Below the pieces are notes generated by a model. It was not told the DNA's origin. It did no database searches and saw nothing but the letters and a program-made list of their open reading frames with translations. The position numbers were made by a program, and so were the translations under genes. A stretch of DNA of 35,345 nucleotides. Origin: Verrucomicrobiota bacterium. Lineage in GTDB: Bacteria > Verrucomicrobiota > Verrucomicrobiia > Chthoniobacterales > UBA10450. Location of the stretch: NCBI GenBank assembly GCA_003218305.1, contig QHMY01000043.1, positions 1 to 35,345 on the forward strand. The letters are read 5' to 3'. Positions 1 to 35,345 of this stretch are shown here, one piece after another (the first letter of the stretch is position 1; every line of letters starts with the position of its first letter).

Positions 1-457
1 TCCGCTCGGATGCCTGGCCTGCGTTGAGTTGGCTCAAGAGGGTGGGGGCGCTTTCGACTTTCTGCTCGGGTTCATTCGAAACTCCTTCGCCAGATAACGC
101 CGAGCGCAGGGCGCCTTCAACCAGTTGCGCGCAATGAATCTTTACTGGCGGCAACGCGCCTAGCGGCGCAGCCAGCTCTTCGCCTGACATGGCCTGCGCT
201 TCCGCGATCGTTTTCCCGGCGAGCATTTCCGTCGCCACGCTGGCCACCGCGATCGCCGTCTGGCAGCCAAACGTCTGGAACGTCGCGCGATCGATTACTT
301 TGCGGCCGCCTTCTTCCTTGAACTTCACCCACATCCTCAGCATGTCGCCGCAATCGGCGCTGCCGACCGTGCCGACAGCGTCGGCATCCTTCATTTCGCC
401 GAGATTTCGAGGATTTTTTACCGCTTCCTCGATTCGATTTTGAAGATCGTCGCTCAT
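1..457 (-). CDS. IscU/NifU-type Fe-S cluster scaffold protein, partial (C-terminus beyond the window)
   Basis: The frame opens at the ATG at 457 and stays open to base 2, so about 152 residues are visible and the stop lies outside. Seen in the sequence: an early Cys in SADCGDM, then GCQTAIAVAS, then KIHCAQLVEGAL. These give the three Cys ligands and the spacing of the U-type scaffold domain that builds [2Fe-2S] clusters with a cysteine desulfurase (family knowledge). After the domain, from about residue 120, the protein continues as a Ser/Glu-rich tail, so it may be a NifU-like longer form rather than a plain IscU. A repeat of the B family lies 9 bases upstream of the start and I see no Shine-Dalgarno. 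The rhodanese-like gene behind it points the same way, consistent with a sulfur/Fe-S context. Confidence 0.82.
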   Translation of the reverse strand, partial: MSDDLQNRIEEAVKNPRNLGEMKDADAVGTVGSADCGDMLRMWVKFKEEGGRKVIDRATFQTFGCQTAIAVASVATEMLAGKTIAEAQAMSGEELAAPLGALPPVKIHCAQLVEGALRSALSGEGVSNEPEQKVESAPTLLSQLNAGQASER

Positions 458-465
458 ATAAGGCG

Positions 466-556
466 GTCATCCCGAGCGAAGTCGAGGGATCCCGTGTTGG
501 GTCGAGCGACGTTTCTCGGGGTTCTTCGACTCCGCTGCGCTTCGCTCAGAATAACA
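466..556. repeat. Family B inverted repeat, copy 1
   Basis: The left arm begins GTCATCCCGAGCGAAGTC and the right arm ends CTTCGCTCAGAATAACA, so the ends are imperfect inverted copies of each other around a variable middle. The same arms recur at 3272-3391 and 12389-12479. This copy fills nearly the whole gap between the rhodanese-like gene and the Fe-S scaffold gene. Confidence 0.8.
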
Positions 557-560
557 GAGT

Positions 561-1124
561 TCACGGCTGTTCGAGGTGGTATCGGGGCAGTTTCGGGTCG
601 ACTTCTGCGCTCCAGGCATCGATCCCGCCCTTCAAACTCTTCACGTTTTCGAAACCGTGTCCTTGAAAATAGGCCGCGGCGTCCATGCTGCGCGCGCCCT
701 GGTGGTCGTAAATAACGAGAAGATCGGTCTTGGATTCACTGGCCAGGATCTCCTGCATCAATTCTTGCGTGAACAGATGCGACCCGGGCAGCTTCACCGC
801 CTCCCATTCCTCCCGCGTGCGCACGTCGAGAAGGTAAACTTTTTCGCCGCGAACGATTCGATCTGAGAGTTCGAGCGGCTCGATCTGCATCGCGACGTCC
901 GCTTCGTGGCTGGTGATGATGTGTTCCACTACTTCGTCCACATTCAGGTTCTCATTACGAGCGCAAACACCCGCGAGGGTCTCGTCCTGCCCAAACCCGC
1001 AGCTGCTGCAACCGCCGATGTGATATTTGCGGAAGAGCGCTCGTTGGGCGCCAGGGAACTGCACGAGCAGGTCCCGCATGGTGATGTTTGGGTCGATTGA
1101 TGGCGCAAGAGTCACGCACCACAT
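561..1124 (-). CDS. DUF1858-like plus rhodanese-like domain protein (catalytic Cys replaced by Asp)
   Basis: 187 residues. Residues about 9-65 hold a small helical domain with a CSSCG motif, resembling DUF1858/ScdA-N type redox domains. Residues about 75-180 are a rhodanese fold (YLLDVRTREEWE, then the active-site loop, then GFENVKSLKGGIDAW). The active-site loop reads YDHQGARS where rhodaneses usually have Y-C-x-x-G-x-R-S, so the persulfide-forming Cys is Asp140 (codon GAC on the minus strand, 705-707). It is therefore unlikely to be a classical sulfurtransferase. I start it at 1124 rather than 1235, because the longer frame runs through a REP element. The ATG at 1124 has AGAGG 10 bases upstream, and the ATG at 1079 is another option. 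It lies next to an Fe-S scaffold gene. Confidence 0.85.
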   Translation of the reverse strand: MWCVTLAPSIDPNITMRDLLVQFPGAQRALFRKYHIGGCSSCGFGQDETLAGVCARNENLNVDEVVEHIITSHEADVAMQIEPLELSDRIVRGEKVYLLDVRTREEWEAVKLPGSHLFTQELMQEILASESKTDLLVIYDHQGARSMDAAAYFQGHGFENVKSLKGGIDAWSAEVDPKLPRYHLEQP

Positions 1125-1150
1125 TAAGGCGCGACCTCTGGATCGCAAAT

Positions 1151-1222
1151 GTAGTGGCGCTTCTGTGAAGCGCCTGGGTTGGGCCACGCTTGCCCTGGGG
1201 CGCTTCACAGAAGCGCCACTAC
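1151..1222. repeat. REP pair (family A, copy 1)
   Basis: Two REP hairpins in inverted orientation. Each begins with GTAG at its outer end, followed by the stem GGCGCTTC, a 3-base loop and GAAGCGCC. The halves are separated by about 24 bases. It sits just upstream of the RAYT gene, and half a further copy (GAAGCGCCAC) follows at about 1226. Confidence 0.92.
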
Positions 1223-1299
1223 AAAGAAGCGCCACAACATCGAAAAGTCTGAGAATGGTCTTCCCGGTTGTCTGAACGCCTTGTTATCATTCGGCCGGC

Positions 1300-1806
1300 A
1301 TGTCCCCCCGACATCGACCTCCCCGGCTCGCGACCATTTTTTATGATCCGCCGCTCTATTTTGTTACGGTCTGCGTGAGGCGGCGTCTTCGCGTTTTGGC
1401 GACAGACGCGGTTCATTCTGCCTTTCGGGATTTCGCAGTCCGCGGGCTCGAGAAGAAGCACATCGCTATAGGGCGTTACGTGATCATGCCCGACCACCTG
1501 CACCTGTTCGTATCGGGACCGCACGAGTTTCGCCTGGAACAGTGGGAGCGAATGCTGAAGCTGGTCTTGGGAAGAGCGACGCGAATGGGCCGGGCGCTTC
1601 GCAGAAGCGCCCCTACAAGGGCCCCCAGAGCAGCCGCTGTATCAAAGATGTGGGAGCGTGGTTTCTTTGATCACGTTATCCGGAATGCCGAGAGCTACGC
1701 TCAGAAGTGGGAGTATGTGCGTCAAAATCCGGTTCGAGCTGGATTGGTTGAGCGGGCCGAGGATTGGCCCTTCCAAGGAGAGATCGTAGAGATTTACCGC
1801 GACTAA
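1300..1806 (+). CDS. REP-associated tyrosine transposase (RAYT, IS200/Y1 HUH family)
   Basis: 168 residues. The metal-binding HUH motif is seen in MPDHLHLFV (His66, His68), and the C-terminal block has W-x-R-G-F-F-D-H-V-I-R followed by Y133 and Y139 in the helix that ends in RQNPVRAGLV. One of these tyrosines should be the nucleophile that makes the 5'-phosphotyrosine bond. The length is ordinary for RAYTs. Between the HUH motif and the W-x-R-G-F block, residues about 98-106 (GRALRRSAP) are encoded by a REP hairpin, with the frame kept open through it. The flanking REPs suggest that the protein mobilised this repeat family. RAYTs are usually single-copy and domesticated rather than jumping as a whole. 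Confidence 0.9.
   Translation: MSPRHRPPRLATIFYDPPLYFVTVCVRRRLRVLATDAVHSAFRDFAVRGLEKKHIAIGRYVIMPDHLHLFVSGPHEFRLEQWERMLKLVLGRATRMGRALRRSAPTRAPRAAAVSKMWERGFFDHVIRNAESYAQKWEYVRQNPVRAGLVERAEDWPFQGEIVEIYRD
1592..1616 (-). repeat. REP hairpin (family A) inside the RAYT coding sequence
   Basis: Read on the minus strand it is GTAG, then a 9-base stem GGGCGCTTC, a 3-base loop and a perfect complementary arm. It matches the REPs flanking the gene but with a fully paired stem. It lies in a variable loop of the transposase, between the HUH motif and the C-terminal Tyr helix. Confidence 0.92.
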
Positions 1807-1834
1807 TAGCTGGAGCGCTCGATGGCGCTTCGAT

Positions 1835-1966
1835 GTAGTGGTCGCTTTTGTGAAGCGCCTGGGTTGCGCGACGACCGCCCAACGGCGCTTCACAGAAGCG
1901 CCACTACAAAGAAGCGCCTGGGTTGCGCGACGACCGCCGAACGGCGCTTCAGAGAAGCGCCACTAC
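1835..1966. repeat. REP cluster (family A): one REP pair plus a duplicated right half
   Basis: 1835-1907 is a REP pair, with GTAG at the left end and CTAC at the right. From about 1908 to 1966 the segment AAGAAGCGCCTGGGTTGCG to CACTAC repeats the right-hand two-thirds, so a tandem duplication has occurred. It ends 19 bases from the stop codon of the E2 gene, which comes in from the other strand. Confidence 0.9.
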
Positions 1967-1985
1967 GAGCGAGTACAAGAAGCCT

Positions 1986-3257
1986 CTAAAGCTTCGCGGG
2001 ATCGCCCAGCAACTCGGCTATCCGCTTCAGCAAGCGGCCGGCACCGCCGCCATCGAGGCTCCGATGATCGAAGCTCAAGGTCATCTGGGCTTCGGTTCTC
2101 GGCACGAACGCGCCTTTGCCCTCATCCCACGACGGCACCTTCTTTCCAACCCCGAGCCCGAGCAGCAGAGTCTGATCAGGCAGGGGAATCGGCGTGCCCC
2201 AATCCAGTCCGAAGCTGCCGAAGTTGGAAACAGAGGCGATTCCGCCCGAAGTCATTTCACCGGTGAGCCGGCGGCGCCGCGCGAGATCGACCAGCTCCGC
2301 ATAACGGCTGGTCAGGTCGCCGAGCGAAGTCTTATCTGCATTCCGAATTACGGGAACCATGATGCCGTCCTGCGCTTCCACCGCGACCCCGACGTCGATC
2401 GCCTCGGAGCGAATCGCGCGTCCCCCAATCAGGCGCGCGGCTGCGTTTGGTTGCTCCGCCAAGGCGAGTGCGAGGGCGCGCAGGACGTAAAGCGCGGGTC
2501 CCGGCTTGGGGTCACGTTTCGCGCGGTCCTGCAAAACAGGATCGAGGCAAACCGAAAGGCCAACCGTCGCGAGAGGTCGCGTCCAACTCCGGCGCATGGC
2601 GTCAGCCACGCCAGTCCGGATTGCGCTCGGTTTTTCCGCCGAATGGCCTTCGATTTGGCCGAGAAATTTCTCGAGGTCCTTGATCGTGACCCGGCCGGCG
2701 TTACCACTGCCGGCGACCCCCGCCAGATCGGCCTGGGTTAATTGCAGATCGGCCATGCGCGCGCGAACGCGCGGAGAAAGATAGCCCGCCCCCTTCGTGT
2801 CGGCGGGGACGGGAAGCACGCCCGTCTGATCGACCTGAAAATGCGAACCGGCGGCCACCGGCGGCAGGCCGGCCTCGTCGACTTGGAAATGCGAGCCACT
2901 GCCGGCCTGGGTCTTCACCGCTTTCGCGGATTCCTCCTCGCGGCCGGGCACTTCCTTCGCCACCTCACCGGTCGGCGGCTGCGGCGCGCGCTTCTGGAAC
3001 CGCGCGGCATCGGCTTCGCTCGCCTCGATATAACCGAGCACGGCTCCGACCGCGTAAGTCCCTTTCACCTCCGCGTCGATCTTCGCGATCTCACCCGGGC
3101 ACGGGGTCGTCACACCCATGACGGCCTTGTCGGTCTCGACCTCGATGATCTCCTGATCGGCGGAAACTTTGTCGCCCGGCTGGACCTTGATCGCGACGAT
3201 CGTCGCTTCAGCCATCGATTCGCCGAGCTGCGGCATGGTGATTGGAACTTGTGGCAT
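1986..3257 (-). CDS. pdhC: 2-oxoacid (probably pyruvate) dehydrogenase E2, dihydrolipoamide acyltransferase
   Basis: 423 residues in classical E2 order. The lipoyl domain is at 1-80 with the lipoylated Lys44 in ETDKAVMG. A linker spans about 85-155, and the peripheral-subunit-binding domain that docks E1/E3 is at about 159-199 (YLSPRVRARMAD to DLEKFLG). The catalytic acyltransferase domain ends in SFDHRSLDGG, with His398 and Asp402 as active-site residues. The linker holds two consecutive 16-residue units that begin GSHFQVD (residues 121-136 and 137-152), an unusual exact-length duplication. The gene follows E1 beta and E1 alpha on the same strand, and family B repeat 2 fills the gap to E1 beta. 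Substrate assignment to pyruvate is inferred. Branched-chain or acetoin complexes share this architecture. Confidence 0.9.
   Translation of the reverse strand: MPQVPITMPQLGESMAEATIVAIKVQPGDKVSADQEIIEVETDKAVMGVTTPCPGEIAKIDAEVKGTYAVGAVLGYIEASEADAARFQKRAPQPPTGEVAKEVPGREEESAKAVKTQAGSGSHFQVDEAGLPPVAAGSHFQVDQTGVLPVPADTKGAGYLSPRVRARMADLQLTQADLAGVAGSGNAGRVTIKDLEKFLGQIEGHSAEKPSAIRTGVADAMRRSWTRPLATVGLSVCLDPVLQDRAKRDPKPGPALYVLRALALALAEQPNAAARLIGGRAIRSEAIDVGVAVEAQDGIMVPVIRNADKTSLGDLTSRYAELVDLARRRRLTGEMTSGGIASVSNFGSFGLDWGTPIPLPDQTLLLGLGVGKKVPSWDEGKGAFVPRTEAQMTLSFDHRSLDGGGAGRLLKRIAELLGDPAKL
2802..2897 (-). repeat. Two tandem 48-bp units in the E2 linker
   Basis: On the minus strand, 2897-2850 encodes GSHFQVDEAGLPPVAA and 2849-2802 encodes GSHFQVDQTGVLPVPA. 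The units are of identical length and clearly related in DNA and protein. They lie in the flexible linker between the lipoyl and E1/E3-binding domains, where length changes are tolerated. Confidence 0.85.
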
Positions 3258-3271
3258 AAATTAATCAGCAG

Positions 3272-3391
3272 GTCATTCCGAGCAGAGCGAAGCGGAGTCG
3301 AGGAACCCGTGGCGCGGCGATCGATAATACTGCAGGGCCGTTCGTGACACGACGGGGTCCCTCGACTTCGCTTCGCTGCGCTCGGGATGAC
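3272..3391. repeat. Family B inverted repeat, copy 2
   Basis: It starts GTCATTCCGAGCAGAGCG and ends CGCTGCGCTCGGGATGAC, with inner arms GGAACCCGTGG and GGGGTCCCTCGAC. It occupies the whole gap between the E1 beta stop (3398) and the E2 start (3257). Confidence 0.85.
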
Positions 3392-3397
3392 GGTAGT

Positions 3398-4366
3398 TCA
3401 TTCGCTAAGAACCTGGCGAACCTTGGCCGCGATCGTCTTCGCGTTCGGCCGATGCTCGCTCCAAAGATTCGGGTGATATGGGATCGGAGTGTCCTTGGCG
3501 TTGATCCGGGCCGGCGCCGCGTCGAGCAGATGGAATCCTTCCGTCGCAACGCGCGCGATCACTTCCGCGGTCACGCCGCCCCAGGGAAACGCTTCGCCGA
3601 CGCAAAGCAGTCGTCCCGTGCGAGCGACCGAAGCGAGCACGGTATCGGTGTCGAGCGGCTTGACCGAGCGCAGATCGACCACTTCGATTTCGACGCCGTC
3701 GGCGCTGAACTGTTGCGCCACGGCGAGCGCCTCATGGACCATCGCGCTGTTGGTGACGATGCTGAGATCGCGGCCCGGCCGGACGATTCGTGCCTTTCCG
3801 ATCGGTAATTTCTCCGTCGGAAGCGCGTCGGCCTTGAGATGGTAATAGAGATATTTGTGTTCGCAGTAGATGACCGGGTCATCGATTGCGACTGCGTCGA
3901 TTAACATCGTGTAGGCGTCTTCGACCGTCGCAGGGGTCAGGACGACCAGCCCGGGATAATGCGAGTAAATGCCCTCCATGCTCTGGCTGTGGAACGGGCC
4001 GCTGCCTTTCGTTCCGCCTGATGGCAGGCGCACGGTGATAGGGCAGGGGGTTTGGGTCCGCCAATACTGGGTGCCGGCGTTGTTGAGAATCTGGTTGAGG
4101 GCAATGCTGGAGAAATCCGCGAACTGCATTTCCACGATCGGCCGCATTCCTTCCATGGCCGCTCCGATGGCCGTGCCCACCATGGCGTCTTCGCTGATGG
4201 GCGTGTTCAGAACGCGCCCCGGAAATTGCTCCGCCAGCCCTTTCGTGGCTTTGAACGCGCCGCCGAATTTCCCGGCAATATCCTGCCCGTAAATGAAGAC
4301 GCGGTCGTCCTCGCGCAAGAGTTTTGCCTGCGCTTCGCGAATTGCTTCGAGGTAGGTGACGCTCAT
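3398..4366 (-). CDS. pdhB: 2-oxoacid (probably pyruvate) dehydrogenase E1 component, beta subunit
   Basis: 322 residues, the normal length for E1 beta. Seen: N-terminal MSVTYLEAIREAQAKLLRED, the GQDIAGKFGGAFKAT loop, and TPISEDAMVGTAIGAAMEG, whose Glu is the conserved activator of the thiamine diphosphate aminopyrimidine in this family. The C-terminal transketolase domain includes GRDLSIVTNSAMVHEAL. It pairs with E1 alpha to decarboxylate the 2-oxoacid and acylate the E2 lipoyl group in the cytoplasm. It lies between E1 alpha (137 bases upstream) and E2, and both gaps are filled by repeat elements rather than tight operon spacing. Confidence 0.92.
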   Translation of the reverse strand: MSVTYLEAIREAQAKLLREDDRVFIYGQDIAGKFGGAFKATKGLAEQFPGRVLNTPISEDAMVGTAIGAAMEGMRPIVEMQFADFSSIALNQILNNAGTQYWRTQTPCPITVRLPSGGTKGSGPFHSQSMEGIYSHYPGLVVLTPATVEDAYTMLIDAVAIDDPVIYCEHKYLYYHLKADALPTEKLPIGKARIVRPGRDLSIVTNSAMVHEALAVAQQFSADGVEIEVVDLRSVKPLDTDTVLASVARTGRLLCVGEAFPWGGVTAEVIARVATEGFHLLDAAPARINAKDTPIPYHPNLWSEHRPNAKTIAAKVRQVLSE

Positions 4367-4378
4367 GGGCGGAAAAGG

Positions 4379-4510
4379 ACGAATGAGGAGAAAATGACGA
4401 ATGGTGAATGACGAAAGACGAACGAGGGCCAGCTACGCTGCGTGCTTTGATTCCGACATTCCTGTTTCGTCATTTGTTTCGGCCTTCGGCATTCGAGCTT
4501 CGTCATTCCG
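4379..4510. repeat. Family H inverted repeat (GACGAATGACGAA type) between E1 alpha and E1 beta
   Basis: The left arm is built from GACGAATG and AATGACGAA motifs. The right arm carries the complements (TTCGTCATT twice, GGCATTCGAG), with a non-repetitive centre of about 40 bases. The right end overlaps the last codon and stop of the E1 alpha gene (stop 4503-4505). Confidence 0.7.
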
Positions 4511-5537
4511 CGAGCGCCGGCTGATCGACGAGGCTGCGCGTGGCCACCGCGCACCAATCTTCTTCGCTGCCGACCGGTGTGTCTTCCTGCTGTGCGGTCG
4601 CGACGGCCTCATCCACTTCGGCTGCGAGCTCGGCTCGCATTTGCTGCAAAGCTTCGCGATCCATGAGCTCCTGTTCGAGAATCAATTGTTCGGCGAGTTG
4701 CAATGAATCCTGCGCGAACGGCTCGCGTCGGATGTCGTCGCTCACGTAGCTCGCGTCGTCGTGCTCCCCGTGACCGGCCAGGCGCAAAGTCGAGGCGACA
4801 ACGAGCTGAGGCGGACGACCGGCCCGGGCCCGCTGGACCGCGGCGCCGATGACTTCGAGGCACTGCGCCAGGTCAGTGCCGTCGACGGAGCTGCCTTCGT
4901 AACCGTAGCCTTTCGCGCGATCGACCAGGTCCGCGCAGGCGAACTGGCGGTCGTTCGGCGTGGAATAGGCGTAGTGATTGTTGGTCGCGACCATGACCAG
5001 CGGCACACGCTCGACCGCAGCGATGTTCATCCCTTCGTGGGTGGCCCCCGTCTGCATGCCGCCTTCACCGATGGTTGTAAGCCCTACGAAACCTTTCTCG
5101 CCCTTCATCCGTTTCGCGAGCAATTTGCCGACAACGACCGAGACCATCGCGCCGAGATGGCTGATCATGGCGAGCTGCCCCGTTTTCGGGCAACCGCGGT
5201 GAATGTTCCCATCGCGCCCGCGCATCGGACCTGAGCGCGAACCAAGATAGGTGCGCGCCACGTCGACCAGCGGTTCGCCGAAGGCAGACCGTCCGGCCTG
5301 GTCGCGGATGAGGGGAGCGAAGACGTCGCCTTCCTGCAAAAAAATGCCGCAGGCCACGCTCACCGCTTCCTGGCCTCGACCGATGTAAACGCCGCCAGTG
5401 ATCAGGCCGCCCCGGTAAAGACTCGCGAGCTTCTCTTCGAAAATCCGTGTCTGGAGCATGATCCGGAACGCCTCGAGGTATTTCTCGTGCGGCCCATTTT
5501 TCGAAGTGGAAGCGCCGCGTTCGGCGGTTTGGAGCAT
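4503..5537 (-). CDS. pdhA: 2-oxoacid (probably pyruvate) dehydrogenase E1 component, alpha subunit
   Basis: 344 residues. Seen: an N-terminal helix with RIFEEKLASLYRGG, a GQEAVSVACG stretch, the phosphorylation-loop-like region around YLGSRSGPMRGRDGNIH, and the thiamine diphosphate/Mg site from residue 157 to NN at 186-187 followed by HYAYSTP. The usual GDG at the start of the site is GEG here (Glu158), a conservative change in a metal ligand. The protein starts the oxidative decarboxylation passed on to E2. The last sense codon and stop lie inside a family H repeat. A REP pair (5596-5667) separates it from smc, so it probably heads its own transcription unit. Confidence 0.9.
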   Translation of the reverse strand: MLQTAERGASTSKNGPHEKYLEAFRIMLQTRIFEEKLASLYRGGLITGGVYIGRGQEAVSVACGIFLQEGDVFAPLIRDQAGRSAFGEPLVDVARTYLGSRSGPMRGRDGNIHRGCPKTGQLAMISHLGAMVSVVVGKLLAKRMKGEKGFVGLTTIGEGGMQTGATHEGMNIAAVERVPLVMVATNNHYAYSTPNDRQFACADLVDRAKGYGYEGSSVDGTDLAQCLEVIGAAVQRARAGRPPQLVVASTLRLAGHGEHDDASYVSDDIRREPFAQDSLQLAEQLILEQELMDREALQQMRAELAAEVDEAVATAQQEDTPVGSEEDWCAVATRSLVDQPALAE

Positions 5538-5595
5538 CTACGATTTAGCCATTGAGCCGAAAGCGGCGCAAAGTGTTTTTTGCAGCTGGCGTATT

Positions 5596-5667
5596 GTAGT
5601 GGCGCTTCTGTGAAGCGCCTTTCTGTGGTCGTCGTGCAACGCCGGCGCTTCGCAGAAGCGCCACTAC
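5596..5667. repeat. REP pair (family A, copy 4) between smc and pdhA
   Basis: GTAG-headed hairpins in inverted orientation, with stems GGCGCTTC/GAAGCGCC and different 3-base loops (TGT on the left, GCA on the right). It sits 19 bases past the smc stop and upstream of the pdhA start, where it could affect the smc 3' end or the pdhA leader. Confidence 0.92.
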
Positions 5668-5686
5668 AAGGGGCGACGGCGCTCCG

Positions 5687-8600
5687 CTACCGGGTCGCTA
5701 CGACATCGCGACGGGGCTCGTCCGATTCGCCGGCAATCGCAAACTCCGCCTGGCGCGGCTTTTGTTCCCGCGCCTTCGAGCCGTTGCCATTGCCGTTCGA
5801 CGAAGTGCGAATGAGTTTCCCGTCGGCACCGCGGTCCGCGGAAAGCTTCATCCCGACCAGTTTGCTCACGCCGCGTTCTTCCATGGTGACGCCGTAGAGG
5901 ATGTCGGCCTTCGCGATGGTGCGCTTGTTGTGGGTGATGATGATGAACTGGCTTTGCGTAACGAAGCGGTCCAGGACGCGGATGAACCGGTTGATGTTGC
6001 TCTCGTCCAGCGGCGCGTCCATTTCGTCGAGGATGCAGAACGGGCTCGGTCGCACCATGTAGATCGCGAAGAGCAGCGCGACTGCGGTCATGGTCCGCTC
6101 GCCGCCGGAAAGCAGGGACACGGTCTGCAATTGTTTTCCGGGCGGCCTCGCGCTGATTTCGATCCCACAGTTGAGCGGATCGTTTTCATCCTGAAGCGTT
6201 AGATCGGCCCGTCCTCCGTCGAACAGTTCGCGGAACATCTCGCGGAAATTGATTTGCACCTGCGCAAAAGTCTCGGCGAACAATTTTTGGGTGGTGCTGT
6301 TGATCCGGGTGATGACGTCGAGTACCTCGCGGCGCGCCGCGATCAAATCGTTGTTTTGCGTTTCCAGGAAACCGTAACGCTCTTCGAGTTCATCGTATTC
6401 GCTAACTGCCTCGAGGTTAACCGGGCCCATATTGTCGAGCTGGCGGGTGAGGTCCGCGATGATTTGCTCCAGATTCCTGGTGTCTCCCTCGGGCGAGGGA
6501 GGGGCGAGCTCCCGCGAGCCCTCGGCGGGAAGCGATTCTTCCGACCCAGTTGGCGCCGCGGGAGCTCCGTTCTCCGCGCTGCCGCGTCGTTTCGTGAGGA
6601 CGCTCAGCGTTTTTTGAAAGGCGAAAGCGTCTGTGGTGAAGCTGCGCAGGTCGACCTGGTAACGGCGCATCACATGCTCCGCCAGATTCTCGATCCGCAA
6701 TTGGAGCTGTGTTTGGCGAACCTCCTGTTTGCCGCGGAGATCCCGTAAATCGTTCAACGAATCGCGCAGCGCGCGCACTTGAGTTTCCCGGTCAGTGACC
6801 GTTGCCAGCCTGGTGCTTCGTTCTTCCGCCAGCGCGGAAACGGTCTCGCCCGCCGCTTCCATCTCGGCGGTCTGGCGCAAAATCTTCGCTTCGGCTTCCT
6901 CGGATTCTTTCGCCTGCGCGGCCAGCCGATTCTGGTAGGTCGCGATGTCTCCGCGGCGCGCTGCCACAAGATCGGCGAGCTCCGTTTCGCGGGCGGCCAT
7001 CGGCTGGCGATGATTCACCAGGCTCTCGTGCCGTTGCCGCTCCGTTGCCACTGCGAGCCGCAACTCATTCAATTTCTCCGCCGCGTCTTCTTCCTGCGCC
7101 CTCGCATTTTCCCGCGCTTGTTCGGCGAGACTCTTTCGCTCCAATTCCTTTTCGAAGGTCGTCCGTTGCGACCGCAGCTCCGCTTCCAGTTGGGCGATCC
7201 CTTCGTCAGCGCTTCGAACCTGCTGTTCGAGCGTGCCTTTTTCAGCCTCAAGGCTCGCCAGCTTCTGCTCCGCGTCTTGGACTGCCCGTTCCGAGGAGAG
7301 AACCTGAACACTGGCCTGGGAATGATTTTGTTGAGCCGCCTCGTGGCTCAGCCGGGCCTCTTCCACTGCCTCCATTCCGGCGTCGAGGCGCTTTTGAATA
7401 CTGTCGCGCTGGTCGATCAGGGTCTGCCGTTCCATGTCGAGCGTCTCGCGCTCCCGCGACAGATCGGTCAAAATGGCCTTGCGCCCGAGAAGCGAATCGC
7501 TCGCGGTGCTGGTGCTGCCACCGAAAATGATTCCCTCCGCGGAAACAAACTCGCCGCCAAGCGTGGCATATTGAAAATGACCGCCCTGTTTCTTTAACTC
7601 GAGGGCCGTGGCGAGATCGGCGACAATCGCCACGTCGCGCAAAACGTTCCGAACAATTGGCTGCAACGCCTCGGGGGCGTCGACTTTTTCGATCGCCCAA
7701 CTCAGCGCGCCCTTCGGCAGTTTTGAGGGCTTGTGATCGGGAAGGTCTGGTGACCACTCAGAAATCGCGAGGGCAGCCTGCCCCGCCTTGTCCTGCTGGA
7801 GCGTCTGGAAAATTTCTGCGGCCATCTCGGCCTTATTCAACACTACCGCGTGCATGGCGCGTCCGAAGGCCGCCTCGAGCGCGGGAACAAACTCGCGATC
7901 GACATTCAAGTTCGCCACGAGAGCGCCGCCCAGCGCTGGCCGGATCCGGTCGGGATCGTTCAATCCCTTCAAGACCGCTTGCGAGCCTGTCTCCAGTCCT
8001 TCGCCTTCTTCGGTCATCTGGCGCAGGACTTCCAGGCGCGCCTGTTTCTCCGCGATCACCCGATCGACTCCTGCAATCTCTTTTTCCGCCTGGGCGAGGT
8101 CCGACTGGTGCTGCCGCTGCTGTTCTTCCGACTCCTGCAAGGTCTGTCGCAGCTTTTCCGCCGTCTGACGGTCGTTTTCCATCGCCGCCCGGGTGCGGGC
8201 GAACTCGGCGCGGACTTCCTCTACGCGGCCTTTCTCTTCGTCAATCACGCGGCTCAGCTCGGAGATTCGCGCCGCCGTGGCGTCGCGTCGCGCGGTTACG
8301 CCGCTCAAATCATTCTGAAAGGCGGTGATTTTGGCTTCAAATTTTGAAAGCGAGAGATGGAGCGCCTGCAATTCCTCTTCGCGGTGCGCCCGCTCGGTCC
8401 GTCCCGCCCGCAAGGTCTCGGTGAGCTGTTCGACTTCGTTTTCCTTCGTCTTGAGAAGCTGATTGGTCCTGGCAATGAGCGCATCGGCTTCCTGTAATTG
8501 CGACGCCTGCTCGGTCCGTTTAGCCTCGGCGGCGGCGATGTCGCTTTCATAGCGTTCGATCAATTCGCCGAGCTCCTGCGCTCTCTGCCGGTTGAAATCG

Positions 8601-9511
8601 ATCCGGTTGCGCAGGGCTGCTGTTTCGCTTTGGAGCCGCTGCACCTCCGCCCGGGCGTCGCCGATGCGACCGTCGAGTTCCCCCAGGTCTCCGCGCTTGG
8701 CGGAGAGTTCGTTTTCGCTCTCCTCGATTTTGGCGTGAGCCTGCGCCGCCGCTTTTTCAAGACGCGATACCTCCGCGCGACCCTGTTCCGCTTCGGCTTC
8801 GAGCGCATTCAGCTGTTGATGCGAATGATGCGTGTCGAGCACTTGGAGGTCTGCCAGCAAAGTCTGGTAGCGGCGTGCCTTTCCCGCCTGCCGCTGGAGC
8901 GAACCGATCTGGCGTTTGACTTCCTTAATGATGTCGCCAATGCGCAGAAGATTCGCCTCGGTCGCCTCCAATTTGCGGAGCGCCTCGCGTTTTTGCGTTT
9001 TGTATTTGGTGATGCCGGCGGCTTCTTCAAAGACCGCGCGCCGATCTTCCGGCCGCGAGCTGAGAATCAGATCGATCTTGCCCTGCTCCATGATGGAGTA
9101 GGCGGTCCGGCCCACGCCGGTGTCAGCGAACAAACTTTGAATGTCGCGCAGCCGGCAGACGGTTTTGTTTAGCAGGTATTCGGAATTCCCGTCGCGATAA
9201 ACGCGCCGAGTTACGCGAACGTCGTGCCAGTCCACGCCGAGTTCGCTTTCGCAGTTGGTGAAGGTCAATGAAACCTCGCCGAATCCGACGGCCTTGCGCG
9301 TCTCGGTTCCGTTGAAAATAACGTCCGCCATTTCGCCACCGCGGAGTGCCTTGGCCGATTGTTCGCCGAGAACCCAGCGAACGGCATCGAGCACGTTCGA
9401 TTTGCCGCAACCGTTCGGCCCGACGATGGCGGTCACGCCTTCGTGGAACTCAAAGAGGGTTTTATCCGCGAATGACTTGAAGCCGACGAGTTCGAGCGAT
9501 TGAAGATGCAT
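5687..9511 (-). CDS. smc: Chromosome segregation protein SMC
   Basis: 1274 residues. Walker A GPNGCGKSN is at residues 31-39, followed by the Q-loop region YSIMEQGKIDLILSSRPEDRR. Long coiled coils run from about 170 to 500 and 680 to 950. The hinge is at about 510-670 (GGALVANLNVDREF to EGIIFGGSTS). The C-terminal head has LLSGGERTM at about 1131 and Walker B FCILDEMDAPLDE at about 1157. SMC dimers with ScpA/ScpB compact and segregate the chromosome. A Pro/Glu/Ser-rich stretch at about 980-1003, before the C-terminal head, is encoded by an inverted-repeat insertion (6506-6567). The C-terminal tail after the head is Asn/Gly- and charge-rich. The protein is somewhat longer than the typical 1150-1200 residues. 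Confidence 0.97.
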   Translation of the reverse strand: MHLQSLELVGFKSFADKTLFEFHEGVTAIVGPNGCGKSNVLDAVRWVLGEQSAKALRGGEMADVIFNGTETRKAVGFGEVSLTFTNCESELGVDWHDVRVTRRVYRDGNSEYLLNKTVCRLRDIQSLFADTGVGRTAYSIMEQGKIDLILSSRPEDRRAVFEEAAGITKYKTQKREALRKLEATEANLLRIGDIIKEVKRQIGSLQRQAGKARRYQTLLADLQVLDTHHSHQQLNALEAEAEQGRAEVSRLEKAAAQAHAKIEESENELSAKRGDLGELDGRIGDARAEVQRLQSETAALRNRIDFNRQRAQELGELIERYESDIAAAEAKRTEQASQLQEADALIARTNQLLKTKENEVEQLTETLRAGRTERAHREEELQALHLSLSKFEAKITAFQNDLSGVTARRDATAARISELSRVIDEEKGRVEEVRAEFARTRAAMENDRQTAEKLRQTLQESEEQQRQHQSDLAQAEKEIAGVDRVIAEKQARLEVLRQMTEEGEGLETGSQAVLKGLNDPDRIRPALGGALVANLNVDREFVPALEAAFGRAMHAVVLNKAEMAAEIFQTLQQDKAGQAALAISEWSPDLPDHKPSKLPKGALSWAIEKVDAPEALQPIVRNVLRDVAIVADLATALELKKQGGHFQYATLGGEFVSAEGIIFGGSTSTASDSLLGRKAILTDLSRERETLDMERQTLIDQRDSIQKRLDAGMEAVEEARLSHEAAQQNHSQASVQVLSSERAVQDAEQKLASLEAEKGTLEQQVRSADEGIAQLEAELRSQRTTFEKELERKSLAEQARENARAQEEDAAEKLNELRLAVATERQRHESLVNHRQPMAARETELADLVAARRGDIATYQNRLAAQAKESEEAEAKILRQTAEMEAAGETVSALAEERSTRLATVTDRETQVRALRDSLNDLRDLRGKQEVRQTQLQLRIENLAEHVMRRYQVDLRSFTTDAFAFQKTLSVLTKRRGSAENGAPAAPTGSEESLPAEGSRELAPPSPEGDTRNLEQIIADLTRQLDNMGPVNLEAVSEYDELEERYGFLETQNNDLIAARREVLDVITRINSTTQKLFAETFAQVQINFREMFRELFDGGRADLTLQDENDPLNCGIEISARPPGKQLQTVSLLSGGERTMTAVALLFAIYMVRPSPFCILDEMDAPLDESNINRFIRVLDRFVTQSQFIIITHNKRTIAKADILYGVTMEERGVSKLVGMKLSADRGADGKLIRTSSNGNGNGSKAREQKPRQAEFAIAGESDEPRRDVVATR
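6506..6567. repeat. Inverted-repeat insertion inside smc
   Basis: GAGCTCCCGCG at 6506-6516 and its exact complement CGCGGGAGCTC at 6557-6567 enclose 40 bases. The segment encodes a Pro/Ser/Glu-rich patch (residues about 982-1002) between coiled coil and C-terminal head, not expected from the SMC family. The frame is kept. Confidence 0.65.
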
Positions 9512-9641
9512 GGGATCGGCCGGTGGCCGTTATGTCCCATTAACCGCCAATCCTCGCCCAGTGACAAGGAAAATAATACCATTTGCAGCGGGGAGGCCCC
9601 CCGGAGGCACAACATATAGTGCCGGAGCCTGTTGCAGCCGG

Positions 9642-10952
9642 CTAGCCCAGGTCGCCCTCGCTGGTTAGCATGCGTATCCCATACCACGCCGAAGCGACCA
9701 CCAGGACGAGCGCTGCCACCCCAAATTCGGGGAGGGTCGCGTGCCACAAGATCCAAAGCACGATCGCGACGGCGAGGAACGGTATGACTTTGTCGCCGGG
9801 GATGGAGAAGGGTTTCCCATCCGAAACCACGTTTCGGCGGACCAGCTCAAACGCCGCCGAGCAGCAAAAAAGATAAAGGAGCAACGCCGCAATGTTTGAG
9901 AGGACCGCGAGATATTGGAAGGTGCTGCTGACGGATATCGCGCAGGCGATGATCGCATGCACGATGATCGCAATGTGCGGAGTCCGGAAACGCGGATGGA
10001 CCGCCGCCATTTTCGCGGGAAGAATTCCATTTCGCCCGAAAGCGTAAAGGGTCCGGGGCGAGCCGAGGATGTCGCCGCTGACGTAGCCGAAAGCGGAGAT
10101 AACCGTGCCCACCAAAATGATCGTTCGTCCCGCGTTGCCAAGAAAACGCGACGCCGCCTCAGCCAGAGGCGCGTCGACAAACTTCGAGAGCTCGGTTCCC
10201 AGAACGCCCTGGGCCACCAGTTGAATCGCGATGTAAAGCGCGGTCGTGATCGCGAGCGCGAGAAAAATCGATCGCGGCACCGTGCGTGACGGATTTTTCA
10301 CTTCACCGCTTGGGACGAGCGCGAGTTCGATTCCCATGAAGGCGAAGATGAGCAGCAAAACGGTTTTGCCTATGGCATCGCCTCCCGGCCAGACCGACCA
10401 TCCCAATGCCGCCGGGTGGATGAAGAAAATTCCCACGGCAATGAAGAGAAGTATCGGCAGGAGTTTCGCGATGGTCATCGTGGCGACGGTGCCGGCGCCG
10501 GCGCGCACCCCGCGAATGTTGATGAGGGCGAGCCCGGCGAAAATCAGGACGAGAACCAGGAAGCGCCCGATGCCTCCCTGCACGACTGGGAAAATCACGG
10601 CGACCGAAGCGACGATGGCGCTCGCCACCCCCGCGACGGCGAGAACGTTGGTCAGCCACAGCAAGACGCCGGCGAGAAAGCCGATGTAGGAGCCGAAAGC
10701 GACTTCCACATAGGCATAGAGGCCGCCGGTGAGGGAGACGCGGCTTCCAGCGATGGCGAACGACGTGACAACCAACACCATCACCACGGCGCAGATGACA
10801 TAGGCGATCGGAGCGGCGGCGCCTAAACCGGCGGCGACCACCGCGGGCAACACGAAAATCCCCGCGCCAATCGTTGCGTTAACGATGCTCGCGGTGAGCG
10901 TCGGGACCCCGAGCGCGCGAATTAATTTCTCGTCGTGCTCTTTCGCGGCCAT
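9642..10952 (-). CDS. APC-superfamily amino acid permease
   Basis: 436 residues, with about twelve hydrophobic segments. The first carries the APC signature GAGIF (residues 29-33 in NATIGAGIFVLPAV), and later segments include GGLYAYVEVAFGSYIGFLAG and AFMGIELALVPSGEVKNPSRTVPRSIFLAL, typical of amino acid-polyamine-organocation transporters. It is an inner-membrane transporter whose substrate cannot be told. I start at the ATG at 10952. The frame extends to a TTG at 10994, but the added residues are not membrane-like and the ATG begins the usual short cytoplasmic tail. It is divergent from the M20 peptidase gene, with 84 bases between starts, so transport and breakdown of peptides or amino acids may be linked. 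Confidence 0.9.
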   Translation of the reverse strand: MAAKEHDEKLIRALGVPTLTASIVNATIGAGIFVLPAVVAAGLGAAAPIAYVICAVVMVLVVTSFAIAGSRVSLTGGLYAYVEVAFGSYIGFLAGVLLWLTNVLAVAGVASAIVASVAVIFPVVQGGIGRFLVLVLIFAGLALINIRGVRAGAGTVATMTIAKLLPILLFIAVGIFFIHPAALGWSVWPGGDAIGKTVLLLIFAFMGIELALVPSGEVKNPSRTVPRSIFLALAITTALYIAIQLVAQGVLGTELSKFVDAPLAEAASRFLGNAGRTIILVGTVISAFGYVSGDILGSPRTLYAFGRNGILPAKMAAVHPRFRTPHIAIIVHAIIACAISVSSTFQYLAVLSNIAALLLYLFCCSAAFELVRRNVVSDGKPFSIPGDKVIPFLAVAIVLWILWHATLPEFGVAALVLVVASAWYGIRMLTSEGDLG

Positions 10953-11036
10953 GCCCGGAGGCTCTGTCACCGTGACGTGCGGCGCAACGCGCAAATCGCA
11001 GGCGGAACCAGAAAAGTTGGTTTAACCTTTTCGACC

Positions 11037-12374
11037 ATGCGCGCCAATCATCTTGAAGAGTATTATGCTTTCCTCAAATTCCCCAGCGTTTCCACCGATG
11101 CCGACTATGCGGACAAGGTGACGGAATGCGCCCATTGGCTCGTGGAGAAACTGGAAGGAATCGGGCTGGAGACCACGCTTTGTCCGACCCCGGGCCATCC
11201 GGTGGTCTGGGCGAAAAACAAGCATCAGCCGGGGCGACGCACCGTCATGATTTACGGCCACTACGATGTGCAGCCGCCTGATCCGCTCGATCTCTGGGAT
11301 TCGCCGCCGTTCGATCCAGTCTTAAAAAACGGCTACGTTTTCGCGCGGGGCGCCACTGACAACAAGGGGCAGATTCTCTCGCACATTTTCGGCGTGCAGG
11401 AGGCGCTCGAGCAACACGGTGATCTCCCGGTTAACCTCCATTTCGTTATCGAGGGCGAGGAAGAAATCGGCAGCGGCAACCTGGGAAATTTTCTTTCGGA
11501 GAACAAGGAAGCGCTGAAGTGCGATGTCGTGGTGGTTTCCGATACCGGAATGGTGGCAAAGGGAATGCCGACGTTGAGCTACGGTTTGCGCGGGGTGACT
11601 GCGCTGGAGATCAAGGTAACCGGCGCGAAGATGGACCTGCACTCGGGAGTATTCGGCGGCTCAGTCGCGAATCCGATTACCGCGCTGGCGCGCTTGCTCG
11701 CGACGCTGCACGACGACAAAGGTCACGTCGCGATCAAAGGGTTCTACGACAAGGTGAAGCCGTTGGAAGATTGGGAGCGCAAAGCCTGGCGCGAATTGCC
11801 GATTGACGGCGATGAGGAAATCCTCAAGGAAACCGGCTCGCCGGCTCTGTTTGGCGAAGAGGGTTACAGCACCCTCGAGCGAATCTGGGGGCGACCGACG
11901 GCCGAGATCAACGGCATCGGCGGCGGTTATCAGGGGGTCGGAACCAAGACTGTTATCGGGAGTCATGCGATGGCCAAGCTGACATTTCGTCTCGTGCCGA
12001 ACCAGGACGGCGACGAGATCCTGAACCTTGCGGTCGCACATTTGGAAAAGCATTTGCCGCCGGGGGTGACGATGGAAATTACGCGCGGTCACAGCGGACC
12101 GTGGTATCTGACCGACCCTCATTCCGCGGTGGGGAAGGCGGCGCAGCGCGCGTTGCGTGAAGCGTTCGGCAAGGAACCGGCGCTCATTCGCGAGGGCGGG
12201 AGCATTCCGATCGTCTCGCAATTTCGCTCAATTCTTGGAGTCGAGACGCTCCTTCTCGGTCTGGCTCTGCCGGATTGTCGCGCGCACTCGCCGAACGAGA
12301 ACTTCCCGCTCGAAAACATGGACGCCGGCATTCGGCTGAACAAGGCGGTCCTGGCCGAGCTGGCGAAGGGGTAA
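11037..12374 (+). CDS. M20 family metallopeptidase (dipeptidase-like)
   Basis: 445 residues. The metal ligands of the M20 family are visible: His75 and Asp77 in IYGHYDVQP, Asp108 in ARGATDNKGQ (bridging), Glu141/Glu142 in VIEGEEEIGSGN (catalytic base and ligand), and a late His in RAHSPNE. A dimerisation (lid) insertion begins near YGLRGVTALEIKVTG and DLHSGVFGG. It resembles the CNDP/dipeptidase branch (WDSPPFDP, HSPNE). The start at 11037 is chosen because the upstream frame extension shares no family features. It is a cytoplasmic hydrolase of dipeptides or related amides, and the exact substrate is unknown. A family B repeat follows 14 bases after the stop. Confidence 0.92.
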   Translation: MRANHLEEYYAFLKFPSVSTDADYADKVTECAHWLVEKLEGIGLETTLCPTPGHPVVWAKNKHQPGRRTVMIYGHYDVQPPDPLDLWDSPPFDPVLKNGYVFARGATDNKGQILSHIFGVQEALEQHGDLPVNLHFVIEGEEEIGSGNLGNFLSENKEALKCDVVVVSDTGMVAKGMPTLSYGLRGVTALEIKVTGAKMDLHSGVFGGSVANPITALARLLATLHDDKGHVAIKGFYDKVKPLEDWERKAWRELPIDGDEEILKETGSPALFGEEGYSTLERIWGRPTAEINGIGGGYQGVGTKTVIGSHAMAKLTFRLVPNQDGDEILNLAVAHLEKHLPPGVTMEITRGHSGPWYLTDPHSAVGKAAQRALREAFGKEPALIREGGSIPIVSQFRSILGVETLLLGLALPDCRAHSPNENFPLENMDAGIRLNKAVLAELAKG

Positions 12375-12388
12375 GCGGTCTCAATCGT

Positions 12389-12479
12389 GTCATCCCGAGC
12401 GGAGCGAAGCAAAGTCGAGGGACCCCGTGGAAAGTCGATCGACCCTCCGCGGGCTTCCTCGACTTCGCTCGGAATGACA
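12389..12479. repeat. Family B inverted repeat, copy 3
   Basis: It begins GTCATCCCGAGCGGAGCG and ends GACTTCGCTCGGAATGACA, with inner arms GGGACCCCGTGG and CGCGGGCTTCC. It fills the gap between the M20 peptidase and the NlpC/P60 gene and ends at the base before the chosen ATG of the latter. Confidence 0.85.
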
Positions 12480-13607
12480 ATGAGATGGCGCACAGTCGCC
12501 CTTGGATTCGCGGCCCTCGCCGGTCTAGCCATCCTGACAAACTTCGCCGCTCCCGCGCCCGCCGAGGAGTCGTTGGGCAGCAAGGTTAAGAAAATCTTCG
12601 CTCCGACGCCGACCCCGGCGCCGCGGAAGCATCACAAGAGCTCGACTAAGAAAAAAGAGGAAGCGGAAAAATCGCCGACCCCCAAACCCTCGCCCACGCC
12701 GGAAAAATCCCCGTCACCTTCTTCGTCGAAGAAAACGAAATCGACCGCGAGTCCCACCCCGACTGATGAGCCCGAGCCAAGCGCCTCCGCTTCCTCGAAG
12801 AAGAAAAAATCTTCCCCAATGCCGGAGCCCGACTCTTCATCCAGCGCTTCTTCCAAGAAAAAGAAAAAATCTTCGCCGACGCCAGATTCATCCCCAAGCG
12901 CTTCTCCGAAGAAAAAACGCAAGTCTTCCAAGTCGCCAACGCCTGAACCCGAGGAATCGCCAGAACCTTCGCCGGGCTCGACTGAGACGCCCGGGCCGGA
13001 TGAAACGCCGAGCGTCACACCGTCCCCTGCGCCCAAGAAGAAAGGAGCGCCCGCCACTATCCCGGCCAGCGAAATTTCGGGTTATGACAAGTATCCGGAA
13101 AAGGTGCGGCAGATTATCGACACGGCGCTCGAACTCACGAAGCGGAACCTTGATTACAAGTACGGTTCAGCCGATCCCGCGAGCGGGGGGATGGATTGTT
13201 CCGGTTTCGTGGTTTACGTGCTGACGCAGAATGGCATTCCCGATGTGCCGCGCGATTCGAGCCAGCAATATGTCTGGTTGCGCAAGGCGGGAAATTTCAA
13301 GGCGGTGAACAGCCGGCAGGAGGACACATTCGAGCTCGATGAGCTTGTTCCCGGCGATCTTCTTTTCTGGACCGGCACCTACAGTATCGAGCGCGACCCT
13401 CCAATTACGCATGCGATGATTTATCTCGGCCGGGAGAAAGGGACGAACCACCGCATCATGGTGGGCGCCAGCGACGGCCGGACCTACAAGGGCGAGTCGC
13501 GTTACGGCGTCAGCGTGTTCGATTTCAAGATTCCGCGTCCCGCCAAGACGGAGGAGGGCAGGACCAGCCCCAGCTTTATTGGCTACGGCCATATCCCGGG
13601 GCTGTAA
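12480..13607 (+). CDS. Secreted NlpC/P60 cysteine hydrolase with a long Lys/Ser/Pro-rich linker
   Basis: 375 residues. The N-terminus is a signal peptide (MRWRTVALGFAALAGLAIL, likely cleaved after APA). Residues about 35-195 are a low-complexity spacer of SKKKK, PTP and PEP blocks, strongly basic with acidic patches. The C-terminal NlpC/P60 domain has Cys240 in GGMDCSGFVVYVL and His311 in ITHAMIYLG, the catalytic pair of peptidoglycan endopeptidases. It probably cleaves peptidoglycan stem peptides in the periplasm or cell wall, and the basic linker could bind or span an anionic envelope polymer (inference). The open frame runs back into the family B repeat. I use the ATG right after the repeat, and the ATG at 12474 inside the repeat is equally in frame. 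No clear Shine-Dalgarno. Confidence 0.9.
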   Translation: MRWRTVALGFAALAGLAILTNFAAPAPAEESLGSKVKKIFAPTPTPAPRKHHKSSTKKKEEAEKSPTPKPSPTPEKSPSPSSSKKTKSTASPTPTDEPEPSASASSKKKKSSPMPEPDSSSSASSKKKKKSSPTPDSSPSASPKKKRKSSKSPTPEPEESPEPSPGSTETPGPDETPSVTPSPAPKKKGAPATIPASEISGYDKYPEKVRQIIDTALELTKRNLDYKYGSADPASGGMDCSGFVVYVLTQNGIPDVPRDSSQQYVWLRKAGNFKAVNSRQEDTFELDELVPGDLLFWTGTYSIERDPPITHAMIYLGREKGTNHRIMVGASDGRTYKGESRYGVSVFDFKIPRPAKTEEGRTSPSFIGYGHIPGL

Positions 13608-13618
13608 GTGTTCCTAAA

Positions 13619-13678
13619 CAAGGAGCGGCGGTCTCCAGTCCGCCGTCTGCGGGCGGTTTGTAAACCGCCCCTCCTTGG
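13619..13678. repeat. Family D inverted repeat, copy 1
   Basis: CAAGGAGCGGCGGTCTCCAG and GCGGTTTGTAAACCGCCCC with a terminal CTCCTTGG. The ends (CAAGGAG/CTCCTTG) are complementary and the inner half is a near-perfect palindrome (GGCGGTTTGTAAACCGCC). The second copy is at 14579-14644. This copy lies between two convergent genes. Confidence 0.9.
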
Positions 13679-13687
13679 TTTGCGGCG

Positions 13688-13870
13688 TTACCGCTCCATG
13701 GGCGTGGGCGACACGAGCGGAGATAGTTCTGGAGCCGAGCGCGGCGCCTCATTGAGCCGCATTTCTCGGTGATGCCCGATCCAGGCTCCAGCCACAAGCG
13801 CAACCACAACGAAGATCACCAACCGCTGCTCGGCCGGGGTGAGAACAAATATCCCAAAGAAGCGCTTCAC
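13688..13870 (-). CDS. Small single-pass membrane protein overlapping the queC stop
   Basis: 60 residues from a GTG at 13870, whose GTGA overlaps the TGA stop of queC (13867-13869). This is the pattern of translational coupling. The sequence has a short basic N-terminus, [11 protein letters not shown] leading into a hydrophobic segment of about 15-18 residues ([13 protein letters not shown]), then a His/Arg patch and a Pro/Ser-rich tail. The [13 protein letters not shown]-plus-membrane-segment shape recalls the N-terminal part of ComEA-like proteins, but no helix-hairpin-helix follows. Function unknown. A longer reading from 13981 would overlap queC by 115 bases and I reject it. Confidence 0.5.
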
Positions 13871-14541
13871 GTCGCGTAGGGTATCGGGTCCTTTATTCCA
13901 GCCTGGCGGAAGCCCTCCAATCGGATCCGGCATGAATCGCACTGGCCGCACGCGAGTGAGTCGGAGGTCGGATCGTAACAACTTCTCGTCAGCGAAAAAT
14001 CGACGCCGAGCTCCATGCCTTTTTGGATGATTTGCGCCTTCGACATTTCGAGGAGCGGCGCGTGAATGTGGAAACCCGCCCCTTCCACGCCAGCTTTCGT
14101 GGCCACGTTCGCCAAGGCTTCAAACGCCGAGATGAATTCGGGCCGGCAATCCGGGTACCCGCTGTAGTCGACCGCATTCGCGCCGATGAAAATATCTGCG
14201 GCCTCGAGCACTTCGCACCAGGCCAGGGCGTAGGAGAGGAAAATGGTGTTTCGGGCGGGGACGTAGGTGATTGGGATGCCCGTCGCGCCGCCGGAATTTT
14301 TTGGGACCGGGATTTCAGCCGTCAGGGCCGACCCGCCGAAAACGCGCAGGTCGATCTGAGCCACGCGGTGTTCGCGTACGCCGAGGAACGCCGCCACGCG
14401 CCGGGCCGCCGCTATCTCGAGGTGGTGTCGTTGACCATAATCGAACGACAGAGCGTAGGCTTCGAAGCCGCCCTGGTTCGAAAGGGCGAGCGTCGTGGCC
14501 GAATCGAGCCCGCCGCTGAGAAGCACGACCGCGCGCTTCAT
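13867..14541 (-). CDS. queC: 7-cyano-7-deazaguanine synthase QueC
   Basis: 224 residues, normal length. The PP-loop SGGLDS (residues 9-14) binds ATP, and [14 protein letters not shown] is a conserved block. The C-terminal four-Cys zinc site is visible as [18 protein letters not shown]. It converts 7-carboxy-7-deazaguanine plus ammonia to preQ0 with ATP in the cytoplasm, the step before QueF. queF lies 192 bases upstream on the same strand with a family D and a family E repeat between, and a small membrane protein gene overlaps the queC stop. QueD and QueE are not in the window. Confidence 0.96.
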
Positions 14542-14578
14542 TGGTCAGGTGGAGACGGCTCGCTGGAGTGTCCGCCCC

Positions 14579-14644
14579 CAAGGAGCGGCGGTCGCCAGTC
14601 CGCCGGTCCGGAAGGGAAGGCAGTTTGTAAACTGCCTCTCCTTG
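14579..14644. repeat. Family D inverted repeat, copy 2
   Basis: CAAGGAGCGGCGGTCGCCAG at the left and GCAGTTTGTAAACTGCC with CTCCTTG at the right. It has the same ends as the copy at 13619-13678 and a compensated palindrome (GGCAGTTTGTAAACTGCC), where paired changes keep the stem intact. It lies between queF and queC. Confidence 0.9.
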
Positions 14645-14712
14645 ATGCTTGCTTCGCGGTTGGGCCGAAATAACCGCACGATTCTTCCCGTGGTTCTCTG
14701 GCCGCGCCGCGC

Positions 14713-14737
14713 GGACGCCGCAGCGCGGCGTCCCTAC
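14713..14737 (-). repeat. GTAG-headed REP hairpin (family E, copy 1) overlapping the queF stop
   Basis: On the minus strand it reads GTAG, then the stem GGACGCCGC, loop GCT and a perfect 9-base complement. The TAG of the GTAG head is the queF stop codon (14734-14736). It is related to 17917-17943. Confidence 0.85.
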
Positions 14738-15150
14738 CTTGCATCGGGAAATTCGGCGCGGACGGTGAGGGCGATCCCGCCGCGCGCGGAGAATTCGGCG
14801 GTTACGATGGCTTCGCGTGGCGAGCAGGCGCGAACAAAATCGTCGAGGATCCGATTCGTGACCGCTTCGTTGAAGGCGCGCTCGTTGCGATAGGACGCGA
14901 GGTAAAACTTCAGTGATTTGCTTTCGATGCAAAGTTTGGCGGGCACGTATTCGATCGTGATTTGGGCGAAATCCACCTGCCCGGTGACGGGGCAGAGCGA
15001 AGTGAAATCCGCCGTCTCGAATCGAATGCGGTATCGGCGTCGGGTTGGATTGGGGAATGTCTCGAGGCGCGCTTCGGCCGGAGACGCGGGCAATCCCGCT
15101 TCGCTCTTGCCGAGCAGGGTGAGTCCCGCGGGTTTTTTGGGTTTGGCCAC
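14734..15150 (-). CDS. queF: NADPH-dependent 7-cyano-7-deazaguanine reductase QueF (short, unimodular type)
   Basis: 138 residues from the GTG at 15150. A TTG at 15171 is an upstream alternative, and neither has a clear Shine-Dalgarno. Seen: the catalytic Cys53 and Asp60 in SLCPVTGQVD, and the QueF motif ESKSLKFYL followed by YRNE, diagnostic of the NADPH-binding T-fold reductases. It reduces preQ0 to preQ1 for queuosine in tRNA and works after QueC. The stop codon TAG is contributed by the GTAG head of a REP-like hairpin, so the natural C-terminus may have been trimmed when the repeat inserted. Confidence 0.95.
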   Translation of the reverse strand: MAKPKKPAGLTLLGKSEAGLPASPAEARLETFPNPTRRRYRIRFETADFTSLCPVTGQVDFAQITIEYVPAKLCIESKSLKFYLASYRNERAFNEAVTNRILDDFVRACSPREAIVTAEFSARGGIALTVRAEFPDAR

Positions 15151-15194
15151 GCTGTTAGTTACTTCGCCCAAGGCGGGGTTTCAATTGTCTTAAA

Positions 15195-15267
15195 TGTGGG
15201 AGCGACCTTTGCGTCGCGACGGGGCTGGTGAAGGCCAGAAGTCGGGGGCACAGAGGCCCCTCCCACA
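15195..15267. repeat. Family F inverted repeat
   Basis: TGTGGGAG at the left end and CTCCCACA at the right end are exact complements. A GCGACCTTTGCGTCGC hairpin is next to the left end. It lies between queF and the secreted unknown gene. Only one copy is in the window. Confidence 0.75.
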
Positions 15268-15277
15268 TTGGCTTGGT

Positions 15278-16153
15278 TCAATCCGGCTGGCGCAACATTG
15301 GATTGTTGAGGGCCCGTTCGCGATCACCCGGTTTGCTGTAGTTCCAGTAATCGACCTTGAGATTGCGCTTCATTTTCAAATGGCTGCCGTCGGCTGCGGT
15401 CCATTCGCGGAGGAGATGAGGGCCGTCGCGATCGAGCACGAACTTGTCGGCGCCCGCGCTGTGCTGCACCGCGATGTCGATGGTCCGTTCAGTGGATTTG
15501 TATGAAATTTTCGCCGGCTTGAAAACGAAAGCGTCCTTCTTGGAATTGATCGTCGACCCAGCCAATTGCACCTCGAATTCGCCGCTGGCCTTGGAGAAAT
15601 CGATCGTTCGCACCAGCCAGGGCAGTTCGTCGTAGAAGTAGCCGTTGGCCGGCGGAGCGATGCTCTCCTTGCCTTCCGCCATTCCATCCCAATAGGTGCG
15701 ATATTCGTAACTGAACTGGTCCTCGAGGCGGCGCGCTTCCTTGTAGGTGTTGCCGTAACTGTCATTGCTGGTCAGCGAAAATTTCAGGAGCCGTGCGTTG
15801 TCGACCCGCCAGAAATTTGAGTGCATTTGCTGGGAGACGGAGAGGCCGGTGGGGATGTGAAGGATCTGATTCAGCTTCAGGACAGCGATCGTGTCGGGCC
15901 GGGGAGAACCTTCGGGTTTCACGAGTTGTTTCGGATCGAACGGCTCGCGCACGAGAATGTGCAGGACCTCGCACTGCCGGGGAATGCCGTCCCGGGCGAT
16001 CTGCGCGTCATAGATGCTGAACTCGGCTTTGCCGTCACCCCAATAGCTGTTGTTCTGGAGCAGGCCGGGAGTGAACTGGGCGGAAGCGTTGACGGCCGCG
16101 AACAATCCAGCAAGTAGCAGCAGCGGTCGGAACATGCTCCGAAAGTATGGCAT
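15278..16153 (-). CDS. Exported protein of unknown function
   Basis: 291 residues. The N-terminus is a clear signal peptide (MFRPLLLLAGLFAAVNASAQ, cleavage likely after ASA). The mature part starts FTPGLLQNNSYWGDGKAEFSIYDAQIARDG and continues with REPFDPKQLVKP, a segment rich in aromatic residues (YGNTYKEARRLEDQFSYEY, YWDGMAEGKE) and a C-terminal WNYSKPGDRERALNNP. I do not recognise the family. It looks like a soluble periplasmic or surface beta-rich protein. The start could also be 16135 (the Met just before FRPLLLL). It is divergent from the DUF6572-like gene, with 71 bases between the starts. Confidence 0.75.
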   Translation of the reverse strand: MPYFRSMFRPLLLLAGLFAAVNASAQFTPGLLQNNSYWGDGKAEFSIYDAQIARDGIPRQCEVLHILVREPFDPKQLVKPEGSPRPDTIAVLKLNQILHIPTGLSVSQQMHSNFWRVDNARLLKFSLTSNDSYGNTYKEARRLEDQFSYEYRTYWDGMAEGKESIAPPANGYFYDELPWLVRTIDFSKASGEFEVQLAGSTINSKKDAFVFKPAKISYKSTERTIDIAVQHSAGADKFVLDRDGPHLLREWTAADGSHLKMKRNLKVDYWNYSKPGDRERALNNPMLRQPD

Positions 16154-16224
16154 TCCGGGGGAGTGTCGAGGTTCTGCAATTGGGCATTGGACGTGAGAGC
16201 CTGGACGTTGGACGTTCCGCCCCG

Positions 16225-16635
16225 ATGGCAAAGGATCAGGGGCACGATCACGATCAAGAGCAGGAGACTTCTGCGGTCGGCGTTGCCAATCCGGCGGTGA
16301 TCGACTTATTCGCGCTCGACTCAAAGACCGACGAGGTCGTTCTCGCGATGCACGAGCCTCGGCCGTGGGACGACTCCGATGAACGGCTCCATCAGTTACA
16401 GGAAAAATTCAACGCTTACGTCTCTTTTCTGCTCGATGGCGAGATGATCGCCGCTCATCCAGAACTGGCCGTAAAATCCGCGCGGATCGAGCTTCGGTGC
16501 GATTACATGCCTGACGAACGCGCGCTGGCTTTGCTGAATCTGATTCACGACCAGATCGCGCTTCAGGAGATCAAGATGGAGGTGATCGTCGCCGAGCGAG
16601 GGTGCGGCGATGCCTGCACTTGCCACGCGGGTTGA
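16225..16635 (+). CDS. DUF6572-like small cytoplasmic protein with a Cys-rich tail
   Basis: 136 residues. The core VIDLFALDSKTDEVVLAMHE, RPWDDSDERLHQLQEKFNAY, RIELRCDYMPDERAL and HDQIALQEIKMEV matches what I recall as DUF6572, a small family of unknown function with a mixed alpha/beta pattern. Before it is a His/Asp/Gln-rich lead (GHDHDQEQE), and after it a tail RGCGDACTCHAG with three Cys and a His that could bind metal (inference). The start at 16225 is chosen because the 26 upstream residues come from a low-complexity GGACGTTGGACGTT-like stretch. A family C repeat follows the stop. Confidence 0.75.
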   Translation: MAKDQGHDHDQEQETSAVGVANPAVIDLFALDSKTDEVVLAMHEPRPWDDSDERLHQLQEKFNAYVSFLLDGEMIAAHPELAVKSARIELRCDYMPDERALALLNLIHDQIALQEIKMEVIVAERGCGDACTCHAG

Positions 16636-16650
16636 CGCGCGGCCTGTGTT

Positions 16651-16804
16651 GTCATCCCGAGCCGCGCAGACGACGAGGGACCTCGCAGGCGTTCAGTCGC
16701 TTCCGCGAAACGTCCCGCGTCTCCGTTATCGGACGCCCGACGCCTCGCGGTAGCGCAAATTCCAACTGCGGGGTCCCTCGCCGTCTGCGCGGCTCGGGAT
16801 GACA
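16651..16804. repeat. Family C inverted repeat, copy 1
   Basis: GTCATCCCGAGCCGCGCAGA at the left and CGTCTGCGCGGCTCGGGATG at the right, about 20 complementary bases. The inner parts are GAGGGACCTCGCAGG and CTGCGGGGTCCCTCG around a variable centre of about 80 bases. It lies between two convergent genes (DUF6572-like and apt), and the second copy is at 26467-26630. The outer stem is long enough to act as a two-way transcript end. Confidence 0.92.
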
Positions 16805-16825
16805 GCCTAGTCGATAAACCGCGCC

Positions 16826-17356
16826 TCAATATTTCAGGAACGAAACGACCGGGATCGTTGCGAGCTTTTCGCGACCGTGCAGGAATTCCAGCTCGATCAG
16901 GAATTGCGCTTCAACGAGAACACCGCCCACTTTCTTGATCAGGGTGGCGGCCGATGCGGACGTTCCGCCCGTGGCGAGCAGATCGTCGATGAGGACAATT
17001 CTTTCCCCGTCCTCAATGGCATCGATATGCAGTTCCATCTCGGCCTCGCCGTACTCGAGCGAATACTTGGCGCTTTCGGTTTTGTAGGGCAGCCGGCCTT
17101 TCTTGCGGAGAGGGACGAAACCCACCCCTAACTCGTAGGCCACGGCTGAGCCGAAAAGAAATCCGCGCGCATCGATTCCCACGATCTTGTCGATCTCTTT
17201 GCCGCGGCATTGCTCAAGAAAGACGTCGATGGACGCCTGAAAAAGTTTCCCATTACTGAGGATGGGTGTGATGTCCTTGAAAACGATTCCCGCCTTCGGG
17301 AAATCCGGCACGTCGCGGACCGCGGCGCGCAATTCAGCAATGGAATCGGCGAGCAT
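16826..17356 (-). CDS. apt: Adenine phosphoribosyltransferase
   Basis: 176 residues, normal length. Seen: DFPKAGIVFKDITPIL at the N-terminus, GIDARGFLFGSAVAYELG, RKKGRLPYKT, and the PRPP-binding loop ERIVLIDDLLATGGTSASA. It salvages adenine to AMP with PRPP in the cytoplasm. It stands alone, convergent with the DUF6572-like gene and divergent from the DUF3828-like gene, with 111 bases between the starts holding whatever promoters the two use. Confidence 0.96.
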   Translation of the reverse strand: MLADSIAELRAAVRDVPDFPKAGIVFKDITPILSNGKLFQASIDVFLEQCRGKEIDKIVGIDARGFLFGSAVAYELGVGFVPLRKKGRLPYKTESAKYSLEYGEAEMELHIDAIEDGERIVLIDDLLATGGTSASAATLIKKVGGVLVEAQFLIELEFLHGREKLATIPVVSFLKY

Positions 17357-17467
17357 GGCGGGGATGCTAACGGCTCACCCGGAAAGGTCAACGCTGGCCG
17401 GACAACGGAGATTCTCCTCGAAAATATCCGTCTTGAGCCAGGTGGACGTGAAGTTAGGATCGGAGCC

Positions 17468-17911
17468 ATGAAACTTCTCGTCTCGGTCTTGACCCTGGCT
17501 TTCGCGCTTGGGTGTTCTTCCCTCGCGCAGGCAACTGAGCCGTCTGCGGCCAAGCCTGCGGATGCTATCCGTAATTTCTACCGGTGGTACGTGGGCGAGC
17601 TGATCGCCAATCGCAACCCGATGGAAAATCGCAGGGAATTGAAGCGGTTTGCGACGGAACGGCTGTTGAAAGAGATCGACCGGATGAAGAAGGGCCCGAA
17701 CGGGCTTGATGGCGACTATTTCGTCGACGCGCAGGATTTTGACGATCTCTGGGCAAAGAACATCTCGGTCTCGGATGTGAAAATAAGCGGAACGAAGGGA
17801 ACGGCTGAGGTGCTGCTCACGGGAAAACCAGATATGCGTCGCCGGCTCAAGATTTTTTTGGTCAACGAAGGAGGCGTTTGGAAAGTCGATACCGTAAAAG
17901 GGCGCGAATGA
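17468..17911 (+). CDS. DUF3828-like exported protein
   Basis: 147 residues. The N-terminus MKLLVSVLTLAFALGCSSLAQA is a signal peptide. Cleavage at AQA (signal peptidase I) is likelier than lipidation at Cys16, because the lipobox ALGC lacks a good -3 residue. The mature part has IRNFYRWYVGELIANRNP, a Lys/Arg-rich helix (KRFATERLLKEIDRM), YFVDAQDFDDLW and a C-terminal VWKVDTVKGRE, the pattern of DUF3828/NTF2-like exported proteins. The upstream GGAG is only two bases from the ATG. A GTAG hairpin follows the stop by 5 bases. Function unknown. Confidence 0.78.
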   Translation: MKLLVSVLTLAFALGCSSLAQATEPSAAKPADAIRNFYRWYVGELIANRNPMENRRELKRFATERLLKEIDRMKKGPNGLDGDYFVDAQDFDDLWAKNISVSDVKISGTKGTAEVLLTGKPDMRRRLKIFLVNEGGVWKVDTVKGRE

Positions 17912-17916
17912 GTCCT

Positions 17917-17943
17917 GGTAGGGACGGCGCGCGGCGCCGTCCG
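17917..17943 (+). repeat. GTAG-headed REP hairpin (family E, copy 2)
   Basis: GTAG, then the stem GGACGGCGC, loop GCG and the perfect 9-base complement GCGCCGTCC. It has the same architecture as 14713-14737 with compensating stem changes (GCC/GGC against GGC/GCC). It sits 5 bases after the DUF3828-like stop and could also slow 3' decay of that transcript. Confidence 0.85.
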
Positions 17944-18048
17944 ATGGAGATTGGACGCAGAGGTGAGCCTTTTCGTCAGACGCCGGTGGGCCTCGCCGAT
18001 TAGAAGCTGCTTTGCCGCGGGGGGAAGGCGCTCTACAATTGGAGTCCG

Positions 18049-18840
18049 ATGGACCGGCAGCTTCTCCTTGTTTCAACTCTCTGTTTCCTGGTGGCGGTCG
18101 TGCACACGCTGCTCGCCCTTCGGAATGGGGTGTTTCATCCGGTCCGGTTCAATTTTTTGGCGATCGCGACCGGGTTTGTGCTGCAAAGCGCGTTTCTGTC
18201 GATTCGCGGCCACGCCCTCGGCCGCTGCCCCCTTACAAATCTGTTCGAGGTTTTTATCTTCCTGGCCTGGTCGGTGGCCCTGATTTATCTGGTGATCGGT
18301 CCCACCTACCGGTTGTCGCTCATGGGAGCTTTCACGGCTCCGCTGGTTTTTTTGATTCAAGCGCTTGCGCTCCTGGCCCCGATCGATGTGCCGCATCAGG
18401 TTCGCGTCGCCGCCAATCCGTGGCTCGAATTCCACGCCTCGATGTCGATGATTGCCTACGGCGCCTTCGCGCTCGCCTGTGTGGCGGGCGTCATGTACCT
18501 GGTGCAGGAACGGCAACTGAAGACCCATCAGCTTCATTCGATTTTCTATCATCTGCCGCCGCTGACGAACCTCTTCGCGGCGATCACCCGACTGCTCTGG
18601 CTCGGCTTTGCGCTCTATACCGCCGGCCTGGTGAGCGGGTTCTTCACCGGGGGGCCGTTGCCGCGGGTGAAAATGATTTGCGCGTTTGCCGTTTGGATTT
18701 TTTACGGCGCAATCCTGCAGGGGAGACATTTGCACCGGCTCGCGCCGAAACGGATTGCGGCCCTGTGCGTGCTGGCGTTTAGCGCCGCCGTCTCGGTCCT
18801 GTGGGCCATCAACTTCGTTTCCCAGAGCCGCCCGATGTAA
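18049..18840 (+). CDS. hemX: HemX/CcsA-family membrane protein at the head of the heme operon
   Basis: 263 residues with eight hydrophobic segments. The core PWLEFHASMSMIAYGAFALACVAGVMYLVQERQLK is the CcsA/HemX fold with conserved His residues, which in relatives bind heme or assist GluTR level control or cytochrome c assembly. The tryptophan-rich WWD motif of true CcsA is not seen, so HemX is the better name, supported by the position directly before hemA. The ATG at 18049 has GGAG at 18041-18044. The TAA stop shares its last base with the ATG of hemA (TAATG), suggesting coupled translation. Confidence 0.85.
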   Translation: MDRQLLLVSTLCFLVAVVHTLLALRNGVFHPVRFNFLAIATGFVLQSAFLSIRGHALGRCPLTNLFEVFIFLAWSVALIYLVIGPTYRLSLMGAFTAPLVFLIQALALLAPIDVPHQVRVAANPWLEFHASMSMIAYGAFALACVAGVMYLVQERQLKTHQLHSIFYHLPPLTNLFAAITRLLWLGFALYTAGLVSGFFTGGPLPRVKMICAFAVWIFYGAILQGRHLHRLAPKRIAALCVLAFSAAVSVLWAINFVSQSRPM

Positions 18841-19916
18841 TGAGCCTTTTTTGCGTCGGCCTCAGCCATCACACCGCCAGCGTCGAAACCCGCGAGCGCT
18901 ACGCCCTGCAACGTTCGGAGGAAGCGTTGCGAGCCGAAAGCGGCTGCGCGGAAGCGCTCATCCTGGCGACTTGCAACCGCGTGGAAGTATACGTCTCCGA
19001 TACGTCGCCGGTTACGACCGAGCAGATCGCGCGATGCCTGACGGGCGGCCCGGCGACGGACCCGGCCGACCAAGGGAGCGCGTTGTATCGCCATGAAGGA
19101 GAAGATTGTGTCCGGCACCTTTTTCGCGTCGCGGCCGGACTCGATTCAATGGTTATAGGGGAAACCGAAATCCTCGGGCAGGTGAAAAAGGCTTACGCGC
19201 AAGCCCGGGAATCGGGGAGCGCAGGGCCGTTGCTCCATCGCCTTTTTCAGCGGGCGTTTCGGGTGGCAAAACAAGTCCGAAGCCGAACCGACATTACGCG
19301 GGGAGCAGTGTCGGTCGGGTCTGTCGCGGTAGATCTGGCGGTAAAAATCTTCGGCGACCTGCGGGAGCGCAAAGTTCTCATCCTTGGCGCGGGCGAAACC
19401 AGCGAGCGCACGGCGCGAGCCCTGAGTTCGCGCGGCGTGGCCGACATTCGGGTGAGCAACCGCTCGTTCGAGCGCGCAGAAACTCTGGCCGGCCTCGTGC
19501 GCGGCAGGGCCGTTTCCTTTCAGGACTGGCCCCTGCAATGCCGCGAGATCGATATCCTGATCGCCTCGACGTCGTCCGATCAGCCACTCTTAACGCGGGA
19601 ACTCCTGTCGCCGCTCGTTCGAGAGCGTTCGGACCGGCCGCTTTTCATCATCGATATCGCCGTGCCGCGCGATGTCGCGCCCGAGGTGAATGAGATGGAT
19701 GGCGTGTTTCTTTACGATATCGATTCGCTGCAGTCGATCGCCGAGCAATCTCTCGCCCTCCGGCGCCAGCAGATGACGGCGGGTGAGCAGATAATCGCCG
19801 AGCATGTTGCGGATTTTTGCGCCTGGCTTCGACGTGGCCGCGATGTCCCGGCTTCGGCAAATCCGATCGTAGCCCAATCATTGGATGAAGCGACCCTGCG
19901 CGCTTCTCAACTTTAG
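18840..19916 (+). CDS. hemA: Glutamyl-tRNA reductase, short form without most of the dimerisation domain
   Basis: 358 residues. Seen: GLSHHTASVETRERYAL, the catalytic Cys45 in ATCNRVEVYV, VIGETEILGQVKKAY, the NADPH domain from LILGAGETSERTARAL, and the helix of the spine up to ADFCAWLRR at about residue 331. The protein then ends 27 residues later, whereas the family usually has about 90 more residues forming the C-terminal dimerisation domain. No frameshift is evident, since hemC starts 30 bases on. It makes glutamate-1-semialdehyde from glutamyl-tRNA, the first step of tetrapyrrole synthesis by the C5 route. The start at 18840 is set by the overlap with hemX. The frame extends to 18801, but the added residues belong to hemX. 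Confidence 0.94.
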   Translation: MSLFCVGLSHHTASVETRERYALQRSEEALRAESGCAEALILATCNRVEVYVSDTSPVTTEQIARCLTGGPATDPADQGSALYRHEGEDCVRHLFRVAAGLDSMVIGETEILGQVKKAYAQARESGSAGPLLHRLFQRAFRVAKQVRSRTDITRGAVSVGSVAVDLAVKIFGDLRERKVLILGAGETSERTARALSSRGVADIRVSNRSFERAETLAGLVRGRAVSFQDWPLQCREIDILIASTSSDQPLLTRELLSPLVRERSDRPLFIIDIAVPRDVAPEVNEMDGVFLYDIDSLQSIAEQSLALRRQQMTAGEQIIAEHVADFCAWLRRGRDVPASANPIVAQSLDEATLRASQL

Positions 19917-19946
19917 CGGCGCTCGGAGCTGCACTGAATATTTGAA

Positions 19947-20897
19947 GTGAGCGCCAACGTTTCGCAGACAATTATCCTGGGTTCGCGCGGCAGCGATCTG
20001 GCGCGGGCCCAAACTGCGATGGTAGCGAAAGCGTTGCAGCAGGCGTGGCCCGAACTCGAAATCAAACTCGAGATCCTCCAGACCCTGGGAGATGAACGGT
20101 CGACCAACGGCGGCGAGCCGCTCGATCCGCGCGCGGGTCGCAAAGGGCTTTTCACCGGTGAAATCGAGCGCGTTCTGGCCGCGGGTGGGATAGACGTCGC
20201 CGTCCACAGTGCGAAAGACTTGCCGAGCGACACCGCTCCCGGGCTCGAACTGCGGAGCGTTTTGCCTCGCGCACTGGCGGACGACCTCTTGATTGCCAGG
20301 GTTCCTGGAGGCCTGGCTGTCCTGCGGCCGACTGCGGTAGTGGCGACTGGCAGCGTCCGGCGCCAACACCAGCTCCGCTGGAAACGGCCTGCGATCCAGT
20401 TGGTCAACTTGCGCGGAAACGTCCCGACGCGCTTGCGCAAGCTGACGACGAACGAATGGGATGCGATCGTCCTGGCGCGAGCCGGCGTCGAACGGTTGGG
20501 CTATGACCTGTCAGCAGGCTCTTTCTCCTTTGAAGGCCTGCCCTTGTTTGCCGAGGTTCTGCCACAGGATGAATTCCTTCCGGCGGGAGGGCAGGGCGTG
20601 ATCGCGCTGCAATTGAGAAGGGACGACGAAAAAATCAAAGCGCTCGTGGATCGGATCAATCACGAGGAGACTTTTCATTGCCTGCGGGCTGAGCGTGAAT
20701 TCTTGCGGCTTTTACAAGGCGATTGCGATTCACCGGTGGGAGTGCGAGCGACAATCACAGGGCAAACCATGAAGCTGCGCGCCCAGGTGTTCGAGGCGGG
20801 AAATTCAGACCCGCGTGTGGGAGAAGTGGCGGGCTCGTTTGCCCACGGTGTGGAAGCGCTGGCGGCGGAGTTACTGGAACAAATCAATGGCGGATAA
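19947..20897 (+). CDS. hemC: Hydroxymethylbilane synthase (porphobilinogen deaminase)
   Basis: 316 residues from a GTG start. Seen: ILGSRGSDLARAQ, HSAKDLP with the catalytic Asp91, GSVRRQHQLRW for cofactor binding, NLRGNVPTRLRKL, and the dipyrromethane-attaching Cys260 in LLQGDCDSPVG. It joins four porphobilinogens into hydroxymethylbilane, the substrate of the HemD half encoded by the next gene. The stop overlaps the ATG of cobA/hemD by 11 bases in another frame, so the two are likely coupled. Confidence 0.96.
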   Translation: MSANVSQTIILGSRGSDLARAQTAMVAKALQQAWPELEIKLEILQTLGDERSTNGGEPLDPRAGRKGLFTGEIERVLAAGGIDVAVHSAKDLPSDTAPGLELRSVLPRALADDLLIARVPGGLAVLRPTAVVATGSVRRQHQLRWKRPAIQLVNLRGNVPTRLRKLTTNEWDAIVLARAGVERLGYDLSAGSFSFEGLPLFAEVLPQDEFLPAGGQGVIALQLRRDDEKIKALVDRINHEETFHCLRAEREFLRLLQGDCDSPVGVRATITGQTMKLRAQVFEAGNSDPRVGEVAGSFAHGVEALAAELLEQINGG

Positions 20898-22428
20898 AAA
20901 ATCAGGCGGAAAATGTTTTCTGGTCGGCGCGGGGCCGGGGGATCTCGGACTCGTCACTTTGCGGGCCCGGGAATGCATCGAGCAGGCTGAGGTGATTGTT
21001 TACGATTATCTCTCCAATGCCGAGATGTTGAAATGGGCGCAGGAGGGGGCCGAACTGATCTACGCCGGGAAGACGGCCGGTGCGCACACTTTGACCCAGG
21101 AAGAAATCAACCGGCTGCTGGTGGAAAAGACGGAAGCGGGGAAACAAGTCGTCCGGCTAAAAGGCGGCGATCCATTTGTGTTCGGGCGCGGCGGGGAGGA
21201 AGCCCAGGCGCTCGCAGCCGCCCGCCTCCGGTTCGAAGTGGTTCCGGGAATCACCTCGGCTATTGCCGGGCCCGCCTATGCCGGAATTCCGGTGACACAT
21301 CGCGGGAAGAATTCGCACGTCACCTTCTTCACCGGCCACGAAGAGCCGGAAAAATCCGGGACCGCGATCGACTTCGCAGCGCTTGCCAAACTCGGCGGCA
21401 CCCAGGTGATGTTGATGGGGGTCGAGCGCATCGAAGCGATCACGCGCGAAATGCTGGCCCACGGCGTCCGCGCCGACCTGCCGGTGGCTCTGATCCGATG
21501 GGCTACGACGGGACGGCAGGAAACGCTGGTGGGGAACGTGGGAAACATCGCGGAGCGCGTCGCGACAAGTAACTTTGGGGCCCCGGCGGTGGCTGTCTTC
21601 GGTGACGTCGTTACCTTGCGGGACGAGTTGAATTGGTTCGAGAATCGGCCGCTTTTCGGGAAACGAATTGTGGTCACCCGGGCGCGAACGCAGGCGAGCG
21701 CGTTGAGCGAACAACTACGCGCCCTGGGTGCTGATATCATTGAGCTGCCGACCATCCGGATCGAGCCGCCTAGCGACTTGCGGACGTTCGCAGAGCTGGT
21801 CCAGGACGCGCACTCTTACGATTGGATCGTCTTTACGAGCCCGAACGGGGTGACCGCGTTTTTCGAGATGTTCTACAAGCTCTACGACGACGCACGTGAG
21901 ATCGGCCCTGCGCGCATTGCCGCCATTGGTCCGGCCACGGCGCAGCGGATCAAGGATTTTCACCTGAAGGTTGATCTGCAACCGGAGGAATTCGTGGCGG
22001 AATCGGTGCTGCGTGAGTTCAACAAGCAGGGGGGAGTCGAAAATCTGCGCATTCTTCTCGCGCGAGCGGAAAAGGCGCGGGATTTGCTACCGAGGGAGCT
22101 CTCGGCTTTGGGGGCTATTGTGGACGAAGGATTTGCCTACCGCACGGTCCCCGAAACGCGTGACGACAGCGGCGCACGCCGACGGTTGTTGGAGGAGGGA
22201 GCGGATTTGATCACTTTTACCAGTTCATCAACGGTCGAGAATTTCATGGCGCTTAAGCTGCCGTGGCCGGAGAAAATGCAGGTCGCCAGCATCGGGCCGG
22301 TCACCTCCAACACGGCCCGTGAACACGGGCTGACCGTCGCCGTCGAAGCGCGCCGGCATGATATTCCGGGACTGGTCGCCGCCCTCCGCAAATTTTTTCT
22401 CGGCCCGGTCGAAGACAGGAGTCGATAA
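20887..22428 (+). CDS. cobA-hemD: Fused uroporphyrinogen-III C-methyltransferase / uroporphyrinogen-III synthase
   Basis: 513 residues. Residues 1-250 are a SUMT: FLVGAGPGDLGLVTLRA, VIVYDYLSN, VVRLKGGDPFVFGRGGEE, VPGITSAIAGPAYAGIPVTHR and the late LIRWATTGRQETLVG. Residues about 258-505 are HemD: GKRIVVTRARTQASALSEQL, DWIVFTSPNGVTAFFE, AAIGPATAQ and TFTSSSTVENF with ASIGPVTSNTAREHG. HemD closes hydroxymethylbilane to uroporphyrinogen III, and SUMT methylates it to precorrin-2 for siroheme or B12. Fusion keeps the branch point in one chain. The start lies inside the end of hemC, and the TAA overlaps the ATG of the GrpE-like gene (TAATG). Confidence 0.95.
   Translation: MADKKSGGKCFLVGAGPGDLGLVTLRARECIEQAEVIVYDYLSNAEMLKWAQEGAELIYAGKTAGAHTLTQEEINRLLVEKTEAGKQVVRLKGGDPFVFGRGGEEAQALAAARLRFEVVPGITSAIAGPAYAGIPVTHRGKNSHVTFFTGHEEPEKSGTAIDFAALAKLGGTQVMLMGVERIEAITREMLAHGVRADLPVALIRWATTGRQETLVGNVGNIAERVATSNFGAPAVAVFGDVVTLRDELNWFENRPLFGKRIVVTRARTQASALSEQLRALGADIIELPTIRIEPPSDLRTFAELVQDAHSYDWIVFTSPNGVTAFFEMFYKLYDDAREIGPARIAAIGPATAQRIKDFHLKVDLQPEEFVAESVLREFNKQGGVENLRILLARAEKARDLLPRELSALGAIVDEGFAYRTVPETRDDSGARRRLLEEGADLITFTSSSTVENFMALKLPWPEKMQVASIGPVTSNTAREHGLTVAVEARRHDIPGLVAALRKFFLGPVEDRSR
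22417..22421 (+). promoter_or_regulatory. Shine-Dalgarno AGGAG for the GrpE-like gene
   Basis: AGGAG ends 6 bases before the ATG at 22428 and lies within the end of cobA-hemD. It is one of the few clear ribosome sites in the window. It fixes the start and indicates that the GrpE-like gene has its own initiation as well as the TAATG overlap. Confidence 0.6.
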
Positions 22429-23126
22429 TGGAAATGGACGACGAATTTGCCTCCACCATGCAGCAACTGAGCGCCGAAGCTGAGAAGTCGCTTCCGGACG
22501 ACCCTTGGGAAGAGGGCAATCAGAGCGAACAATTCGCGCAGATTTTGCAGGAATTCAGCTCCCTGAATGGACGTTTGGAGCGCTTGGAGGAGACCGTGAC
22601 AAACCGCCTGGCCAAGGCCGAGGAAGCGAAACAAGCCGGCCTCGCGGAGGAATTGCGAAAGATGGATGAGCACATGGCTGCGCTTCGCAACACCGAAAGC
22701 GTAAACCAGAGGCTCTTCGATTCACTCCACGAGGAGCTGATCAAATATCGGGATAATTTTCTGCACGAATCGCTGCAGAAACCGTTCATTCGAGACTTGC
22801 TGATCCTGTTCGACGACTTGACCGGCCTGTCCTCACAGCTCCAGACAGCAGGAGATGGCGGAGAAAGTGTTCGCGGCAAGCTGGGGCATTGGCAGGATAA
22901 CCTCCAAAACGCCGTCCATTCTCTCACTGAGATCCTGCACCGGATGGAGGTTACCGAAATCGAGCAAAAGGACACAGTGGACCGCGCGTTTCACCGGGTG
23001 GTCAGCTACGAGCCCTCGGAGTTTGCGGAAGACGAGGGGCGGATTGTCATGCGCGTAAAACGCGGATTCCTCTGGCGGGATCAGGTTTTGCGGCCCGAAG
23101 AAGTGGTCGCGAAGCGCTTCGGCTAA
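22428..23126 (+). CDS. Divergent GrpE-like nucleotide exchange factor
   Basis: 232 residues. Residues 1-75 are charged and partly coiled coil (FSSLNGRLERLEETVTNRL). The middle has LFDSLHEELIKYRDNFLHESLQKPFIRDLLILFDDL, and the C-terminus ends SYEPSEFAEDEGRIVMRVKR then GFLWRDQVLRPEEVVAKRFG, which is the GrpE beta-domain signature (about 205-232). Family knowledge: GrpE dimers release ADP from Hsp70. The long C-terminal helix region differs from standard GrpE, and the partner is probably the short Hsp70 162 bases downstream. It is coupled by TAATG to the heme gene before it. A hairpin with a T-run overlaps its stop. Confidence 0.85.
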   Translation: MEMDDEFASTMQQLSAEAEKSLPDDPWEEGNQSEQFAQILQEFSSLNGRLERLEETVTNRLAKAEEAKQAGLAEELRKMDEHMAALRNTESVNQRLFDSLHEELIKYRDNFLHESLQKPFIRDLLILFDDLTGLSSQLQTAGDGGESVRGKLGHWQDNLQNAVHSLTEILHRMEVTEIEQKDTVDRAFHRVVSYEPSEFAEDEGRIVMRVKRGFLWRDQVLRPEEVVAKRFG

Positions 23127-23148
23127 CGGCGCGAGGAGGCGCCGTTTT
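23125..23148 (+). terminator. Possible terminator or attenuator after the GrpE-like gene
   Basis: AACGGCGC pairs with GCGCCGTT (8 bp, 6-base loop) and runs into TTTT. The stem begins inside the TAA stop. It is strong enough to lower read-through from the heme operon into the Hsp70 gene, which then would need its own promoter in the 160-base gap. I see no convincing -10/-35 pair there. Confidence 0.5.
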
Positions 23149-23288
23149 GAAAGCGCCGATTCCTCAGGAGAAAAGCAGGCCGCGAGTCTCGAAAAACCCG
23201 TGGAAATCGGGGTGCGCTGGGGCATGGAAATTGCAACTGCAGCAGGAGCGAAATTGTCTTCCATCAACCCTGAAGTTTACTTACACGC

Positions 23289-24851
23289 ATGACTCGTAGA
23301 AAAGCAATTGGAATCGACCTCGGCACCACGTTTTGCGCGGTCTCGCACATCGACATGTACGGGAAGCCGCAAATCATCCCGAATTCAGAGAGCGAACGCA
23401 TCACCCCGTCGGTGATTCTCTTCGATGGGGCGAGCGTGATCGTGGGCAGCGTGGCCAAGAACAATTGCGTGGCCGAAGCGGAAAAGATTGTCGATTTCGT
23501 GAAGCGCGAAATGGGCAAGCCGAAGGCGCAATTTCATCGCGAGTTCAACGGAAAGATCTATTCGGCCGAGGAATTATCGGCTTTGATCCTGCGGAAGCTC
23601 AAGAAGGACGCGGAAAAATATTTGAAGGAACCGGTAACCGATGCCGTGATCACGGTGCCCGCCTATTTCAACGACGCCGAGCGGACGGCCACCATTACCG
23701 CCGGCCAACTGGCCGGGCTCAATGTTCTGCAAATCATTAACGAACCGACGGCGGCTGCCGTGGCTTATGGCCTCGACAAACTGGACGAGGATCAGACCGT
23801 GTTCGTTTTCGATCTGGGCGGCGGCACGTTCGACGTCACCATCATGCGGATCCAGGAACATGGCATCGAGATGCTCGCCACCAACGGCGACCATCGCCTG
23901 GGCGGCAAGGATTGGGACGACGTGATCGTCAATCACGTCGCCGAGGAATTCGATCGCCACCACGGCGAGAATCCGCTGCTCGATCTCGAGAGCTATCAGG
24001 ATCTGCAAAGCCGAGCGCTAACCGCCAAAATCCAGCTCACGAGCCGGCCCCGGACCGCGATCGTCCATAATCACAACGGGAAAAGCGTGAAGGTCGAGCT
24101 GACCCGGGAAGAATTTGAGACCAAGACCCGGCATCTGGTCGAGAAGTGCAAGACGATTTGCGAGATGGTCCTGCAGGAAGCGAAACTGACCTGGAAAGAG
24201 ATGGACAAGGTTCTCCTCGTTGGGGGGATGACGCGGATGCCCATGGTCCGCAACATGATTTCTCAGCTTTCCTCCGTTCCCGTAGTGGACGATCTGAATC
24301 CGGATGAAGCCGTCGCGGTCGGCGCGGCGATTCAGGCGATTTTGTCGTTGCTCCGGGAAGAGGAAATCTCCGGAGTGAGGACGCTGCCGGAAGACACGCG
24401 GCAGCAATTCGCCTCGCGTGAAGGCGGCCTGGTCCAGGTGACCAACATCACCTCGCATACCCTCGGCGTGGTTCTATGGGATGAAGGGCACCTTGAGGAA
24501 TACGTTTACCCGATGATCCGGAAAATGACGCCCATGCCCGCCATGGCCAAGAATTCGTTCGGCACCGCCAGCGCGAATATGCCGCGCGCAACGGTGCGAA
24601 TTGTGGAAGGCGAGAGCACCTTGCCCGGGGAATGCACCCCGCTCGGCCTCTGCGACGTCGAACTGCCCGCTTTCTTGCCCAAAGGCTCTCCGGTGGAGCT
24701 TACCTACGAGTATAACGCCAATCAGGTTTTGGAAGTGTCGGTTAGTGCGAGCGGAAATCAGGCGAAGGTAACGATCGAACGCAATACGGGTCTCGCGCCG
24801 GATGAAGTCGAACGTGCCACGGCGAGCCTGGGCGCCATCGTGGTGACGTGA
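23289..24851 (+). CDS. Short Hsp70-family chaperone (DnaK-like, no C-terminal lid)
   Basis: 520 residues against about 640 for DnaK. The ATPase domain is complete: IDLGTT (9-14), VPAYF (123-127), NEPTAAAVAYG (151-161), DLGGGTFDVT (175-184) and LLVGGMTRMPMV. The usual hydrophobic interdomain linker (VLLLDV in DnaK) is replaced by a stretch reading GLVQVTN, and an extra segment of about 15 residues precedes it (GVRTLPEDTRQQFASRE). A beta-sandwich-like substrate domain follows to about 505, and the helical lid is missing. So ATP hydrolysis is probably kept, while allosteric coupling and substrate trapping may differ from DnaK. It lies between a GrpE-like gene and a J-like/SUMF1 fusion whose start is one base past its stop. 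Confidence 0.9.
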   Translation: MTRRKAIGIDLGTTFCAVSHIDMYGKPQIIPNSESERITPSVILFDGASVIVGSVAKNNCVAEAEKIVDFVKREMGKPKAQFHREFNGKIYSAEELSALILRKLKKDAEKYLKEPVTDAVITVPAYFNDAERTATITAGQLAGLNVLQIINEPTAAAVAYGLDKLDEDQTVFVFDLGGGTFDVTIMRIQEHGIEMLATNGDHRLGGKDWDDVIVNHVAEEFDRHHGENPLLDLESYQDLQSRALTAKIQLTSRPRTAIVHNHNGKSVKVELTREEFETKTRHLVEKCKTICEMVLQEAKLTWKEMDKVLLVGGMTRMPMVRNMISQLSSVPVVDDLNPDEAVAVGAAIQAILSLLREEEISGVRTLPEDTRQQFASREGGLVQVTNITSHTLGVVLWDEGHLEEYVYPMIRKMTPMPAMAKNSFGTASANMPRATVRIVEGESTLPGECTPLGLCDVELPAFLPKGSPVELTYEYNANQVLEVSVSASGNQAKVTIERNTGLAPDEVERATASLGAIVVT

Positions 24852-24852
24852 G

Positions 24853-26457
24853 ATGATGCAATACGAATTCCCGGTACCGCTTCCGGACGATCCCCAAAAG
24901 TGGGACGGCTGGAGCAAGTACAAGTCGCCGAATTATTACGAGCGGCTCTGTCTTGATCCCCGGGCAAATCCGACCAACGAACTCATCGAGGAGCATTGCC
25001 GGGAACTGATGCGGTGGTGGCAGAAGAAACTGCCGCTGAAGAATCAGCCGAGCAATCCTCTGGCGCAATTGCTTAGGCCGGGACTCGACGAGTCGTCGCG
25101 TTACCTGACCGAAGCTCGGGTCGAGCTGCTCGACCCCGCCCGCCGTCAAAAGATGGATTCCGAACTGGCGGCCCGGGCCAATGAGCAGGCGGTGATCGAA
25201 TTCCACAAATATCTGACTTTTGCCCTAGCCGACGGAACCCTGACCGCGGAGGAAGAGAAGAGCCTTTATAAATTTGGAGCCGAGAATGGGCTGACGGAGG
25301 AACAGATCGCCGGCTACATCGAAGCCGAATTGAAAGACAGCGGCGCGCATCGCGTGGTCCCAAATGCCGCGCCGACCGCGCCGCCACCTTCCTCGACCGA
25401 AGCCAGAAAGGAACCGCGCGCTCGCCGGCAAAGGTCCCTCGATCCCAGGGAGGACTTTCTTCGCATGCTTCGGCTAAGCGGCCTCGACAGTGACGGAATG
25501 GCAGACGAAACGCGGGATGCGTTCGTTAACATGGCGGAAAATCTCGGCATCGAGCCCGGCGACGCCGAAGACCTGGTCGATGAGTACCTCGACGAAGCCG
25601 ACAAGATGTCGGATCCGGACGCCCTGCCTCCGCCGCGCACGGCCGCGGTCGCCCCGGCTGCAGATGCAGGTTCCGAGGTCGAAGCGCCAGAAGCCTTGCC
25701 GGAGACCGAACGCAATCGCTTCGCGAACTATGCTAATTCAGTCGAGTGCCAGATGATCTTCGTGCCCACCGGCGAATTTCTCATGGGGAGCGAAGCCGCC
25801 GATGCCGCCCCGAACGAGCGGCCACTGAGCAAGGTGACATTGAGCAAGTTTTACATGTCGCGCTTCCCAATCACGAACGCCGAATACGAGCAGTTCGACC
25901 CCAGTCATGCGCGCAAACGGGCGCCGGGGGCCGGGGATCGTCATCCGGTCGTCTATGTCAGCAGCCTGGAGGCGATGAAATTTTGCCAATCGCTCTCGAC
26001 ACGGGAACGGAAGCGCTACCGGCTGCCCACGGAAGCGGAATGGGAATACGCGGCCCGCGGCACCGATGGCCGGAAATATCCGTGGGGTAATCACGATCGC
26101 CGCGGCGATCTGGCTAATTTCGCGGACCGCAATACGGTCTTCGCCTGGAGCGATCGCGAGATCGACGACGGCTATCCGGAGAGCTCGCCGGTGGGAGCTT
26201 TCCCGTATGGGGCAAGCCCGTTTGGTTTGGAAGACATGGCGGGAAATGTTTGGGAGTGGTGCCTGGATTTTCTGGACGCGTACCGGGCAACCCCGAAAAT
26301 TAATCCTCGAGGTCTCCCAAACGGAATTAAGCGGGTCTATCGCGGGGGGAGCTGGAAGTCGCGCTTCCACAGTTTGCGGGCGACGGCTCGCGGCTCCAAC
26401 ATGCCGAGCTATTCGTGCAACGATCTCGGGTTCCGAATCGTTTGCGAATGCGATTAG
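24853..26457 (+). CDS. J-like / TerB-like / SUMF1-domain fusion protein
   Basis: 534 residues. Residues about 28-97 have the frame of a J-domain (NYYERLCLDPRAN at the start, YLTEARVELLDPARRQKMD at the end), but the HPD tripeptide that triggers Hsp70 is absent (KKLPLKNQP in its place). Residues about 115-160 (ALADGTLTAEEEKSLYKFG) and 197-250 (SDGMADETRDAFVNMAENLG) look like two TerB/calponin-type helical units. After a Pro/Ala linker, residues 296-534 form a SUMF1/FGE-type domain: PTGEFLMGSEA, RLPTEAEWEYAARG, MAGNVWEWC, GGSW and GFRIV. The two Cys of true formylglycine-generating enzymes (after GGSY in the human protein) are Ser and Leu here, so it is not an active FGE by that mechanism. The start is one base past the Hsp70 stop, so coupled translation is expected. 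Possible role: co-chaperone or scaffold of the short Hsp70 (inference). Confidence 0.85.
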   Translation: MMQYEFPVPLPDDPQKWDGWSKYKSPNYYERLCLDPRANPTNELIEEHCRELMRWWQKKLPLKNQPSNPLAQLLRPGLDESSRYLTEARVELLDPARRQKMDSELAARANEQAVIEFHKYLTFALADGTLTAEEEKSLYKFGAENGLTEEQIAGYIEAELKDSGAHRVVPNAAPTAPPPSSTEARKEPRARRQRSLDPREDFLRMLRLSGLDSDGMADETRDAFVNMAENLGIEPGDAEDLVDEYLDEADKMSDPDALPPPRTAAVAPAADAGSEVEAPEALPETERNRFANYANSVECQMIFVPTGEFLMGSEAADAAPNERPLSKVTLSKFYMSRFPITNAEYEQFDPSHARKRAPGAGDRHPVVYVSSLEAMKFCQSLSTRERKRYRLPTEAEWEYAARGTDGRKYPWGNHDRRGDLANFADRNTVFAWSDREIDDGYPESSPVGAFPYGASPFGLEDMAGNVWEWCLDFLDAYRATPKINPRGLPNGIKRVYRGGSWKSRFHSLRATARGSNMPSYSCNDLGFRIVCECD

Positions 26458-26466
26458 TGTTTGGGT

Positions 26467-26630
26467 GTCACCCCGAGCCGCGCAGACGGTGAGGGAGCTC
26501 ACAACAGGTTGAAGATCACACTCGGCAGAATAAGCGCCGGGTCACTGATGTTATGGTGCTTCCAAAGGCTTGAGGAAAACGACAAGTGCCACTGCGAGGT
26601 CCCTCGCCGTCTGCGCGGCTCGGGATGACA
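26467..26630. repeat. Family C inverted repeat, copy 2
   Basis: GTCACCCCGAGCCGCGCAGA at the left and CGTCTGCGCGGCTCGGGATG at the right, with inner GAGGGAGCTC and CGAGGTCCCTCGC around a variable centre. The outer arms match the copy at 16651-16804, while the centres are unrelated. It lies between convergent genes (SUMF1 fusion and rpsU). Confidence 0.9.
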
Positions 26631-26645
26631 GCGCCTACCTGTACA

Positions 26646-26674
26646 GCAAAAAGCGCTCGCCGGGGCGAGCGCTT
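26646..26674 (-). terminator. Rho-independent terminator of rpsU
   Basis: On the minus strand AAGCGCTCGCC pairs with GGCGAGCGCTT (11 bp, tiny loop) and runs into TTTTT-G-C. It lies 22 bases past the rpsU stop. On the plus strand the same hairpin could also stop read-through from the SUMF1 gene, though without a T-run there. Confidence 0.85.
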
Positions 26675-26695
26675 CAAGAATCATTGAGCCGCGGG

Positions 26696-26893
26696 CTACG
26701 AGGGATTGAAGCGAAACTTCGTCCGGCCGCGCTTCGCGTTTGCTTTGGCTTTGCGCCGCGTCTTTTGGTTCGGCGTTTCAAACGCCCGCAGGCGGCGGAC
26801 CTCTTCCAAAATCCCCTCGGCGTCGAGCTTGTTTTTCAGGCGCTTTAACGCCCGGTCAACCGGCTCACCTTTGCGAACGATAACTTCTGGCAT
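26696..26893 (-). CDS. rpsU: 30S ribosomal protein S21
   Basis: 65 residues, the usual length for bS21. Seen: VIVRKGEPVDRALKRLKNKL at the N-terminus, then EGILEEVRRLRAFETPNQKTRRKAKANAK and a basic tail. It binds the 30S platform near the anti-Shine-Dalgarno region of 16S rRNA. The start at 26893 is fixed by GAGGA 6 bases upstream (26900-26904 on the complement). The longer frame to 26971 lacks family support. A strong terminator follows, so it is a single-gene unit. Confidence 0.95.
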   Translation of the reverse strand: MPEVIVRKGEPVDRALKRLKNKLDAEGILEEVRRLRAFETPNQKTRRKAKANAKRGRTKFRFNPS

Positions 26894-27092
26894 GGTAGTT
26901 CCTCGATTTGAAAATTGTTCCCGGATTCGACCGGCGAAGCCGAGCCTACTCGGGGGGAGTAAAGGCGTCAACTATTGTGAATAACTTTCGTTCAATAGCA
27001 GGTTTATGACCCTTTTGTCTCCGTCCCCCTGAGGGCGGCGTGGGGCAGGCCAAATAGCCCTGAAAACGCCTCGCACCCAGTGGCGGCTACAG

Positions 27093-29435
27093 CTAGGAAC
27101 TAACTGACCCTGTGGCAGTTGCGGCTTTTTGGGTCACTTCGCGCCGAAGGCTGGAAGCGCTCCCGCCCCGCATCCTCGTCCACCAGAGGACAATGGGCGC
27201 AGCGATGAAAATGGAGGAATAGGTGCCCACCGCCACCCCGACGATGATTGCCAGGGCAAAATCACGCAGAACCGAGCCGCCAAAGAAGAAAAGACAGAGA
27301 ATCGGAATCAACGTGACCGTGCTCGTCAGGATGGTGCGGCTCAACGTTTGGTTGATGCTGTCGTTCATGATCTGCTCGATCGTGCCGCGCTTGCCACTGG
27401 CCAACCCCTCCCGAATCCGGTCGTAGACTACGATCGTGTCGTTGATCGAATAGCCAGCGATCGTGAGAACGGCGCCGACCATGGTTAGCGTCAGTTCCCG
27501 ACCAAGCAGCGAAAAGACACCTACGGTAATAATCACGTCGTGGAGCACCGCCACGATGGCGCCTACGGCGAACGACAACTCGAACCGGAACGTGACGAAA
27601 ACGAGAATGCCCAGAATGCCGAGCGCGAGAGCCCAGAGCGAGGTCTTGGCCAACTCGCCTCCGACAAGCGCGCCGACGCGCTCCGAGCGCTCGACCTTGA
27701 ACTGCGCTTGCGGCATCGCCTTGGCCACCTGCGTTTCAATCGCCTCGCTCGTGTTCACCGCGCTGCGAATGGTGATGTAATTCTTGCCGGCCTGCTGCGA
27801 CTGCTGGATGAGCGCCTCCCCCAAATGGATCGGCTCCAGCGCCTGCCGCACGTCGTGCACGGAAACGGCCTGGGTCGAGCTGAGCGTAATGAGGTCGCCG
27901 CCCCGGAAGTCGACGCCGAAATTCTTGTCGCCGCGATACCAGAACGCCCCCGCGCCGGCGCACATCAAAGCCAACGAACACATGCAGGCCAAGAATCCTT
28001 TGCCCAAGAAGTTGATATGTTGCGACGAGATCAGGTGCAGCATCGAGATCCGCTTCACTTTTCCCGTATCGACAAACCAGCCCAGCGCGTTTCGTCCCAC
28101 GATCAGCGCCGTGAAGAGCGACGCCAGGATTCCGAGCGAAAGCGAAATGGCGAATCCCTTCACCGGCCCACTCGCTTTCCAGAAAAGGATCGCCGCGGTA
28201 ATCAGGGTAGTGACGTTGGCGTCAAAGATTGAGCTGAAGGCTTTATCGTAGGCGGATTGGACTGCGACCTTAAGCGATTTTCCCAGCTCCAGTTCCTCGC
28301 GTAATCGTTCGTAAATCAGAACGCTCGCATCCACCGCGATGCCGATCGTCAAAATGATGCCCGCGATGCCGGGAAGCGTCAGGACGAAGTTGAACATGGT
28401 GAGGGCGCCAATGAGCAGAATGATGTTGATGAGCAACGCCAGGTTCGCGATCAGGCCAGCGAACTTGTAGTAGATCATCACGCAAATGAGGGTGAGAGCG
28501 AGGCCGATCAGACCGGCGATGATGCTCGCTCGGATCGAATCCTGACCAAGGGTGGGGGAGACGCTTCGCTCTTCCTCGATGCTCACCGGGGTTTGGAGCG
28601 GATTCTCCAGCACGCTCGCCAGGCTGCGGGCTTCCTGTTCCCCGAACTTTCCGGAAATGCGGGCGCTGCCGCCGTAAATCGGCTCCCGAATGTTGGGCGC
28701 CGACTGGATCACGCCGTCGAGGACAACCGCGAACCGGTGATTTACGTGCTGCTCGGTGAGCTTACCGAAAGTCTTGCCGCCTTCGCTGTCGAAATTGAGG
28801 GCCACTTCCCATCCTTCGTTGCCGTAGCCGGCATGGGCTGAGGTCACATGTTCGCCGCCGAGATCGGCTTTCTTCTTCACCAGGAGACGTTCTTCGACCT
28901 GCTTCTTGCCTTCGTCGGCATGCGGTTTGTAAACCTCGATCTTGTATTCCGGTGGGATCACTTCCGTCCCGGAATCGATCCCCTGGAGGCGCTGGCCGCC
29001 ATCGGGATAAACGAGGCGGAATTCGAGCTTGGCTACCCGCGAGAGCTGCTGGCGGGCCTCCTCGATTTTCTCCGTACTCAAACCCGGGATCTGGACCAGG
29101 ATCCGATCTTTCCCGACCGGGCTGATAATCGGTTCGCCGCCGCCGAAATAGTCGACGCGTTTCCGGATGACTTCCACGGCCTGTTCGAGCAGCTGAGGCG
29201 TGATCTCCTTATCTCCGCCCACGAGCCGGATCAGGAAGGAAGTGCCGCCCTGGATGTCGAGGCCGAGTTGGATCTTCTTTTCGGGAGGATAAATCGTCTG
29301 CAGGCTGAAAGCGGTTAGCAGCACCACCAGCGCGGTCGCGAGCATGCGCTTTCGGGAGCCATGATCCGTAGCGAAGTACCAGCCGAAAAGAACCAGCAGG
29401 CCGAGCAGAGCGAGAAAGGTAAAGGCGGGAGTCAT
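27093..29435 (-). CDS. secDF: Protein translocase SecDF (fused SecD and SecF)
   Basis: 780 residues. The SecD half (1 to about 470) begins with a membrane segment and has LGLDIQGGTSFLI, the periplasmic P1 region (VGKDRILVQIPGL, NRRF-like NHRFAVVLDGVI) and a six-segment RND bundle. The SecF half (about 475-780) has FGVDFRGGDLITL and its own bundle, including GYSINDTIVVYDRIRE. SecDF uses the proton gradient to finish pre-protein export at SecYEG. Fusion is common in several phyla. yajC is upstream on the same strand, with a family I repeat in the gap. A weak CGCC/GGCG hairpin followed by TTTT lies just after the stop. Confidence 0.97.
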   Translation of the reverse strand: MTPAFTFLALLGLLVLFGWYFATDHGSRKRMLATALVVLLTAFSLQTIYPPEKKIQLGLDIQGGTSFLIRLVGGDKEITPQLLEQAVEVIRKRVDYFGGGEPIISPVGKDRILVQIPGLSTEKIEEARQQLSRVAKLEFRLVYPDGGQRLQGIDSGTEVIPPEYKIEVYKPHADEGKKQVEERLLVKKKADLGGEHVTSAHAGYGNEGWEVALNFDSEGGKTFGKLTEQHVNHRFAVVLDGVIQSAPNIREPIYGGSARISGKFGEQEARSLASVLENPLQTPVSIEEERSVSPTLGQDSIRASIIAGLIGLALTLICVMIYYKFAGLIANLALLINIILLIGALTMFNFVLTLPGIAGIILTIGIAVDASVLIYERLREELELGKSLKVAVQSAYDKAFSSIFDANVTTLITAAILFWKASGPVKGFAISLSLGILASLFTALIVGRNALGWFVDTGKVKRISMLHLISSQHINFLGKGFLACMCSLALMCAGAGAFWYRGDKNFGVDFRGGDLITLSSTQAVSVHDVRQALEPIHLGEALIQQSQQAGKNYITIRSAVNTSEAIETQVAKAMPQAQFKVERSERVGALVGGELAKTSLWALALGILGILVFVTFRFELSFAVGAIVAVLHDVIITVGVFSLLGRELTLTMVGAVLTIAGYSINDTIVVYDRIREGLASGKRGTIEQIMNDSINQTLSRTILTSTVTLIPILCLFFFGGSVLRDFALAIIVGVAVGTYSSIFIAAPIVLWWTRMRGGSASSLRREVTQKAATATGSVSS

Positions 29436-29443
29436 TTGGGAAA

Positions 29444-29563
29444 GTTGAGAGTGAATAGTTGAGAGCTGAGAGAAAGGGAAGAAGTCGCCGAGGGCATTGA
29501 GAGAAAGAGAAGCGTCGTTAGTTGCATTTGTCTCTCAACTCTCAACCATCAACTCTCAATTGA
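29444..29563. repeat. Family I inverted repeat (GTTGAGAG type) overlapping the yajC 3' end
   Basis: The left part reads GTTGAGAGTGAATAGTTGAG and the right part is its near complement (CTCTCAACTCTCAACCATC, then AACTCTCAATTGAC), with an AG-rich unpaired centre. It fills the secDF-yajC gap and supplies the last codons and stop of yajC. Confidence 0.75.
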
Positions 29564-29869
29564 CTTCACCACGTTGGTGACCGCGGTTTTTTCCATCTCG
29601 ATTTTTACGTTATCGGCCACTTTCACGATGACAGTGGTGTCTTTCACGTTCGAGATCAGCCCGTGAATGCCTGAAGTGGTGACGACGCGGTCGCCGGTCT
29701 TGAGCGCGGAAACCAGGCGGGCCTGTTCCTTTTGCCGCCGCATTTGAGGCCGGATCATCACGTAATACATAATGACGGCCATGAAGACGAACGGGAGCAG
29801 ACCGAGCAAACCGCCTCCCGGCCCGGTAGACGCGGGGGCCGGTGATTGAGCAAGAAAAAGAGCGAACAT
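29549..29869 (-). CDS. yajC: Preprotein translocase subunit YajC
   Basis: 106 residues. Seen: a short Ala/Pro lead, a single membrane helix (LLGLLPFVFMAVIMYYVMI), then RPQMRRQKEQARLVSALKTGDRVVTTSGIHGLI and a beta-rich tail (VIVKVADNVKIEMEKTAV), the YajC family pattern. It works with SecDF at the Sec translocon. The C-terminal residues IES and the TGA come from the GTTGAGAG-type repeat, so the original end may have differed. Confidence 0.93.
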   Translation of the reverse strand: MFALFLAQSPAPASTGPGGGLLGLLPFVFMAVIMYYVMIRPQMRRQKEQARLVSALKTGDRVVTTSGIHGLISNVKDTTVIVKVADNVKIEMEKTAVTNVVKSIES

Positions 29870-30158
29870 AAAGTGAGTGTGCGTTTCCGCGCCTTGAAAA
29901 TAGTCGCAGCAAGGCGGAAGAGCGGCCTCTTATTGAGCACAACGCCCGGCAAAATGCAAATGCGCGGATGACAATGCGCTCGCGCAATTTCCCTCTTCCT
30001 GCGAATCTGCCGGCCGGCCATTCATGAACAAATTGCAGCCTGAAATCCTCCACTGCATCGGCCAGACGGTCGCCTGAAGGGGCTGTGGATATTCGACTTC
30101 GTTGTCGGGGTAAGCCACCGCGCCCCCCGAGGAGACGTCGATTTCGGGCGGCGCCAGC
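29870..30158. other. Gap of 289 bases upstream of yajC
   Basis: No supported gene. Short frames here lack family features. The region precedes yajC and follows the DUF2950 gene on the same strand, so it should hold the yajC-secDF promoter, but I cannot pick a convincing -35/-10 pair. Confidence 0.4.
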
Positions 30159-31181
30159 TTACGCCTTCGGAGCCGGGGTCGCTGCCGGCGTTTGGTCGCC
30201 GGGCTCGTCTTCTTCCTCCGGCCAATCGTCGTCGGTCGCCTTCCAAGTCTTGTCCGGATTATAGCGCTCCATGGTTGCAAACTCTTTCAGCGTCTCCGGA
30301 CCAAGATCCTTTTCGTAGACGACGCCCTCAGGGCCTACGATGAAGCTCTTGACGCCGGTCACCTGGTGTTCCGCCGGCGAAGCGACCAGGGCGAATCCGC
30401 CGAGCATCGCGCCGTTGATGACGAAGTCCATCTCGCCCATCGGCGCGGTCGGGCCCTGGCCTTTCAACACTTTGAAATAATACCCGTGATAAGGCTCGGT
30501 CTTGTCGGAGTAACCCTGTTCGATTGCTTTCGCGATCGTGTCGCCGACCGGTCCGCCCCACGTACCGTCAGCGTTTTGCCAGGCGAGGCCATCCTTCTTT
30601 CCGGGGGTGCTGATGATGCGCTGGGCGTATTGGTTCACCTTCGAATCTTCATGCTTCTCCTGGGCGTACTCATGCTGCGCCTCCACGAAACCGCGGCAAA
30701 TCGTGATGGCATCGAGTTCGTTGGCGCCGATGCGGCGGTTCAGGATTTCTTCCCGGCCCAGGTTGGTATCAAACGACCACTTTCCCTTGTCTTTGACCAA
30801 GGGGATCGGCAAGGCCGCCTCGTCCGTTCCAAAGGTGATGGCAGCGCGATTGGGATTGTCCACGAACGGAACGATCGCGTTTTTCTCCTTGGCCTTGGCC
30901 GCGAACTTCATGGCGTTTTGTTTGTCCATGACCGGATCCTCCGAGTTGATAATGTCCTCGCTATCCGGGCCCAGGATCTCTTTTAGCGCAGCGACGTCGA
31001 AGGTTTCCGCCGCTTGCACCAGCGAATCGAGGGCCTTTTTCGGATCGTCGAATTGCTTCCGATTGCCCGGATCAGCCGCTTTCTCTTCCGTTGGGGGAGC
31101 GGCCTGAACCGCCAGTGTTACGCAGCCAGCGAGAGTGACTAAAGCCAGAAGCTGCTTTGAAGTTGAGATGTTCAGTTTCAT
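30159..31181 (-). CDS. DUF2950 family exported protein
   Basis: 340 residues. An N-terminal signal peptide (LLALVTLAGCVTLAVQA) is followed by FDDPKKALDSLVQAAETFDVAALKEILGPD, IPLVKDKGKWSFDTNLGREEILNRRIGANEL, the central YHGYYFKVLKGQGP and a C-terminal VVYEKDLGPETLKEFATMERYNPD then KTW, all typical of DUF2950. An acidic Pro/Ala-rich tail ends the protein. Function unknown. DUF2950 genes are commonly found next to DUF3300, as here, 23 bases after the DUF3300 stop. GGAGG (31190-31194 on the complement) sits 8 bases before the start. Confidence 0.92.
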   Translation of the reverse strand: MKLNISTSKQLLALVTLAGCVTLAVQAAPPTEEKAADPGNRKQFDDPKKALDSLVQAAETFDVAALKEILGPDSEDIINSEDPVMDKQNAMKFAAKAKEKNAIVPFVDNPNRAAITFGTDEAALPIPLVKDKGKWSFDTNLGREEILNRRIGANELDAITICRGFVEAQHEYAQEKHEDSKVNQYAQRIISTPGKKDGLAWQNADGTWGGPVGDTIAKAIEQGYSDKTEPYHGYYFKVLKGQGPTAPMGEMDFVINGAMLGGFALVASPAEHQVTGVKSFIVGPEGVVYEKDLGPETLKEFATMERYNPDKTWKATDDDWPEEEDEPGDQTPAATPAPKA

Positions 31182-31204
31182 TTCGTTTTCCTCCGTTTAA
31201 GTGA

Positions 31205-32602
31205 TTATCTCCGGCGTCCTCCGCCGCGCCCGCCGCCCCCGCCACGGAAGCCGCCGCCTCCTCCTCCTCCGCGGCTAAATCCACCGCCTCCCATGCTACG
31301 ATTCCCTCTGGAGCTGCTGGCTCCCACATTCCGGCCGCTGCTGCCGCCGAAGCTGCCGCCGCTATAGGAACTGCGACTGCTGCTGGGGCGGGACGTGTTC
31401 GCCCGCGAGTTGCTGCCTCCCCGAGAACCATAATTTCCGGCATTCGATGTCTTGCGGTTGCCGATGGAGTTCGAGCTCCGTTTGGCGCCACCGGCGGGTT
31501 TGGTGCTGGGCCGGTTAACATTGCCGCCGCCGGGCTTTGTGCTCGGTCGGTTGACGTTGCCGCCCCCGGGCCTGTTGCTTGGCAGTGTGCTCGGGCGGTT
31601 GCCTCCGCCGGGCCGGTTGCCTCCGCCGGGTCGGTTGCCTCCGCCGGGCCGGTTATTGCCGGGGCTGCGGCCGCCGAATTTGTCCGCGGTTCTGCGATCT
31701 CCGTAAGGAGCATTGCCCCGATGTTCGGGACGATGCTGCCATCTATTCCCGCCCTGACCGCGGTTAATATTGTTCCGGTTAAAATTGTTGTTTCGATTGA
31801 TATTAATGTCGCCGCCGTTCCAATCGCAGTCACCCCACCAACCACCGATAATGCCCGCGCCAATTACGATGCCCGCACCCCAGACGAGCCCCATTCCCGG
31901 GTAGTAGCCGGGGTACGAATAGGGGTAGTAAGGATAATAAGGGGACGGACCGTACATATATTCGGGATCGTACGACGGCACATACACGACCTCGGGTTTC
32001 GCTTGCTCGACCACGATGACCTCTTTCCCACCTCCGGTCGTCTTGGTTGACACTATTTGCTCCGCGCTGGTTTTGAATGTGCCTTTGGTTTGCGCCTTGC
32101 CCCGCATGCGCTGGACCGCGTCCATCACATCGGTTTGCTGGGCGAGAAAGGCGTTCCCGAGGTTGGCTGTCCATTGGATGTTTTCGGCCAGTCGCTTCAA
32201 CAAGTCGGGATAAGCGACCAATGATTGGATACTCGAATCCCACGGCTGCTTCGCCACCGCGTCGCCCAGGGCCTTATCCTTCAGGTTTGGATTCCGCTCC
32301 ATCCATTGCTGGAGTTGAATGATCTCGAGCGGGTAGGTGGAGGCGGCCAGCGTCATGGCCAGCAGGTGGTCGGAGTAAAGCGCGATCGGCGCCACGAGCG
32401 CATCGAGCTGATCCTTCGAAATCATCGGCGCGTCGGGTTGAGGCGTCGAGGTCGTCATGACCTGCGATTGAGCCGCGGGAGCCGGAGTCTGGGCGAGGAC
32501 CATTGTCTGGCCACTCGCGAGCAGGATGCCGACGCCGAGGATCGTGAGTGCGCGCTCAATGCGAGCGGCGCGAAATTGGATTGAAGAGTGCCGTAACTTC
32601 AT
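31205..32602 (-). CDS. DUF3300 family exported protein with a Gly/Asn/Arg-rich tail
   Basis: 465 residues. A signal peptide (ALTILGVGILLASGQTMVLAQ) is followed by the DUF3300 domain: DQLDALVAPIALYSDHLLAM, STYPLEIIQLQQWMERNP, AKQPWDSSIQSLVAYPDLL and VVYVPSYDPEYMYG. A Tyr/Pro-rich stretch leads to one hydrophobic glycine-rich segment (GLVWGAGIVIGAGIIGGWWG). From about residue 265 to the end it is low complexity: Asn/Arg blocks, repeated NRPGGG units, NVNRPSTKPGGG units and a Ser/Gly/Arg tail ending in GGGRGGGRRR. Function unknown, likely envelope-associated. It is the first gene of a pair with DUF2950. Confidence 0.9.
   Translation of the reverse strand: MKLRHSSIQFRAARIERALTILGVGILLASGQTMVLAQTPAPAAQSQVMTTSTPQPDAPMISKDQLDALVAPIALYSDHLLAMTLAASTYPLEIIQLQQWMERNPNLKDKALGDAVAKQPWDSSIQSLVAYPDLLKRLAENIQWTANLGNAFLAQQTDVMDAVQRMRGKAQTKGTFKTSAEQIVSTKTTGGGKEVIVVEQAKPEVVYVPSYDPEYMYGPSPYYPYYPYSYPGYYPGMGLVWGAGIVIGAGIIGGWWGDCDWNGGDININRNNNFNRNNINRGQGGNRWQHRPEHRGNAPYGDRRTADKFGGRSPGNNRPGGGNRPGGGNRPGGGNRPSTLPSNRPGGGNVNRPSTKPGGGNVNRPSTKPAGGAKRSSNSIGNRKTSNAGNYGSRGGSNSRANTSRPSSSRSSYSGGSFGGSSGRNVGASSSRGNRSMGGGGFSRGGGGGGGFRGGGGGRGGGRRR
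31596..31649 (-). repeat. Three 18-bp tandem units in the DUF3300 gene
   Basis: The unit CGGTTGCCTCCGCCGGGC is repeated three times with one base changed, encoding NRPGGG units. Two longer related units (encoding GGGNVNRPSTKP) lie next to it at about 31505-31575. Such tracts change length by slippage. Confidence 0.8.
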
Positions 32603-32688
32603 AGCGCGTTTCTCATGTTGGTTTATGCGGAGTGTGCGTCAGATGTCTCCGGATGGAAATCGGACTTTGGTCGTACTGATTTGTCCTT

Positions 32689-32735
32689 GTAGGGCGACAG
32701 CTTCCGGTTGCCGACTTGGCAGAGCCTCGCCCTAC
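32689..32735. repeat. Family G inverted repeat with GTAG ends
   Basis: GTAGGGCGA at the left and TCGCCCTAC at the right are exact complements separated by 29 bases. It lies in the divergent region between the DUF3300 and histidine kinase genes, where it could affect either leader. Confidence 0.7.
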
Positions 32736-32781
32736 CTAAGGGAAAGAGGCTGCAGAATGTGCTTCGCACGCCCCTCCCGGC

Positions 32782-34821
32782 ATGATACAACATGTCCCTC
32801 AGGGCCTGCTCGTGAACCGGAATAATCACGCTGGGGCGGCTGGTCTCGGTCCCCCGGGGTCGCTGCCGGCGAATGCCGCGGTGGGTTTAGCGGCAACGCG
32901 CCCGGCTTGTGCCGGTTTGTTACAACTGGGTGACGTTTGGAGCGCGCGACGTGCACCGTTGCTGGCAATCGCCGCGACCGTTGCGGCAATCTTAATCCTC
33001 GGTCCGGGACGCGTGGAGGGAGCGGAGCCGAAGCGGGTTCTCCTTATTCATTCCTTTGGCAGCGCCGCGCCCCCGTTCACGGTTGAGTCCACGGCGTTCG
33101 AGACGGAATTGGCGGAAAAGATGGGCGCGCGCGTCGATCTCGACGAGGTCTCGCTGGACATGGCGCGTTATGCCGACCCCGACACGCAGGAGGCGATTGT
33201 TAATTATTTGCAAAAGCGACAGAGCAAATGGCAGCCCGACCTGGTGGTGCCAATCGGAGCGCCAGCAGCTATCTTCGTCGCAAAGAATCGCGACCGGCTA
33301 TTTCCCGAAACGCCCATTGTGTACGCTTCAGCCGACCGAAGGTTACTACCGACGGATGCCTTGGAGAAGAACGCAGCCTACATCGGACAGGTGTATGACA
33401 TTCCCGGCATGCTTGAAGACATGCTCCAACTTGCGCCTGCGACACAAAATATTGTGGTCATCGTCGGTGCGACGCCGCTCGAGCATCTCTGGCAGGAGGT
33501 CTTCCAAAAGGCAGCCGAGCCGCTCACGAAGCAAATTAACTTCACGTATTACAGCGATCTCTCCTTTGACCAAATGCTGCAGCGCGTTGCGAAGTTGCCA
33601 CCAAATTCCTACATTTTCGTACTCCTGCTTTTGCGTGATTCCTCTGGTGTAACCCACAATGGCGACGAGGCGCTGCAACGTCTCCATCAGGTCGCAAACG
33701 CGCCCATCAACGCCATCTTTAATCATCAGCTCGGCTTGGGGATTGTAGGTGGACGCCTTTATCGGGCTGATCGTGTCGGAAAGGCGGCGGCGGGCATCGC
33801 CATTCGTATTCTGGGCGGTGAACCAGCGTCGAGTTTTCCCCCAACGATGATCGACCGTATGCCTCCGCGGTACGACTCGCGGGAGCTAAAGCGGTGGAAC
33901 ATTAGTGAGAACCTTCTGCCGCCCGGCAGCACAATCTTGTTCCGCGAGCCAACGGTCTGGGGTCGCTACCAATCGTGGATCATAGCCGGCATTTCGATTT
34001 TCATTCTGCAGGCCCTCCTTATCACCGGTTTGCTGGCCAATCTCGTGAAACGCCATCGGGTGGAGCGCGCTTTGAAGCAGGCTGAAGTGGAAGCGCGCCA
34101 GCATCTCGAACAAATCAGCCTGCTTGGGCGGGTGAGCCTGCTCGGTGAGATGGCTGCCTCACTTGCCCACGAGCTCGGGCAACCCCTGGCGGCCATTACC
34201 ACCAATGCGAACGCTGGAATGCGGTTTATCGAGAAGGATATGGCAGACCCGGTCATGCTTCAGGAAATCCTGGCCGACGTGGTGTCGGATGCGCATCGCG
34301 CTCACGACATCATCCAGAACGTGCGCAATACCATTAAGAAAGGCGATTCTACCCGGCGCCGGATTGATCTGAATGACCTGGTCACCAAGGTTGCACATGT
34401 CGTCCGGCCGGATGCGGTGGGTTATTCCTGTGAATTGGAGACATTGCTGGCCGACGACCTCCCGTCGATTGAAGGCGATCCGGTTCAGATTCAGCAGGTC
34501 CTGGTAAATTTGGTCAGCAATGCTTTCGATTCCATGCGGCTGACGCCGCCGAGCCGGCGCCGGGTGGAGATCAGGACGAAAGGCAATGGAAACAACGATG
34601 TCGAGTTGAGCGTGCGCGATCATGGCACCGGCATTTCTCATGAAGCACAGAGGCGTTTGTTCGACCGGTTCTTTACCACCAAGGAAAAAGGATTGGGCAT
34701 GGGTTTGGCGATTGTGCGCTCCATCGTGGAAGCCCACGGTGGCAAGATTGAGGCGGAGAACGCGGACGATGGCGGAGCTCGCTTTTGCCTCACTTTGCCG
34801 GTGGCGAAAGCAGAAAGCTGA
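32782..34821 (+). CDS. Membrane histidine kinase with an ABC substrate-binding-protein-like sensor
   Basis: Up to 679 residues. A membrane segment (APLLAIAATVAAILIL, about 58-73) precedes a periplasmic region of about 310 residues (KRVLLIHSFGS, DLVVPIGAPAAIFVAKN, ETPIVYASADRR, GQVYDIPGMLEDML, INAIFNHQLGLGIVGG), which resembles ABC-type substrate-binding proteins. A second membrane helix lies at about 396-418. A short coil leads to the H-box SLAHELGQPLAAI with His463, then an N-box (NLVSNAFDSM), a G1 box (RDHGTGIS) and a G2 box (GLGMGLAIVRSIVEAHGG). It should autophosphorylate in response to a small ligand. No response regulator is seen in the window. The start is uncertain: the first 50 residues are not typical, and GTG at 32881 would give a better-placed first membrane segment. 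Confidence 0.88.
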   Translation: MIQHVPQGLLVNRNNHAGAAGLGPPGSLPANAAVGLAATRPACAGLLQLGDVWSARRAPLLAIAATVAAILILGPGRVEGAEPKRVLLIHSFGSAAPPFTVESTAFETELAEKMGARVDLDEVSLDMARYADPDTQEAIVNYLQKRQSKWQPDLVVPIGAPAAIFVAKNRDRLFPETPIVYASADRRLLPTDALEKNAAYIGQVYDIPGMLEDMLQLAPATQNIVVIVGATPLEHLWQEVFQKAAEPLTKQINFTYYSDLSFDQMLQRVAKLPPNSYIFVLLLLRDSSGVTHNGDEALQRLHQVANAPINAIFNHQLGLGIVGGRLYRADRVGKAAAGIAIRILGGEPASSFPPTMIDRMPPRYDSRELKRWNISENLLPPGSTILFREPTVWGRYQSWIIAGISIFILQALLITGLLANLVKRHRVERALKQAEVEARQHLEQISLLGRVSLLGEMAASLAHELGQPLAAITTNANAGMRFIEKDMADPVMLQEILADVVSDAHRAHDIIQNVRNTIKKGDSTRRRIDLNDLVTKVAHVVRPDAVGYSCELETLLADDLPSIEGDPVQIQQVLVNLVSNAFDSMRLTPPSRRRVEIRTKGNGNNDVELSVRDHGTGISHEAQRRLFDRFFTTKEKGLGMGLAIVRSIVEAHGGKIEAENADDGGARFCLTLPVAKAES

Positions 34822-34910
34822 GGATCTGACATGGACCCTCGACTGCCCCAAAGTCCTATTGCCGAACGGAAGGTAGCTGGATAAACGACTGGCCGTGAGA
34901 AAGACCCCTT

Positions 34911-35345
34911 ATGCCTGACGACCCCACTGGCGATTCGAGGTCCGCGGCGTCCCGGGCCCTGCCGGGTCCGCCTCATTTGCGGCATTATCCCGCTCATGAT
35001 CTGGTGGCCTGGCGGCCCCACGGCGTCCTGGATGACGAGCTGCTGGATGCAATTGGGGAATGGCTCTCTCAGATCGAAAACCCGTCTGAACCGTTCGACC
35101 GATTCATTGACTTCAGTCGATTGGTGCGAGTGGCAGTTCGGACCAATCATGTTTTTGAATTTGCCCGGAAGCGGGCCGAGCAATTCACTGCAGCCAGGCC
35201 GGTGAAGTCGGCCCTCTTTAGCGAGGATTGGGTCGGTTTTGGGATTGCCTACATGTACGAAAGTGTGATGCGGGGAACCTCGATTCACGTCCGCGCCTTT
35301 CGCGACCGAGCGAAGGCGGCGGAGTGGCTGGGGGTGCCGGCGGAG
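34911..35345 (+). CDS. STAS-like domain protein, partial (C-terminus beyond the window)
   Basis: 145 codons are open from the ATG at 34911 to the right edge with no stop. After a Pro/Ser-rich lead come HYPAHDLVAWRPHGVLDDELL and GEWLSQIENPSEPFDRFIDF, then SRLVRVAVRTNHVFEFARKR, a middle SALFSEDWVGFGIAYMYESV and HVRAFRDRAKAAEWLGVP. The phrase F-R-D-x-x-x-A-x-x-W-L near the end and the hydrophobic spacing are typical of SpoIIAA-like/STAS proteins. It lies 89 bases after the kinase on the same strand, so it may belong to the same unit. Function unknown. Confidence 0.7.
   Translation, partial: MPDDPTGDSRSAASRALPGPPHLRHYPAHDLVAWRPHGVLDDELLDAIGEWLSQIENPSEPFDRFIDFSRLVRVAVRTNHVFEFARKRAEQFTAARPVKSALFSEDWVGFGIAYMYESVMRGTSIHVRAFRDRAKAAEWLGVPAE

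Follow-up and report, generated by a model that had tools for sequence, protein, structure and literature searches.

The window, by which we mean the whole 35,345-nucleotide stretch of DNA that was analysed, carries on its minus strand the gene smc (5687-9511), which encodes a chromosome partition protein of 1274 amino acids. The C-terminal part of this protein matches the sequences of solved Smc heads (best E value 4.2e-56), and its best matches among named genomes belong to metagenome genomes of Spartobacteria and Chthoniobacterales, a kinship that points to an uncultured member of Chthoniobacterales. Within smc, in frame and on the same strand, lies a 78-bp REPIN-type element of 26 codons (6498-6575), assigned here to a repeat family that we call A, which encodes about residues 979-1005 (AENGAPAAPTGSEESLPAEGSRELAPP). 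An earlier note, made from the sequence alone, had described exact 11-bp arms in frame within the gene, and these are present as described: the arm at 6506-6516 (GAGCTCCCGCG) is the exact reverse complement of 6557-6567 across a gap of 40 nt. The 62 bp that they enclose (6506-6567), taken in that note for the extent of the repeat, turned out to be only the inner part of a larger dimer of two hairpins.

In REPIN/RAYT systems, two inverted REP units carry outward tetranucleotide tags, and GGAG is an accepted variant of the GTAG tag. The smc element has the layout of a REPIN, with two GGAG-tagged imperfect hairpins placed head to head. REP arm 1 (6498-6520, plus strand), where a hairpin with a tandem G.A mismatch comes after the tag, departs from the family A pattern used at one of 23 bases, and the inverted REP arm 2 (6552-6575, minus strand) does so at 4 of 24. 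Between them lies a 31-nt spacer (6521-6551), which was ruled out as a nested repeat of its own, since its 22-nt core, searched with up to 3 mismatches, occurs nowhere else in the genome. Family A in general consists of two such tagged hairpins with a 48-bp core and a spacer of variable length; since this core amounts to 16 codons and is free of stops in all six frames, a clean insertion keeps the reading frame of its host gene. The RNA of the smc element is predicted to fold into a hairpin of -55.9 kcal/mol (z -2.96), a stability reached by 1 of 200 shuffles. The hairpins of the single arms, which come after the GGAG tag and contain the tandem mismatch, are no more stable than their shuffles (z -0.37 and -0.94). 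An Rfam search of window positions 1-10000 gave no matches.

The proposal that the insertion occupies a flexible joint before the C-terminal head fits a structure model of the fragment around it, built from an 18-sequence alignment and weak overall (mean pLDDT 67.5, pTM 0.28). Helices are predicted at fragment positions 89-107 and 137-154, pLDDT falls below 50 at 105-136, and the element encodes about 106-132; alignment to the best-scoring solved bacterial Smc heads starts just after the insert. The model would thus fit an insertion site in a flexible joint between two helices, just before the head.

Dispersal of family A and candidate transposases

The inverted repeat by itself was rejected as a sign of significance, because chance suffices to produce it: of 2000 smc genes with shuffled codons, 208 contained one or more 11-bp inverted repeats within 60 nt, and a test of the joint segment alone (40 shuffles) gave p = 0.17. 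It is dispersal, rather than the inverted repeat, that is the evidence for a repeat element. The 21-nt arm, allowing up to 3 mismatches, was found in the window and at five further places of the same genome (six matches in all; reversed pattern, none), and a looser 19-nt pattern did not discriminate (34 matches versus 53 for its reversed control). Among 58 genomes the arm is present in 12, with no match of the reversed control in any of them; these are 12 of the 37 genomes of the window's own family, and none of the 21 others. Matches per genome reach 30, 14 and 13 in G028, G023 and G034, respectively. With six places in the window's genome and 30 arm matches in another, family A has the many dispersed copies expected of REPs, in numbers below the more than 100 per genome usual for canonical REPs, which are mainly extragenic.

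Sixty family A loci, a subset of the genome matches, were fetched with their surroundings. The full dimer occurs in 26 of them (28 dimers in total), and 25 of 63 copies, or about 40%, lie inside Pfam-supported open reading frames by our own reading. That count leaves out copies in lipB, ribF, YkuD, ADH and Cys/Met enzyme reading frames, which lie N-terminal of the recognised domains and may precede the true start. The remaining copies are extragenic or undecided, and part of the copies lie outside any reading frame of 150 amino acids. A match designated C241 (L177), within a methyltransferase domain, was judged to be chance. Dimer length, entered by hand, is divisible by three in 17 of 19 intragenic copies versus 4 of 12 others (p 0.002). 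In-frame insertions were found in smc, argG, mfd, lysS, ftsK, fadJ and further conserved genes, and in argG, mfd, lysS, ftsK and fadJ the copies stand at matching protein positions. The mfd site is empty in 24 of 29 aligned rows, in which one genome is represented twice. The mfd gene of G028 (L146) holds two family A elements, in different frames.

Y1-type transposases (PF01797) were detected in 52 of the 58 genomes, with four matches in that of the window. Near its left end, the window encodes a RAYT-like Y1/HUH transposase of 168 amino acids (1300-1806, plus strand; PF01797, E 1.8e-7), with a GTAG-tagged REPIN of another family, E, upstream (1150-1224) and family E REP units downstream (1843-1968). 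Family E arms have 49 matches in the genome and none for the control; the transposase is linked to this family and is a candidate for the enzyme that mobilises REPs here. One family E REP unit, with 2 mismatches, is found inside the transposase frame itself (1593-1617), and a family E REPIN stands just beyond the 3' end of smc (5594-5669).

None of 30 RAYT loci examined has a RAYT gene flanked by family A. Two weak arm matches occur at these loci, with 5 mismatches at L072 and 3 at L094, neither of which looks by eye like a family A dimer; the latter was rejected as a family A copy, as it appears by eye to lie within a different, single hairpin. A tblastn search of 26 query reading frames against the 60 family A loci gave a single match (L141), which was dropped as a link to RAYT: the query is probably not a transposase, and the locus encodes a Cys/Met-metabolism enzyme. 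We infer that family A is probably moved by a RAYT transposase.

Repeat families at the smc joint

In 30 aligned SMCs, about 1050 residues of which are covered in most (the N-terminal part lying outside the loci), the joint, at 2 to 52 residues, is the sole internal block whose length varies strongly; length differences are also seen in two small blocks and in the C-terminal tail. The segment encoded by the element is not conserved: in L010 and L011, the nearest relatives, the linker is an unrelated sequence. Together with the copies elsewhere in the genome, this goes against both conditions that the earlier note had named as refuting, and supports its reading of a repeat absorbed in frame into smc. 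Family A is one among several repeat families present at this joint: besides the window, further genera carry it, still others carry family B, family D occurs in one, and C is a candidate family.

Of 55 genomes in which smc was matched, 30 yielded SMC loci, and the joint segment could be located in 88 of 102 loci, the remaining 14 being without the anchor motif. A tree was built from 44 of the 88 SMCs with the joint segment omitted, after exclusion of apparent duplicates and of other families of the order. These 44 SMCs of the order carry A in ten cases, B in nine, C in four, D in one and none of these in 20. At least 16 changes of state are needed on the tree to account for them; 14 remain when A and B only are counted, and 13 when L014, whose assignment to A rests on 6 mismatches in 23, is also set to none. 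The labels are clustered (16 changes versus a shuffled mean of 21.2, with a value as low in 0 of 200 shuffles), and part of the pattern is therefore inheritance. At the same time sister rows differ: L207 carries B and L211 carries C, and the two are joined by short branches with 99% support.

Families A, B and D are dispersed. Arms of B occur in 16 of the 58 genomes (control 0), with 72 matches in G007 and none in the window's genome, and D in 28 of 58 (control 0), with one match in the window's genome. Family C is a possible further element family at the joint, and is not counted as dispersed because in the loci analysed its matches outside smc number 3, compared with 1 when the pattern is reversed. 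We derived the B, C and D patterns from the smc copies, where scores of 0 mismatches arise by construction, and the dispersal of these families was tested separately from them. Among 440 codon-shuffled joint segments, 5 pass the cut for family A and 25 that for C, which is thus weakly separated from chance. One row, L035, was assigned to C by hand and also passes the cut at 6/20.

Further repeats were noted at the joint and elsewhere in the window. At the joint of L250, which was scored as none, stands a 17-pair inverted repeat with a different sequence. In L205 and L012 the hairpin loop of an A or B arm contains a nested second repeat (CCTGTCCTGAGC type), in opposite orientations in the two cases. 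Outside smc, the window contains an inverted repeat pair (TGTCATCCCGAGCCGCGCAGACG type) at two places (16650-16804 and 26466-26630), three imperfect direct repeats of 37 nt with 65-100% identity (12721-12886), and a near-identical 27-bp GGAG-containing hairpin-like repeat at 13619-13645 and 14579-14605. One copy of the last has CTCC in its loop, and inspection by eye shows CTCC there also in the arms of families A, B and D and in some C arms.

The arms of family A are far more alike than the fourfold-degenerate sites of the genes around them. Between smc rows, which were selected for recognisable arms so that the contrast is flattered, arms are 71-100% identical (17-23 of 23 bases in arm 1, 17-24 of 24 in arm 2) and fourfold-degenerate sites agree at 33-49%; in the pair L024 and L029, arm 1 is identical at 23 of 23 bases with fourfold agreement of 35%. 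Other host genes behave likewise: argG (fourfold sites 48%; arms 21/23 and 22/24), lysS (43%; 22/23 and 23/24) and, between genera, mfd (41%; 21-22/23) and ftsK (41-43%; arm 1 19-22/23, arm 2 16-20/24). Deep inheritance without copying hardly fits arms so much more alike than fourfold sites, and the contrast points to repeated insertion or copying, not deep inheritance alone.

Insertion, alternative explanations and known systems

We consider it very likely that the segment is a short mobile palindromic element of family A, non-autonomous, whose insertion into smc kept the reading frame. Most likely the insertion took place in the window's own lineage, since the two nearest sampled relatives are without the element, the alternative being its loss in L010 and L011. 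In the proposed course of events, a GGAG-tagged dimer, possibly moving as single-stranded DNA, in the manner of IS200/IS605-type transposition, through the action of a RAYT transposase, would insert in frame at the joint. It would survive there since the site encodes a disordered loop in which added residues are tolerated, and since its own 16-codon core is open in six frames. Selection against insertions elsewhere in smc may then make the joint a hot spot, and the loop would be revisited, with B, D and possibly C occupying it instead of A. The loop does look like a recurrent landing site, because relatives carry other repeats at the same spot.

A different history, in which a single old insertion of family A in the ancestor of the family was homogenised by gene conversion among dispersed copies, would explain why nine clear family A copies in smc share orientation and frame (EGGAPATPGSxELAPP type), and position-matched copies in argG, mfd, lysS, ftsK and fadJ also count for it. 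We regard it as unlikely, given that B in L207 and C in its sister L211 are not obtainable by conversion from family A, and that 20 of the 44 rows are free of all four families. Quite improbable, in our judgement, is retention of the element by selection for a DNA or RNA hairpin function, such as translation pausing or a protein-binding site: the strong predicted RNA hairpin and the likeness of arms across distant genera agree with such a role, while the same 20 of 44 SMCs and the two nearest relatives do without the element, and part of the copies lie outside any reading frame of 150 amino acids. Chance likeness of G+C-rich Pro/Ser/Glu linkers, to which the commonness of 11-bp inverted repeats in smc and a loose 19-nt pattern no more frequent than its reversed control might point, is refuted by the dispersed copies, with no reversed-control match in 58 genomes for A, B or D and only 5 of 440 shuffled segments passing the family A cut, and can be set aside with hardly any reservation.

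Insertion of a mobile element followed by survival in a tolerant loop leaves room for a stronger proposal, which we put forward as doubtful: that in essential proteins certain fixed loops (that of the Smc joint, and others in Mfd, FtsK, ArgG and LysS) might be landing pads targeted by REPIN families, beyond mere survival, with later insertions entering existing hairpin loops, as seen twice here. If so, selfish palindromes would keep rewriting the same disordered linkers. More generally, mobile palindromes may have supplied a chromosome-organising machine with new protein sequence time and again, and what passes for a family trait in the linkers of such proteins may instead be mobile DNA. The joint also offers a natural series, in which different elements occupy the same site between diverged flanks and hot spots can be tested against mere survival of coding palindromes.

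With REPIN/RAYT systems, family A shares the inverted tagged dimer and its occurrence alongside Y1 transposases (52 of 58 genomes); it differs in its fewer copies and in that no linked RAYT was found at 30 loci, and may differ in having about 40% of its copies inside reading frames. In the openly licensed literature, we found no description of such elements either from smc or for this order. Intragenic REPs have been treated by Di Nocera et al. 2013. In the main text of that paper (PMC3733652), GTAG/CGTC REPs are described as tagged short hairpins, often dimers, that lie in frame in genes and encode 20-30 residues; intragenic GTAG repeats are most numerous in Opitutus terrae, also a verrucomicrobium, with a mostly GTGG-tagged family, and in two Xanthomonas species recB carries such repeats at roughly one site. 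The same main text, the target-ORF list of Additional file 3 aside, contains no occurrence of smc or condensin. As far as that account goes, family A resembles these REPs in being a tagged hairpin, often dimeric, in frame, and differs in its GGAG tag and in the alternation of several families at one site across genera. The available part of PMC3767692 describes palindromic elements of Rickettsia and Wolbachia (RPE, WPE) of 100-150 bp, from a genome of 32.4% GC, in frame in genes at solvent-exposed places, and leaves the existence of hot spots open; family A is alike in its in-frame genic insertion, a likeness of behaviour and not a claim of membership. Intragenic REPs and the Rickettsia palindromic elements are thus already known; what is new is that several repeat families use one smc loop, with arms that agree far better than fourfold sites do.

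Follow-up and report, generated by a model that had tools for sequence, protein, structure and literature searches.

The window analysed is a stretch of 35,345 nucleotides of verrucomicrobial DNA. It carries a row of genes, hemX-hemA-hemC-cobA/hemD, that precedes three genes encoding a GrpE-like protein of 232 aa (positions 22428..23126), a lidless Hsp70 of 520 aa (positions 23289..24851) and a J-like/TerB-like/SUMF1 fusion protein of 534 aa (positions 24853..26457). The three genes, and the features within them described below, are on the + strand. The names hemA and cobA/hemD are from Pfam; hemX and hemC were named by reading. The hemD stop codon and the ATG of the GrpE-like gene share one base (TAATG), and one base separates the Hsp70 gene from the fusion gene. 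A previous sequence-only reading had described three adjacent genes with altered parts of an Hsp70 machine; this is confirmed, and the coordinates are unchanged. No heat-shock CIRCE element was detected in the window with up to 3 mismatches allowed. At positions 30159-32602 of the window, neighboring DUF2950 and DUF3300 genes are present.

The GrpE-like protein gives a Pfam GrpE score of 50.4 bits (cut-off 25.8). Its best score to the NCBIfam GrpE equivalog is 33.4, vs a cut-off of 176, and a sequence search of the protein against solved structures found no GrpE. Of 31 relative loci for which upstream DNA is available, 29 have its gene next to that of the Hsp70 and two, L076 and L109, lack it there. 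The protein probably has nucleotide exchange activity.

The Hsp70 has a Pfam HSP70 score of 414.4 bits (cut-off 20.6). It misses the cut-offs of the DnaK equivalogs (TIGR02350, 415.8 vs 822.55; NF001413, 421.6 vs 648) and of the HscA equivalog (TIGR01991, 334 vs 708.55). An alignment of trio Hsp70s was made from 28 of the 67 loci with a trio Hsp70 match, plus the window. The ATPase residues D8, K70, E171 and T199 are intact in all 29 sequences, and the trio Hsp70 is predicted from its sequence to be an active ATPase. The interdomain linker region (residues 352-391, positions 24342..24461) contains an insertion and a replacement, with LVQVTNITSHTLGV starting at residue 381; this altered region is flexible. 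The VLLLD linker is present in 30/30 canonical DnaKs and absent from the trio Hsp70s, where the pattern in an ungapped alignment is (I/V/M)(Q/K/R/E)V(T/R/I/S)(N/D) (n = 29).

A beta-sandwich substrate-binding domain (SBD) follows at residues 392-500 (positions 24462..24788), with residues F426 and P419 conserved in 29/29 trio sequences. There is no alpha-helical lid after it: one short helix is present, then the protein ends, and the chain length is 520-533 aa in all 29 sequences. DnaK, HscA and HscC have an alpha-helical lid (PMC8215388). Residues W397, E404, Y405 and V406 of the SBD are also invariant in the 29 sequences. The SBD-beta stretch that holds residues 397-406 (positions 24477-24506) is longer than its counterpart in canonical DnaK, and these residues are a possible client or partner site.

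The fusion protein was aligned from 38 of the 71 loci with a fusion match, plus the window. In this and the Hsp70 alignment, rows that were cut by a contig end, frameshifted, from duplicate contigs or near-identical were excluded (e.g. L018, L032, L033 and L039 for the fusion; also L040, L078, L080, L087 and L088). Some genomes are represented both among loci L035-L068 and among the G loci, and L088, on the same contig as L067, is outside the 31 loci. The N-terminal domain (residues 25-105, positions 24925..25167) was found to have the J fold. The hhalign value of this domain to J-domains is only 41.6% and Foldseek E-values are about 1. Pfam gives no family for the J-like domain of the window protein at E up to 1, and Pfam DnaJ is absent from the 25 families listed, of 28, over the 39 fusion rows. 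Matches of 12 of the 39 N-terminal rows to PF22451 (siroheme decarboxylase-like HTH), at best with E = 0.012, were read as noise.

The place of the HPD loop is taken by the near-invariant WWQKKLPLKNQPSNP (positions 25015..25059), in which HPD aligns to LPL at residues 60-62. The HPD is present in 0/39 fusions, as had been read from the window protein by itself; the aligned residues are LPL in 37 and LRL in 2. Two helical units follow, the first at positions 25168..25347, where the model displays helices, and the second at positions 25444..25611. The PADLOC family PDC-S48 weakly matches fusion residues 97-165 (positions 25141-25347; E = 1.5e-5, 22 bits). This match gives a faint hint of TerB identity, and "TerB-like" is used here tentatively for both units. 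The other parts of the name given in the sequence-only reading, J-like without HPD and SUMF1, stand.

The SUMF1/FGE-sulfatase domain at positions 25750..26442 scores 180 bits in Pfam (cut-off 23.3). It lacks the catalytic cysteines of FGE, which we take to be the pair after GGS: in the segment GGSW(K/R)SR neither active-site position is Cys in 15/15 fusions. A Cys is found further on after this segment in three of the 15. All 15 fusions share three invariant SUMF1-domain cysteines, at fusion residues 378, 470 and 531.

The trio is not the sole Hsp70 set of its genome (3.6 Mb, 285 contigs, 89% complete). Hsp70 matches comprise a canonical DnaK with 887 bits on contig C159, a full-length second Hsp70 with 605 bits on C142, the trio Hsp70 with 405 bits, and an additional weak match with 44 bits. 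Canonical GrpE and DnaJ genes are together on C41. The trio is thus an accessory set, as was proposed from the window, and the possibility raised at the time that it holds the only Hsp70 of the genome is false. In a tree of 75 Hsp70s (356 columns of the nucleotide-binding domain, NBD) the 29 trio Hsp70s form one clade (support 1.0), whose stem is 0.77 substitutions per site long. Trio Hsp70s of seven genomes have 67-91% identity to the window Hsp70, and the canonical DnaKs of those genomes have 79-96% identity to the DnaK of the window's genome. The trio Hsp70 therefore evolves faster than DnaK, yet is well constrained. A third Hsp70 in the same genome, of about 592 aa and with Arg at position 167, is seen at positions 3847-5622 of L002 / L070, and Hsp70s with similar scores recur across the order.

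The distribution of the set was determined in 118 genomes of the order with at least 90% completeness; the window's own genome was kept as well. The fusion N-terminal profile matches 48 of the 118, in 20 of 37 genera and five families, and the Hsp70 C-terminal profile matches exactly the same 48. In all 48 the J-like domain and the lidless Hsp70 are on one contig and one strand and are adjacent, with 24-165 bases between the matched cores. When 237 genomes of the class were scanned, the two profiles again matched one identical set, of 14 genomes; four more weakly pass the Hsp70 profile threshold (E about 1e-15), and these have long Hsp70s of 643-649 aa. G061, from an order with one genome in the sample, is the sole match of the 14 outside the order; it carries the trio, and no hem gene is in the 16 kb of its DNA examined. 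A wider spread of the J-like domain was rejected: 288 genomes of the phylum gave 4 matches, all in the order, one of them the window's own genome. The set is absent in 70 of the 118 genomes, including eight listed genomes of genus g5; it is thus dispensable and not essential to the order. Where it is present the neighborhood is conserved, both in the adjacency of Hsp70 and fusion (48/48) and in that of the GrpE-like gene noted above, and conservation in relatives was what the sequence-only reading had depended on. The predicted pairing of Hsp70 and fusion is well supported by genomics, i.e. by this adjacency and co-occurrence together with the matched one-clade changes described below.

Four genomes that hold the Hsp70-fusion pair also have a second J-like/SUMF1 fusion on another contig, with no neighboring Hsp70 (L071, 2637-4256; L072, 8321-9934; L073, 6829-8415; L074, 6341-7975). 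The motif is kept in these second fusions. The open reading frames around those of L072 and L073, read by eye, show no consistent partner, and no Hsp70 was noticed. One motor may serve two adaptors in these four genomes.

The place of the trio in the hemA-hemC-hemD row could point to tetrapyrrole (haem) enzymes as the clients for which the chaperone is reserved, and hemD is upstream in 28 of the 31 relative loci with upstream DNA. However, the Hsp70-fusion pair is found without hemD in the examined DNA of L076, L077 and L108, and inherited gene order suffices as an explanation. A dedication to haem enzymes therefore appears highly improbable. A biological conflict (defence) system is an even fainter prospect. 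It could be envisaged by analogy with neighborhoods of HSP70, GrpE and DnaJ-fusion genes, and with FGS effectors, that are described in eLife 2020;9:e52696 (PMC7159879), and the PADLOC matches fit such a system. These matches are weak (the best is that to PDC-S48), and the housekeeping-gene synteny in most loci and the 67-91% Hsp70 identity over seven genome pairs are unlike a fast-turning defence locus.

Comparison of the J-like domain and the trio Hsp70 was made at the residues by which J-domains contact DnaK. For the linker, E206, E217, P419, D477 and D481, the E. coli numbering used is a presumed one, from a count along the sequence. In the published DnaJ:DnaK contact, J-domain residues R22, K26, R27, K48 and K51 contact DnaK E206, D211, E217 and D477, H33 contacts the L391 backbone, P34 contacts P419, and D35 contacts R167 and Q378 (PMC8215388). 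The D35N change suppresses DnaK R167A (PMC13012618).

Both sides of the D35-R167 contact are changed in the trio. The D35 position is Leu in 39/39 fusions. The R167 position, which is Q148 in the window Hsp70 (codon at 23730..23732), holds Gln in 28 of the 29 trio Hsp70s and Ser in the remaining one. The Arg is also lost in 35/35 readable of 36 further loci (Q32, S2, N1, one unread), whose genomes overlap in part with those of the alignment. By comparison, 30 canonical DnaKs and 16 other Hsp70s have Arg here, and a control set shows it in 49/49 readable of 50 other Hsp70 loci.

The charged contacts display a similar two-sided change. In the 39 fusions R22 is replaced by Glu 36 times and by Gln three times, and the R27 position is Glu in 25. 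The E206 position shows a charge reversal (R187 in the window Hsp70, codon at 23847..23849): it is Arg in 26, Lys in 1, Gln in 1 and Glu in 1 of the trio Hsp70s, vs E29, D1 in canonical DnaKs. The D211 position, approximate in the shorter local hairpin, is neutral in 26/29, and E217 remains Glu in only 11/29. The net charge of helix II (12 residues) is +2 to +6 in 23 J-domains vs 0 or -1 in the 39 fusions; these J-domains were selected among 30 loci with a pattern in which HPD was required, and are a control for charge and not for HPD. The NBD hairpin has a net charge of -3 or -2 in the norm vs -1 to +1 in the trio.

Other contact residues are kept. A Pro like P34 is found in 37/39 fusions and K26 is represented by Arg in 35/39; in the trio Hsp70s P419 is present in 29/29, Q378 in 28/29 and an acid (Glu) at the D477 position in 20/29. 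Part of the old electrostatics thus survives at E217, D477 and K26. The conserved positions (Pro, P419, Q378, K26 and the D477 acid) indicate that the docking place is likely the old one, while the signalling contacts differ. The matched changes come from one clade, represent one inheritance and are statistically non-independent; as read from the alignments, they fit co-evolution. The alterations noted in the sequence-only reading thus go beyond simple divergence: the J-like protein and the Hsp70 depart from the norm at matching contact residues.

These changes bear on two explanations in which the J-like domain does not trigger the Hsp70. The fusion could be an adaptor only, with a canonical HPD-bearing DnaJ driving the lidless Hsp70, in analogy to Pam16 with Pam18. 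The genome has canonical J-proteins and the HPD-less Pam16 is a precedent (PMC9695410), but nearly all trio Hsp70s have lost R167 and E206, two residues with which canonical J-domains make contact, and we regard this explanation as quite improbable. Alternatively, the Hsp70 may not be a J-stimulated chaperone and may sit in a stable complex in its ATP-bound form, as a static scaffold or switch to which the J-like domain provides only a tether, similar to Ssz1 with Zuo1, whose binding is described (PMC8476630). The loss of both HPD and R167, the flexible and altered linker region and the absent lid would agree with this. Against it are the ATPase residues, intact in 29/29, the SBD residues F426 and P419, kept in 29/29, and the GrpE-like gene, kept in 29/31 loci, for which a static scaffold would have no need. 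A scaffold appears rather unlikely, although that the J-like domain might only tether also counts against the explanation preferred here.

The preferred explanation, towards which the evidence tips by a modest measure, is an accessory Hsp70 machine that is insulated from DnaK/DnaJ, in which the HPD-less J-fold adaptor recruits the Hsp70 to a client bound by SUMF1. The J-fold domain would dock near the usual site on the NBD, linker and SBD-beta, by a contact without HPD, net positive helix II, Arg167, net acidic hairpin and leucine linker. The WWQKKLPLKNQPSNP loop would replace the HPD loop as both contact and trigger. The SUMF1 head, without the FGE cysteines, and the helical units would bind the client, so that the Hsp70 would act only on the cargo of the fusion. 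With no lid, the grip of the Hsp70 should be weak and brief, which fits remodelling or assembly of one or a few folded clients. The GrpE-like protein would accelerate nucleotide exchange and reset the Hsp70. Against this explanation weigh the one-clade origin of the matched changes, the two of 31 loci without the GrpE-like gene, the surviving part of the electrostatics, the weak J-domain matches of the fusion and the dispensability of the set.

A more specific proposal is that the trio represents an orthogonal HPD-less Hsp70:J pair. HPD/Arg167, the helix II/hairpin charges and the leucine linker would have been replaced together, WWQKKLPLKNQPSNP would trigger hydrolysis or coupling otherwise, and the lidless Hsp70 would serve more than one SUMF1-headed adaptor. 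This is a tentative proposal, to which we assign somewhat less than an even chance.

DjlB and DjlC, the J-proteins of HscC in E. coli, keep the HPD, unlike the fusion. HscC with DjlB/DjlC otherwise resembles the trio, as a specialised accessory Hsp70 that has J-proteins encoded nearby and an SBD-beta insertion; but HscC has retained a lid, from which nine residues are deleted, and is not expected to use GrpE (PMC8215388), whereas the trio has no lid and has a GrpE-like gene. HscA/HscB is likewise a dedicated Hsp70:J pair with a narrow task (PMC8215388); the trio differs from it in the HscA equivalog score (334 vs 708.55) and in a J partner that lacks HPD. Pam16 shares a J-like domain without HPD, but it pairs with the HPD-bearing Pam18 in a mitochondrial motor (PMC9695410), while in the trio the adjacent Hsp70 is itself changed at matching residues. 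In Ssz1-Zuo1 (RAC) an atypical Hsp70 is also partnered with a J-protein; however, the Zuo1 J-domain stimulates another Hsp70, Ssb (PMC8476630). The GAP1-N2 GTPase conflict systems also bring HSP70, GrpE and DnaJ-fusion genes together. They differ in being described mostly from actinobacteria/firmicutes and in being built around a GTPase, with DnaJ fused to FNIII, and no SUMF1-J fusion appears in the part of the source consulted (PMC7159879). A Pfam scan of 16 window proteins gave no GTPase family.

Accessory Hsp70:J pairs (HscA/HscB, HscC/DjlB/DjlC) and HPD-less J-like proteins (Pam16) are already known. What is new here, at the level of aligned residues, is a J:Hsp70 contact that is changed on both sides. 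In the open-access literature, covered mostly as titles and abstracts, no description was found of this gene trio or of a J-like/SUMF1 fusion with a matched lidless Hsp70. HPD-Arg167 lies at the core of the accepted trigger of Hsp70 by J-proteins. With both halves of the contact gone and the ATPase residues intact, the trio poses the question of whether HPD is needed. It suggests a private, separately wired second folding machine in a group of soil bacteria, and would provide a ready-made insulated Hsp70 pair. The SUMF1/C-type-lectin fold gains a possible role as the client-binding head of a chaperone.

A different type of Hsp70 was seen in G042, G051, G205, G232, G237 and G251, members of the order outside the 48 trio-positive genomes. 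These Hsp70s have about 550-626 aa, and the Pfam match breaks off at model positions of about 231-297, which looks like a replacement of this portion of the NBD.
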